DNA from: Gautieria morchelliformis
Taxonomy: Eukaryota; Basidiomycota; Agaricomycetes; Gomphales; Gomphaceae
DNA length: 64,000 nt
NCBI GenBank assembly: GCA_015179125.1
Contig: WHVA01000434.1
Location: 33,476 to 97,475, forward strand
Reading direction: 5' to 3'
In this document: positions 1-64,000 of the stretch, in pieces
Layout of the letters: each line of letters starts with the position of its first letter
Numbering within the stretch: position 1 is the stretch's first letter
Made by a program: the position numbers and the translations under genes
Notes under the pieces: generated by a model
What the model was told of the DNA's origin: nothing
The model's database searches: none
The model's input: only the letters and a program-made list of their open reading frames with translations

Positions 1-261
1 TAATCTCTTCATAAATGATGGAGATGATGCAATAAATGATGTTAGACCAGTGGAATGACGACTCAACTCGATAATAGGCATGAAAATGAACTCTTAACTC
101 AATGGTACGCATGTCTGCCCCTCAACTCGATGTTTGACTCATGATACGCATGTATGCGCCTCGACTCGACTTGGAATGATGGGAAAATAAGGTGAGTGAT
201 AAGAGAAATGAGAAGTGAGATTGTCCTGATTGAAACTGTCCTTCCTCCTCCAATAACAATA
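1..261. repeat. Dispersed repeat, copy 1 (partner at 51112-51371)
   Basis: This stretch is nearly identical to 51112-51371, about 97% by eye, and the differences I counted are all transitions. Both copies stop at the same base string, CCAATAACAA, after which the flanks differ. On the minus strand the unit begins TGTTATTGG, which looks like an LTR start. It contains two copies of a motif around GGTACGCATGT followed by CTCGACTCGA. The left boundary is cut by the window edge. Probably an LTR fragment; the family is not identified. Confidence 0.7.
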
Positions 262-289
262 TGAACACCAAAAGGGGGTTGGATCGAGA

Positions 290-830
290 AGCTGATGGAG
301 CTACTAACGAGCCATCATGCCGGGTAGGGATGTCGCTCGTGATTTGATGGTGTGCCTGCTGGCGAATGATGCGAGCAGCGAATGTCTGTTCGGCGAAATG
401 CGAGGAAGGGCGAACGCAGATGACATAGGGGAGGAGTGGTCGATGTGGAGGGCGAAGCCGAGCGAACACGGGAGAGGAGTGGCGAAAGGGGAAATGGGGA
501 TAACAAGGTGCAGGAAATACACAAGTCATGACAATCCGATCATAGGAACACCATCGAAAGAGGGTTGAGCAGAGGAGGTGATAGGCCCAGCGATGACTGC
601 CAAGTCAGTCCAAAGACGTCAATTGTGCTTTGACGGTGTGGCTATGGTAAATGGTGCGAACAGCGAAGATCGGTTGCCGATCACGGCAAGGGCGATCGGA
701 ACGAACACGGAGGTGGAGTGAGAAATGGGAGAACAGACCATCTGAGTATGTGAAATAAATGGGTCATGACAACTATAATAGTGATAACTACCAGTGTTCA
801 GGATAATGAGCAAATGGGTCGAAAAACTAT
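290..830 (-). repeat. LTR-like fragments with GTCATGAC ends
   Basis: Two related stretches, about 300-540 and 640-800, carry the same motif string on the minus strand: TTGTCATGAC, then C/T-rich sequence with many 'TTCGC' words. The same motif order occurs on the plus strand at 54050-54190, and in part at 53700-53830. TGTCATGA is a plausible LTR start. No internal coding sequence is joined to them here. They look like fragments of one gypsy-type LTR family, but no target duplication was found. Confidence 0.4.
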
Positions 831-2560
831 GTGTAACTAAAGGGGTGACTATTTGTAGTCATGAAAAAGATGGGGATAATGGAAGGGGTGTTAGGCTTTG
901 GAATAGAGTCTTGTACCTACTATACAAAGCCCCTGCCTACATGATGTCAAGATAGTAATCAGCTGGTCGTGTCATGGAGCGCAATAGAAAATGGAAATTT
1001 AAGTTTCTCTTGTGTAGTATCAATGCTACTCTTGCTGATGGGGCCGCTGTCTCTGTGCCTCTTCTATGGGGCAGCTGATCGAGCATACATGCTTGTAATG
1101 GTATTCTGTCGTCATTCCGCAATGTCCGATGCTCCTGCACAGTCTATACTCCTCTGTGGCATTTGGTGCCCGCACCTCCTTGGTGCCTGTGGCCTGGTGC
1201 CTGTCAACGTCATGGCCGATGCCATCTGTCAATAGGTGCGCTGTCTCTGATTGGCCACACGTGGCCGATGTCTTCATTCCTGTATCTTATCTGATCTACA
1301 GATAAGTGTCATGTGCCATCTGCGCGTGTTAAGGCTGAACACGAGTCAACCTGTGGATCACCCGGACTCGGATCCATGGGTTTTCCTGCCCCGGCAACCC
1401 ATACTTGGATCCATGCGGGTATTGGCCACGGGTAGATCCCAACCCGTGGATCTGACCCGCGGGTTTTTTCCACGGCCATGAAATTTATTGCTGGATTTAG
1501 TTTTTCTCTGTTCGCCCGATGGCACCTCACAAAAAGGCATGCTTGTATGGACAAATACTATGTATATTTTGGCGAGTACCAATTATAAACAAAGCTCACT
1601 TCTGTGTCTCTTAAAGATGACACGATCCCTTCTTCTAACCAGTCTAGAAGGCATCCATGACCAAGACTCACCAGCAGAAATGGAACCGTGGGGGTTGGGA
1701 GATCGCGGCGCTGAGTATGACGAGTTTGATGCTGATGATCAAGGAATGTGGTCAATACGGCGCCCCTGGACCCAATATGTGACTTAGCCAGCCATGAACC
1801 CAAACAACAGGTGTCTTGGCTAGTTTTTCCAAAGCTTGGTGCATTGTTGTTGTGAATGTGTTCAACACCTGTTCGAATGTGTTTCTGGATCCTGCGTATA
1901 GCAATTGACATTGAGCTCATCTCCACCTGTTGAGAAGTACTTGGATGGAAAGTTTGGAGGGACTGCCGTAAAGAGTGAAGCGGTTAAATTGACCACTTTG
2001 GGATCGGGGGAGTGAAGCTGCCCAGCGGGCGGTTCTAGACGTATGTGAGTTAGGTTTGGCCAACTGAGTCACGCAGACCCAACGTACCGTTGGCGAACTG
2101 TGACCATGGTGTGGCGTCATTGCATGCTACTAGATCAGGGTGAGAGTGCGCGATAACCGCCGTATGACATGGAGTGTCGATTTCCTGGTGACATCTGGAT
2201 TTGTAAATCTCATGAAAGTAATATGTAACGACATTCTTTACATCAGTGGCGGAGTAAACTGATGCTGCGGTGTATGCACCAGCTTGCAACAGTTCCGGGC
2301 TTTGATTCACATGACATCAGCGACAACAATTAATTATATCCCTAATTCAGTGCACAATTGGTTAACCTCCAGAGGAAAGCTCTGGCTGTCGACAATCAGC
2401 CAGTGGAAAGTATTGATCTAGTTTTCATTTACGCATCAATGTTTGATGAACAAGCATTTTGGCAGATGTACTTACTTTGACCCAGCTCAAGGCATCCAAA
2501 GTGCTCAGGATGTTACTGACAGGGAAACTAACGGAAATATATTAGTGATTGCTTGGTTAT
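831..2560. other. No recognisable gene
   Basis: I see no convincing coding region here; the open frames are short and unrelated to families I know. Around 1340-1480 there are clustered imperfect palindromes built from GGATC, CATGG and ACCCGYGGGTTTT words. Confidence 0.5.
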
Positions 2561-2642
2561 TCTGTGCAGTTCCTACAAGTTTCGAGCGGTATTGAGCATG
2601 AAAGTGCGATAAGGATAGGCTGGAGCGTCTGTGATGTTTCAT

Positions 2643-2870
2643 GACGCTGGTCCCCAGATGGGCCACCAGCCCGCACAGGGCTGCAAGTTGCGCACCGGCA
2701 TCCCACCCGACGCTGGTGCGGCCCCATCATGGCCACCAGCGCCGTGCAGACTGCAAGCTGCGCGCCGGCGTCCCACCCGACGCTGTTACGGCCCCAGATT
2801 GGCCACCAGCATCGTGCGGGATGGAAGCTACGCACCTGTGTCCCACCCGACGCTGGTGTGGCATCGAGCT
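2643..2870. repeat. 70-bp tandem repeat, about 3.3 copies
   Basis: The string CCCACCCGACGCTG recurs with start-to-start spacing of exactly 70 bp (about 2702, 2772, 2842), preceded by a slightly shorter first unit (about 66 bp) beginning near 2643. The unit is GC-rich. Because 70 is not a multiple of three, the same words appear in all three frames, which explains the several overlapping open frames on both strands. I do not treat any of these as a gene. Confidence 0.85.
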
Positions 2871-2997
2871 GCGAGCCGCATCCCCACTTGGTGTTTTGAA
2901 TTTTCTCCCTGCACCAGCAGCAGAAGAGCGGCGAGAGGTGAGCAACGTCCCCGTAGACTCATCATGGCCGAGAGCGGTCACGTGCCCGCATCATGGG

Positions 2998-3135
2998 ATA
3001 TAGTGTTGCCAAGGTTCGGTTTTGGGTTCAAGCCGAGCCAAACCATTAATAAGCTACGCCGAGCTATATCCAAGTGAAGCCGAACCAATACTAATGGTCT
3101 GGTTCGGCTTCCAGCCGGCTTCGAACTGCCAGCCG
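2998..3135. other. GGTTCGG-rich inverted segment
   Basis: This short stretch alternates GGTTCGG/CCGAACC and GCCGAGC/GCCGGCT words in both orientations, giving several imperfect hairpins. It does not code for anything I recognise and may be the end of a degenerate repeat. Confidence 0.3.
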
Positions 3136-3442
3136 GAGCCCGAGTCATGTGACTTCATCATGCAACCGGTATTGCTGCAGACTTTGGCCCTCTCTTCTGT
3201 GAGTTTTGCCTGGCACGTCGAACATGCTCCTGGAGATGGAGACATTGGTGTCGAAGTCCTTGCCATCTCCATATGCTCTGGACTGCGCTGTTGTCCTTTC
3301 CTGGCATGCGGTAGCATGCCACTGGGACAGCGACTTGGAGAAGGCCTGCGTCAAGATCAGGACTGGACAAGCCTATCAAGGGATCCTAGTGGGTCGTCTT
3401 TTTCTCGTCGACTTCACCTACAACCATCATTAATGTGCTAAA

Positions 3443-4262
3443 GTGTCAGGAAATCCAGGAGATACCGACGTACTCCATAACCCTAGCGATGGCGACCCTA
3501 TGGACATTGACGATTTGATTTCAAACGATAGCAAAAGTCCACTGCCCACCGGCGGAGATAGACCGATTGACCATTGCCATGTTGAAAACAATGCAATGAT
3601 CATTTCAGAGGATCGTCATAGCGACACCACTGCGTTGCTGCCATCTCTGGACCTTGCTGACAGGATCAGAGGATATCGACTTCTTGAACTTATCAGTGAG
3701 CAAGCTAGCAGTGGGCTTGGTAAGTCACCCAAGTCTACAACCATCAAATGGCAGAAAAATATAACAAGTTGCAGTCAACAAGGTAATCATCTCTCAAGAA
3801 CCATTAAGTCGTTTCATCAACTAGGTATCTCCTGGCGCATACATGTCATTGACCCACGTCAGCTTTACCACATTGGATCAATTCCTCATCAAACCTATTG
3901 GTATATATGGTAGCAAATCTGAGATTGTGCACTTGCTCCTGGAAATCGAAGCCGTAGACAAAGACACGTATGTATTGATATACTGTTGGAATTTCCAAAA
4001 TTGTGACTTGCGTGCTCTTCAGGGCCTCTCTTCTCCTGATGCCGCGCACAGAGCACTCTATTGAGATTGCGGATCCCACCTGGACAGGAGCAAGGTTTAG
4101 AATAGACATCAATAGCATTAATAGGGTTGAGCGGAATCAGGTTTCAAAGCAGCGAAGGCTCAGAGTGATCTCAACTGAAGTCCCATGGTACTCCGTCACA
4201 GGCAGGCTCGCTGCAGAGGCGTGGCAGCATCTCGCGAAAAGGAGAGCCCCTGCACTATGACG
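3443..4262 (+). pseudogene. Conserved fungal protein fragment, broken
   Basis: I do not recognise a named domain. The N-terminal part is acidic (MDIDD-type segment near 3500), followed by a segment including LADRIRGYRLLELISEQ. A GT-AG intron fits from about 3720 to 3776. The next exon reads KVIISQEPLSRFIN, then a TAG stop at 3822-3824, then continues in the same frame with a protein-like segment including FLIKPIGIYGSKSEIV. Another intron probably starts near 3968 and ends near 4021, after which the frame decays. From memory this resembles a large uncharacterised Agaricomycete protein family, but that is a weak recollection. The stop and the missing C-terminal part make it a relic. Confidence 0.45.
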
Positions 4263-4555
4263 CTGCCATGCTGTACGTGCTCATCTATCCCACTGGTCTC
4301 TCAATTCGACGCTCTGCTCTAGATTCCACAGCCCTACAGAGTCTGGGCGGACTGGGACTATCGCTCCGCATCAGCTCTGCCTTCAGAGGCATGCGGCCAC
4401 ACCTGAGTGTGGTGTGCTCTGCACTGCTCAGCCTCCCATCTCTGTTTTCAGATCTCAAGGTGGAGACGAGAGGAAAGCAACGTGGGCTGTTTTTTATTTC
4501 GCATATTATGTTATTAATACCCCACAAAATTAAGTATTTTGCGTTGTTTTCTACC
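4263..4555. other. No recognisable gene
   Basis: Short intergenic stretch between the broken fungal gene and the hAT transposase tail. No supported feature. Confidence 0.4.
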
Positions 4556-7500
4556 CTACACATCAAATCCAGATGACAAGCTATCATCGCTGTCCTGTTC
4601 GCTACTAGTTTCCGCCACTGGGTTCTGAAGCCTCTGATTTTTCACACGGCTGCTGAGTGTCTGCGCCCTTCCATCCTCGCAGTCATTTTCTAACTCTAGA
4701 TCCTTTTCATCACACTTCCAGCCAGCGGTGAAGTCCAGTCGTGCTTTCCTAAGCAGGAATTTCAGCATCTGAAGCTTTTCCATAAGGTCTGGGCTGATTT
4801 GGTTTCTGCGACGTGTATCTGTCTCAGCACTGGAGGAGAAGGCTCTCTCCTATGGCATGGAGGATGCCTGCGCTGGGAGGTAAGCGAGTGACAGGAGAAA
4901 GAGGGTGGAGTAGTGGTCTTCGTGATGCTGATAATAGTGTTAGTTTGCTTGTAGCACACAATACTAAGTGCTTACATCCCACCAACTGACAAGGTCAAGG
5001 GAATAGATATCAGGCCAGTTTGGTGCGTGGCAATATGAGTTGAACTCCTCATTGACCGAGGGTGTGTGCTGGGGCCGACCAGTGGTATGATGCAGAGCGC
5101 CTTTGCCAAACAAAATATGAAATGCATTCATGGATGGTGAATGGTGCTTCAGTGCACTATGCGATGGTTGGGCATCAAGGTGATTCTCACGATACTGTCT
5201 AAGCTAATAATATAGTGCAGTTAACGAGTAGTTCGTGATTCCAAATAGTCATTTTTGTTACCTCTTCCTTTATCACGCGTTTGGCATATACTACATGGTG
5301 TTCTGGCCAATTTTCTTCAAGCCATCAGAAATGAAGGGCTGGATGAAGAACTGAGGCAGGTTAGCCGAACAACATTACACAAAAGCAAGAACGAGAGATT
5401 ACCTATGCAAATGATGGAAGACTTTGAAAAGCGAGTGTCGTTGTACTGACTGCATAGCTTGTCAATGCCAGCTTGAAGCATTGGTCTCAGATGTGATTTT
5501 GCAGGTTGCTCACACATACGTGACCAAGCACTCAGAAGGGAATCTAATGCTGGGACAACGCAGGCAAGCACAGGGGTCGACTCCGAGCACATTACAGACT
5601 GTAGCGCATGTGCAGGCTGATATCATGAAATCATTGAATACTGTTGTTTCGACAGAGAATAGTGTACATACCTCCAGTATCTCCTTGATGCTTTCCAGTA
5701 CTTCCCACTCACGTGGCCTAAGTCTACTCTTGAAAAGCTTGTTGATGATGCCAGGGTTAAGATATACTTGGATCGGCTTGAGAGTGTACATGAGTATTTG
5801 CTAGTAAATTAATTAGTCACTTACGGCTTGAAGGAATAAAAACCGTTCCAACATAATGTACGTTGAACCCCAGCGAAGTGGACTGTCACGGAGTAGAGCT
5901 AAGACTGGAAGACTATACTTACGCCCATCTTTGTCCTCCCACTGAGACCGTATCATATTCAATGACCTCTTTAAATTCTTCACGACATAACTGCGATGCC
6001 CTCACATTGTTGATAATATTGCACGCAATTGCCATGGGGTCTCGCTGAAGTGCGTCCGCCATGGTTTGTGTATCGGGATTCTCAGGTTCCCTCTCAAGGG
6101 ACTCAAACTCATTAGTAGTGTTCTGTAGCGCAACTTCATTAGTACACCCATGAAGCATCGCTGTAACTGAAGTATGAAGTCGGTGGGGGAAACATCTAAG
6201 CCGGCAATCAGGATGTAAGTAAAATAACTAGATAAAATTACATACACAATGTGCCGCTCTTCGCTCTCAAAGTCAATAAATCAGGTCCTCAGGATAACCT
6301 CGAAGTCTTGTACCATTGCTGCCATATTTGAGGCACCATCGTTGTAATAAACCCAATATAGTGTGATAATAGATTGTCACTGGCTTTAGCCATCTCCATC
6401 AAAACATACCTTGTCAGTGATTCATGCACGATCAGTAACAAAAACGAGCCCCTTCACAAGATCCTGACAGAAGTGGTGGCCTGGCATTGGTAAAAATCCT
6501 ACGAGTGCTGTATACATCTCCAGCGGTCCTTGTATAGTTTTTGAAGTAGGACATATCGACCATCGTAGGTAATGAGCAGTTACTGCAATATACGCACGCA
6601 TAGACTTATCGTCCCACCCATCCGTTGTAAGTGAAATTTTCCCAGCCGCATACTAAGCCCATATGAGAATATGGATATCAGTAATATGTGGGGGCACACC
6701 TGTAATTCTTCCTTGAGTTCTTCAAATTGAGTCTCCCATGCCCGCACTATTAATGACTGGATCATTGTACGATGCGGGATATCTTTGTCAGAAAGGGTTT
6801 CCCGAAGCAGAAGCAGCATATGTTGAAATTAGGGGCATTCGACGACATAAATGACAATTAAGACATAACCATCTGGTTTGAATGATTCTTACCTGATCAT
6901 CAGCAACAATCCAATTTACAAGGGCAGTCTTGAACCGAGCCATAGTAAAGAGTGGACGTGGTGTAGTTACGGGTTCCGATTCATGGTAGTTACTCGTCAG
7001 AGATTTGATCTTGATTGCCCATCCGTTTTGCTTACATACTTCGACGTACTCGTGTATATGGTATTCTTCGATGTGGTCCCAAAGAACACCTGTTGTTGTC
7101 TTTAGAGAATATTCAAATGGGTTTCTGATAATGAAATATGTCATCAGTCTCATGCCAACTACATTATGCATTCACATACTTGCAATAAGCACAAGTAGTT
7201 CCGGTTGCACCCCTCTTGAAGAAGTGCCACACATCGTTGGCTGTTCGGGAACATGGTGGTCAGAGACATGCGCGAGGACGTCCGAATGGAGATTGTGAAA
7301 TAGCAGCTGTATGTGGACGTTGGGGTGTTGCGGCCGGTTGTGGTGTTGCAGGATCATAGATAGATGCCGTGTCTTCCCTAGGAGAAGGTGGCTGATTTTC
7401 CGGCAATGCTGTTAGATCATGTGATACTATTAAACACATGTTGCTATTACTATAGCCAGAGAGACAGAAGAAACGTACCTTCAGCAATATGACCAGGATC

Positions 7501-7726
7501 ATCTTCGAAAAAAGCCCCAATATATGAGCCTCTCGCTCATCTTTGTTGCAGGCCAAACGATCTTGACGTCATTTCTCATGAGCCTTCTTAGCACATGCCT
7601 TCGAGGCTGCCGTTGGTGGGCCTGGTTCCATATTTCCAACATCTGCGGCAGGAGTGGCCAGAATTTTCTTTGCTCTGGAGAGACGAACCCTAGTACCCTG
7701 CCTAGTTCGGGGTTGATGCATCTCAC
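4556..7726 (-). pseudogene. hAT-family transposase, decayed
   Basis: Read on the minus strand, the parts of a BED-finger hAT transposase appear in order. An N-terminal low-complexity segment lies at about 7260-7726. A BED exon lies near 7170-7245 (DVWHFFKRGATGTTCAYCK) and continues after a roughly 55-nt intron into ...HIEEYHIHEYV, giving C-x2-C then H..H. Next come DIPHRTMIQSLI near 6760, ISLTTDGWDDKSMRAY near 6620, and NDGASNMAAMV near 6330. AESTPVL/FDSLL-type sequence lies near 5570, and the C-terminal dimerisation segment ERAFSSSAETDTRRRNQISP ends near 4790. hAT transposases catalyse cut-and-paste transposition with 8-bp target duplications. A stop sits just before ERAF, and several exons need frame changes, so it should not make a working enzyme. 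Terminal inverted repeats were not located. Confidence 0.75.
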
Positions 7727-7979
7727 CTTCTACCTCACGCTCTTGTCCTTTGTGACGCTTGACCCATTCGGTTACCTAACCCTTGAGCAAATCTTGCACC
7801 TCGACCTCCTCGAGTGCCTCCTGGATTAAATATGCATAAGTGAACTGCAGATGTACGAAGGGACAATGGCAGACATGTACCTCTTGAAGCTGTCCCACCC
7901 CGTCGTTCCCCAGTGGGTCGCCTCTCTCCAGCCTGGTCGCCGGTTCTCTTCTCTTGTTTGGTGCCGTCCGTGCGGTCTG
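7727..7979. other. No recognisable gene
   Basis: Transition between the hAT relic and the next dispersed repeat. No feature supported. Confidence 0.3.
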
Positions 7980-8206
7980 CCCACGCGCTCCCACCGCCCA
8001 ATGGGGGGTGATTAGGTAATTCAGCTGAGCGACTTGGAAGTTGATGGAATGGAAATAGCTACTCATGCAATCAGAGATGGGTGGGGGTCTGCTCACACAG
8101 GGTGGATGGTGGGAATGGAACTTTGGTCCATGCAGCAAGTTGTAGATGTGCAAGCATCTGAGCATTGATTATGGTATAAGGGTGCACACTGTAACTCAAC
8201 TATTCA
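7980..8206. repeat. Dispersed repeat, copy 1 (partner at 41150-41372)
   Basis: The sequence matches 41150-41372 along its length with scattered substitutions and small indels. Shared strings include AAGTTGATGGAATGGAAA, CTACTCATGCAATC/CCACTCATGCAATC and GGGTGGATGGTGGGAATGG. No coding frame is conserved between copies. The family is unknown; it is probably a non-autonomous element or LTR fragment. Confidence 0.7.
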
Positions 8207-8795
8207 CCAATGGATCAAGCATGGATGAAGCAGTGTCAATGATGGAATGGTGTGTGGTTGCTGCCACAAGGGACATGGGTGAACTGGGAGCTTGCTCTGT
8301 GGGTGGTGCACACGTAACTTGTTCAAGAAGCACTGTTAGCAGTGATGCAATGGGTACCTGTGGGAGTTATACATGCTTCACAGGTGTTAGCGTTGTCTGG
8401 TGGTGAACGCTGGCGATCACTGGTGATCACTGCTGGCCACCTCTGTCTAGCAGCAATTGATGCTGGGGGGCCATGCTGATTGATGGTGACCACAGCTGAG
8501 CTGTACCTCACGGGCTTGAACACTGATGCAGGGCAGACCCATAACATATGGCCAGCAGTAAGTACTGACTGCTGTTGATAAACAGCAGATATCGCTGACA
8601 AATGGTACTCATCACCGTTTCCACTCATCATGCCACCCAGAGTGAAACAACCCACAAGGAAATCTGGCCGTGGCACCCAGGAAACATCAGATGTGTGCTG
8701 CAAGGATGACTGCAAAGCATATGGTGGCAGATGAGATTGGCACCATCCTGAATAGGACAGGAATTATGAGCAGTAGGAATGGATTTAAGTCATCA
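8207..8795. other. No recognisable gene
   Basis: I see only short frames and local small inverted repeats (GGTGATCACTGCTGG and similar near 8420). No feature supported. Confidence 0.3.
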
Positions 8796-8798
8796 AAA

Positions 8799-9274
8799 GT
8801 AGGGCTAAGAATCAATTAACTCCTTCAGTGATTTTTATTGTCACTGAGATATATTAATACAATAGCTAAGAATCAATTAACTACATGATTTTCAGTCAAC
8901 ATGTTAAGAAGAAAATAACTAAATTACTTGCCTCCTTCAGTGATTTTCATTGTTGCTGAGGAGGGTGTGTAAATGTGTTTCAGAAAAAAAAAAAAATTTG
9001 GTGCCCATGGCAGAGTGGGCGGCCAAATGATTTGAGATTCCACATATCAGCAGAGCCGACTGGTCGGAACAGCGCTAGCAAAACCAAGAGTGCCGGCAGT
9101 AAAATCAGAAAGTCAAACTGAAATAAAATGATACAGACGAGGCAGAAAAGTTTCAAAAAATGACTGAAGAATAAGACATAATGGAGGTGCAATGTGAAAT
9201 AGAATTGGAAAGTAATACGAACAATTGAATATATTCAGCTTGATTTTGGTGCTGGAGCATATATGCACCCAACA
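8799..9274 (-). repeat. Copia-type 3' LTR, degenerate
   Basis: This stretch lines up with the LTR of the older copia element at 30747-31233. It has the same order of words: two TCAGTGATTTTT/ATTGT blocks about 120 bp apart, CTACATGATTTTCAGTCAACATG, and the end GGAGCATATATGCACCCAACA. The end is followed by a polypurine tract (minus strand TTGAGGGGCG) directly next to the RNase H coding end. An A13 run lies near 8984. The outer boundary is not clear and no target duplication could be read. Confidence 0.65.
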
Positions 9275-9896
9275 CGCCCCTCAAGCTTAATATATTCTGA
9301 GTTTCTTGTTGAGGACTTTCACTCTAGGACTAGGAAGCCCTTTAGTGAGAATATCTGCCAACATTTGCTTGGCAGGTAAACGAGCTTTGTTTCTCCATTT
9401 TCGATATATCTCGAAGGAAATATAATCTAATGTCGAAATGCTTGGTTCTGGTGTGCCATAAGTGATGGCAATAGCTGATTGACTGTCTGAATAAACTTGG
9501 ATGGGATAGTTCAGCAGTTGGAATACTTCAGAAATAAAGTGGTGCATCCATAGAGCATCTTTGTTCACATGAGTCAAGGAAACAAATTCGCCTTCAGTTG
9601 ATGATAGGGCTACTATGGATTGCTTTTTGGCAACTCCATGATACTGTCCTTCCATAAATTTGAAACACATAAGCCAAATATGATTGCCTATGATCTTGCG
9701 AAGCCCAATCTGCATCTGAATACCCAACTAAGCTGTCTTGAGTTTTCCTAAGTGTTAGCTTGTAGTCTTTTGTGCCTTTTAAGTATTTAAAGACACATCT
9801 GCATTCCAATGTGTTCCACCTGGGTTTTCAGGAAATTGTGAGAGTAGTGACACTGCAAATGCAATGTCTGGTTGAGTTGCTACAGCTGTCCACTGT
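9275..9896 (-). pseudogene. Copia RNase H fragment, truncated
   Basis: The minus-strand frame carries the C-terminal part of a Ty1/copia polyprotein: VGYSDADWASQ, then VALSSTEGEFVSLTH, PIQVYSDSQSAIAI and LADILTKGLPSPRV, ending a few bases before the LTR. It is the closest relative in this window of the old element at 30747-40495, and DNA similarity runs to about 9895, where it stops abruptly inside the RT/RNase H linker. A frame change falls near 9660. The piece is a 5'-truncated relic. Confidence 0.8.
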
Positions 9897-10440
9897 TAAG
9901 ACTGTGTGTTGTACTGTAGGTCAGCTTTACCAAAGCCAAACTCGGATCTCGGAACAGAGGGCTTGGCTTCAACCTTGTGGGTTGCACCCACTCAGTGTTC
10001 CACCCTAATTTCGGGAACAGGCTCAGCTATAAGTCAAGGATCGGAAACGATATCAAGCAGAGGGGTTTAGTGTACGACAAGCTAAGTTGATATCTGAACT
10101 GAGGAACTACAATACATGGCTGGGGGGTTTATATAGTAAGGTAGTATGCAGTGTCAGAGGGATCAATGATCGGAACAACAGACAGGGGAACAAAGGGTCG
10201 GGCATATGGGGAACTAACTAGGAAGGGAAGCCAGGGGTGATGGAAAGGTACAAAGAGAAGCCCAAGGGAAGCCGAGTGAACCCAAGGTTCCCAAGTGAGT
10301 ACTGAAGCTGAGGCTTCAGGACCAGACTCAGGAATGGATCGTAATGGTACCTCCCTATGGCCGAACCCATGAGGCCATAAGCAAGATCCCGGAGATCGCC
10401 AGGTCGGGAAGGCTACGTAAGCTTTGTTTTGTGTTCTGCT
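9894..10440 (-). repeat. Gypsy-type LTR-like sequence
   Basis: The sequence abuts the truncated copia end with TGTTAAGACTG. Like the gypsy LTR at 61925-62476 it has a GC-rich 'CTTGGCTTCA..TTTCGGGA' block followed about 200 bp later by GGGGGGTTTATATAG. On the minus strand that gives a TATATAAAC box in the same relative place. I infer a related LTR in minus orientation. The right border and target duplication were not found. Confidence 0.4.
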
Positions 10441-10479
10441 TCTTGCCTTCTCCCATCATCATCAGGACTTTGCGAAACA

Positions 10480-11443
10480 TGTCAGACATGGATGAAATTC
10501 CTATCAACGAAATGGACGAGCTTGATGCAGAACTTGCACAAGCTGAACGTGAGTCCGATGAGCGCTGGAAAGCCCTGAGGGAGAAATGTTGACTTGCACA
10601 CGAGCACAAGGAAGCCCTGGAGAAGAAGTGGTGGGAGGACAAGCAGAAAGCCAAGGAGGCTTGGAAGGAACTGGAAGCGCAGGCTGAGGCTGCAAAAAAA
10701 GTTGAGGAGGCACAGAGAGCCGAAGATGCACGAAAAGCGTGGGAGGCAAAAACCAAGGAGGACTGCAAGGAGCAGGAATGTATAGCCGAGCGGGAATGAA
10801 AAAGGTTGATGGACATCTTGGAAGCTGAGCAGGTTGGCAAGTGGCAGTGGACCAAAATATCTATATCCCCTCACCCAAGCCCATTGTCATGGACTCGGCA
10901 ACTGCGCAGGCTTGGATTCTTGCGGCCAACATTGCCCTCGAAAGGGGTTCAGCTAAGTCAAAACTGAGGTCCTCTGGACCAAAGAAAAGGAAAGTGACCA
11001 AGGAGTTGGATAAGGAGGGCAAGGATGAAGAGGTGAGTACTCAGGTTGGTTCGGTTTTGGTCTTTTGACTTATATATATATATATGTATATATTGTTGTA
11101 GCGCCAGCCATGCAATGCTTGCAGGCATCGCAACATGAAATGTCTTTGCGGGAAGAAAACCGCGTGCCAGGACTACGTGGACAAAAAGGTTCACTGCAGC
11201 TTCCTGGACAGGAAGTGGAAACGGAAGGATGAGGATGGAACTGAAGGGCCGGGGCCGAAGAAGGTGAAGGTAGCACTTATCAAACCGTTGGGAGCCATAC
11301 TGTCAGTTGATATAGGTGCTAGGCCATCGGGAATGGGATTGAGGGGTTTAAAACCTGACGGACCTTCCGCCTTCCGGCACCAGATCCCCAGTCGATCTAT
11401 CTCACACTTACATGGTGGAAAGAGTATGAAAAATGCATGTTGA
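10480..11443 (+). pseudogene. Coiled-coil/zinc-knuckle protein, broken
   Basis: The frame opens with MSDMDEIPINEMDELDAELA and runs as a strongly charged Glu/Lys/Ala-rich helix (coiled coil) to about 10830. It is interrupted by TGA at 10590-10592 and again near 10798, both where CGA (Arg) would keep the frame. A frame change near 10835 leads to a Lys/Arg-rich segment with SGPKKRKVTK. A GT-AG intron (about 11034-11100) is followed by a cysteine segment, CNACRHRNMKC then CGKKTACQDYVDKKVHC. This is C-x2-C-x6-C twice, with the second pair's middle Cys replaced by Tyr. The architecture matches the gene at 54375-55507. The function is unknown; a DNA- or RNA-binding role is only a guess. Confidence 0.55.
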
Positions 11444-11697
11444 CCTATGACAATGATGGGAACATTGATAACACCCTGAGAGACATTCCGGGACCGGATC
11501 CTGGACCCTGGGTTGTCGGTAATGTCATATATTCACCGAACATGGAATCTGGGCTGAATTATACAACAGGCAATCTCCCTGAACTCCTCAGACCAGAAAA
11601 CGTAGGGGAGGCCGAACTTGCGTGGATCGAGAAGTATGGGACTGCCATTAACTTAAAATCAAGGCAGCATTTGGGGTGTACGTGTGTCCTTGTGTGA
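11437..11697 (+). other. Short open frame after the zinc-knuckle gene
   Basis: An 86-codon frame with a protein-like stretch (AELAWIEKYGTAINLKSRQ). It could be a last exon of the upstream broken gene or an independent remnant. I do not recognise it. Confidence 0.25.
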
Positions 11698-11865
11698 CTA
11701 AGACTGGACCATCCTCTATGAAGAGGGAATGCGCAGGTCGGTTGACCCAAAGCTTCATCTAGGTCACCATCTTCCGTCACTTTAAGCCTTCTGATCACGA
11801 TTAGGCAATTCTATATGTTCTCAATACCGCCGGTTACTATTTTGTAGCGGTTATGCGCAGTGTCT

Positions 11866-12075
11866 AATAGAATGAAGCCTCAGTGAACGGTCAGTTCACT
11901 GAGTGTATATAAGTACTCTACCTAATAGAATGAAGCCTACACAACAGTAAGTATACTATTGGGATGCATAATGGGATGGGGGCACGTACCTCAGTGAACG
12001 GTCAGTTCACTGAGGGGTTAGCGATTGTGGAGCGAGTAGATATAGGGCCTCGGTCATACTTGACCGAGGCCAGTA
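11866..12075. repeat. Cluster of three perfect hairpins
   Basis: 11879-11903: stem CTCAGTGAAC with a 5-nt GGTCA loop and a perfect 10-bp partner. 11989-12015: the same palindrome extended to an 11-bp stem. 12046-12071: stem GGCCTCGGTCA, 4-nt loop TACT, perfect 11-bp partner. A direct repeat CTAATAGAATGAAGCCT lies at about 11864 and 11923, and a TATATAAG box follows the first hairpin. This may be the end of an LTR or another element. No gene overlaps. Confidence 0.8.
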
Positions 12076-12204
12076 ATACTGTTTTACTATACGATGATAA
12101 AGCCTTCCCCTAACCTACTTGGCCCTGCGTTCTCCGCTTACCGACCCTGACTCCAACATATTTCCCCAGAGGACAGCAGGCCATTGCTATTTCTTGCTGG
12201 TCGG

Positions 12205-13600
12205 AATAGCAGGTTCCCACGTGTTACCGGCGCCAATGTGAAGCGCCCGTCGATGTCTTCAAGCGTAAGTACAGCTGGTCCTGTCTCAGAGGCAACAGGT
12301 TTCATGGATCCGTTGCCACGCACACAACATGTCCATCAACACAAAGGGGGTCTATCCCGCCTTTCTACATATAAATCACACGTTCACACCTGCAGTTTTT
12401 TCGACTTGTCCCCATTCCCAAAGCAGCATTACCAGATCTCCAAATGCGACACTTGTCCCTCCGATCCATCTTCCCTCCCAACTTTTCAAGCTTCCCTAGA
12501 CCATCCAATGCCACACATCCCGTTTCACCAGTTCTCCGTCCAACGCGATCCACTTCCGAACCGTCCCGTACCGAACCGCTCGCAAATGGTTCACCCTTCG
12601 TCCCCGCCAACGTGTCCCTCTATGACCCTACAATCAGCCATCTTTACTGGCGTTTCACGAACCAAATCCAGCCACTTCCAAGCCCCAAACCTCAAAACGA
12701 CTACGACAACTCCGCCTGGTGGCAGCCCCACGAAACATAGTGCCACCCTCCTAATGGTAGCTCCAAAAATCCCTCGCCCAATCATCCGCGGCGGAATAGG
12801 CTTCGATTCGACTCGTCACACTCATCCCCTGCCGTCTGGCAGTTCCGCACTAACCCCGCACCTTCCGGCGCCGTATTCTCCGTCCGCTTCTCAGCCGACG
12901 GGTGGGTCCCAACCAGGCTCGGCGCAGATACTTATACAACACGGTCACCGGGGGAATCCTGTACACACACGGCATGAACCGGGCGAGAGGTGGAATACAA
13001 CCCACACCACATCCAATCCAAAACTGTCCAGTGCCAAAAACAAATACAAAAAACACCAACACAAGGAAACGTGACCCACAAGCCCCTGGGCCCGCGGCAG
13101 CCAACAACGCAATATCCAGGCGCGCGGCCGCGGAGGATAAAGGCGAGGACATACGCAGGTTGTGGCACCTGGGGATGCGAGACATCGAGTGAGGGTGCAC
13201 GTCTAAAGGTGAGCCGTCAACACCGTATATACATCGACCATGTCCCTCCGCATATCCATTGACCATGCCTCTCCGCGTCACCGTCCAGTTTATATCGACA
13301 CTCCCATCAGAAACGGAACCAGCTCACACGGCAAGACGCGGGCCGTACGTGGCAGGGTATGACTGGGTGGGTGTGGTTGAGTCGTCGAGTGTGCGGGCCA
13401 TACCCAGGCTTGGCATCGGGCCGACATGGTCTAGTGCACGGTCCTCCTCTAGGAGGAAGTCTGGCCACGGGGGCGGTGTGCACCGTGCGGGTGCTGCTGG
13501 CGCGGAAAGTCGCTCGACAGGGGTGGAGGCGTGGAGGCGTATCCATGTCACGCTCCTTCTGCAGAGGGAAATGGGGAACAAGGGCAAGCACATGAAAACC
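12205..13600 (+). repeat. Unidentified repeat family R1, copy A
   Basis: The copy shares long collinear similarity with 22983-24790 and 62482-63830 (both in the opposite orientation). Shared strings include GTGAAGCGCCCGTC near 12238, CTTCAAGCGTAAGTACAGCTG, CCTCCCAACTTTTCAAGCTT and AAAAATCCCTCGCCCAATCA. Copy A lacks a block of about 40 bp present in B and C near the left end. Some peptide segments recur in the three copies (MVAPKIPRPII, SAVFSVRFAGDGWVPT, DTPVRNGT), but indels shift the frame between copies. It may be a decayed multi-copy gene or a non-autonomous element. Confidence 0.65.
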
Positions 13601-15406
13601 ACGTGATTTGCAGGGGACGGGGTGACCCTCGTGGTGAAGACATCAAGCGTGTCAAAGATCACGCACACTAAGTACCATTTGAGCACTCGCACCCAGCCCA
13701 TCACCCCCATGCATCGACCCGCCGTATCACCCCTCATTTCGTCGTTCCCCCGATGCAGATACCGCGGCCTCCCAATGACACGCCTAAAATGGTGCCGCGC
13801 CAACAGATACAGCATATTCACTTCCGGTGTCTACAAGTGGACTGTTCAAGTCATACCTTTCGACAATTTTGTAAGTACGGGAACAGTGTCTCGCATGACC
13901 TGGTACCATGGTGCCATGGATGACCGGGTTCCTGAACACCTGATCTCAATCTCTGGTTGGTGATTTATAACTTCATTCTAACTTTCAACTGCATTATACA
14001 GCATCGATTGACAGTCCCCTTTAAACTGGATACACGGTATGGAGATAGCCACCATTGTCGTTAGCGACCTAGCCATCGTTCGAACGTTGCTTCACAATCA
14101 TCAATCTTTGCATAAGGGTCAAAACCGGAACAGTGTCGCGGTTCCGCCACGAACAACCTCGCCCGAACGACCTGCACGACTGTACCAGCCGAGATGAATA
14201 TGAGGGGAACCAATGCTCCACTATGGGCATTGGCATTGGAGATGGCTTGAGGCCGTCTGACGACTTCGTCACAATAAGCCTGCGATGTCCCCAGATGACC
14301 TTCTCGTCCGCAATCTCTGCAACGGCCATATGTTCATTTCTGAAGCTTTTGGGTGGATCATGAAATGAGGTGCGTTCTAGGGCGAGCTTCAGACAAGGGA
14401 AAGGCGTTGGAAGGGTGCTGCGTAAACGGAGCGCCTGGGCAGCACCCACCGTGCCAAGCGGACCGCGTTGAGCCTGTACATATTCTTAGATCACGAGCTC
14501 GGTTTAGAGACCATAACAACGCACCGGAGTCTCTTGCTCGAGATCAGACAATAGTCTTCGATGGTCAAGCTGGCCGTTGTCGCCACCGGCCTTGGCTGCT
14601 AACGCAGCCACTTTACCAATAACCTTCGCATTGACTTACATTATTTTATCAAATTTCCAGTCGTACTTTTGAAATGATGGGCTCTTTGTGATCACAGGTT
14701 TAAAGTTAAGCTTCAAAGGCAAAGAACAAGTAGTACGCAGTAATGGGATCGGCGACATCCCGCACGCATACTCGTGGAGATCCAATTGCAAGTAGTCGAT
14801 TACAAAGAAAATCTTGTTTCTTTGCTGCCTCTCGTCCAGTTGACATGGTTCTGGGTTAAGAGACCTACTACGAACTTCGTAATGATAGCGTCAACTGGGT
14901 GACGCCCAGTTCCCGGTCCTTGCGCCGCGTCGAAGTCGTTTGCTGTGAAAAACTGAAAAGCGGCTTGTGTGGGTCCAGCTCCTCAACTGGACCGCGGCCA
15001 TACCATCAGCAACGCACTCGACCATCTAATTGATCCGACGCACGTTTGAGCAGCACCGTCGTGCAGGAACCTGTGTCGCTCTTGATTCTTTGCTACTTCT
15101 CCATCTTCCCAGGATGTTCCAGCCCAAACTGGCTTAATCTGGGTGCGGGCTGGGAACAGAAACCAAACGCACATGCGCTGTGCTGTGTCGTCTCAGTTGC
15201 AATGCACGTTGTTCCCAAAAATATACAGGTTGAGCATTGGGTGTTATCCTGCAGGCAGTCGACGCTATGAGATCCATGTGCTAGCTGTTTTGGGTGCCCC
15301 ATACCCCGGTCCCCGGATGCTTTTTTGGCGTCTTGTCATCACTATCCAACGCTTACATAATTCACCGGTGACACCGCCACATGTGATCATGCGCAAGTTA
15401 ACCGAA
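13601..15406. other. No recognisable gene
   Basis: Several open frames of 60-126 codons exist on both strands (for example near 13622-13963 and 14069-14449), but none shows a domain I know and none is repeated elsewhere in the window. Confidence 0.35.
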
Positions 15407-15544
15407 TCGAGATGACTCAGGGGCAATGCGGCACCGCGCGCTGCCGGGATCCGAGAATAGAAACAAAGGCCTGGATTGGAAGATCGGAGCAGGCGCGCGC
15501 TTCTCGCGAAGCTTCTGGGCTTCTGCTTCCTAAGCTGATGCGTG
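15407..15544 (+). repeat. Target repeat, left half of the TIR element's site
   Basis: It matches 42658-42807, including GAGATGACTCAGGGG, CGCGCGCTGCCGGGA, CGAGAATAGAAA and GCTTCTGGGCTTCTGCTTCC. Similarity ends where the inverted repeat of the mobile element begins at 15545, and the same repeat resumes after the element at 20660. This is the left flank of an insertion. Confidence 0.8.
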
Positions 15545-15571
15545 TACGGTGCACGAGCGTCCTCAGGTCTA
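15545..15571 (+). repeat. Left terminal inverted repeat
   Basis: 27 bp, identical to the reverse complement of 20633-20659. It begins TACGGTGCACGAGCGTCCTC and ends in AGGTCTA. A small hairpin (AGTGAT..ATCACT) lies just inside near 15587. Confidence 0.9.
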
Positions 15572-15718
15572 AAATTTGAATGACGAGTGATCAAATCACT
15601 TTTGTGTACTTCCGAAACTACCGGCCTGTATTTATTTATAGTTGATGACATGTATCCCTTCGACTAGTCACGTGGCATTTTGAACTCCTTTCATCGACCA
15701 CCGTGACCGCGCAAAGTC

Positions 15719-16018
15719 CTACAGCTCCCACACGGTTACTGAGACATCTGCTTCAGGACGAGGCCTCTCAAGCTTCTGCAGGGCATCAGGGTTAAGTAAT
15801 AAACCTGCAGCAGCTTGATTAGCACCGGCGTCTAGGATGAGCTCGGATTTAGCCCACCATCGTTCGTTCGGCCTGGCCATGCTTGGAAGGCCTCTTCCGC
15901 GATTGCTGTACAAGATCAAGCTACAAAAATATTCTCGGTAAGTAAGGCTGGATGTTACTCCCGAAGTCATCGGCTGATATCCGTTAGTTTCGGACAAAGA
16001 GTGCGGCTTTAGTAGCAT
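15719..16018 (-). CDS. Small open frame near the element's left end
   Basis: A 99-codon minus-strand frame lying divergent to the alpha-kinase gene and separated from its start by about 230 bp, which could hold a shared promoter. The C-terminal half looks protein-like (KSELILDAGANQAAAGLLL, then an acidic and proline-containing tail) and is intact to its TAG stop. I do not recognise a family. An upstream exon is possible because a GT-AG pair fits between about 16047 and 16009. It may be a third gene of the TIR element or a chance frame. Confidence 0.35.
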   Translation of the reverse strand: MLLKPHSLSETNGYQPMTSGVTSSLTYREYFCSLILYSNRGRGLPSMARPNERWWAKSELILDAGANQAAAGLLLNPDALQKLERPRPEADVSVTVWEL

Positions 16019-16248
16019 CGGCGATCCTGGTGCGCATGCTTACCAGGAACTACATTGACTCCATTTTTCAGTAGGAAATATCTACTACTGTATTCCAAAT
16101 GTGAGGGTTATAGTCTGTTGAGATCGATAGTAAGCTTTTTTTCTCTTGGGCCGTTTCCGTTTTCTCTAATCACCCGAGAACGCAGGCGTCATTTTGATAT
16201 AAAAACTGTCTGGCTCATCTCATGGTATCTACAGCCCTGCCATCTGCT

Positions 16249-18771
16249 ATGACTCGCTGCCTGGGCTGTTCGCAAAACTTCCCTGGCCTTGAGTCTACAC
16301 AATCCCAGTGCGCAAAGTGCAATAAGCTGACAGCTGCTGGGTCAGACACCGAAAGAAAAGCTATCGAGGTATGTATTGTTCCGTTAACATATTTTGTGCT
16401 GAACGATGCTATACCACAGGCATTTGCTCAATGTCTAGAATGCGGTGTCGTATATCCATTCCTCAAGGAGAGGCTCTGTGGTGCATGCTGTGATGATGCC
16501 AAAACCAGTAAGTGCCGCAATCTTTAAACAGGCTATATACCTGATAACTCACCAATTCTAAGAGCCGCAAGTTTTCGATGGTTTGTATTGCCGTTATTTC
16601 AAGTCTATTTAGTTTTAATGATTGTTTAGACTCTACGACGGTCAGTGAGTATCTCGCATATAAATCCTCAATACATGAGGCTTCCGCCTCGGAACATCGT
16701 CTCAACAAGCTGAAGCGGCCCCTTAACGTCAATCTCAAGAAGGCTGGCGAGATTTTGAAGAAGAACGAGGCTTTGAAGAGGTATAATAAGACAGATTCGG
16801 TCAGTGTTCGCCTCAGATTTTGGTGTTATTCGCTTCGAAGAAAACAAGGAAACGGGAAACCACGCCAAGTAAGTGCATGTTGTCTTCCTACGAGAACGAG
16901 AAGCATCTTCTAACCCACCAATAGATCCAAATTCCAACGGTTGTTCAGAAATTTGAGGCGACGAAGCTTGCGCACACTATGATTAACGAGTTGCTCGTCT
17001 ATGCAGAAAGCATTTATGACAAGTCAGGTGGCGTTGATAAGCCGAAGCCGAAGCCGTCTTTTCTTAGGTACGTATACACCTGAAACCTGATCATTTGTAC
17101 TCTCTGCTTATGGACATGTCTTTAGAGAGAACGTTGTGTTCGCAGTAGCAAGAACCGTGTCTGATACCTCCTATCTGGATCTTGACACGGCCGAAATGCT
17201 TGAATCTACGGAGGCTCTTTATACGCATCTAGCCACCAATGGGTTGCTCTCTAGTAGGGATTTGAAAGAAAGGACGATAACGATGCAGTTGCGCTTATAT
17301 CAAGAGGCGTCACAATCAGTAAGTCTTCGGTCTTTTTTACTAGGTTCGGCAATTGCAACTGTTACCATTAGACAGACAAAGATATGGAAATCATTCGCTC
17401 ACCGAGCACATCTAGTCATTGTAATATACGCTCAATGGATCTGCGTAAACGTAAAGTTTCTGAAACCACAAATGGTAAGTCGTCCTTGTCAATTGTAAAC
17501 CGAGCACAAATTTTTTTACTTATTTATTACAAGACTCCCCACCCGCAAAGCGATACATTAGTGCCTACCGATCCCGATGTCATAATGCTAATTCATCAAC
17601 CCCAAAGCTCGTGTACGACAGTTATGCTTTCAAGAAGGAATCGTTTGTAGTCACCGCTGAATGCAAGACCATTCACATCGGAGTTGAGGATAGTGAGGTG
17701 GAAGCGATCTTAATTCCACAGAATTGGCAACGGTATATTAATACGGGGAAAAAGGAGGGGGTTTATCTAGGATACAGTTTTGTCAAGTTCGCGTTTACGG
17801 TCAGTAACTGCGGCATATCTTTACATTCTAACTGACAGTTACCAAACTCAGGGCCACATTGGCGGTAAAGAATATGCAATATTTCAAGATAAAGACATTG
17901 GTGGAATAACGGAGAGCACAAATCAACGTGACCTTTGCAATGAGCTTCATCTGCTTGCATGGGGGCAATATTTCCTTGATTCCTTTTTTGAGCGAGCAAG
18001 AAAGTACGGTGCTAAAAACATTCCAGGTTTGTTAGGTAATTCTTCAGTGCAAGGTCATGTTCATGACTATGGTCAGATATTAAATGGAATGCAGATGATG
18101 CATTCCTCAGGTGCTTGGTTGAGCCATTAGCTGAAGTTCCAGCTCATGAGCGGTCTAAACAGAGTTTACTCTTTAGCATGTTCCTAGCCACCCCACTCCT
18201 TCCATTTCCAGTCGGACCGGGAGGCATGGAACAAAAATTTTCAGGCAATAGTGAGGTTGGTGAAAATACTGACCACGTTGGGATCTGGGTGGATGCGTAC
18301 ACGCACCATACCCTTGTTGATAGTGAAGGGGAATATCTGTTTGTAGACATTCAAGGTATAGTAAATTACCATGATATTTTAGCATCAATTGATGCTATGA
18401 CGAGAAGGGTTCAAGTATTCGGACAAGTGCCTCATACTGTTTGACCCACAGGCCCATACGTATGTCCAACCTCGTTGAACTCGGTGGAATTCATAATGCT
18501 AACATGCATTAGCTATGATTATTCTTCCGGTTTCTGGGACAAAGGACCTCCCGCAATTGTGGCCTTTCTTAAAGAACACAAGTGTAACAAGGTCTGCCGG
18601 CAACTAGGGCTTCATAGGGAGATTGTGCCTCGGAAACAGGTAGATGGCTCAACTACTTCAGCCGACGCGATGCGTGGGAAAAAGGGCAACAATTCCGAAC
18701 TAGATCCTTTATCAAAACCTGACACTGTGCGCAGTGGCAAGTATTTGACGTTAAAGGAGTTGGTGGACTAA
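16249..18771 (+). CDS. Alpha-type protein kinase, 12 exons
   Basis: Exons by GT-AG sites: 16249-16368, 16420-16507, 16563-16580, 16630-16868, 16925-17067, 17126-17318, 17372-17474, 17534-17799, 17852-18026, 18095-18355, 18408-18459, 18513-18771. The total of 1917 nt is divisible by three and gives 638 aa; an upstream in-frame ATG at 16222 would add nine. The N-terminus has two Cys-pair modules (CLGC..CAKC and CLEC..CGACC, residues about 4-60) that may bind zinc. The C-terminal third is an atypical alpha-kinase (MHCK/EF2K family) domain. It has the Gly-containing segment GHIGGKEYAIF (391 on), DIQG at about 533-536, LFDPQAH (546-552) and the diagnostic zinc box H575-x-C577-x3-C581, as in TRPM7. 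The enzyme should phosphorylate Ser/Thr in helical substrates; the target is unknown. No stop or frameshift was seen. Its position inside a TIR element suggests cargo. Confidence 0.88.
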
Positions 18772-18906
18772 TACTACTTTGTTAACCCAAGTAGTTTTCT
18801 TGGTAGCTTTGTAGATATTTGGGACTATTCTAACGATTCTGATTTAATCAGCTTTTTTTTTTCTCTTTTATAACAACACCCATTAATTGTGTAGCTTGAT
18901 CGGTGC
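18772..18906. terminator. Shared 3' region of two convergent genes
   Basis: 135 bp between the kinase stop and the integrase stop, with an AT-rich core (T10 run near 18853). Both transcripts must end in or across it; overlapping 3' ends are likely. No polyadenylation signal was firmly identified. Confidence 0.35.
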
Positions 18907-20473
18907 CTACATCAGCAGTAGCATGGCTTGAAAAATGGTCCACACATTGAACATGGTCAGCTTTTGAATACCCAATGAATCATATACTTCCTGAGCATGT
19001 ACGGCATACTCAACGCTCACAAACCGAATAAGATCATCACCACCAATTGACACCATTAACTCCCTGACAACACCCTTGTTAACAGGCTGGAGGAGATTCT
19101 CAGCGCTATATTCTTTGTGCAATGCGAAGGCTTCGTTCGGTGATACACCAGAGGGTAGGACCTTGTTCCGATCCTTTCGCACACGATGGTTATTGAAGCG
19201 GTCCCGAAGCTCATCTAATTCTTGCTGGATAAGTTTTGGCCACAGCCATTGTACTAGTTTGCTGACTTTAACATTGAGTAGCGTTAGATTAGAATGCGCC
19301 ATCCTGCACTTACTATTGCTCTGGGATTGAAGAATTATATATACCATTGCCAGCTTCCCAAAAACCTTTAACGTCATCACCCCATTGAAGACGAAGTTGT
19401 AGCCAGCCTTGCTCTATCGTTGTGTTATGAACAAACTTAAGAAACTTGTGTGCAGGTACTTCATTAGTAGAGAGCTCTGGCGAGAAGTATTCCCTATGTT
19501 ATGTCAGTACAGAGGTTAGATAACATGTTTAATCCAATACCGAAGAGCATTTGCCATGCCGAAGACAGTAATAGTTTCCGTACCGCAGTCGGTCGTAGTT
19601 TGGATTGGCATCCCTGCCATAGATGAGAGTGAGCTACGAGTTTAAAGGCTCACTTACCTCCCAACGTCTCAACCAAAGATAAGTACAAGTACGCAATCGC
19701 AAGTTTTAAACGGTTGTTTGGGACAACCCAAATTCCCAGCCATTTACCTGACCATACATCGCGCAAAGCCCAGACAGGAAATCCAATCTTTGTCAGTTTA
19801 TCGTGACCATCTCCGCTCCATTCATGATGCGGGCCTAAAACTACTAATGCCTGTCGGAAGATTTTTTTCGCTGTTGGCTCTCGAAGCTCAAATCCAACTG
19901 GGTCATGTAAACGCATCTCCGATGTCACATAGTCGCTGATACCAACGGTAAGTGTTTTCCCAGTCAATTATAGATCAGAAAACTACCTACCGAGTCAAAT
20001 GGATACCATGCTCCCGCGCAATTGCTTCGACTAATAGCTTTGGGCCTCGCCGGCGGGTTGGGTCTTGTGCCATTTGGTCCAAGACAAGCTGCCGTTTCAC
20101 TGTGACAGGCAGACTACTAGTAGTTATACCACTACTTTTCAGTTCTAAGGCAGACCGTCGACGGTCTACTGTCGCTCTGCTAGATCGGCATGCAATGATA
20201 AATCAAGCTAGTATATTAGACAGATAACAGCATACCTCATCTTTATACTATGCTCAGCCCAGAGCAGTTTGCTGATCTGCTTGCCGCTTACATGCCCCCT
20301 TCGATGATATTCAACCAGGAGCGCGTTGATTCGCTCATCATCAGGTGCCGCTAAACCACAGTCTTAAGGCGATCTCTATAATTGACAGTAACATAAGACT
20401 CACGACAATCCTTATGCTTGTTTCTCCCCTCGGGATTGCGGCTATAAGGGTTATCTGCAGGAGAATCAGGCAT
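18907..20473 (-). CDS. Integrase-core (rve-like) protein, 7 exons
   Basis: Minus-strand exons by GT-AG sites: 20473-20404, 20350-20236, 20179-19991, 19935-19658, 19613-19541, 19493-19345, 19265-18907. They sum to 1233 nt, an uninterrupted frame of 410 aa. The N-terminal part is basic and helical (KRQLVLDQMAQDPTRRRGPK), as in DNA-binding regions. The catalytic core shows EWSGDGHDKL (first Asp), TTDCGTETITVFG (second Asp) and NTTIEQGW (Glu), the D,D,E triad of a retroviral-type integrase fold. After it comes QWLWPKLIQQELDELRDRFN, then NNHRVRKDRNK, as in a widespread Agaricomycete integrase-core family that is not part of an LTR polyprotein. It is the probable mobility enzyme of the surrounding 5.1-kb TIR element. 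The neighbouring alpha-kinase is convergent. The start was chosen as the first ATG giving a continuous spliced frame. Confidence 0.82.
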
Positions 20474-20632
20474 TGAAAGCCTGAGACAGCGACAAGGACG
20501 AAGTAGGGCAGTTGGATGACGTGTCAGTTGCAAGCGCTTGTGCCACGGGCCTGCCGTCGCGAGTAACTAAGGTACACAATTCAGTATTACTTATGTGAGT
20601 ATTACATTATCGCAATCTCAGTTCCGGAAATG

Positions 20633-20659
20633 TAGACCTGAGGACGCTCGTGCACCGTA
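20633..20659 (-). repeat. Right terminal inverted repeat
   Basis: Perfect inverted copy of 15545-15571, followed directly by TGCGTG (20660-20665), the same six bases that precede the left end. Only about 160 bp separate it from the integrase start codon, so that gap likely holds the promoter. Confidence 0.9.
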
Positions 20660-20880
20660 TGCGTGCCTTGTGGCGCGTGTGCCCCTTGACGTGAATCGAG
20701 CCTAAATGGGTATGGCAATATATCTGATCGCCGATCGATCACTTCGATCACGATCACGATCTGCCATGTCAGGTGGCGTGCGCGCTCTTAATGGCGGTAC
20801 ACGTTGTATGTACGTCACTGGTGCGGACAGTACCCAGCTCGATGGCACCCCGTTCTAGGCGGAGAGTGGAGGGTCGACAA
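20660..20880 (+). repeat. Target repeat, right half
   Basis: This segment matches 42808-42925: AATATATCTGATC, then CCGATCGATCACTTCGATCA, then GGTGGCGTG, GCTCTTAATGGC, GTCACTGGT. A later word, GACAGTACCCAGCTCGATG, matches 43202-43221, so about 270 bp present in the 43-kb copy are missing here. About 45 bp directly after the insertion differ from the 42.8-kb copy. Confidence 0.75.
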
Positions 20881-22982
20881 ACGGCAATAATCAGTACCTT
20901 TGAGCACTCACAAATCAGTACTCGAAAATATCATTAAATGAGTACCAAAAATGAGTGCTTTTGAGCACTGAATTTCAGATACTAAAAAAAATGCAAGTAT
21001 GTGAATAAAAGAAAAACTGATCGCCCTCTTCACTCCGCTCCAAAATCCCACTCGTATGTCGAAGGACAAGGATTTTGAGTGGCGTGTGAGCCGAGTGATC
21101 ATGCGCGATAGGGATAAATCTGGAATAGCCCCCTCACCGTTTGCACAAACGACGCAGGCCATCCCGTCCTCCATTACCTAGGCTCCGCGAGGTCGCTGTA
21201 GGGGAACCCAGAACTGAGTCAACGGATAATCCCTGGACATTCGGACCATTGTATGAGCCTGAGGAAATCATGACGCTCGCTGGATGGGATGCCGGATGTC
21301 GGGTGGAGAACAACTACGATCGGCTTTTATGTAGCCACCTTAGTCGGTTTGTCCCACACACTATAGAAAGGCGAGACTCGATGAGCCCGTCGGGTTTAGG
21401 ATGGTTTTCAAGTCGTGCCACGCACCCGTCATGGATGGTTCTGCGTCTCTGTCTCAGACCTCTTGCCTTTGTCTCGCACGGATGTGAGAGGGTGGTATCC
21501 CCGTGGGCGCCTGGGGGATGCATTTTTGTAGACGCTTCAGGGTGCGGTTGCTGTGGGTGGATTTATTGAGCGACGAGCTTATTCAGCCGCTGTCTCTCCT
21601 GGACTACATGACACAGCTGGCCCGGCGTGTCTCGTGCGCCGCTCTTGCTGCATTTCACCCCTGTCTTTCTTGGCAAGGCCATCGCAAGTGGAATGGTGGA
21701 GTATTTCTTGCCCGTGGTTTCTCGTGGCTCCGTGGCAGCGTATGCTAGGGAGCGGCTTCATTCTTTGTCGTCGCGTGTCGGTTCATTGGGGGTCGCTGTT
21801 TGTGGCCTTGGAGATTCCTGCATACCTTCAGCTCAGGGCGCTTGGTGAGGCACTGCTTGAACGACCGTTGTGTACGTGGCCTACTCTGCGCTGTTTTTTT
21901 TCTGTTGTCACCTTAACCATGTGTGACATGGGCTGATCCACACACCTTTGCATTACATTGAAGCCGTTCTTCCAATCCTCTTGCCTTTGTGTCAGCCCTC
22001 TACCCCCCGCGCCCGCGCGCCGGCACCCTGTCTGTGTACGTGCCGCGCAGCTTGTAGTGGATGGGCGTGGGCAGTGTTGTGTCAATGGAGGGGAAGGAGG
22101 CGCTATGAGGAGGCAGACTCATACCGCGTTGTCCTGGCCCTTGTTCTGTCTGCTCTGCGTATCCGAGGCTCTGCTACGGTTGACGACGGTTTCTCCCACG
22201 TGACCCACCCGGCGCTTGAGAGATGAATTGTGCACGTGGCGCTACGTGTCAAGCATCCTTCGGCTTCGGGTTCCTGACTTCGGGTTCCTGACTTCGGGTT
22301 CCTGACTTCGGGTTCCTGGCTTCGGTGATCTTGGCAACTTACCGTTTTGTTGCCAATCGGAGTTTGGCGCTGGATGCTTCCATTGATTGCCTTTCCTGTT
22401 GCTATAGCGCCGGTCCCCACTTGCTGTACGGCGCAACCCCTTTCGTGTGCGCATTTCGTGGAGCAGTGTGGAGACGTTTATGTGTTTCGCCACACCTCAT
22501 CACTCCCGCCTAGCTTGTCCCCCATTCATTCTCCGTCGAGGATGTGTCATATACAAATTGCGTGCAATTGCTGTCTGCGGGGGTACGTCTGTATATAAAT
22601 TATCGCTCTTCACGACTCCGGAGTACATTCGGAATTTTTGTTTCGTCATCGCCACTACACATGGACTATGCAGTCCTCGATAACGAAGAGCGCAGCGTAC
22701 AAACTGTAGCTTGCCTTGGCACATACACCTGAATTGCTCGACTTCAATCGAAACAATCAATTTTGCGAAAATGCTTGTCAGGAAGCGACCATCGACCCAA
22801 ATGAGGATAGCCTATATAGAGCTAGATTGCTTAGAAGACAGGGACACGGTGCACCTAATCAGGGAGTCAAGCAAATAGGGCTGGACAAAGCAACCGCGAT
22901 TAGCTGTTCAATAACTGCGAAGCCAACGTACTGAGGTGGGACTGTCGGTACGGAAATCTCCTCCATGATGGCCCCGTACAGC
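20881..22982. other. No recognisable gene
   Basis: Several frames up to 142 codons are open on the plus strand (21141-21569) but none contains a domain I can name, and no intron pattern gave a longer product. Near 20900-20990 there are repeated GAGCACT/GAGTACC words. A short tandem array lies at 22264-22319. Confidence 0.35.
22264..22319. repeat. 14-bp tandem repeat, 4 copies
   Basis: The unit CTTCGGGTTCCTGA occurs four times head to tail, the last with one change (GG for GA). Confidence 0.85.
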
Positions 22983-24790
22983 TCATCTAATGTCAAAGGC
23001 GCTCACGCTCCAGCAAGTCCGTCTTCGTCCCGATCCTGTACCACCAAAATAGACCCCCCCGCGCGCGCGGACGAAGGAGATTCGGAGGGTCGTCTGTTGG
23101 GAGACGGTGACGGCAATGCGCAGCCGCTCGTAAGGGAGACAAGGGGGAGACGGGTGAAAGGGTGCCCTTGCACGGTGCTTATGACTGGAGGCAACACCGG
23201 AGACAAAGGAAGGAGCGTGACATGGATGCTTGCATGTGCGTGTGACGGGACGGCCACAGCACCACGACACGCCCCCTCCCAAGCGATTTTCCGTTCCAGC
23301 AGCACCGTCACGGTGCACACCATCCCTCCCGCCACGCGAAACCGCCCCTCCCGCCCAACTTCCGACCAGAGGACGGCCGCGTACTCGACCTCGTCGGCCG
23401 GATGCCAAGCCAGCGTGTGCCAGCCTCCCCAAGCATCTGCCTTTGCCCCACATGACCCACACACTCGACGACTCAACTACGCCCCATAGCCCGCCCCGTA
23501 CGGCCCGCATCTTGTCGTGTGGGGTGGTTCCGTTTCTGACGGGAGTGTCGATATTAATTGGACAGTGACGCGGATGGGCATGGTCGATGTATATACGAAT
23601 TTGATGGTTCACCCTTAGACAGTGTCTCCTGCACCCTTGCTCGATGTCTTGCATCCCCAGGTGCCACAACCTGCGTACGTCCTCGGCCTTGTCCTCGGCG
23701 ACGAATTCGAGACCGCGCCTGTGGGTATTGCCTTGTTGGATACGGCGGGCGTGATGGGTCCGGGGGCTTGCGGGGGCTTGTGAGTCGAGTTTCGTTGTGT
23801 TGTTGTTTTGTGTGTTTGTTTTTGGTACATGACTGTTTCGGATTGGAGGTGCCGGGGGTTGTGTTCCACCTCTTGCACGGTTTCATATCGTGCGTGTACA
23901 GGATTTCCCCCGGTGACTGTGTGCCCTGTTGGGACCCACCCGTCGCCGGCGAAGCGGACGGAGAATACGGCGCTGGAAGGTGCGGAGTTAGTGCGGAACT
24001 GCCAGACGGACAGGAGACGAGTGTGATGAATAGAATCGAAACCTATTCCGCCGCGGATGATTGGGCGAGGGATTTTTGGAGCAACCATTAGGAGGGCGGC
24101 ACTATGTTTCGCGGTGCTGCCACCAGAGTTGTCGCGCGTAGTCTTGGGAGGTTTGGGGCTTGTGCTGGGTACGGGGCTTGGTTCGGAAGTGGTTGGATTT
24201 AGTTCGTGAAAACTCCCGTAAGGACAGCAGCTTGTGAGGTTATAAAGAGACACGTTGGCGGGGAACGAAGGGTAAACCATTTGGGGGCGGTTTGGTACTG
24301 GACTCTTCGGAAGTGGATCGCATTGGACGCTCTAAGGGCTTGACAGGATTTGGAGGAGTCCCTAGGGACTGTAAGGTCGCTGTCCGCTGAGGGAGAACTG
24401 GTGAAACGGGACGTGTGGAATTGGATGGTCTAGGAAAGCTTGAAAAGTTGGGAGGGAAGATGGATTGGAGGAACAAGTGTCGCATTTGGAGTTAGATCTG
24501 GTACTACCAGACGCTGCTCTGGGAATGGGAACAAGTGGACAAAACTGCAAGTGTGAACGTGGGATTCATACGTAGAAAGCTTACTTACAAACTGTATGAC
24601 AGAAGCACCCTTCGAGGGCAAGGTTTTGAGTTGATGCACATGTTGCGTGCGGCAATGGATCCACGAAACTTGTTGCCTCTGAGACACGGACCAGCTGTAC
24701 TTACGCTTGAAGACGGCCGAGTACCTACGGAGACGGAGGCATATTGACGGGCGCTTCACATTGACGCCGGGAACACTTGGGAAAGTTGCC
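22983..24790 (-). repeat. Repeat family R1, copy B
   Basis: Collinear with copy A (12205-13600) in inverse orientation and with copy C (62482-63830) in the same orientation. It begins on the minus strand near 24775 with GTCAATGTGAAGCGCCCGTC. It has an intron-like block after CTTCAAGCG (GTAAGTACAGCTGG), the MVAPKIPRPIIRGG peptide near 24080, SAVFSVRFAGDGWVPT near 23970, and an uninterrupted frame through DIEQGCRRHC to DTPVRNGTTPHDK near 23540. It extends further than the other copies. Coding status is unresolved. Confidence 0.65.
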
Positions 24791-25035
24791 ATGTCGATGA
24801 CAGATCCGATGCCGCGCCCCGCCTCTCGTCGTCTTTTTCCGTCTACCACCCACGAACACTGCGCACGATGAACAACGTTGAGGGCACTGTGACAGCACCG
24901 TAAGCCCACGATCGCTTCTCTAGAGCTAGAGCCAAATGTTCACTCCACCCCCGAAGTATTCCTGCAGGAATCAAAGTTGCTGGACACTTTCGTTTGCGCT
25001 ATCCATTGTATACTGACTCTTGCCGATCAACGACA

Positions 25036-25735
25036 GACCTGAAATGCGATCACCTTCCCAATGTCTCACTGTTCCGCAAGCGTCCTAGTCAGTTCTTCGT
25101 GCAACTCGTCGTCGATGAGGACCGCCCCCAGAAGACTACGTTTCCTGCGAGAGGAAATGCTGCCTCGTGGAATGAGCCATTCTATTTGTGCGTGAATTCC
25201 AGCGTTATTGTCTCAATGTGATCTTAAATCCATCCATAGCTTCAACTTGGCTCGGTCTTCTGTGTTGGAAATTGAAGTATATGGGCATCATACCATCGGA
25301 CATGATGATTTCATAGGCGGTACGAAGGAAAACATTGAGTTTCTGCTTGCAGAAGGAGCAACTGGAGGTCAGTCCTTTGCGCTCATCGACGGAATGCATG
25401 CGTAATCATCGAACGCAGCAGGCGTTGCTCGCAAACTGCAAAAATTAGATAAGGCAGGGAACATGCATGATGCTCAGACTGTCCTCAAGTTCACCATTTC
25501 GTCTTTTGCGATGTCCGACGAGGCGCGGAAGGCCCAGTTGAGTGAAGCAGTCAGCGACGTGAAGGTGGTCGATAGTATGAACCCAGCGCCGTCCGGAACT
25601 ATTGAAGCAGGCAATGCGGTTGATGGCGTCATTTCCACCACTACTAATACGGTCATCCCGAAAATGACGGCTTGGGATCCACTCCTGGACAGGATCAGGC
25701 TGTTTACTGACATCGTGGAGGGGCTGTCCATGTTA
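25036..25735 (+). pseudogene. NLR N-terminal C2-like exons
   Basis: Exons about 25036-25197, 25240-25369 and 25428-25735 join in frame across GT-AG introns. The first reads NVSLFRKRPSQFFVQLVVDE and NAASWNEPFYF, typical of C2 beta strands; the second reads FNLARSSVLEIEVYGHHTIG. The third gives a linker with MNPAPSGTIEAGNAVDGV and the segment leading to NACHT. An additional 5' exon may start at ATG 24936. C2 domains bind phospholipids, often with calcium. Coding ends abruptly at 25735, where the first insertion starts. Confidence 0.6.
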
Positions 25736-26515
25736 TGAATAGGAAGATCAAGCTATACATTCATATTCATCACTAACAAAGTCATAACAACTTCCTGGCA
25801 CATCCTAGTACATGGATGTGCACGCATTTGCTGCTGGCACAGCGCATCATGCGCGCGTGCGCTATCACTCGCGCGCATATCTAACCGGCGACTTCAACCC
25901 TGAGCCCGGTTCCAGGGCCGACCGAGGGATAGATCCGAGATGGAGCGCGGGAGGCGCCCCATTGTTCCTGACGCATATATTAATCTCCATATGATAAGGT
26001 ACAGCCTTGGCACCGGTGCATGCATCGTGCACCGGTGGCACTCATCGCTCCATAACCCCCTATTGTATCTAGTTTAGTATGGGTTCATTCCAAGGAGTTA
26101 AATAGCTAGCTACTGTACAATAACAACCCAGGCAGTAAATCTCCATGTTTGTGCTCTTGTTCTAGCCCATGAGGCTTATGACTGGATAGGTGGCATATCA
26201 GTCGGTGTTTAGTGTCGCTGTCACTGCACGTGGTGTTCGCGCATACAGCCTTAGTTGTTCTCTCATCTCTATTCTCTCCTTATGTTCTTTATGAACCTCA
26301 TGAACCGCTCATGCATACGCAACCCCGCCAAACATACTTTCTACAGTCCAAGGTATGATTCAAACGCCAGCGGTCTCCCAGTTCATCTCATGTACATGGT
26401 TTGCTTGATTCTAGGTCCATCCTTACGCAAAGATGGCATGGTCTATCTTGTCTAGTGTGTCAAAGGTAGATCTATCCCATGCACCGGCTGAGTTGACATA
26501 TCTGACATCTGGCCT
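25736..26515. mobile_element. Insertion in the NLR linker
   Basis: About 780 bp with no open frame of note separate two parts of the NLR that are normally continuous. It contains a perfect 10-bp hairpin, CACCGGTGCA with partner TGCACCGGTG (26011-26037), and several runs of alternating GCGC. Exact borders and target duplication could not be read, so part of it may be an intron. Confidence 0.45.
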
Positions 26516-26959
26516 AGGCGATAATTGCTCAGAGGGACCGGGACAATAGCATCAATGCACTGGCGGAACTCATTGGAGACACATATGTGTTCGTCCACTT
26601 GGGAGAGCCATTGAAGAAGATGGAATCGCAGAAGCCGAGTATCTTAGCCTTGGTGCAACAGACATTAGAGTGCAGTTACTTTGTCCATGCCTACACAAAA
26701 GAAAAAGGTTTCTGTATGTTGAATCACTGTCAAGTGGACATAGCTGACGATCTTTGTTCAGGGAAAAGAGGTGCAAAACATCTAGTGTCGCATGTCGACA
26801 GCCATGTCGACCATTACCGGGAAACGTTCAAGAATCTCAGGTCGGCGTTACAGGGACACGACATCATTCATACCGAAATCACTGTGCTATGTGTTCTGGA
26901 TGCCATTGGCGACCTCTGTGAGTTTGCTGACTTTGAGCCTTTCCCGAGCCTAAAACCCC

Positions 26960-28500
26960 TTGCAACCAGCCGAGGAAGTTCTGCTTGATGACATGCTATA
27001 CACAAAGGGAGCTGGTTGCAATCCTGGAAAGGGCTGTTTGCCGGGTACTCGCGAGAAGGTTATTGAAGAGCTTTCCAATTGGGCCAACCAGGATAGCGAT
27101 GACACCCCCCGGATGTTTTTCTTGAACGATATTGCGGGCACCGGCAAATCTGCGATTGCGCATGAGGTCGCTCGACGATTTGACAGGCTCAACCATCTCG
27201 GATCGTCATATTCTTTTGACGGCGCTCTTCAGGCAGAACACTCCCCACAATATGTGTTCAGCACAATTGCTTGTGATCTAGCCGATCTGGATCGAGCACG
27301 CAGAGCATCGTTATTGAAAGTGGTTCAGGAGAAGCGAGACCTTCGGACCACATCCGAGCCTTGTGTGCAGTTCAATTGGTTCATTCTAGAACCCGCCCTG
27401 GGGCTAACCACCATTGGACCAACGGTGATCGTTATTGATGCATTGGATGAGAGCGGAGACAAGGAATCTCGCAAGGGTCTCTTGTCTGTCCTCGGCGGTG
27501 AAGCAGCAAAACTGCCATCTAATCTCCACTTTCTTATCACTTCACGTGCCGAAAAAGACATACTGGACGCCCTTCTTAGGAAGAAGCACGTGCTTTCCAG
27601 GTCCCTAAAGGATATTGACCCGAACCCTGCCGATGCCGTTGCCCGCTTTGTGAAAGATGAACTAGGTAATATTACAGACCTCGAGTGCAAATGGCCTAAC
27701 AATGGCTGATGTCAATTATTAGCCGAGCAATCTGAAGGTCACTTTCAATGGGCGTCCACGGCTTGTCGATTTGTCAAAGGAGATGGGATGGGTGGTTGGG
27801 ATACTGTTGAGCAACTGGAGGAACTGTTAGATGAGAAGTTCCGTGGGATGGACAATCTGTATCTCGGTATCCTCAAGCAGATATTCGGGGATAGCGATGG
27901 CTTGATGGACAACGTCGAGGAACATTTTTGCTTGGTGATGGGCTGCATTCTGACTGCCAGAGAACCGCTCTCGATGTCTGCCCTGCAGAAATTGTACAGG
28001 GAAGGCAACTCGGGTACCGAGGTTCAACATATTGTTGGATGTATGGGTGCTCTGCTTGGCCTTCCTTCTCAAGAATCTGGCACAATCACTCTGCTGCACA
28101 TGTCTTTTCGTGACTTCTTGACGACAGATCGCAACTCGAATAAAGCATACTACATCGATACATCTTTACACCATGTCGGCCTTGCGCTCTCATGCCTGTG
28201 CATGATGACGGATGAGCTTTGTTTCAACATTTGTCAGCTTGAAACTTCGCATCTGTGCAATGACGATGTTGTGGACTTGGAGACACGGACGAAGAGGTAT
28301 ATATCTCCACAACTGTCCTACTCTTGCCGTTTTTGGGCGGACCATGTTCGCGCCACCACCTTTACGCCGGGTATAAGTGCAAAGGTCAAGGAGTTCTTTG
28401 AGACTAAGCTACTCTACTGGCTGGAAGTTTTGAGTCTGATCAATCAGGTACCCAATGCTTCAGCAGCGCTCTCGGCAATAATGGACTGGAGTCAGGTGAG
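26960..28500 (+). pseudogene. NLR NACHT domain
   Basis: After an intron (about 26919-26970) the frame runs GCLPGTREKVIEELSNW, then the P-loop NDIAGTGKSAIAHEVA (near 27125), STIACDLADLD, Walker B TVIVIDALDESGD (near 27430), and a sensor-like segment HFLITSRAEKDIL (near 27530). A TGA at 27707 replaces the Trp expected before CQLL; the same frame then continues with GHFQWASTACRFVKGD and a long helical region to 28496. The NACHT module is an AAA-like NTPase switch. The P-loop Asp and the stop argue against function. Confidence 0.78.
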
Positions 28501-28761
28501 TGCCTGAGTTGTTATGAGCTCCGATGTGAGTCTGATGAACCTCAGGATAGTGACACTGCAGCATTCATACAGGACACCCGCAAGTTTGTTGCTACTTTCT
28601 GGAGCGTAATCTCGGAAAGCACTCCTCATCTCTATGTGTCAGCACTCCCACTTGCACCTGGAAGTTCCATAGTGTCCAGACCTACCTCCCAGACTTTCCA
28701 AGACTACTCCGTATAGAGACATGGGAACTAAAGGTGTGGCCAGCTATTGAAAACGTCTTGG

Positions 28762-29311
28762 TAGGCCACAACCACGGCGTATCATCGGTAGCATTCTCGC
28801 CCAACGGCAAGCGCATCGTCTCCGGGTCTGATGACAACACGATCCGTGTGTGGAATGCAGACACCGGGGAGGCCATTTGAGCACCATTCGAAGGCCACAC
28901 CGACTGCGTGACGTCGGTGGCGTTCTCGCACGACAGCAAGCGCATCATCTCCGGGTCTGATGACAGCACGATCTGTGTGTGGAATGCAGACACCGGGGAG
29001 GCCATTTCAGCACCATTCGAAGGCCGCACCGACGGCATCAGATCGGTGGCGTTCTCACACGACGGCAAGTGCATCGTCTCCGGGTCTAATGACGAGACAA
29101 TCCGTATGTGGAATGCCAATACCGGGAAGGCCCTTTCAGCACCATTCGAAGGCCACACCGACTGGGTCAGGTCGGTGGTGTTCTCACACGACGGCAAGCG
29201 CATCGTCTCTGGGTCTCGTGACAACATGACCCATGTGTGGAATGCAGACACCGGGGAGGCCATTTCTGCACCATTTGAAGGCCACACCGACTGCCTCACG
29301 TCGGTGGTGTT
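28762..29311 (+). repeat. Four near-identical WD40 repeats plus a fifth start
   Basis: The unit is 129 bp (43 aa): [15 protein letters not shown], then [22 protein letters not shown]. Units start near 28777, 28906, 29035, 29164 and 29293. DNA identity between units looks above 85%. Changes cluster at the positions that line the propeller surface (for example after HTD and in the D-x-T-I region). The first unit has a TGA where TCA (Ser) stands in the others. Such internally conserved WD40 repeats are known in fungal NLRs such as HET-E. Confidence 0.8.
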
Positions 29312-30244
29312 AGAATAAATGGATAGCTATATCAAACACTATTCTAAGGTCTATACAATCGTCTAACTGAGCTAACATCTGGGAGAAATAATCCATGCAC
29401 CAGTAGCAGTGCCTGCCCTGGAAAGCAGGCACCTGGGCCCTGGTCAGAAGAAATATTGCTATGGGACTAATAGACCCATACAGGGACATCGGACACAATG
29501 GAGATTACAGTACACTGTCCTATCTATGTACGTACTGAATAGCTACCTCAGGAGAGAGGTACAGAGATGGCAAATGCCTTGCCAAGGCTGCTGTAGGCAC
29601 ACAGCACAGGACACACATGATTTCTTTTCTATTCTATTCCCCTGACCAGCTCCACTGATTACAAGCTGTATTACATGTTGAAAGGGGCTTTGTACATTTC
29701 TCCAAGGTCCCAGCTTAGATACTTGTCAGTAGGACAAGTATCCCCATCATTGTTCCTGCTCCACAGCTGTATGCAGCCTGTGGAGCATTTCCACATTATC
29801 CTGACCCATTTTGTCACTATCTTGAACACTGGTACTCGCTACTGTTTTAGTATAAGTAGCTACCATAAATGTACGAACAAAACATCCAGAATATCATCCA
29901 GAAATATCCATGATTCACTGTTTCACCTCCTGAAGTAACTGTAGACTTGTTTGATAGCTACAGAGCTTATTTCTTGATAGATTTCTCTAATTATTTGTTG
30001 AGAGTCTACTATAACTGGCTACACTATACTGTTCCAAAAGCGAAAGCTTCGGACCCCTTTTTCCTCTGTTCTCACCTGTTTCTTCGTCGACTCGGTCACG
30101 TGACCTACATCAATCAGTGACGACTCGCTCCACAGAGCTTAGTCAGCTCACGCATATACTGTGCACAGGGGTGCACGAAGAGTCCCAACTCCCTGAGTCA
30201 TCAAATATATCATTTCTGATATATCTAATCTATTATTCCTAAAA
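29312..30244. mobile_element. 933-bp insertion inside the fifth WD40 repeat
   Basis: The WD40 frame breaks after GGTGGTGTT (29303-29311) and resumes at GGTGGCGTT (30245-30253), a 9-bp direct duplication with one change. The ends are weakly inverted (TTAGAATAA against TTAGGAATAA read from the right). No coding region is inside. It could be a non-autonomous TIR element with an 8-9 bp duplication, as hAT elements make; that assignment is inferred. Confidence 0.55.
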
Positions 30245-30634
30245 GGTGGCGTTCTCGCATGACGGCAAGCACATCGTCTCCGGATCTGACCACAAGATGA
30301 TCCATGTGTGGAATGCAAACAACGGGGAGGCCATTTCAGCACCATTCGTAGGTCAGGCTAGTCAGTAGCTGTTATCTTTATTTGTTGGAACATGACGACA
30401 TCTGCTAATATCCTTTGTACAGCTACAGGGCCTGGGTTTCTCCATGACTCATGGCTAGAAAATGGGTGGATACTCAACTTGCCCTCAGAAATTTTATTCT
30501 GGGTGCCACCCTGGGCTCAGTTAGGTTTGTGCTGGCCGGTGGATACTGCTGTCATCAGGAAGGGGTCCACAAAGCTTGATCTGAGCCAGTTTGAGCATGG
30601 CACTTCATGGATGCAGTGCAGAGAGGCCGCATAA
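30245..30634 (+). pseudogene. NLR C-terminal end
   Basis: The rest of the fifth WD40 (VAFSHDGKHIVSGSDHKMIH) ends near 30352. A GT-AG intron to about 30420 leads to the last exon, TGPGFLHDSWLENGWILNLP, then ILFWVPPWAQLGLCWP and QFEHGTSWMQC, with a stop at 30632-30634. This short Trp-rich tail after the propeller is a common end of Agaricomycete NACHT-WD40 proteins. Confidence 0.65.
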
Positions 30635-30746
30635 GTTTCCCAGGGCAAGTACTCATTGACACACAGATATTTCATTTCCTGCTATCAAAGTAATTTAACT
30701 TCTGGCATATTGTACATGCATCAAGAGGAGCTTTCCTGCAACTTTG

Positions 30747-31233
30747 TGTTAGCAACTTGGGGTTATGGCAGGGAAGGTTCAGTAGAGTTCTTAGAAAGCT
30801 AGAATCATATGCACTCTCTCAGTGAATTTATTGTCACTGTTATATTAATAAATACCTAGAATCAAATGCACTACATGATTTTCAGTCAACATGCTATGAA
30901 AATATAAAGAACACTACTCGCCTCTCTCAGTGAATTTATTGTCACTGGGAGAGGAGTACTATTCTGTCTCAGAATGCATATACGTGCACCCGGCCCTTTA
31001 GCGCTCAAGAGCTCGCGCGTCGAAGTCATTTCAAACTCCACTGGGCGCAGCCGCTTGTGAAAATAGAGATAACAAAATGAAATGGAGAGATAGGGAGTGA
31101 CTGGGAATTTTCAAAAATAATCAGAGAAGTGAATGCATGGTACAAGAACAATGTGAGAAGAGATTGAAACACCATACAATAAATCGAATATATTATGCTT
31201 GATTTTGGTGCAGGAGCATAAATGCACCCAACA
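30747..31233 (-). repeat. 3' LTR of the old copia element (487 bp)
   Basis: It ends TGTTAGCAA...CACCCAACA in plus reading. It contains two copies of CTCTCAGTGAATTTATTGTCAC about 110 bp apart; the 5' LTR has only one copy and lacks the DNA between, which explains the 108-bp length difference. Confidence 0.88.
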
Positions 31234-31246
31234 CGCCCCCTCAAGC

Positions 31247-32803
31247 TTAATATATTCCAATTCTCTTGTTGAGGATTCTCACTCTAGGACTAGGAAGTCC
31301 TTTAGTGAGAAGATCGGCTAGCATGTGTTCCGTTGGTAGGTACACAAGCTTAATTTCTCCATCTTCGACTATATCTTGAATGAAATATAATCTAATGTTG
31401 AAATGCTTGGTCCTCGTGTGTTGTTGAGTGCCATAGACGATGGCAATGGCTGATTGATTGTCTGAATAAAGTTTGATGGGATAATTCAGCGGTTGGAACA
31501 CTTCAGAAATCAAGTGGCGCATCCATAAGGCTTCTTTGCTTGCATGAGTCAGGGCAACGAATTCGGCTTCAGTTGATGATAGGGCTACTATGGATTGTTT
31601 TTGACAACTCCATGATACTGTCCCTCCATCAATCTGAAAAAATATAAGCCGAGTATGAGTGCCTGTGCTCTTGTGAAGCCCAATCCGCATCTGAATACCC
31701 AATGAGGCCGTCTCGATTTTTCCCAAGTGTCAATTTGTAGTCCATCATGCCTTTTAGATATTTAAAGACACGTTTGACTGCATTCCAATGAGTTAGACCT
31801 GGGTTTTCGAGGAATTGAGAAAGTAGTGACACTGTGAATGCAATGTCTGGTCGAGTGGCTACAGCTGCCCACATCAATGATCCTATCGTTTGTCTGTATG
31901 GAATTCTTGACATCTTCTGTTTGTCTTCATCTGTGGAAGGGCATTGGTCCCTGGATAATTTAACGGCTGGGTCGAGAGGCGTGGAAAATGTTTTGGCATC
32001 ATCCAGATTGATTCTTTTGATGATTTTCTGGATGTATGCGGCTTGTGATATTGCAATCGATTTGTTATTCCAATCTCTTTCGATTTTGAGGTTCAAAAGC
32101 CAGTGAATCTCGCCTAGATCTTTCATGCTGAATATCTGGGCAAGGTCATGCTTTACCCCATCGAGGATTGGTTGACTCTCAGCTGTGATAGTGAGGTCGT
32201 CTACTGCCGTTGCAATAATCGCATGCCCTCTCGGTCCACGTCTGCAAAATACAGCTCCATCCGAAGCTGATTTAGTGAATCCTAACTTGAGAAATTCACC
32301 ACTCAGACGTTTGTACCATTCCCTTCCAGACTGTTTGAGGCCGTAAAGTGCTTTCTTCAGCAGGAGGACATCATCTTTGTCTCTGGTCTCATATCCATAC
32401 GGCTGTCTCATGTAAATAGGTTCGGGCAGTGTAGCATTCAAATACGCACTGTCCACATCCATTTGGTGAATAGGCCAATTGTTCCTGGCAGCAATGGCAC
32501 ATATAATGAAGTCATCCGAGCAACGGGTGCATAGGTTTCATTGTAGTCGACTCCAAAACTTTGTGTAAAGCCTTGGGTGACCATCCTCGATGTAGGTGTA
32601 ATGGGTTCACCTTCTGGATTGTGTTTCCAGAGGAATACCCATCTATTTCCGACAATATTTGCCCCAGGAGGTGGTTTAACCACTTCCCATACACCTTTGT
32701 TGAGTAGCACCTTGTACTCTTTATCCATCGATGCTTTCCATATAGGATCATTTAAGGCTTCATCTGCATTGCTAGGCTCGGTCTGATTCAAATCCGGCAG
32801 CAC
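31247..32803 (-). pseudogene. Copia reverse transcriptase/RNase H, frameshifted
   Basis: Minus frame from 32803 carries IWKASMDKEYKVLLNKGVWEV and NRWVFLWKHNPEG, then changes frame near 32460 into MDVDSAYLNATLPEPIYM, KALYGLKQSGREWYKRL, the catalytic box ATAVDDLTI (Ala-Val in place of the usual Tyr-Val), and IGYSDADWASQEHRHSY. A second frame change near 31650 leads to VALSSTEAEFVALTHASK and MLADLLTKGLPSPRV. It would normally copy element RNA into cDNA. Confidence 0.85.
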
Positions 32804-33423
32804 TTTATCTTTGTTTTGATCGGAGGTCGAAAGTGTACTGATGGCAAGGTTATAATCACTGATGCCGTCAGTTTCAGAGGATAAATCTTGTTCAAATAAT
32901 TTGTCTTGATGGTCCTCAATGTCCTCGTAAGCTAGTGTAGTTATATCTGCACCAGCATGTCTCTTAGCTTGAGATCTTGTTACGGGACCACTTGGGGCCG
33001 GCCGCTCCTGCTGCTGACGGATCCTCTTGCCTCTCCTTATTGGAGCAGCTTCTTTAGGTCTGACATCAACAGTCTGACTGGGTTGCAGCTCTTCAAGATG
33101 TTCCTCTGGTTCATTATCGTCAATTTCCTCGACCTTTGCCTCCCAATTTCCTCGGTCTTTGCCTCCTCGCTGACTAAGTGACTAGGCATAGGTGCTGGCG
33201 CCGAAAAGGCCTGTATCACTTTTCTGGACGTAGGTAGCTGTGACTCTTCAATAGAAATGATTGGAGCTTTGCCCCCCTTCATCTCTGAGTCAAATATAAC
33301 ATTCCGCTCGACAGAAACCTTCTGAGAGTCAGGCCAGTAGGTGCAGTGACCATGGCTCTGTCCAGAGATTCCTATCCACCGAGCTCTTTTGGCACGGGCT
33401 GCTAGTTTGTTTCCCTCTTTGAC

Positions 33424-34070
33424 TTAAACGTAGACTTCAATTCCCCACACATGTATGTCCTTCAGGTTCGGTTTCTCGTGATGGATCATTTCAAAAGGGG
33501 TTTTGTCTGGCAAAGCTCTTGTATGTGTCCTATTCCTAAGATAGTTGGCGTGCAAAATTGCATGGCCCCATAAAGTCTTAGGAAGACTTGATTCCAATAG
33601 CATGGCATGAGCTCTTTCAACTAGAGTTCGGTTTAGACGTTCAGCAACACCATTTGACTCTGGGGTGTCGTGTATGGTTAACCGATGCTTTGTGCCTTGC
33701 TTGGCTAAATGCTGTTTGAATTCCGAGCTTGTGTATTCGCCCCCTCTGTCGGAAACAAGTGCTTTAATGTGCACGTTCCTCTGTCGAAGCATCAAGGCCT
33801 CGTAGAGTTTGTACTTTGAAAATGCTTCCGATTTGTTTGCCATCAAATAGATAACCGATTCCCTTGAATAGTCGTCGATGAAAGACACATAATAGAATTT
33901 CTTGTCAATGGTGGAGTGTCTCACTGGTCCCCAGACATCAGAATAAATTCTGTCACCGAATTTTGAAGATCGGCTTCTGGGTTCTTGAGGAAGTGATTTA
34001 CGTGCAATCTTCGCTTGAATGCATGCATCGCAAACAACCTTGTCACCTTTTGAGCTCAATTAAATGCCTA
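33424..34070 (-). pseudogene. Copia integrase, interrupted
   Basis: The frame has the zinc-binding tail CDACIQAKI, then DVWGPV (Asp), ALVSDRGGEYTSSEF (Asp) and TPESNGVAERLNRTL (Glu), so the D,D-35-E residues are present. A TAA separates it from the gag side (near 34060) and another TAA follows EVYV near 33423; both could come from CAA by one C-to-T change. Beyond it, decayed linker sequence runs to 32804. Confidence 0.82.
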
Positions 34071-35220
34071 ATATCATGCCACAGTTGAGCAAATGCTGTG
34101 GGGACTTTTGTGAAATATGCCCCATTTTTTGATGTATCTCCATGGCTGATATGCATATATGCGCTTCGGCACTTGTGTGTTGTAAGTCAAATCGATATAA
34201 GCCATTCAGCTTCGGTGCTTGCATCAATATCCTGCCTTTACGATTGGACATTGTGCATTTCTGATCGGCTATTTGTGTGTTATAGCCTGCATCATCGCAC
34301 CGGCCGATTGAGATCAGGGTGACAGCCATTTTTGGCGCGTAGAACGTATCCTTCAATGTAATCTTCACAGTATTATCTCCAACTGTATCAGATAGCACAA
34401 GTGAGCCTGAACTGAAGGCATCAAAAGTGCCTTTGTTGGCTGCACGAATTGTGCGTGGCTGTGAGAATGGACTGTAATCCCTCAGTAAATTCTTGTGAGG
34501 GGTCATATGTGCGGTTGTTCTAGTGTCGAGGATAACAACAGTGTCCAAGGATAGACTACTCAAATTGGAGCAGTCAAAATTGGCGAAAGCGGCTGGACTA
34601 CCACTCTCAGCCTCCTCAGAAGACACTTCTTCGGCAACATTCGCCTTGGCTTTGCCCTTCTTCTTTTTGGCTTTAGCTCTCTTCTTCTGACGTGGCCCCT
34701 GGCCTTCTTTACCACCTCCTTTAGCCCAGCAACTCTCGATAGCATGTCCAGGCTTGTGGCAATTAGTGCATGTAGGCACCTTCAGGTCTTTCCGGCCCTT
34801 CTGCCCTTTTGTAGATGACCCAATAAATGCCTGCTCTTCTTGTGAAATATTAAGGGTCTTTCTCCTGTCATATTGAGCCTTTAGTACTCTGATAATATCT
34901 TCAGGCACTAAGGGCATTCCACATTCTTCGAGAGACGTGGTAAGGGCATTCATAACTGCCTCATAGGAGGGTGGAAGTGACGCAAGGATGATGTCCGTGA
35001 ACTCTCCTTCAGAAATTCTGGCTCCCATCTCATTAAGACGAGCATAGAGGTCTTGGGCTTTGTCCAAGTGATCTCTCAAGTCTCCATCCTCAGGACACCT
35101 CATACTGCGAAGCTGTCTCTGTAGGTTGGTGAGGACCATCTTGGGTTTTTTGGTCATCTCATTGACCAACGCATCCCAGACTTCTTTTGCTGTATGCTTC
35201 TTCTGTAGCATCAGAGCTAG
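34071..35220 (-). pseudogene. Copia gag/protease, 3' part
   Basis: From the insertion point the minus frame reads LQKKHTAKEVWDALVNEM, then RRQLRSM-type UBN2/gag sequence, a zinc knuckle CTNCHKPGHAIESC, a Lys-rich stretch, a protease-like site VVILDTRTTAHMTPH (Asp-Thr-Arg in place of DTGA/DSGA) and the GAG-pre-integrase HQKMGHIS. The first codons of the open frame come from the younger element's LTR read backwards. The N-terminal half is on the other side of the insert at 39815-40100. Confidence 0.78.
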
Positions 35221-35383
35221 TGTTGTGAATCCGATTGACCAGTCGCCGAGTCGGCACCACCTTCTCTTTTTGGACAATATTACTAAGCAACTAGTATAGC
35301 TACCCAACTCGTGTAAGATGGCGCTTCAGACTTTCTTCTGACGCCGTCCAGGTTCTAAACTGCCTAAGAAGTTGCTCACAATA
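35221..35383 (+). repeat. 5' LTR (163 bp)
   Basis: Starts TGTTGTGAATCC and ends CTCACAATA. Compared with the 3' LTR it lacks one 51-bp unit bounded by copies of CAGACTTTCTTCTGACGCCG. Confidence 0.92.
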
Positions 35384-35395
35384 GGTTATGGGCCC
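35384..35395 (+). other. Primer binding site, initiator tRNA-Met half
   Basis: GGTTATGGGCCC is the exact complement of the anticodon stem-loop bases of eukaryotic initiator tRNA-Met, the half-tRNA primer known for Drosophila copia. Confidence 0.85.
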
Positions 35396-35472
35396 CCGCT
35401 CCCTGAAAACTTCATTTTAACCTAACCGTCGACGCAAAACGCACGAGAGTCTCACTACCCTACACCCATATC

Positions 35473-38400
35473 ATGGCCGACACAACGACCTCGAAACTCC
35501 TATCAACAATCGAAAGGTTCGACGGGACTAACTGGGAAACATGGGCCTTTTCACTAAAAGCCGCCCTTATGTTCATCGACGCACTGCGCATCACTGAAGG
35601 AACTGAGACAGCTCCTTCACAGAGCATGATTCCTACCGACGAAGAACGCAGACGACTTGACGACTGGGAGAAACGTTCTCGCCAAGGTCTCTCGCTGCTA
35701 CTCGTCTCGGTCAAACCCTCAGTCCACCAGTCCCTCGACATGGCGAAAACCCTAGAGCAGAGTTGGGGCAATCTCAAAACGACCTACGGGACGAGGACCA
35801 GCCTGAACCTATGGGTCGACTACCGAAAGTACACTACCATGACCTTCTCGCACGATGCCCAGCTCACTCAACAGATCGACGAAATGTCTGAGTTAAAGAA
35901 TCAAATTGTCGCCGCTGGACTAGCAATCAGCGATCCCTTACATACCCTCAACGTCCTCCAAGCCCTACCCACATCGTACGAGATCGTACAACAGATGATC
36001 CTCGCTACCATCACGGACTTCTCCAAGATCGACTGGGTGAGCACTCGAAGTCGCATTCTATCCGAAGAACTGCGACAGGGCTCACAACCGAATGTAAACG
36101 CGATCCGCACGAAGTCGAAGTCCAGCAAGGACAAGTGCAATTACTGTGGGGGTACCGGGCATTGGGAAAAGGACTGCAGGCGCAAGACGCGCGGCCTATC
36201 TCGTGAAGAGGCGCAGTCAGAGAGAAAAAGGGGGACAGGCAACAGGAAGGGAAAGGCGAAGGGAAAAGAGAAGAGTGACGCGAAAGAAGCAACACCCACC
36301 GTGAACGCCGCCATCACGGGAGACTCTACAAACACGCCCGATAGCACTAACGATGTAACATCCGGCACCTCAATTGATTCAATTTGCTTCTATATCGCGA
36401 GAACAAGTAAGTGGATGATCGACTCGGGATGCACCGACCACATAACGCACGACATTGCCGATTACTCCAAGTATCAATTGCTCAAAACCCCTCGCACCGT
36501 GTTCCTAGCCGACAAAAAGAAGGCAGTGTCTTACATTGGCATCGGTACAGTCGCAATGAAAAAATGGGTAAATGGAAGAGAGAAGAAAATAGAACTCCAA
36601 AACGTGCTCCACTCACCGGACATTGGAGGCCGCTTCATCTCGATACTCAGAATCGGAGAAAAAGGGATTTCTGTCATTTTCGAAGGCCCTAGAGTGATAT
36701 TCAGCAAAGATAGAGTGGAATACGCGGTAGGACAACTCGACGGACGACACTACTGGCTTGCACTAAGCTCAGCGTCGCCCTCCGTCCACTCAGCGCAAAC
36801 AGAAATCCCCATCGACACCCTTCACGCTCGCCTCGGTCACCTATCTTGGTCATCCTTGAAACAGATTAACGACCAAATCGATCCAAATTCGCGATGCGCA
36901 CTATCGACGTGCGAAGGCTGTCTATTAGGGAAATCCACAAGGAGGAAATTCAAATCCTCAACTCACCGCCGCACTCAACCGTTCGAGTTAGTCCACATGG
37001 ACCTCGCGGGCCCCATGCGAACGCGCTCCATCCAGGGCCATAGCTACCACTACGTACTGGTGGATGACTACACGTGCTACAAATGGGTATTCTTCTTGCA
37101 GACGAAGGCCGACACCTTTGATTGCTTCAAGAAGTACCATGCGCTCGTCTCCACGCACTACAAAGATACGCTCCGAGCCATACGCTCGGATCGCGGGGGG
37201 GAATTCCTATCGACGGAATTCATCCAGTACATCGCAGAAAACGGAATAAAGCACGAACTTACCACGCCACACACACCGCAACAGAACGGCGTCGCTGAAA
37301 GAGCGAACCAAACGATCGCGGAAGCCGCGCGTGCCATGGTACAGAGTGCCGGCATGTCCCACGGATTCTGGGGGAGCGCTGTTGCCACAGCTGTACATGT
37401 AAGAAATCGCGCTCCCTCACGTGCAAGCAATTACCTCTCCCCACATGAATGCCTTTTTGGACGCGCACCCGACCTCAGCTATCTCCGAACCTTTGGTTGC
37501 CTCGCCTATGCGCACACCACATCGCAGCGCACCAAATTCGACCCAACGTCAAAGAAACTGATTTTCATAGGATATGATGGATCCACCAAGGGGTACAAGC
37601 TGTGGGATCCATCTACACACAAAATCCTAGTATCCACCGATGTTACATTTGAGGAAAACGTATATCCTCTCCGCGCCCCAACCGTCCCGATCGCGCAGCC
37701 AAACCCCAACCTTTCGCAACCCCCGCAACCGACGCCTGAACTAGTCGAGTTAGCAATGCCAGAGAGCGACGACGAAGATCTCGAAAACCACGCACCAGCA
37801 CACGGTCCACCGCCGCCTCCAGGGCCACCAGTCCCAGGCCACGTCCCACAACCGGCTCCACCACGCCTACCAGCACCTCCGCGAAGATCTGCACGCATCG
37901 TTGGGAGGTCCCTGCGCCCCGATCCAACGAACGCTAGCCCAGACAGGGCTCAGCGCTGGGTACCCGCGGTATGGACGAACACGATTACGGTGTTCCTAGC
38001 TGCTGCGGACACGACACCCACGGGAGACCCAACATCGTACCAGGCCGCGATGTCCTCCACAGAAGCCGAATTCTGGCATCGAGCCATGACAGAAGAGATA
38101 AAGTGCTTACTGGATAACGGGACTTGGGAGCTAACCGACCTGCCGAAAGACAGACGCACGGTGAAATGCAGATGGGTGTACCTAACGAAGCGCGACACTC
38201 AAGGAAAAATCGCCAGGTACCGGGCTCGACTCGTCGCCAAAGGTTTTCTGCAAACCTTGGGCATTGATTATGAAGAGACCTTCGCGCCAGTCGCCAGGCT
38301 CGACTCCCTGAGGCTACTGCTAGCACTTGCAGCGAGGTTCGAGCTAGAAGTACACCAAATCGACATAAAATCAGCCTACCTCAATGGCAACCTGGATGAA

Positions 38401-39612
38401 GAACTGTACATGGATCAACCGGAAGGTTTTGCAGTATCAGGGAAGGAAAACAAGGTGTGCAAACTGTCGAAGGCGATCTACGGGTTAAAGCAAGCAGGAC
38501 GGCAATGGCACGCGCACCTGCAAGAGACGCTCGACAACCTAGGATTCCAAAAAAACATCGCCAGCGACGTATCCATTTTCATCAAACGTGACGACGGGGG
38601 AGACCACCCCACCATCGTGCTCGTATATGTGGATGATATAGCGATAATTGGAGTCCTTGCAGCTGTCAACGATCTTAAAGCGAAAATTGGGACGCGCTAC
38701 AAGATCACTGACCTAGGGGAGATAAACCACTTCTTAGGAATCCACATCATGCGCGATCGCCCAAAAAAAACGATAAGCATAGATCAATCCCATTATATTG
38801 AACGCATGCTGACCAGGTACGATATGCTGGAGTGTAGACCGGTGTACACGCCATTCGCGCCGGGCACAAAGCTTGTACCCAACACCAAAAAGTTCTCCAA
38901 CTCAGCCATCACCTCACACTACCAACAAATAGTGGGATCACTCATGTATGCCATGGTTGGCTCGAGACCGGACATATGCTTTGCGGTCAACCGGCTCTCG
39001 CAATTTGGCGCAAACCCCACGGCAGACCACTTACTTGCCGCCCAACACGTCCTCCGTTACCTGTTCACAACGCAAACGCACGCCCTGACGTACGGAAGGA
39101 ACGACTCCACTGAACTCGTCAGCTACAGCGACTCGGATTGGGCCGCTGGCACTGACGGCCGACGATCGACAACCGGCTACGTGTTCATACTATCAGGAAG
39201 CTCCATAGCATGGGCCACGCAAAAACAGAGGACCGTCGCACTGTCATCGATGGAAGCAGAGTACATGGCGTTGACGGAGTGCACAAAGCACGCGCAGTGG
39301 ACCATCTCCCTGCTCCAACAACTCGACTTCGAAGTAGAACTCCCACTCGACGTATATTCAGACTCACTAGGTGCTCGCGCTATCACCGCAAACGCCGTGT
39401 TTCACAAACGAACGAAACACATCGATGTCAAATATCACTATATTCGAGAATGTATCAACAAGGGAACTATCGAAGTCTCACCTGTATCCACGAAGGACAA
39501 CGTCGCCGATCTCCTAACGAAATCCCTGCCCCGCTATCAGCACCAGAAGCTACGCTTGAAACTCGGACTCGACGATGGTTCAATCGTGGGGGAGTGTTGT
39601 GAATCCGATTGA
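35473..39612 (+). CDS. Ty1/copia Gag-Pol polyprotein, intact (1379 aa)
   Basis: One frame from the first ATG after the primer site. Gag region about 1-220, with zinc knuckle CNYCGGTGHWEKDC at about 222-235. Aspartic protease: MIDSGCTDH, catalytic Asp at about 317. GAG-pre-integrase and integrase: HARLGH from about 450, then D509 (MDLAG), D573 (SDRGG) and E609 (GVAERANQ), a D,D-35-E triad. Reverse transcriptase: RWVYLTKRD, IKSAYLNGNL, YGLKQAGRQW and the active site YVDD at about 1052-1055. RNase H: SYSDSDWAAG at about 1217, EAEYMAL, RTKHIDVKYHYIRE and VADLLTKSL. A Pro-rich linker of about 60 residues lies between integrase and RT. Gag and Pol are in one frame, so the Gag-to-Pol ratio must be set by another means (splicing or proteolysis). 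Likely autonomous. Confidence 0.96.
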   Translation: MADTTTSKLLSTIERFDGTNWETWAFSLKAALMFIDALRITEGTETAPSQSMIPTDEERRRLDDWEKRSRQGLSLLLVSVKPSVHQSLDMAKTLEQSWGNLKTTYGTRTSLNLWVDYRKYTTMTFSHDAQLTQQIDEMSELKNQIVAAGLAISDPLHTLNVLQALPTSYEIVQQMILATITDFSKIDWVSTRSRILSEELRQGSQPNVNAIRTKSKSSKDKCNYCGGTGHWEKDCRRKTRGLSREEAQSERKRGTGNRKGKAKGKEKSDAKEATPTVNAAITGDSTNTPDSTNDVTSGTSIDSICFYIARTSKWMIDSGCTDHITHDIADYSKYQLLKTPRTVFLADKKKAVSYIGIGTVAMKKWVNGREKKIELQNVLHSPDIGGRFISILRIGEKGISVIFEGPRVIFSKDRVEYAVGQLDGRHYWLALSSASPSVHSAQTEIPIDTLHARLGHLSWSSLKQINDQIDPNSRCALSTCEGCLLGKSTRRKFKSSTHRRTQPFELVHMDLAGPMRTRSIQGHSYHYVLVDDYTCYKWVFFLQTKADTFDCFKKYHALVSTHYKDTLRAIRSDRGGEFLSTEFIQYIAENGIKHELTTPHTPQQNGVAERANQTIAEAARAMVQSAGMSHGFWGSAVATAVHVRNRAPSRASNYLSPHECLFGRAPDLSYLRTFGCLAYAHTTSQRTKFDPTSKKLIFIGYDGSTKGYKLWDPSTHKILVSTDVTFEENVYPLRAPTVPIAQPNPNLSQPPQPTPELVELAMPESDDEDLENHAPAHGPPPPPGPPVPGHVPQPAPPRLPAPPRRSARIVGRSLRPDPTNASPDRAQRWVPAVWTNTITVFLAAADTTPTGDPTSYQAAMSSTEAEFWHRAMTEEIKCLLDNGTWELTDLPKDRRTVKCRWVYLTKRDTQGKIARYRARLVAKGFLQTLGIDYEETFAPVARLDSLRLLLALAARFELEVHQIDIKSAYLNGNLDEELYMDQPEGFAVSGKENKVCKLSKAIYGLKQAGRQWHAHLQETLDNLGFQKNIASDVSIFIKRDDGGDHPTIVLVYVDDIAIIGVLAAVNDLKAKIGTRYKITDLGEINHFLGIHIMRDRPKKTISIDQSHYIERMLTRYDMLECRPVYTPFAPGTKLVPNTKKFSNSAITSHYQQIVGSLMYAMVGSRPDICFAVNRLSQFGANPTADHLLAAQHVLRYLFTTQTHALTYGRNDSTELVSYSDSDWAAGTDGRRSTTGYVFILSGSSIAWATQKQRTVALSSMEAEYMALTECTKHAQWTISLLQQLDFEVELPLDVYSDSLGARAITANAVFHKRTKHIDVKYHYIRECINKGTIEVSPVSTKDNVADLLTKSLPRYQHQKLRLKLGLDDGSIVGECCESD

Positions 39613-39809
39613 CCAGTCGCCGAGCCGGCACCACCTTCTCTTTTTGGACAATATTACTAAGCAACTAGTATAGCTACCCAACTCGTGTAAGACGGCGCTT
39701 CAGACTTTCTTCTGACGCCGTCCAGGTATCTACAGTTGGACTCCTTAATAACAGACTTTCTTCTGACGCCGTCCAGGTTCTAAACTGCCTATAGAAGTTG
39801 CTCACAATA
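39595..39809 (+). repeat. 3' LTR (215 bp)
   Basis: Carries two copies of CAGACTTTCTTCTGACGCCG separated by 31 bp, where the 5' LTR has one. The polyprotein stop codon (39610-39612) falls inside the first bases of the LTR. Confidence 0.92.
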
Positions 39810-39814
39810 GCTAG

Positions 39815-40116
39815 TGACTCTGACACTAAGACGATTATTTGGGTTTTTGCCTGTCCTTCTCTGGCAAGATACATCTCCAGCTTCTCCTCAGCCTTCTCAA
39901 TCTGAGTTTCCTCAGCTTCTGTAAGAATATGGCCTGGGGGCATGACTGGAGGGTCAGGAGGTCGAATGGCTCTCTCCCTTCTATATGCCTGAGTAGATTT
40001 TTGGACTCAAAATACCTTGTGATAGTAGCTCGCCACAGAGGCCAATTACTTCCATCTGTTGCAAGCTTCTCCACACCCAAAAGCTTCTGCGAAGTGTCTG
40101 CGGGGCCCATAACCCT
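39815..40116 (-). pseudogene. Copia gag, 5' part
   Basis: Minus frame from 40095: KLLGVEKLATDGSNWPLWRA, then RYFESKNLLRHIEGRE. A frame change near 39960 leads to MPPGHILTEAEETQIEKAEE and ends at the younger insertion at 39814. It is separated from the rest of its gene by 4.6 kb. Confidence 0.75.
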
Positions 40117-40495
40117 TGTTAGCAAGTTGGGGTTATGGCAGGGAAGGGTCAGTAGAGTTCTTAGAAAGCTAGAATCAAATGCACTCTCTCAGTGAATTTA
40201 TTGTCACTGGGAGAGGAGTACTATTCTGTCTCAGAATGCATATATGTGCACCCGGCCCTTTAGCGCTCAAGAGCTCGCGCGTCGAAGTCATTTCAAACTC
40301 CACTAGGTGCAGCCGCTTGTGAAAATAGAGATAACAAAATGAAATGGAGAGATAGGGAGTGACTGGGAATTTTCAAAAATAATCAGAGAAGTGAATGCAT
40401 GGTACAAGAACAATGTGAGAAGAGATTGAAACACCATACAATAAATCGAATATATTATGCTTGATTTTGGTGCAGGAGCATAAATCCACCCAACA
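40117..40495 (-). repeat. 5' LTR of the old copia element (379 bp)
   Basis: Nearly identical to the 3' LTR except for a 108-bp deletion between two copies of a 26-bp direct repeat. It ends next to the half-tRNA primer site at 40103-40114. Confidence 0.88.
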
Positions 40496-40724
40496 CTTTG
40501 CTTGTCCTTATTGTCATAGGAATGCTTCAGGGTGGAGAGTCAAGGATTGGGTTACTAGAGAAGTGATTTTGGACTTATGTGATGGTGCCCTTATCAGTGC
40601 CCTCACCAGTGTCCTCATCATTGCCCTTACAGTTGTTCGTCTGCCCCCCATGTTGTCTTCGATGTGGAAGGTACAGGCTTGGGAGAAAGACAGACTCACT
40701 GGAGCATGAGGGCCTTTCACTTTA

Positions 40725-41088
40725 CACTACAGGCATATAAAAGTTTTCTTGTCTGAAAAATTGTTGAAAAAACTGTAAAGATTTTCCAAATATTTTTAGT
40801 GTTTTTATTAGAATTTGTTGAGCAAGAAAATTGTAAAAAAATTCAAAGTTTTTTTCAGGGTTTTTCATGGGTTTCTTTGTGTTTTCACAAAGAAACTTAT
40901 AAAAAGACATACAAAACCCTGCAAAAAACTTTAAACTTTTTTTACAATTTTCTTGCTCAACAAATTCTAACAAAAACACAAAATTTTGTTAACATTTCTT
41001 GACATTAAAAACACTAAAAAAATTTGGAATATCTTTACAGTTTTTTGAACAGTTTTTCAGACCAGAAAGTTTTTATATGCCTCCAGTA
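40725..41088. mobile_element. Fold-back MITE copy 1 (CACTA-like ends), TSD TTA
   Basis: 364 bp made almost wholly of two inverted arms around a central GTGTTTTCACAAAG. Left end CACTACAGGCATATAAAAG; right end read inward TACTGGAGGCATATAAAAAC. TTA flanks both sides (40722-40724, 41089-41091). CACT(A/G) ends with a 3-bp duplication fit EnSpm/CACTA-type non-autonomous elements. No coding capacity. Confidence 0.8.
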
Positions 41089-41149
41089 TTAGGCCCACAG
41101 GATTACCCAGCCCTCCCATCCGCATATGCACAGTGTTATCATTAGTTTG

Positions 41150-41372
41150 TGTGCTGCAGCACCATATGTGGGGGTTGATTATGTAATTTGGCTGAGCAAC
41201 TCAGAAGTTGATGGAATGGAAAAGGAAATAGCCACTCATGCAATCGGAGACAGGTGGAGATCTGCTCACATAGGGTGGATGGTGGGAATGGAACTTTGGC
41301 CCATGCGGGAAAGTTGTAGATGTGTGTGTTGATTACAGTATAAGAGTGCACATGGTCACTCAACTATTCACC
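41150..41372. repeat. Dispersed repeat, copy 2 (partner at 7980-8206)
   Basis: Same sequence order as 7980-8206 with scattered substitutions and short indels. Family unknown. Confidence 0.7.
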
Positions 41373-42650
41373 TCCAGTGAGATTCACGTCATTTCCAGGG
41401 AGGTGGCACCAGGTGGGAGTGGTAGATATGGTGACATGTCTGTTAGGATTGGTAGATATTGGTCCTGAGATGATGCGCAGGATGTTCTATTTTTATAGAG
41501 CTTGATTTTCTAGAATTGTTTTGAGATATGGAATCTAAACTGACCAGATATGACCCCACCGTCTCCAGGCGTAAAAAAACATGAACTGAAATTTTTGAAG
41601 GTCTGTTGGTGCATCATGTCAAGGCATCAATGACTCACTTGCTTTGCAAAAATGCAGGGACTTTTTCCTCAATTCCTTAATGTAACATTTTCAAAACCCA
41701 TCAGTTTTTACTTCAACAAATGCACACTTTCATAAAACTACAACCATCAGAAAGCATTGGCTCCCATTTCCTCTCATCTTGCCTCACACTTGGTTTCCAA
41801 GCACTCGTGCTTTTTTATTTCAGCAATTGGACATATATCGAAACACGAGGGTTCATAAAAAAAAAAACATACTGAAAAGCCAGCCATGCCTCCCTTCTCC
41901 TCTCATCCTCTTCCTCACACCTTGCTTGCTTGAACCTATTGCTTCTTCCATCTGCTTCTGCTCCTTCATTGCCTGCTCCTGCACCTGCTCCATCTGCACT
42001 TCCATCTGTTCCTGCCCCATCCTCACTTCCGTCTGCTCTTACTCTATCATTGATTTGCTTTGCTCATGTTGAGCCATCACATCATTCTGTTCTGACATTT
42101 GACTCTAAGTGTGTTTGTTTATGCTAGTTCTATTGTTATTTACTCACATTCTGAAGAATTCCATGCCTGTTCTGCTCCACAATAGCATACCTTCAGTTTC
42201 TGGTGTCTCCATCCAGGTGCTACTATCAGCAGTGATCTGTGGACAGACAGAGAACAAACTGTGAGTTGCTCTGTGTTATCCACATTCTGCTTTGTTCTTA
42301 CATATTCAATCATGTAACCCTTAGCTCTTCATTCTCTCACTGCTGCAGTGGAGCCATCTGAGTCTATTGTAAGTGATATGGTTTTCTCTCGCATTTATAT
42401 GATAGGTCACATGCATATCATTGAGCTTAGCAGATAGATGTAATTACCATATATAGCGCTGACAAATCAAGCAACAAATGAAAGGATGACATGTTAAAAT
42501 GCCATAACAGGCATTTCTGCAGCTTTTGCAACAAAGTATTATCAAAAATACACCCTATTTCAGTTAAAAAGGGGTTCACTATCAGAAAAAATTTCGTTGG
42601 GCCAATTTGGAGGTTGCACAAAAGTAGCGGTGTCTAAGTCAGGGGCACCA
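41373..42650. other. No recognisable gene
   Basis: AT-rich sequence. The region 41930-42060 repeats CTGCTCCTGCACC/CTGCCCCATC-like words that give Pro/Ala/Ser-rich frames, which I judge to be low complexity. No other feature. Confidence 0.35.
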
Positions 42651-42657
42651 TAACATT

Positions 42658-42925
42658 GAGATGACTCAGGGGTAATGCCGGACCGCGCGCTGCCGGGAGC
42701 CGAGAATAGAAAGAAGAGGCTGGATTCGAAGCTCGGAGCAGGTGCACGCTTCTCAAGATGGGTTGATCGACAAGCTTCTGGGCTTCTGCTTCCCAAGCTG
42801 ATGCATGCATAGCCTCAATATATCTGATCACCGATCGATCACTTCGATCATGATCGCGATCAAAACTGCCATGTTAGGTGGCGTGCATGCTCTTAATGGC
42901 AGTACACATTGTACGTGCGTCACTG
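42658..42925 (+). repeat. Uninterrupted copy of the TIR element's target repeat
   Basis: The left half matches 15407-15544 and the right half matches 20660-20800. The point where the two halves meet carries one TGCATG (42802-42807), matching the duplicated TGCGTG that flanks the 5.1-kb element. It is thus a related empty site. It also contains a GATC-rich run, CCGATCGATCACTTCGATCA. Confidence 0.8.
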
Positions 42926-42933
42926 GTATGATG

Positions 42934-42943
42934 CTCCATATAT
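42934..42943 (+). promoter_or_regulatory. TATA box before a possible secreted-protein gene
   Basis: CCATATATAA lies about 85 bp before an ATG at 43024 in a good context (CTCACCATGC). Suggests a former or present promoter. Confidence 0.4.
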
Positions 42944-43023
42944 AAGACAGTCGTGTGGCAGCATTCGACTCTAGTCTCCCCCATACCCTCAACACCCACC
43001 CCGTCACTCGACTAGTACTCACC

Positions 43024-43250
43024 ATGCGCGTCATCTTCAACCACTCGATTGTGTGTTCCTCCCCGCTACCCTGGCTGCACCTGTCCCCAAGGCAAACCCC
43101 TGTCCCAAAGTTGGTGAGTGTCTTTCTTCTTCACCATCACCATGTGCAGCGTTGACTAAACTGCATGTGACGATGCTGCAGGTAGCGAGTTCGTAGACCG
43201 TGACAGTACCCAGCTCGATGCCACCACCTCATTGTAGGCCAAGACTCGAG
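43024..43250 (+). pseudogene. Possible small secreted-protein remnant
   Basis: From ATG 43024 the sequence starts like a signal peptide, and one base shifted it reads LPATLAAPVPKANPCPKVG, typical of fungal secreted precursors. A GT-AG intron fits from about 43113 to 43183, then GSEFVDRDSTQLDATTS. One frame change is needed, and part of the same sequence occurs at 20820-20850, so it is probably a dispersed, decayed gene copy. I do not recognise the family. Confidence 0.3.
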
Positions 43251-44139
43251 GGCCGATATTCCCGTAGTTGCAGTGCGGTACCGTGATCGTCTTTGTCATC
43301 CCCAACCCGCTGTGCCCAGTCTCCCGCCCGCCCATAGCAACCAGCCGGCCATCCTCTTCGTGTACTATAGAGTTAGCCCCTTCGATGAAAAGGTGTCGTT
43401 CTTGTCGTCGCCATATCCTCTCTGCCTCTCCCACCGCCGTGTTAGCACTCGTATCTGTATTTGTCCCCATACTTCATGTCATAATAATTTGAACCCACCC
43501 CCTTTCTCCTTCTCACCTCCCCCATCACAATCCTAATCTCATTCACTTTCATTTCCTCCCCAATGTAAATCCCACCTCCAATTCCAAATTTATATAAATA
43601 TAAAACTCAACTCGCACACATTTTTCCTGTCTCCTGCGAGCATATGCACAATGAGCATTGTATAATAAACACGCGTGCTTGCGGTCGTTAGATTCAACAC
43701 AGCATGCAGGCCACCCAGCCGACTGAGGTCACGGCACAGTGGATACATAGCACAAGTGTGGGAGCTTGGGTGGTGGCCGGGATGATTAGCTAAGGCACCT
43801 AAACTTTCGCTGTGTAAGGTACGCAGCGTACCGCTGCTTCATCTCATGCCTCAGGGTGATACCGAAGCGTGTGGCAACAGTGTTCCATGAATGGCACAAT
43901 CTCACTGTCATCACAATTCCAATCAAATCTATGTTGTTGGCCTTGGTCTACTTGGTCTAGAGGTTCTGCAAGCCAGGGCTGAGAGTCCGCTGTTTCCAGG
44001 TTCCCTTTGATTGCACCCAGGAAACTCTGTTCAGTATCCATCAGAAAAAAAACAGTTTCTCCGCACCCCAGGTACAAGACAGAAACCGTTGATCCATAGG
44101 TGGGTTCATAACCATTCCTCATTTTATTGAATTCTGTAC
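43251..44139. other. No recognisable gene
   Basis: C-rich stretch (43490-43560) and sequence without supported frames. A minus-strand frame at 43844-44122 abuts the copia fragment but has no copia similarity that I can see. Confidence 0.35.
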
Positions 44140-45640
44140 CGAGAGAATGGAAGTACCATCATCAGTGGTGCATGTATAGATGCAATGGTCAGCCACCACT
44201 CTGGTAAAACCTATCTCTTCCACCAGGGCTTTGTTTAATCTCACGTTCCACAACCACAGGGACTGTACAAGGCCATAAAGAGTCTTCTTCAGCCGACAGA
44301 CGTAAGTCTCCTTCCCTTTCTCAATGCGCCCCTCCGGTTGTTCTATATATACCGCATCATCTAGCTCGCCATGCAAAAACACCGTTTTGAAATCCATCTG
44401 GTGGATCTCCCAATCCATAACGGCTCCAATGTGCAGTATTGCTTGCATGGACTCCATCCTTGTGACGGGAGTGAAGGTGTCTGTGTAGTCTATACTGGTC
44501 CTCTGGACAAACCCTTTTGCCACCACATGGGACTTGAACCGCTTTGGGGTGCCGCTCATGTCCTGTTTTCGCAGGAATACCCACTTTGATGGGATGACAC
44601 GATGACTGTCAGGGACCTCGGTTTGTGGGACAATATCCCACACGCCGTGTTGCGACAGTGAGCGCATCTCATCGGTCATACTCGTCTCCCACTGTGGGGC
44701 ATCTGACCTCCGTAGGATCTCTCGGTAGGTCTTGGGGTCATCCACCTCTCCGGCATAACACCATTCCTCCTCTGACTCAGCCACAAACACACCCACCTCC
44801 TCATGGTCTAATGGTGCACCCCCTCCAACGTGTGCCTTGTTCTCTCGCATCTCCCTGAGGGTCTTGTCCATTACAGACTCATATGACAGGCCTCTCATCG
44901 CAGCGCCCGCAGCGGACGCTTTTGGAACGTGGGCAGAACGACACGGGATCGTCTCTGTGGGTGCATCGGTCAGTTCCTCATGTTCATTGGCATCATCGGC
45001 GTCAGTATGGTCAGGGTCGTTGACCTCACGTTCAGGGACAGGGATCGCATCTGCATTTGCAATGACCCCTGGGAGCAGTTTCCTGGGGCGGGAATCTTGG
45101 CTCTCTGCAAAGACCACGTTCTGAGTGACATGGATCTTGCAGGACAGTCGCTCCAGACAGCGGTAAGCTTTCGATGTCTCTGAATAGCTGACCAGAACAC
45201 ATTCAACAGACTGGTTGTAGATTTTGGGATTATCACCAGCAATGTGTACCCATGTCCGGAACCCAAGCTCCCTTAAGTGCAAGATATCTGGGTGCACGCC
45301 GAACCACATCTCATACGGTGTCACCCCTTTTAGGGTCCTGGTATGTGTCCTGTTCTTCAGGTAGGCAGCAGCTCTTACCAATTCAGCCCACAGGCTCAGA
45401 GGTAACTTGGCATCCGATCTGATTGCATGGGTGCGGTTCATTATGGTACGGTTACATCTCTCTGCACGACCATTCTCTGCTGAGGTGTAAGGGGCAGTCG
45501 TTTGATGGCGGAATGCCTTCACGTGCAATAACTCCCTCCAGTTGGCGAGGTCTCCGATCACATGCCCTCAACAGGGCATACCCGTCTCCTAGCTCCATTG
45601 ATGGCACATTGGAATTTTGGTTGTCAGGACTCAAGCTTGG
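44140..45640 (-). pseudogene. Copia integrase/RT fragment
   Basis: A 480-codon minus frame starts in the integrase core: TTAPYTSAENGRAERCNRT (catalytic Glu region), then THTRTLKGVTPYEMWFG and a linker rich in acidic residues. RT follows: WVFLRKQDMSGTPKRFKSHV, DFKTVFLHGELDDAVYIEQP, LKKTLYGLVQSLWLW. It ends at GTSILSV, just before the expected YVDD box, where similarity stops (about 44140). Upstream of 45561 a frame change leads to the preceding integrase segment. Both ends are cut and no LTRs were found. It is a different copia lineage from the two elements at 30.7-40.5 kb. Confidence 0.8.
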
Positions 45641-45756
45641 GACCATGGCGAAGAGTGCATTCAGCTGAGCCCACTACACCACACGCTGTGATCGGTTGTG
45701 ATAAGGGTTTGACGGCTGTTTCAGTTCTTGACCCATAACCCCAATGGTGTCTTTGA

Positions 45757-46532
45757 TTGTCCAGGTCGAGTAGATCGTTGGAGGGCCGAGACGTGGCACT
45801 TCTAATCCCAAATGCAGTAGCGCATGGATGCAGGGTCATACAAAATGTAGCCGGTCTACACGTCATTGCACATAAAGAATCTCATACTCCATGTGAAATT
45901 CATCCAGACACTGTTATGCTACTAGAAGTTGTGCCAATGGTATTGTGCGTTGATGAATGGTGCGAACTGCACGCACCAATTTGCAAAGATTCTGCCAATA
46001 TTTCCTGGGGAGTATTCCGTAATCGAGGTATATATTAAACGAGGAGTGGAAGCTGGGCAACAATCCTGCTCCAAATTGCATGTACTATGACACGCTGGGA
46101 TCGCCTGCAGTTGCCTAATGGTCAAATTGCCCGTTCACTGTGGAAGGAAGAACGCAAGGCGATTGATGAGCTACGGCATGCATGGTGTGTGAAGGTGAGT
46201 GCACAGTCAAACACTCTTGAGACTGCAATATCTCATCCAGACCATGTGTCCTAGCTGCATCTGGATGGGACCGACGAATTCACAGAGGTACAATTCTACT
46301 TCCCTGTTCAAATTGCTGAGAAAACACAGATATTGGCCGTTGTGCAACTGTTTTCACGCATGGACCCCATTCTTTACGAAGAGTCCCAATGTACTGTCTA
46401 TTCTGTAACGGAACTCGATGACACTGACGGACTACGACTGGTCGATGCGAAGTGGATATTATCTGTCGTCGCAGTGATACCCCATGCGTACCATGTTAGA
46501 CCAGATAAGACAGACAAGCGGGGGGCGGGTTA
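45757..46532 (+). pseudogene. CACTA/Plavaka-like transposase C-terminal fragment
   Basis: Two frames joined by introns. The first (45757-46038) reads ESHTPCEIHPDTVMLLEVV and HAPICKDSANISWGVFRNRG. The second (46087-46195) reads LQLPNGQIARSLWKEERKAI, with a GT-AG intron to 46254. The third continues DEFTEVQFYFPVQIAEK, VQLFSRMDPILYEES and DAKWILSVVAVIPH. The motif LPNGQxARSxWKE followed by a short beta-rich domain is, as I recall, the usual C-terminus of Plavaka/CACTA transposase proteins in Agaricomycetes. The catalytic part is absent. Confidence 0.4.
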
Positions 46533-46928
46533 GCCCAGGTGGAACTAACCCAAACCAAGCGCCCATTTGGGATAACGCGAAGGGAGAGCCTCCGCATTGA
46601 ATCCCCCCCCTCCACATTTGTAGCAGTAATTACTACAATGTTTCTCCCCACTGATAGGTGTTGATAAATGTTAGGATTACCAGGCTCCTGGACTTCCATC
46701 CGGCATATAAGACCTACTGAAACTTATCGGTACAGATATGTATCTAAAGTGATTAGGCATTGTAAACAACCAGGAAGTATCCTATGTTGGGGCCAGCATA
46801 TCTCTGGCTTACTTCGGTAACTACGATATCCTAGCATGTAAAACACTTTGATTACTCTATTACGTGTTCCGGGTAGAGACTGCCTATATACGGCCTTGCC
46901 CCCAGGTGGCAGTATAATAAATGGAATT
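46533..46928. other. No recognisable gene
   Basis: No supported feature. A short C-rich tract lies at 46603-46612. Confidence 0.35.
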
Positions 46929-46950
46929 CAAAAAATAAAAAATAAAAAAT

Positions 46951-46987
<37 letters not shown>

Positions 46988-47012
46988 AAATAAAAAATAA
47001 AAAATAAAAAAT

Positions 47013-47076
<64 letters not shown>

Positions 47077-47107
47077 AAATAAAAAATAAAAAATAAAAAA
47101 TAAAAAA
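46929..47107. repeat. (AAAAAAT)n simple repeat
   Basis: About 25 units, mostly 7-mers AAAAAAT with a few 6-mers AAAAAT. The long Phe/Ile/Tyr-rich frame on the minus strand is only this repeat translated. Confidence 0.95.
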
Positions 47108-47282
47108 AGACAAGCATTTCTTCATTTGGGAGCAAATGGGTCTCGAATTGGCACACCCTGAAGTAGATATAGATCAATGAAACAAATGTATTTCAAATCT
47201 TTCAACAGAGATGAATCAGCATATCAGTGAACTTAGCCACTCGCGAATGCGTTAACCACAGCGTCACAGCGACCTCTAGGTA
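47107..47282 (-). mobile_element. Candidate tRNA-derived SINE with T-rich tail
   Basis: On the minus strand a tRNA-like head reads TGACGCTGTGGTTAACGC (47266-47249). It resembles a Pol III A box (9 of 11 positions of TGGCNNAGTGG-type) followed by the D-loop word GGTTARCGC. A B-box-like AATTCGAGACC (9 of 11) lies at 47149-47139, and the 3' end runs into the (TTTTTTA)n tract. The A-to-B distance of about 105 bp is long for a tRNA. No target duplication was found. Confidence 0.35.
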
Positions 47283-47610
47283 CATCCTCTGCATTGGAAA
47301 AAAATGAATGACTATGCGAGTTGTAACCATATTGTCTCCACCATCCAACTCTCCGCGCTTCGCATGGTGGACACGGAAGGGGCATCTCTGGCGCCCCATG
47401 TGCAGACAATGTCACAGCCAGGTAACAGCCAGGGAGAGGAGGGACATGGCGATTGAAGTTCAGGCGTACTGATTGATGTAGCCCCTTTACCCCTTCCCTT
47501 TTCTTCTGTTCAGTTATCATTTCACCCCCACATGGACAGCGGCGCAGCAAGCTTGACACTGAGACCACTCTAGCAAATATCAAAAACTGGGTCACATACA
47601 CTAGGTTGGC
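47283..47610. other. No recognisable gene
   Basis: No supported feature between the SINE candidate and the LysM gene fragment. Confidence 0.3.
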
Positions 47611-48092
47611 TCATTCGCTGTCATCGTTGGGGTCGTCGCACCAAGGGAGGTCCGCAGGAGTCTGCGTAGGAGCAGGGGCTGCGGTGGTCGTGCCTGGCGA
47701 GGGGACGATGGGGGATGTTGGCTTGTTAGCCGGGGCAGGGGGTACACGGACTTCGTTGAGTGTGCAGAGCACCTATCGAACACAGGTTAAACAGGTGTTT
47801 GTTGGACTCAAGCGGCACAGCCCTTACCTCTCCGACGTAGATGTTGGTGAAATCAGAGTTGATTTGCGGGTTATTCGCATAGAGAATGGTAGCGTTGGTA
47901 CCAGGCATGTTCATAACGGTGGAACACGTGTCGTTGGGGACCACAGTGTACGTGTTTGAGCAGTCCTCACCGATGGTGCCCAAACAAATTGTCTAGCAAA
48001 AGAAAGTCAACTTACCAGGGACAGTGGGAATAACAACTGGGCTCACCTGGCCAATACCGAGGTTGGAACAGGCATGATCATTGCTGGAGGGC
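47611..48092 (-). CDS. LysM-domain protein, 3' part
   Basis: Minus-strand exons 48092-48047, 47992-47828 and 47772-47611 join in frame across GT-AG introns. They read NDHACSNLGIGQ (end of one LysM), TICLGTIGEDCSNTYTVVP, then NNPQINSDFTNIYVGE and VLCTLNEVRVPPAPAN (a complete second LysM with its Cys pattern), and a Pro/Thr tail ending WCDDPNDDSE-stop. LysM domains bind chitin or N-acetylglucosamine oligomers; secreted fungal LysM proteins often mask chitin from hosts or competitors. The start and first LysM are missing: upstream of about 48085 the sequence belongs to a YTH gene. Probably a truncated gene. Confidence 0.7.
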
Positions 48093-48490
48093 TAGAGCCT
48101 CTGTGTGTGCTGCTGGGAGTACTTAGTGCTAGACCGCACTGCCCATGAGACATGGTCATGTGATCACTGTGGAAGACGGCGCTAGCCATTCTGCCACATA
48201 GAACATATGAGTTGACCAGTGGAAAGTACTGAGATGGACACAGGCACACCTCACGTACCCGAAAAACTCCCAGCTTTTGTTTGTGCCGAAAATGAGATAG
48301 ACTTCGACGCTCGTGCGATAGGCCTGGTCAAGAATACCCTCATTGTGCGGCTGGGTCGCCCAGACGCTGCACACGTCTCTAAACCAATTGGTTAGTGGTC
48401 GCCATTTGTAAGTTTTCACAACGACTTACTGTTGTTTAGGGTCAATGGACATGGCATGTTTAACATCTCCGGAAGAGCTGCCGCCGCCTA
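48085..48490 (-). pseudogene. YTH-domain (m6A-RNA reader) gene fragment
   Basis: Minus-strand exons about 48490-48430, 48378-48259 and 48190-48085 join across GT-AG introns. They read SSGDVKHAMSIDPKQQ, then CSVWATQPHNEGILDQAYRT and VEVYLIFGTNKSWEFFG, then MASAVFHSDH and a Ser-rich segment. VWATQxHNExxLDxAY and LIFGxNKSxEFxG are the core of YTH domains, including aromatic-cage residues, which bind N6-methyladenosine RNA. The start and the end of the domain are missing, and the frame runs into LysM gene sequence at about 48085. Confidence 0.65.
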
Positions 48491-51111
48491 CAGGCAAAAG
48501 GCCGCTTCGTCCATGCCTGGTCCCCTTGAAGGGTCATCCCCTCATGCACTTCTTTTTGATCTCACGCATGACAACGAATCACCATTATATAAATGCAGCG
48601 CAGAGGATGCTCTCTGACATGACACTGCTGACTGCTTTGTTCACCGCTCAACTCGCCACTCACTACCCCGTCCTCGCTACTGATGCACTCCCCCTTGTTC
48701 AGGCTTCATCTACCACCCGCATCTCCGCCCGCTTACAACCCCCATCACTGCACTTGCATCCCTCTCGGCAACCCTCCACTCACACACGCCATCCCTCCTC
48801 CCCATGCCCAGCCACGTCCTCCACGCCTCGCTCGTGCTCAGAGCCCCAACCCGTGATCTCCCTCTCCAGCTCCGCCCCACACAAATACTCCTCTCCCCTC
48901 TTCCCTACACGCTCTCGCAACGACCCTCGAGCTCTCCCCAATTCATGTCGACCATGTTGCAGAGGCTGTGTGCAGGGCGATCGAGCGGCAGGACATGTGC
49001 GGCCCCGTTGGGCTCAGGCGTATGCAGGAGCTGATTGGTTGGGGAGAGCGAGAGCGTGGTGGGTGAGTGTGGGGTATGAGCATATGCAGAGCTGGGACTG
49101 CGATCCGAGGGCTGCAAAAAAAGGCAGAATGACAGCATGCGATTGGCTGTGCACAATGGTTATAAGCTGGTGGCTGTGCACAATGGTTATAAGCCGGTAG
49201 CTATTCGTACATGTCATCCCTGTCTGCACTGATAGACTCTTCCATAGTGAGTGCGGGATGTGGCACTACAGAGGCACGGTGGACTTTGCTACATACAGTA
49301 AGTATATGGGCTGCGAAGGCCAGCTCAATTGCAGCGCATACGGGGGTACAAATGTGACCCATTGATGGCTCCTACTGCTACCACCAGTAAGTATAAAAGT
49401 GGTGATGCTGAGATGCAAGCCACTGCCAACCCATGCGTGTGTCACTTTATATCACACGCTGCATCCCATGGACCCCGCCTATTGTTGGCCCACTGGGGGA
49501 CACACGGACCCCATAGGTGTTCGCAACAGCACAGAAGATGGCCTAACTGAGAGGGAAGAGCAGTTGCACGCCAGTAATGTGATGACTGAGTTGCCACGTC
49601 GTCCAATGCCGCTACCAAAGATCCAGCGTTCAAGGGCGCATCCTTGAGCCTTCTCACACAAGGAACATTCGTCCCGCAATCGGACCTCCTTGAGCTCAAG
49701 ACGCGCTTGGGCTTCCTCAGGAGAGGTGGTACGATCTTCTAAGGTGGGATTACCATGGAGTCATATGTCTCAGATCACAGGTAATCTATTTGACAAGTCG
49801 GGCTTTGAGTATTTTCTGACACCTCCTCCATCGTATTTGCAGGCGATTCCATGCATGTTCCCACACTCAATCTGGGACCATTACTTGTTCAATTGTGGCG
49901 GGGAAAATTTCAACCAGAAAGTACTGACGATGTTAAGATGTGGGACTGGGCTGTCTTGAAGACGAAGGTCTGGGAGGCACACGGGCAGTCCGTAGCTGAT
50001 TGCAGGCCCTATCTCCCTGGCTCCTTTGATCGCCCACCATGTATATCGCTCTCAAGATGAACAGCAATTACAAAGCAAAAGAATGGCAAGGCTATTTGTA
50101 TGGTCTCACCCCTGCCCTTTTTCACCGTAGAGGCATGAACCTTGACAATAAATGTATGTTCAAGATATAAGCCATCATTCCCCGATTATCTGAAGAAAAG
50201 GCGTGACTTACCAGTCATGTTAAAGTCCGAAGTAGCTCCATCAGGATACCACACATCGCTACTACAGTTTCCCTCATTAGTGCTGGTGAACCCTCGGTCA
50301 GCCATCTTAAGTATGGGGGTAGATTACACTGTTGATTAATTGTGATCAGTGTCTGCTCTTGAGATTTACAGTGACCTTATAGGGTTTAATAGCGTGCGTA
50401 CTGAGAAAAATTACTATTATTACAGTAATTGTAATCGGGCTATGATCGATAGCACGTCACCTTTCATAAGTACTGTGTATCCTCCAAGGTAATTTGTAAT
50501 ATCTAGGTGCGTAATCGATTATCAGCATGTGACACTATTACTAGAATAGGTAAGGTATACCTACTTCTAATTATACCTGACAACCCGTGATTATGAACCA
50601 AGCTGAGTAAGCAAAATTTGAAAGCATATGTGGATTTCATCCGCAAGGGATGGATGGAGAAAGCTATTTTCTGGGATGGATGGGGGCTAGTTGTGTCGGA
50701 ATATATATAATAAAGATTCTGAGGGCAGGGAGGAGTCAACTACTTAGTCAGGACTAATATAAATGAGATTAAGGGGTTGGAGTCAAGTGGTTAACAGTGT
50801 GGTGGAGAGCTCAAGCAGTGTTCTAGTGAGAGATAAGAGCAATGTTCTAGTGTTCTGGAATTAAGCAATGTTCTTAGTGCAATAAGAGTTGAGGAGGAAA
50901 CAATAATAGCCCAAAGAAGCTTATAACTCGAAGCTCTAGGGAAAAAGATTGTTAAGTCGCTTGTTTATTCGTATCTAGAGTCCAAGTATTTAAGCAGTGT
51001 AGGATAGGAGGAAATAATCATGTGTGAGTGTAATAATCATGTGAAATATGATGCTACTTAGGGGATGGGAGCATAATGATGTCAACAGTGATGCAACAGC
51101 TCCTATGTGGC
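48491..51111. other. No recognisable intact gene
   Basis: A long plus frame (48445-49200) is antisense to the YTH fragment and is Pro/Ser-rich. It is probably not a gene. A 27-bp direct duplication (GGCTGTGCACAATGGTTATAA word) lies at 49144-49200. A weak two-exon minus-strand frame near 49990-50310 (MADRGFTSTNEG, then DVWYPDGATSDFN) has a good GT-AG intron but no known domain. AT-rich sequence follows to 51111. Confidence 0.3.
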
Positions 51112-51371
51112 TAATCTCTTCATAAATGATGGAGATGATGCAATAAATGATGTCAGACCAGTGGAATGACGACTCGACTCGATAATAGGCATGAAAATGA
51201 ACTCTTAACTCAATGGTACGCATGTCTGCGCCTCGACTCGATGTTTGACTCATGGTACGCATGTATGCGTCTCGACTCGACTTGGAATGATGGGAAAATA
51301 AGGTGAGTGATAAGAGAAATGAGAAGTGAGATTGTCCTGATTGAAACTGTCCTTCCTCCTCCAATAACAAG
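51112..51371. repeat. Dispersed repeat, copy 2 (partner at 1-261)
   Basis: See copy 1: identical layout, about 97% identity, same right border CCAATAACAA. The left border is not visible because copy 1 is cut by the window start. Confidence 0.7.
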
Positions 51372-51479
51372 GACTGGGAGATGTCACGGTCACTTGAGTG
51401 ACGTGACTCAGGATTGACAGCGCTTTATAAAGCGCTGTGGCTTTACACCACATTCGACATCCAGTCCGTCCTATGAGAG

Positions 51480-52000
51480 CACGGCATGCACTACTTTTTC
51501 CGTAATCTTTGCGAAACATTCAACCTTGAATCGCTTCAGAAAAATCCCGTTGCAGACGGTCATCTGTACCCGGCATGGCACCCTGGTCTCCGCATCGCAT
51601 CTGAACCTGAACTTGAGTCTTAGGCTATTCCCCACGACTCGGACTATGTCAAACGACCTAATGTTGTATAGTACGTTGGCTATGACAGAATTGCGCGGTT
51701 TCTGCTTTGCAGAGGCTGAGATTGTGATGCTGCTAGCGAAGAGCCCACATCCCAACATTGCCCAGTTTCGGGGTTGCTGTTGATGGATGGGTCAATAGCT
51801 GGGCTGAGTCTGCAACGCTATCCCCGGATACTGCAGCACGTAATCCCGCATGGAAAGCAGGTTCGTGCTGATGATGGCCCGCAAGGAAATACTTCATATG
51901 AACACTCGGATTCGGAACAGCCCGATCGTGCGGCTTTGGGCCGTTCCCAATTGTGTTGGATCCGGCGAATGTAGAGCCTGCGATAGCGGCTGGAAAAGCC
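51480..52000 (+). pseudogene. Protein-kinase-like fragment
   Basis: A plus frame contains EAEIVMLLAKSPHPNIAQFRGC, then after a frame change DGSIAGLSLQRYPRILQHVI. This matches the alphaC-beta4-beta5-hinge of a Ser/Thr kinase (Glu of the alphaC helix, HPNI, hinge Arg-Tyr). The upstream part is also protein-like with frame changes (NLCETFNLESLQKNPVADG). The ATP-binding loop and catalytic loop are not visible. A relic of a fungal kinase-like gene. Confidence 0.4.
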
Positions 52001-53053
52001 CTCATTGATACAGCAGCGTCATTCACACTTGAGACAAACAAGAGACATCCTTAGCCTATAGGGCATCGTGGATGATTATGTTTGAACCCTGACAGTTGTG
52101 AGCCATTTAACAGCTGTAGTTGCTTGTCAGTAGTGCAAAACACTACACACACTGCTCAATCTTCTAGGGACAGCGTATGCTGCGACGTCACTGCACTTAC
52201 CAGGGTTAGTGGCATTACCCTACTTCGACACCCCAGTTGCTGTGATCAACTCAAGCAGCAAGCTCCATGATGACATTGTATTCTAGTACCATGGACGTAC
52301 ATACTAGTATGGTGAATTTTTCTCGTGGCCTGACGTTGAGTGTAATGTTCTCAACAAGTGACTGCGACGTGACATATGATGCAGGCAAACGGTGAACTAG
52401 TCGTTTCTGTCATGCGTGGCGCAGGCTATTGAGAGAACTAGAACAAAGTTTAGCATGAATATTAGTTTTAAGAGCGTATAGGTGGTGATGACCGATGGGT
52501 TTCTCAGGGTACGGTTTCCAGCTTGAAGCTCTGCACCTCAGTGGTATCAATATATATGTGATCACGTTCTGCTAGCTTCTGCTAGATGCGAGATTCCTTA
52601 GGTCGTAGTGTAAAGCAATGTCTCGTGGCGGCGCGTTGACATCATTCAGTCCCTTCAGTCTGGGCTGGTGATGGGTTAGGGCATTCAGGGTTTGTTACCG
52701 GAGATCAAAGAACGGCTGCGGACCAGGGACACATCGTTAGTAGCGGCTCTCAGTCCCCGACTCTCCCTGTGGTGAGTTTGAAATAGGGAATTAGTATGGT
52801 TTGAGTCCACCCTAAGTATCTCTCTTTCTTTTGCCCTTCTACCGGTCTTGATACATACAACCCTCGAAGACATGTTTGACATAATCCTAGACATAATGAC
52901 ATAACCCCTGAGAAGAAAAGGAAAACACTTTCTGAAAACAAACCATTATACAGGAACTTGACTGGATTAAACTCTGTCCCATGCCATGCAGAATGTTTGT
53001 AGGGGGCTGACACAATAGCAAAAATTTCTGAGCACTATATGTAGCTTCAAAAA
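52001..53053. other. No recognisable gene
   Basis: Only short frames on both strands; nothing supported. Confidence 0.35.
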
Positions 53054-53436
53054 CACTACATGGAAAGATTTTCTGGTCTGAAAAACTGTTCAAAAAACTG
53101 TAAAGAATTTCCAAAAATTTTTAGAGTTTTTGATGTGAAAAACTTTTACAAAATTTAGTGTTTATTACAGCTTGCTCAATCCCAAAAAAAGTGTAAAATT
53201 GTAAAGACAAAGTGTGCTGAAAACTGTAAGAAAAGTGTAAAAACTGTAAGAAAAATGTTTGCTTATGGTTTTTTTGCACTTTCTTGTTTACAATTTTTTT
53301 GGGATTGAGAAAGTTTTAAAAAACACTGAATTTTTTAAAAGTTTTTTTATATAAAAAACCCTAAATTTTTTTTGGAAAATATTTACAGTTTTTTGAACAG
53401 TTTTTCAGACCAGAAAATCTTTCTATGCCTCCAGTG
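53054..53436. mobile_element. Fold-back MITE copy 2
   Basis: 383 bp of inverted arms similar to copies 1 and 3. The right end read inward is CACTGGAGGCATAGAAAG; the left end CACTACATGGAAAG lacks three bases of the inverted repeat. The centre differs (TTTGCTTATGG). No matching 3-bp duplication (AAA left, CTA right), so it may be rearranged or old. Confidence 0.7.
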
Positions 53437-53699
53437 CTAACAAATAGGCGAGTCAACATTGGATTTACTACCAAGTAACCAAAGTGAGAAATCAGCTCCC
53501 TCTTACAAACAATTCCAAAAATACTGACAGTGATCATAATAAAAGGCCACAATATAATCATGAGCTGTTCTGTAGAAGACCGATCATTGAAATGATGAGG
53601 ATGAACTTTACACAAGCAAGTAACTGAAAAAAGTTTCTCACGCCTACCACCACCACCAAAAACGAAAATTCCCATTACTACGCTTTATCACAAACTGTC

Positions 53700-54350
53700 A
53701 GCAGCTAGTTGTCATGATTCGTTTATTCTGCGAATCATCCCTCAGCACACAGCGAATGACCTCCTGAACTAGCGAACGGCTTCCCGAACCAGCGAATATC
53801 TTGCCAAAATATTCGTCGCCATACTGCTTTTGCATTCGCTATTCGCATTATTCCTGCCAGGACGCCAGGTGTTGGGGCCTTCATCCATCATAGAACCCAT
53901 CATCTGTTAAACTCCCACTCCATGACAGACCCACATGCTCAGGATGCATTTGGATAGTGTCAGTTGCAGCCTCCATGCAGGTTGGACTCAATGGGACTCG
54001 TACCACTGCAGGGGAGGATGAATTAGCTTTGCTGAAGTTTTCACTACACAGTTGTCATGACCCATTCATGTCTTGTATCCAGCTATCCCTGTTTCCCTTT
54101 CACTGCCACTCTTCCATGGTCGCTCAGCTTCGCTCCATTCACTCTTTGCTCCATTCACTATTCACCACATTCGCCAAATGACCATTCGCTACTCGCATCA
54201 TTCGCCAGTACCCTTATGGCCGAGACCCTCGAGGCTGTAATATGAACAAGGTTCGCCTATCCTCGAATCTAGATCCCAGCCCGATGTTAAGTCGCCGGAA
54301 AGGCGAAGCTTAAATCATAGCCGAGGTTAGATAAAAGGCAGGGTAGGAGG
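53700..54350 (+). repeat. LTR-like fragments with TGTCATGA starts
   Basis: Two TTGTCATGA starts (53709 and 54052) are followed by C/T-rich sequence with many 'ATTCGC' words, matching on the opposite strand the repeats at 300-830. They lie between the MITE and the zinc-knuckle gene, where a 3' LTR of the gypsy element would be expected. They do not match the gypsy's own 5' LTR. Confidence 0.4.
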
Positions 54351-54374
54351 CAGCAAACCCAAGTGCCAACGAAT

Positions 54375-55507
54375 ATGGTGCGCCCTCAACCCCTCTTCAA
54401 CTCTGCTGTCGACGAAAACAGTGCGAACAATGCCTTCGACCAGACCTTGCTGTCTGAAGAGGGCGGTCCCTCGGCGAGGTTATGCCCGAGGTTCAGCCCG
54501 AGGTGGTCCCGTGGTCCATCGAGGATGCGGGGGCCATAGATATGCAGGAGCCATGGCAGGAAGGGCCGAAAGGCAAGAAGGTGAGTAATGTCATAGTCTC
54601 GTCATGGACGCTGCTGACTTGTGTAGTATAAACGGACGTTGTTCGCCTACCATCCGTCGGACTTGACCCTATACGGGTACAATCTCGCTGACGGAGGGCC
54701 CCGCGAGTGGCAGCTCATGGTTAAGGCCGAGGCGAGGTGCACGCGCTGCGAAGAGCGCAACTACACGTGCCTTCGGGCCGTTAGCCTCGACTTTGGCCTC
54801 GCCGACCAGGGGGCCTGCGTATGGTGCAGGATGCGATCATTGGGCTGCAGTATATCCCATGGTCATCACAGCAAAGCGAACACGGGGAAAGGTCAGGCGA
54901 ACGAGGCGGGCAAGAAGCGGGCAAGGAGCGAGGACAGCGAGGACGGACCGAGGCCGAGGAAAGAGGCCAAGGTTCAGGACGAAGTTGAAGACGATGATGA
55001 CTCAAGCGATTGGGTTGAGCGAAACCTGGAGGCGAGAGTGGAGCGGATGGAAGCAAGGTTGAGCGAGGAGAAGGGAAAGGAGACTGGGGGAGCGAGGGGA
55101 GAGAGGTTGGGGAAGCGGGTCAGAGTGAGGGGAAGGAAGCCGAGGTGGAGGAAGGTCGGAGGGCGAAGAAGGACAAGAAGACAAAAAGGTCGGAGCGAAG
55201 TGTGGAGATGAGGGAATTGATAGCGGCGGTAAGGGATGTGGGACAGAAGGTTGGTGAGGTTGGGGAAAGGGTGTGTGAGTTGTTGGGGGAGTTTAGGGCT
55301 GCGAATGATAGGATGAACAGGGCGGATGTGGAGTTCATGAGGATAAGGAGGAGGCGGAACTATCTGCAGCGGATGCAGGCAGCGAGAGATTTGGTGAGCT
55401 ATGGGGGACATGGGGGTCTGGTGGAGCGAAGTAGTAGTAGTAATGAGGAGGAGTCGGGCGAGGATAGCGAGGGAAGCAAGGGGGAAGATATGAGGATGTT
55501 GGAGTAA
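54375..55507 (+). pseudogene. Coiled-coil/double zinc-knuckle protein antisense to gypsy
   Basis: ATG 54375 opens a frame that shifts near 54480 into EVMPEVQPEVVPWSIEDAG. A GT-AG intron (54580-54625) leads to KRTLFAYHPSDLTLYGYN, then CTRCEERNYTC and CVWCRMRSLGC. The cysteine pattern is C-x2-C-x6-C twice. An acidic, Lys/Arg-rich segment follows (KKRARSEDSEDG), then, after a second frame change near 55110, a long helix (VEMRELIAAVRDVGQKVGEV) and a Ser/Glu-rich end. It converges on the gypsy pol stop with only 117 bp between. The same architecture occurs at 10480-11443 beside a gypsy-like LTR. Function unknown; nucleic-acid binding is a guess from the cysteines and charge. Confidence 0.6.
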
Positions 55508-55624
55508 ACTAGCAATGGAATAATGGAATGTTTCTTGGATTTTAGTGATTTTTCTGTTTGTTCGATTGCGAGGGGATTTTGTTATCTAACTACTGGGAAG
55601 TCATGGGGATTAAACAAGGAATGA

Positions 55625-56300
55625 TCATAGAGCAGGCAAAGGTCCCGGCTTGCCTGGATAAGACCCGTGGAAATCAGTGACCAGCTCCGAGGCATGATCA
55701 AGCTCGGAAGCGAGGATCCACGAGGTTTCTTCGTTGGTACTTCGTAACCAGTCCACCTAATGAGATAGAGCAGCTTGCACTGCAGGTATATAAAAGTTTT
55801 CTTGTGTGAAAAACTGTTAAAAAAACTGTAAAGATTTTTAGTGTTTTTTATGTAAGAAAAACTATAATAAAATTTGTGTTTTTATTAGAATTTGTTGAGC
55901 AAGAAAATTGTAAAAAAATTCAAAGTTTTTTTCAGGGTTTTTTTTTGGGTTTCTTTGTGTTTTCACAAAGAAACTTATAAAAAGACATAAAAAACCCTGC
56001 AAAAAACTTTAAGCATTTTTACAATTTTCTTGCTCAACAAATTCTAACAAAAACACAAAATTTTGTTAATGTTTTTTTACATTAAAAACACTAAATAAAT
56101 TTGGAATATCTTTACAGTTTTTTGAACAGTTTTTCAGACCAGAAATTTTTTATATGCCTCCAGTGTTGCAGCTCTTCCGTCTATTATTGATCTTGGAGTC
56201 GAGGATTTCCAAGACTTTGAACTCAGGCTCGCCTTCGATGACGACTGGGGGCAGAGGAGGCTGAACTCGGTTCTGGATGTGTTGGATGAGGCTGGTTCGA
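55625..56300 (-). pseudogene. Gypsy integrase C-terminus and chromodomain, split by a MITE
   Basis: On the minus strand the integrase tail HVSMLEPAS continues, after a 1-base deletion near 56275, with VIEGEPEFKVLEILDSKI, the start of a chromodomain. At 56169 it is cut by the MITE. It resumes at 55774 with LLYLIRWTGYEG and, after another 1-base deletion, ETSWILASELDHASELVTDF and a short tail to the stop TGA at 55625-55627. Aromatic residues Tyr, Trp and Tyr of the methyl-lysine cage region are present. Confidence 0.8.
55778..56165. mobile_element. Fold-back MITE copy 3 (CACTG ends), TSD TTG
   Basis: 388 bp of inverted arms. Left end CACTGCAGGTATATAAAAG; right end read inward CACTGGAGGCATATAAAAA. 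TTG flanks both ends (55775-55777, 56166-56168). Very similar to copy 1, so the family was recently active. It lies inside the gypsy chromodomain codons. Confidence 0.88.
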
Positions 56301-57750
56301 GCATGGATACGTGGAATACTGGATGGACTGAATGCATGTGTTCTGGAAGTCGAAGGGTGAAGGAGTGAGTACCCGCTTGGGAAATGATCTCAAAAGGACT
56401 CAAAAACTTCTCGGCGAGCTTCTTGGTGGGCCAAGTTGTCCTGAAGTACTGTGCCTTTACAAAGGCGAGGGATCCTACTTGGAAATCAGGGGCGGGCTTG
56501 CAACGAACATCGGCCAAGGCTTGGTAGGTCTTTTGAGCCTTGAGGATGGCACGGCGAAGTTCTTGGTGAAGCTCTTCCAGGTCAACCACGAAGTCTCGAG
56601 CTTGTGCCGAGGCGAGGTCACGCTCAGGGTGAACCACGAGGTTCAGCTGGTAACCCTTGTTAGCAAAGAACAGGGATATACCAGTGGTTGCGCTAGGCGC
56701 ATTGTTGTAAGTGAACTCGGCTAGGGGAAGGAGCGAAGCGCAGTTGGACTGCTGATAGTTGCAGTAGATCCTGAAGTACTGTTCCAGGGTCTGGTTAGCA
56801 CGCTCGGTCTTTCCGTCACCCTCGGGATGATATCCCGAGGTGAAATGCAACTGCATGTCCAAGGCTTTCCCTAGAGAACGCCAGAAGTGCGAGACAAACT
56901 CGGAACCCCTATCCGAGGTGACATGTGAGGGGACTCCATGCTTGGAAAAGACATGAAGGACGAAGAGGTGAGCGAGCTCTTGTGAGGTTATATTGTCTGT
57001 GGTTGGAATGAAGATAACCTGCTTAGTGAAGCGGTCAACAATCACTAGTATGGAAGTGAACTTGGATGAAGGTGGGAGCTGCTCAATGAAATCCATAGAG
57101 ATGGATTTCCAAGGCTTCTCGGGAACGGGGAGTTGTTTGAGGAGACCATAGGGCTTGTGACGTTGCGGCTTGCTTCGCATACAAGTGGTGCAAGCCTTGC
57201 AATACTCCTTGACAAAGGATCTAATCCCTGGCCAAGTGTAATCTCGTTGGATCAACTCCAAGGTTTTGTTGACCCCGAAGTGTCCCGAGAGAATGTGGTC
57301 GTGCTTGTATTGCAGGATGCGAAGTCGAAGGTCGTGTGCCGCTGGAACATAGGTTCGGTTGTCAAGCTTGAGAAAGCCCTCGGGGTCTGTGGTCCACCTC
57401 GGGTCATTAACCAAGCCGAGGTGCGACTTGGCTATGGGGTCCGAGGGGAGGTTCGCTAGTATGTCAGCTCGGATCTGCTCGGTATCAAGGAGCGAAGCAG
57501 CTCGGAGCACGACGGGAGCGAGGTTAGTAGCTCTAAGGGATGATGCCAGCTGGTGTTGAGTAAACACTGGCCGTAGGTTCTGTGGGTTTATGGTGGCATA
57601 GTCGCTATTCCCCTCTTTAAGGTAGACATCCCATCATCTAGTGAGAGAGTCCGGCTTCATTCTGAGGCGACCAGGTCGGAAACGGATGGCGAGGTTAAAT
57701 TGGGAGAGGTATTCTGACCACCGAGCTTGTCGACGGGTTAAGAGCTTCGT
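56166..57750 (-). pseudogene. Gypsy integrase
   Basis: Minus frame: HILSGHFGVNKTLELIQRDY, then the zinc finger H..H and CKACTTCMRSK, SISMDFIEQLPP (first Asp), HVTSDRGSEFVSHFW (second Asp), HPEGDGKTERANQTLEQYF (Glu), TYNNAPSATTGISLFFANKG, and the LAEKFLSPFEIISQ GPF/Y-like segment. The catalytic D,D-35-E residues are all present. Upstream, the linker to RNase H reads [19 protein letters not shown] and TR-stop-WDVYLKEGN near 57640, where TGA replaces an Arg codon. This core is uninterrupted for 477 codons from 57567. Confidence 0.88.
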
Positions 57751-57759
57751 CGTTGAAAA

Positions 57760-58497
57760 TGTTGAAAGTATTGAAAAACACAATATTAACATATTAATTA
57801 CAACAAACACGAGCTCACATCACAACCGACACATCGATAATCCCTCTCTGAGCATACACATTACGGCACTCGTACCCGAGACCGCCGGACCATCATATGC
57901 CCACTCGACCCGACCCAATCACAGTCCCCGACTCCCCCGACGTCACAAGGACACATAACACGTGTTACCACGACCTATGACACCCAAAGAACCCTATCCA
58001 AGACCACCAAGCCCATCCCGAATCACGCGCATTCCATCAGTCACGTGACCCAATCAAGGGATGCGACGCATCGAGCCGACCCTGCCTATACCCAGACTAT
58101 GCCCCCTATCCATCACCAAACATCTGTTTCCTCATCCTGGTTTACACTCCATCTCCAAGGCCAACTTATATAGCGTGCGTCGACACTCCTATCGTTGTCC
58201 ATGTGCCGCTCACCCCATTCCATCAGTCCCTTAGCATTGCACCACTAATTCCTTAACCGCCAAGCACCATCAATAACTAATAAATACCTAGCTCCATGTA
58301 CAATTAACTAGCAGTGAAATCACACTTCGTCTCGCCCGTCACACAGTAGTAGAACTTCCAGTCGACACAATTCATAAGACACACACATTTATTGCGTGTG
58401 CAGATATTCCTGTCAACTTCAAGCCTTACTCGATTTATCTCATAATTGAGAGATTAAATCATATTGTCGTAAATAATATTCCTAGCACTAAACAACA
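57760..58497. repeat. Solo LTR inside the gypsy, TSD GAAAA
   Basis: A 738-bp sequence starting TGTTG and ending CAACA interrupts the gypsy frame between YFS and TKLLTRRQ. It is flanked by GAAAA at 57755-57759 and 58498-58502, and removing it with one GAAAA restores the frame exactly. A TATATAG word near 58168 suggests plus orientation. There is no internal region, so it arose by LTR-LTR recombination. Its full-length family is not in this window. Confidence 0.85.
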
Positions 58498-59024
58498 GAA
58501 AAGTATTCGAGGTTCTTGTGATCGGTTATAACGTCGACAGGGTCGCCAGAACCCTTGAGGTAGTGTCGCCAGCGTTGAAAGGCTTCAAAGATTGCTAGGA
58601 GCTCCTTGTCGTGAACATCGTAGTTGAGCTCGGTAGAGGTGAATGTGCGGGAGTGAAAAGGGACAGGATGAAGTTCGCCTTCTGAGGTTCGCAATGATAA
58701 GATTGCCGCTAAGGCGTAATCTGAAGCATCAGTCTCTACGATTAGTGGGAGATCAGGAATCCAGTGGGTAAGGATAGGAGCAGTAGTGAACGCCTTGTTC
58801 AACAAGGTGAAGGCTTGTCGACAATCCTCGGAAAAGTTCCAGGGGGTGCCCTTGCGGGTAAGTCGGGTTAAGGGAATGGTGATGTCGGAGTAGTTGTGAA
58901 TGAAACGTCGGTAGAAGTTGGTGAAACCGAGGAAGGACTGGATGTCACGAACTTTGCGAGGTTCAGGCCAGTCTTGAATGACCTTTACCTTGTCGTCTGC
59001 TGTAGTGAGGCCCTCGGGAGAGAT
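58498..59024 (-). pseudogene. Gypsy reverse transcriptase thumb/RNase H
   Basis: Minus frame: DDKVKVIQDWPEPRKVRDIQ, SFLGFTNFYRRFIHNYS, PLIVETDASDYALAAILS (RNase H first Asp), FHSRTFTSTELNYDVHDKE and VITDHKNLEYFS. Bounded by the hAT piece on one side and the solo LTR on the other. Confidence 0.87.
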
Positions 59025-59184
59025 ACATACCTCTTGGTTTCGATATGCACGATCCAGCATAATATACGTAGAGGACCATCTCACTGGCATATCTAGCAAC
59101 AGCGTTCTCGGGCATTCAACTTTGTGCCGAATCTGGAGGGCGTGATATATTTGCTTGCGCTTAGCCGAGGATCGTTCCTAGGCC
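59025..59184 (-). mobile_element. hAT transposase exon fragment inside gypsy RT
   Basis: About 160 bp separate GYILS from PEGLT, which are adjacent in gypsy RTs. The insert reads on the minus strand [20 protein letters not shown], a conserved hAT transposase block (RWSSTY..ML.RA), and ends in an exon-end-like NQEV with GTATGT. CTCTC flanks both borders (59026-59020 and 59189-59185 on the minus strand), so it may be a small mobile unit or repair filler. Confidence 0.65.
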
Positions 59185-59962
59185 AAGAGAGTATGTAGCC
59201 GAGGAATTGAACCAAGTCACGATGAAACTCGCATTTGTCTTCTTTAGTGAAGAGGTTGTTCAGTCGCAGTCGTCGCAGGACTTCCTTGACATGTTCAACA
59301 TGTTTGGAGGGGTCACTGGAATAGATTAGGATGTCATCCAAGTATACCACCACACAAACGTCCAAAAGGTTGGCGAAAATCTTGTTCATGAATCTCTGGA
59401 AAGCAGCGGGGCCGTTAGTAAGACCAAATGGCATAACCAACCATTCAAAGGACCCATAGCGAGTCCTGAAGGCGGTTTTCCATTCTCACCCTCGGCCACC
59501 CGTACGAGGTGGTAAGCGTGACGAAGGTCAATCTTCGTATAGATACGAGCATTCTTTGGAGCATCAAGCAAGTCAGCAATCAATGGCAATGGATACTGAT
59601 CTGTTTTCAAGATCTTGTTTAAACCTCAGAAGTCAACACACAACCGAAGTGAGCCATCTTTTTTGTGAACAAACAATACCAGTGCACCATGAGGCGAGCG
59701 TGAAGGTCGGATGAAACCAATGTTCAAGTGCTCGGCGATAACCTGGTGAAGTGCTTTGAGTTCAGAAGCTGAGAGAGAGTAGATGGGACCGATTGGTGGC
59801 AAGGTCCCTTCTTTGAGGTTGATCTTGATATCGTGGGGTTGGTGAGAAGCTAGAGTGTCAGCATGTGCTTTGCTGAATATATCTGCAAATTCGTGATATG
59901 CTTCGGGAACATGTTTCTTAATGTTCTCAGAAGGCTCGGGAGAGCTTTCTTCCGATGTTGCT
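59185..59962 (-). pseudogene. Gypsy reverse transcriptase core
   Basis: Order on the minus strand: HDIKINLKEGTLPPIGPIYS; NIGFIRPSRSPHGALVLFVH; KKDGSLRLCVDF, then TGA, then GLNKI (Arg expected, CGA to TGA); IYTKIDLRHAYHLVRV; a 1-base frame change near 59475; [19 protein letters not shown]; the active site [11 protein letters not shown] near 59335; [12 protein letters not shown] and FLGYIL. The catalytic YLDD is intact but the stop and frameshift block translation. Confidence 0.85.
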
Positions 59963-59964
59963 CC

Positions 59965-60582
59965 TCAGGCGAGGAGCTCAGGCGAAGCCAGATTGAGCTG
60001 AAACACTTCGGACCATTCTAACCTGGATGCGCGCATGAAAGCGGGTGCATTGATTAGGGAAACGGGTGGTGCTTGCAACTTCGGAGGCGAGGTCGAAGGT
60101 GGATGTGAAGATGCCGTAGGCGAAGTTGATGTCGTAGCCGAAGCTGAGCGGGCTGAAGTCGCCGTGGTCGCTGGAGTCATAGTCAAATCGATGGTCTTGA
60201 AAGTAATACTGCCCAACACCCAGTCAATCGACGGATTGTAGCGGGTGAGCCAGTTGTGGCCAAGTACCACCGAGCAACTCAAGTCGAGCGAGGTTACATA
60301 GAAGGTAATCCATTGTTGTTCGCCGGTTGGAAAGCAGATACAGAGGTCTAGAGCTTGGGTAATGGTAGTGTTAGTACTACCGTCAAATAGTTTCAAGGGT
60401 ATAGGAGAGACAGGATAAGCAGGCATAGAGTACTTCTGGACAAATCTGGATTCAATACAGCAATCAGAAGACCCACAGTCAACTAATGCAACAAAAGAGA
60501 CGTTGGGGAGCGAAGGCAAGGTTAGATCTACATTACGGGAATCTTTGGACAAGGAATGAGAAGCGGCACGGAGTCTGAGCAC
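59965..60582 (-). pseudogene. Gypsy aspartic protease
   Basis: Minus frame with FVALVDCGSSDCCIESRFVQ (catalytic Asp in D-C-G in place of the usual D-S/T-G), FYVTSLDLSCSVVLGHNWL and RYNPSIDWVLGSITF, typical of the retropepsin of fungal gypsy elements. Followed by a Ser/Thr/Pro/Ala-rich linker and then the RT. A frame change separates it from gag. Confidence 0.78.
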
Positions 60583-60632
60583 ACAGGTGAGGTTACCGCA
60601 ATCCTTGGATCGTGTGGTTCCAAGGTTGCTAC

Positions 60633-61856
60633 CTATTTTTTCACCTCCGTAATGGAGGCCGAAGTGCCCTCGTTAGGGGTCTTCGCTGCCCAACCTTTAG
60701 AACCACTACCTTTGGTAGACTTGTTCTTCGGGCAGTCCTTGACGATGTGGCCTTTGGTGCCGCAAAGCAGGCAAAGGCCCTGGTCAACCCAACATTGGTG
60801 TTCCTCGGGAAGCAGTTTACCGTCTTTCCTGAGCTTGCTCGATATGTCGGGCTGGCTCTTGTTGTTCAAAGAGTTGTTGTTGGAACCCTTGCCGTTTTTG
60901 TTGGTCTTGTTGCGATTCTTGTTGTTATTGGAACCGCTGGAAGACTGGTTGTTGTTAGTGGCATTGCTGCTGGACTGATTAGCGGTGCATGCGGGCTGGG
61001 AAGTACGACCATTGATCATAGCGTCATATTCCTTATGCTCCCAGTACCGGCTGTCACATTCCAGCGCGAAGTTCCTGAGCTCGGCGAGGCGGTGGAATCA
61101 AGGGAAGTGAAGCAAATCGTCCTTGATTCGCTTGGCCAAGCCCTTATACGTGAAGTGTCGGAGGGCCGCATCGTTCCACTGAGTCCGAGTCGAAGCTCGG
61201 GCAAAGTCGATAAAGAATCGTGCGGCCTTGTGGTGCTCTTTCATAACGATCTTCTTGAGGTCAATCTCGGCCTGGGCGGCATTGTCATATGGACCGAAGT
61301 TGAGCTCAAGCTCGGCCTTGAAGCTGTCCCAGTCCTCGAGCCAATCTGGCTCGGGTTGGACTTTGCCGAAGATCACCGGTTCAAAGTACTGGAGAGCTGA
61401 ACCAGACAGGTAAGAGATAGCATACTGTACCTTCGAGGCCCCAGTTCTGAAAGCTGAGGGGCGATCTCGGAAGTTGAGTATGCATTGGAGGAAGAAGGTG
61501 CGAAGCTTGGCCTGGTCAGTACCGTCATAACTATCTGGTTCCCTGACATTGGCTCATGCTTCGGACTCGCGAGGTTTCGCGAGCTTGATGAACACTCGAC
61601 GCATTAGCTCGTTGTCCTCGAGGTCACTGAGGTCCTCGGGTGGCAGGTTGGGGAGGTCCCCGTCGTTGTCAGAACCTCCCGAGCCATCACCTGGATCACC
61701 TGAATGGTCACCGGGGTCAGCCCTACCTTTGCCGTTGTTACTAGGCTCGGCGGGGTCTGCGAGGGGTATCCCCGGGGACGGTGGTGAATTGTCAGGGGCT
61801 TCCGAGAAATGTCGTTGTTCTGAGATACCCTGAAGGGTCCGGGATCGAGCTATCAT
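60633..61856 (-). pseudogene. Gypsy gag with CCHC knuckle
   Basis: Starts at ATG 61856 (MIARSRTLQ). A Pro/Gly/Asp-rich region follows, then TGA near 61548, then NVREPDSYDGTDQAKLRTFF, LNFRDRPSAFRTGASKVQYA and DWDSFKAELELNFGPYD. A second TGA near 61095 follows DDLLHFP, then FHRLAELRNFALECDSRYWE, an Asn/Ser-rich linker, and the zinc knuckle CLLCGTKGHIVKDC (near 60750). Ends with TAG at 60633. Gag forms the particle and binds RNA. Confidence 0.82.
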
Positions 61857-61924
61857 GGAGATAGTGAAGAAAAGGGATACGTAGGGTGTAAGCAGTCTGA
61901 AAATACTGTTACGATACGATCCTT

Positions 61925-62476
61925 TGTAAGGTTGACCGAGCTCGGGAGCGAAACCCAAGGTAAGGTCCGAGGTTACAGAGCGAGGTTCTGATACAGAAGT
62001 CGGAGAGGGACTAGGCTTCAGCTTATGTGCTGCGCCGACCCTACGCACGAGTCCCAACTTCGGAGGCAAATGAATAAGAGGCGAGGTTTGGCTTAAGAGG
62101 CGAGGTTTGGCTTAAGAGGCGAGGCTTAGAAACTAACTAGGGATCAAAGTATACGATAGTTGATTTTCAGACTGAGGAGTAGGAATGCATACAAGGGGGT
62201 TTATATACGAGCGAGGGTACGAGTCAGGGGCGAGCATATTAGGGGGAAGGTCAGGGCGAGGTCAGGGCGAGGTAATATACGAACGATGCGTGATGGAGCA
62301 GAATCAGTAACTAAGGGGATTCAGGCATGGGATCAAGGTCGGATATGAGCTCTAGCTTGGGCTCGGGCTCGGGCGCAGGATTAGAATCACAAGTACTCAG
62401 GCACGAGTATCACAAGGCTTGGGCTCGGAAGAAAGGTTATACCGGTAAGTAACCGGCCAAAGGCCGGGTCCTTACA
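61925..62476 (-). repeat. Gypsy 5' LTR (552 bp)
   Basis: Ends are inverted TGTAAGG...CCTTACA. A hairpin CCGGCC-TTT-GGCCGG lies just inside the start. A TATATAAACCCCC box lies near 62200 (minus). A 15-18 bp word, AAGAGGCGAGGTTTGGCTT, is tandemly repeated near 62085-62125. It sits inside repeat R1 copy C, with CAATG (62477-62481) as the flanking bases. Confidence 0.8.
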
Positions 62477-62481
62477 CAATG

Positions 62482-63830
62482 CCAATCCAGGATGATGTGG
62501 GTGTGCCAGCTCCCCCAAGCTTCTGCTGACTCTGCCCCCACATGGCCCGCACACTCGAGGACTCAAATACTCCCAGTCATACCTCACCCGTACGGCCCAC
62601 GTCTTGTCGTGCGAGTTGGTTCCATTTCTGAGGGGAGTGTGGATACAAATTGGATGGTGACACAGATCGCCATGGTTGATGTATATACAGATTTGACGGC
62701 TCACCTTTAGACAATGCCTCATGCACTCTTACTCGATGTCTCGCACCCCAGGTGCCACAACCTGCGTACATCCTCGCCTTATCCTCCGCGGCGAATTCAG
62801 ACCACATGTGTAGATATTGCGTTGTTAGCTTCCACAGATGTGATGGCCTGGGGGCTTGTGAGTCACGTTTCGTTGTGTTGTTGTTTTTTGTGTTTGTTTT
62901 TGGTACAGGATGGTTTCGGATTGGATGTGGTGGGGGTTGTGTTCCACATCTTGCCCGGTTTCATGCCGCGTGTGTACAGGCTTTTCCCCGGTGACCGTGT
63001 CGTATAAGCAAGTATCTGTGCCAAGCCTGGTTGGGACCCACCCGTCAGCTGAGAAGCGGATGGAGAACATGGCGGTGGAAGGTGCCAGGTTAGTGCGGAA
63101 CTGCCAGATGGACAGGTGACGAGTGTGATGAGTCGAATCGAAGCCTATTCTGCCGCAGATGATCGGGTGAGGGATTTTTGGAGCTACCATTAGGAGAGTC
63201 TATGTTTCGTGGGGCTGACACCAGGCGGAGTTGTTGTAGTCGTTTTGAGGTTTGGGGCTTGGAAGTAGCTGGATTTGGCTCGTGAAATGCCCGTAAAGAC
63301 AGCTGCTTGTGGGGTTATAGAGGTACACATGGTGGGGGATGAACGGTGAACCATTTGCAGGCGGTTGGGTATGGGATGGTTCAGAAGTGGATCGCATTGG
63401 ATGCTCTCAGGGCTTGACAGGATTTGGAGAAAGAGTCCCTGGGGACTGTAAGGTCGCTGTCCACTGAGGGAGAACTGGTGAAATGGGATGTGTGGCATTG
63501 GATGGTCTAGGCAAGCTTGAAAAGTTGGGAGGGAAGATGGATTGGAGGGACAAGTGTCGCATTTGGAGATCTGGTAGCACTGCTTTGGGAATGGGAACAA
63601 GTCAAAAAACTGCAGGTGTGAACGTGTGATTCATATGTAGAAAGGGTGGTTGGACCCCAGTTGTGTTGATGGAGATGTTGTGTGTGTGGCAACGGATCCA
63701 CAAAACTTGTTGCCTCTGAGACATGGACCAGCTGTACTTACGCTTGAAGACGGCCGAGTACCTATGGAAATGGAGCCACATCGACGGGCGCTTCAGATTG
63801 ACACCAGGAACACATGGGAACCCAGTTCGG
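62482..63830 (-). repeat. Repeat family R1, copy C
   Basis: Same orientation and order as copy B: GTCAATCTGAAGCGCCCGTC near 63800, the GTAAGTACAGCTGG word near 63740, MVAPKIP near 63188, SIWQFRTNLAPSTAMFSIRF near 63110 and TPLRNGTNSHDK near 62620. It stops at the gypsy LTR, so the gypsy inserted into this copy. Confidence 0.65.
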
Positions 63831-64000
63831 CAAACAATGTCAAGCCAATAAAGGTTTATGAGGTAAGGGGGCTACTCAAACAGAGCTCGCCGTGTCTACA
63901 GTCAAAGCGAAATAGCCCGTGGTACTTGACAATGTAACGTACAAGGTCTCACCGAAAGGTTGTCTAGTAGTAACAATCCTTTTGCTGGCAAAGGTGCTCC
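63831..64000. other. No recognisable gene
   Basis: Too short to judge; no feature seen up to the window edge. Confidence 0.3.

Follow-up and report, generated by a model that had tools for sequence, protein, structure and literature searches.

The element at 15545-20659 of the window, the 64,000-nucleotide stretch of the Gautieria morchelliformis genome analysed here (C487:33476-97475), is very probably a DNA transposon that carries two genes and belongs to a TET/JBP-free branch of the IS3EU superfamily. This assignment is made because its TACGG..CCGTA ends, its target-site duplication (TSD) and the placement of a transposase gene opposite an alpha-kinase gene match those of fungal IS3EU elements. 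The pairing of transposase and alpha-kinase is both frequent and old within this mushroom genome.

The element measures 5,115 bp with both terminal inverted repeats (TIRs) counted in. The left TIR (15545-15571, + strand), which forms the TACGG end, and the right TIR (20633-20659, - strand) are perfect 27 bp repeats, identical at 27 of 27 positions, and are extended by the repeat finder to 32 nt at 94%. TGCGTG adjoins the element on the left (15539-15544) and again on the right (20660-20665), and a subterminal non-coding region (15572-16221) separates the left TIR from the first gene. The sequence-only reading had reported both the perfect inverted ends and the duplicated TGCGTG, and both are borne out. 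When the two flanks are joined through one TGCGTG, they match a repeat at C380 with 87% identity over query positions 12-149 and 85% over 1-191. This empty repeat copy has no gap at the junction, the small gaps of the alignment lying elsewhere, and its junction sequence, GCTGATGCGTGCCTTGTGGCG, contains TGCGTG once. The window element is therefore an insertion with a 6 bp TSD. No allelic empty site for the window insertion was found; the best-matching empty sequence is this repeat copy, at 85-87% identity.

The flanking repeat at 15509-15544 is also occupied elsewhere. The window copy shares its insertion point in this repeat with a copy of a second family (L052 at C521 and L053 at C250, probably a single insertion event that was itself copied), and another copy (L016 at C600) stands 9 bp upstream in that repeat in the opposite orientation. 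The coincidence of these insertion points at or near one repeat position suggests a target preference.

The two genes lie tail to tail, with their coding regions 135 bp apart. The alpha-kinase gene (16222-18771, + strand) comprises 12 exons (16222-16368, 16420-16507, 16563-16580, 16630-16868, 16925-17067, 17126-17318, 17372-17474, 17534-17799, 17852-18026, 18077-18355, 18408-18459 and 18513-18771) and encodes 653 residues, with CxxC pairs at the N-terminus and an alpha-kinase domain at the C-terminus. The IS3EU-type DDE transposase gene (18907-20473, - strand) comprises seven exons (20473-20404, 20350-20236, 20179-19991, 19935-19658, 19613-19541, 19493-19314 and 19261-18907) and encodes 419 residues. 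Splice sites were set by hand and checked by eye against annotated homologues; both models are free of stops and all introns are GT..AG. The earlier description of two intact spliced genes thus holds for the open frames and fails for the sizes, which had been given as 638 and 410 residues.

The kinase matches the alpha-kinase family PF02816 over the cut-off (E-value 6.6e-16), and this domain is predicted to adopt an alpha-kinase fold containing the DxQ and DPQ motifs and the His and Cys residues that serve as zinc ligands in alpha-kinases. The predicted structure of the kinase is weak overall (mean pLDDT 59), with a possible ubiquitin-like fold. This possible fold, the N-terminal CxxC region and its location in a transposon distinguish the protein from the alpha-kinases MHCK-A, eEF2K and TRPM7/ChaK. 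The transposase falls under the cut-off of 26 for the 'rva_4' integrase core, PF24764 (21.5 bits, E-value 2.1e-4), a domain that is present in 84 of 120 transposase homologues among the matches listed. Its predicted fold is integrase-like, as in retroviral integrases, with D167, D226 and E269 as the DDE residues. The DDD/E core is not preceded by an N-terminal HHCC motif, an absence common to IS3EU, IS481EU, GingerRoot, Polinton and other groups according to the available text of PMC10045372. The proposal, made from the sequence alone, of a TIR DNA transposon mobilized by the mushroom integrase-core protein with an alpha-kinase also aboard is correct.

The searched genome comprises 122 Mb in 1,113 contigs, and the 27 bp TIR occurs in it at 36 sites with three or fewer mismatches (17 forward and 19 reverse). 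Left and right ends could be paired 17 times in 40 fetched stretches and the window, with TSDs of 4 bp (one pair), 5 bp (seven), 6 bp (two) and 7 bp (one), and none in six pairs; among families A and B, which have like ends, 5 bp is the most frequent length in a range of 4-7 bp. The second family, with the TIR TACGGTGCGTGAGCACCGTCACCTCTA, carries the same two genes, the kinases being about 50-60% identical. Four copies of about 2.17 kb (at C125, C145, C162 and C781) have identical TIRs and are 97-99% alike. They look like non-autonomous derivatives, since they match the transposase at its start alone and the kinase not at all; the first ~500 bp of the window element resembles the ends of these 2.17 kb copies (L021, L022, L023 and L025) at 69-72%. 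Further non-autonomous copies of 3.1 and 5.0 kb (L024 and L026) share the 27 bp TIR and differ in their interiors, L026 having one TIR mismatch at one end and other long ORFs that perhaps belong to a nested element. At C332 (L035/L036) and C278:87402-91074, elements or transposases stand in inverted pairs that are nearly palindromic, which could be either a real structure or an effect of assembly. Two near-identical copies (L010 at C860 and L012 at C365) share 15 bases of left-hand flank, lack a TSD and have a duplication of the right-hand 115 bp, which stands at both ends.

Matches across the genome were clustered into 64 alpha-kinase loci and at least 85 transposase loci; locus rows were entered by hand, and many small exon rows were omitted where their locus was already represented. 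A convergent transposase lies within 5 kb at no fewer than 42 of the 64 kinase loci, with a median gap of 404 bp, against a chance expectation of about 0.45 pairs within that distance in any orientation. Two other kinase loci have a divergent transposase, one a tandem one and three a transposase at 9-11 kb. The remaining 16 have none within 12 kb among the matches listed, a number that may be an upper bound because inclusion of a further diverged transposase query lowered it from 27. The sequence-only reading had staked its case on the recurrence elsewhere of the inverted repeat and of the kinase neighbour, and it stands: besides the 36 TIR sites, there are relatives that possess both ends and a kinase. 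Even so, no kinase lies within 12 kb of 35 of the 85 transposase loci among the matches listed. None of 63 clusters of loci matching the PF24764 model (entered from 155 matches and thus a lower bound) is near a kinase either. Given these two sets of loci, the kinase is apparently a feature of one branch of the transposases. The PF24764 integrase-core loci without alpha-kinase neighbours, at least 63 clusters, form a large separate set and are probably another transposon group.

The convergent pair recurs at transposase identities from ~95% down to ~28%. At C1048, where the transposase matches in two pieces at about 28-35% identity, the convergent alpha-kinase is still present. Distances between kinases and between transposases are correlated over 25 loci (Mantel r = 0.895, with 0 of 2000 shuffles as high), although the distances are approximate and come from non-independent loci; the family-A identities behind this test are too low because the tblastn pieces run into introns, and were used for rank correlation only. 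The pairing is also indicated in two other mushrooms: Hypsizygus marmoreus has a kinase (Hypma_007390) and a transposase (Hypma_007391) whose adjacency is read from their tags, and both proteins are found in Lentinula edodes, each with a longest contig of 294,822, a shared length from which adjacency is again inferred.

The window copy belongs to family A, and its description in the sequence-only reading as active is doubtful. Over 99 columns conserved at 90% or more, its transposase departs at S262F and R270Q, each of these residues being kept in 21 of 21 homologues and R270Q adjoining the catalytic E269. Other departures are Q19K (20/21), D363N (19/21) and P417L (18/19); a single gap, in the column of the start residue (M, 18/18), is excluded from this list. 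The kinase, scored over 53 columns, departs at G465R (11/11) and G383V (10/11). Although its frames are open, these changes at conserved residues mean that it may fall short of full activity and perhaps relies on other copies. Ten of its 18 private C-to-T changes are in CpG; CpG makes up 444 of 2,293 CpN in the family-A majority sequence on both strands, in a comparison that omits C860 as a near-duplicate of C365. Under the exon model of the window, both frames are whole in only one of eight family-A copies, some of which are fragments, and that one is the window copy. Alternative splice choices may rescue parts of other copies, since proteins of 415 and 616 residues (P0001 and P0121) are annotated for the one at C365.

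Comparison of the window and C365 copies yields a kinase dN/dS of 0.19 over 653 codons and a transposase dN/dS of 0.24 over 418 codons. The remaining pairs of at least 150 codons give 0.21-0.69 for the kinase and 0.14-1.13 for the transposase, and the highest values (0.69 for the window-C600 kinases and 1.13 for the C327-C1004 transposases) come from pairs in which a copy (C600, C327 or C1004) is truncated, has decayed or aligns poorly. Judged from the least decayed comparisons, both genes are under purifying selection.

By analogy with other DDE enzymes and from its predicted fold, the transposase would bind the TIRs, cut the element out and join it to staggered target cuts of ~5-6 bp. The kinase would be a helper, kept for phosphorylating a nuclear protein that limits transposition; this substrate could be the element's own transposase or, on the host side, a factor of silencing or repair. 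The chances that the kinase has such a helper role are judged to be about even. It is plausibly catalytic, conserved, selected and held in a fixed orientation; it is not a general requirement of this transposase fold, since many related transposases seem to do without one. The kinase is indeed carried by the element, as the term 'cargo' used in the sequence-only reading implied, yet that term may undersell a protein that looks like the standing second gene of its branch. A more specific proposal makes the alpha-kinase a long-standing second gene of a fungal IS3EU lineage, encoding a zinc-finger/ubiquitin-like/alpha-kinase protein whose trans-acting effect would fall on the transposase or on host silencing, much as is thought of TET/JBP in TET+ elements. 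This proposal is tentative, and its probability is put somewhat short of even.

The kinase could instead be a captured host gene that travels as a passive passenger without a role in transposition, as might be expected from the related transposases that lack it (35 of 85 loci and 63 of 63 PF24764-model loci, among the matches listed). This is rather unlikely given that the convergent pair persists over the whole range from ~95% to ~28% transposase identity and is indicated in two further mushrooms, that the kinase diverges together with the transposase, and that purifying selection on the two is comparable in the least decayed pair. A lower probability still is given to a kinase whose main service is to the host (in signalling or defence, for instance), the transposon having spread a useful gene. 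Many copies exist and most are decayed, both genes being whole in one of eight family-A copies under the exon model of the window, which argues against such a service. Alpha-kinases are widespread enzymes, and the lack of a transposase within 12 kb at 16 of 64 kinase loci, among the matches listed, would agree with a host function, but the fall of this count from 27 on addition of a diverged query suggests that 16 is perhaps an upper bound.

The element as a whole is best filed as a known two-gene kind of IS3EU element, here without TET/JBP. In the available text of Kojima 2025 (PMC12730594), rust IS3EU families have 6 bp TSDs, TIRs of more than 30 bp and TAYGG..CCRTA ends, and all TET+ families hold TET/JBP between a transposase and an alpha-kinase in opposite orientations; IS3EU elements are also described as having TA..TA termini and usually a 6 bp TSD (PMC10045372, available text). 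The TACGG..CCGTA termini of the window element fit both patterns, its TIRs (27 bp perfect, 32 nt at 94%) agree with the length of over 30 bp in the rust TET+ families, and its kinase (16222-18771, +) and transposase (18907-20473, -) are oppositely oriented. The 6 bp TSD of the window copy also fits, 6 bp not being the commonest length among the 17 pairs. TET/JBP is absent between the two genes, whose coding regions are only 135 bp apart, and a genome-wide search for PF12851 gave no match over the Pfam cut-off and one weak match below it (C773).

Among described systems, the TET+ IS3EU elements of rust fungi and Tuber indicum share the oppositely oriented transposase and alpha-kinase, and those of rusts share in addition the TAYGG..CCRTA ends and 6 bp TSDs; they differ in holding TET/JBP between the genes, whereas the host here is an agaricomycete with TSDs that are most often 5 bp (PMC12730594, available text). 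Since this source states the combination of transposase and alpha-kinase, the earlier remark that no described element has this pair no longer applies. The IS3EU and GingerRoot elements of PMC10045372 resemble the window copy in their TA..TA termini, 6 bp TSD and integrase-like transposase without HHCC, but the word 'kinase' is absent from the main text of that paper as available. Styx, an IS3EU-related element of Zymoseptoria, is alike in its fungal DDD/E transposase, 6 bp TSD and further genes, but is described in the available text of PMC10853768 as a 7.9 kb element whose four reading frames cover a transposase, GATA and CCHC motifs and DUF3577, with no alpha-kinase among them.

Ginger and Polinton, to which the sequence-only reading had compared the element, have a predicted retroviral-integrase-like fold in common with it, and their TSDs of 4 or 5 bp (Ginger2) and 6 bp (Polinton) overlap those found here, where both 5 and 6 bp occur (PMC10045372, available text). 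The 6 bp TSD of the window copy differs from Ginger2, but with 5 bp in 7 of 17 pairs TSD length alone is not decisive, nor would it exclude Polinton; Ginger1, with 4 bp TSDs (PMC10045372, available text), does differ from the 6 bp of the window copy. TACGG..CCGTA ends with an oppositely oriented alpha-kinase are traits of fungal IS3EU elements (PMC12730594, available text). With two genes in 5.1 kb, the window element is also unlike Polintons. Polinton/Maverick elements are 15-20 kb long and carry genes for a protein-primed DNA polymerase and capsid proteins. A Ginger or Polinton relative is highly improbable. The termini, the gene content and the presence of an alpha-kinase partner speak against both groups, and IS3EU is the better comparison. 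Zisupton/KDZ elements have an 8 bp TSD in the available text of PMC12730594, compared with 6 bp in the window copy and none longer than 7 bp in the 17 pairs, and this difference rules them out. That two unrelated neighbouring genes are framed by a chance inverted repeat is next to impossible: no point in its support was found, the 36 TIR sites against none for the control pattern exclude such a repeat, and the empty site, the TSD and the repeated two-gene copies refute it.

Among the literature matches listed, a transposon-borne alpha-kinase was found only in the available text of Kojima 2025 (PMC12730594), within a discussion of TET/JBP; the available portions of PMC4164029, PMC8955403 and PMC12411881 contain nothing on a transposase/alpha-kinase pair. 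New here are the pairing at 42 or more of 64 kinase loci, its depth to ~28% identity, its indicated extension to two other mushrooms and the dN/dS values of 0.19 and 0.24 for one pair of copies. The alpha-kinase family is reported as highly expanded in rusts (PMC4469406, available text) and enriched 2.34-fold in wheat rusts (PMC5295586, available text), and in a rust genome paper the 46 genes under diversifying selection include one alpha-kinase (PMC4150398). In light of the statement in Kojima 2025 and of the present genome, the enrichment in rusts is perhaps partly transposon-borne, and counts of alpha-kinase enrichment in basidiomycete genomes may partly represent transposon genes. If the alpha-kinase is truly an old second gene of the IS3EU lineage, much of the basidiomycete enrichment, for example that in rusts, would reflect transposon genes rather than host signalling genes. 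Because the pairing holds at so many of the kinase loci (at least 42 of 64) and reaches deep divergence, the need of a transposon for a kinase becomes a testable question.
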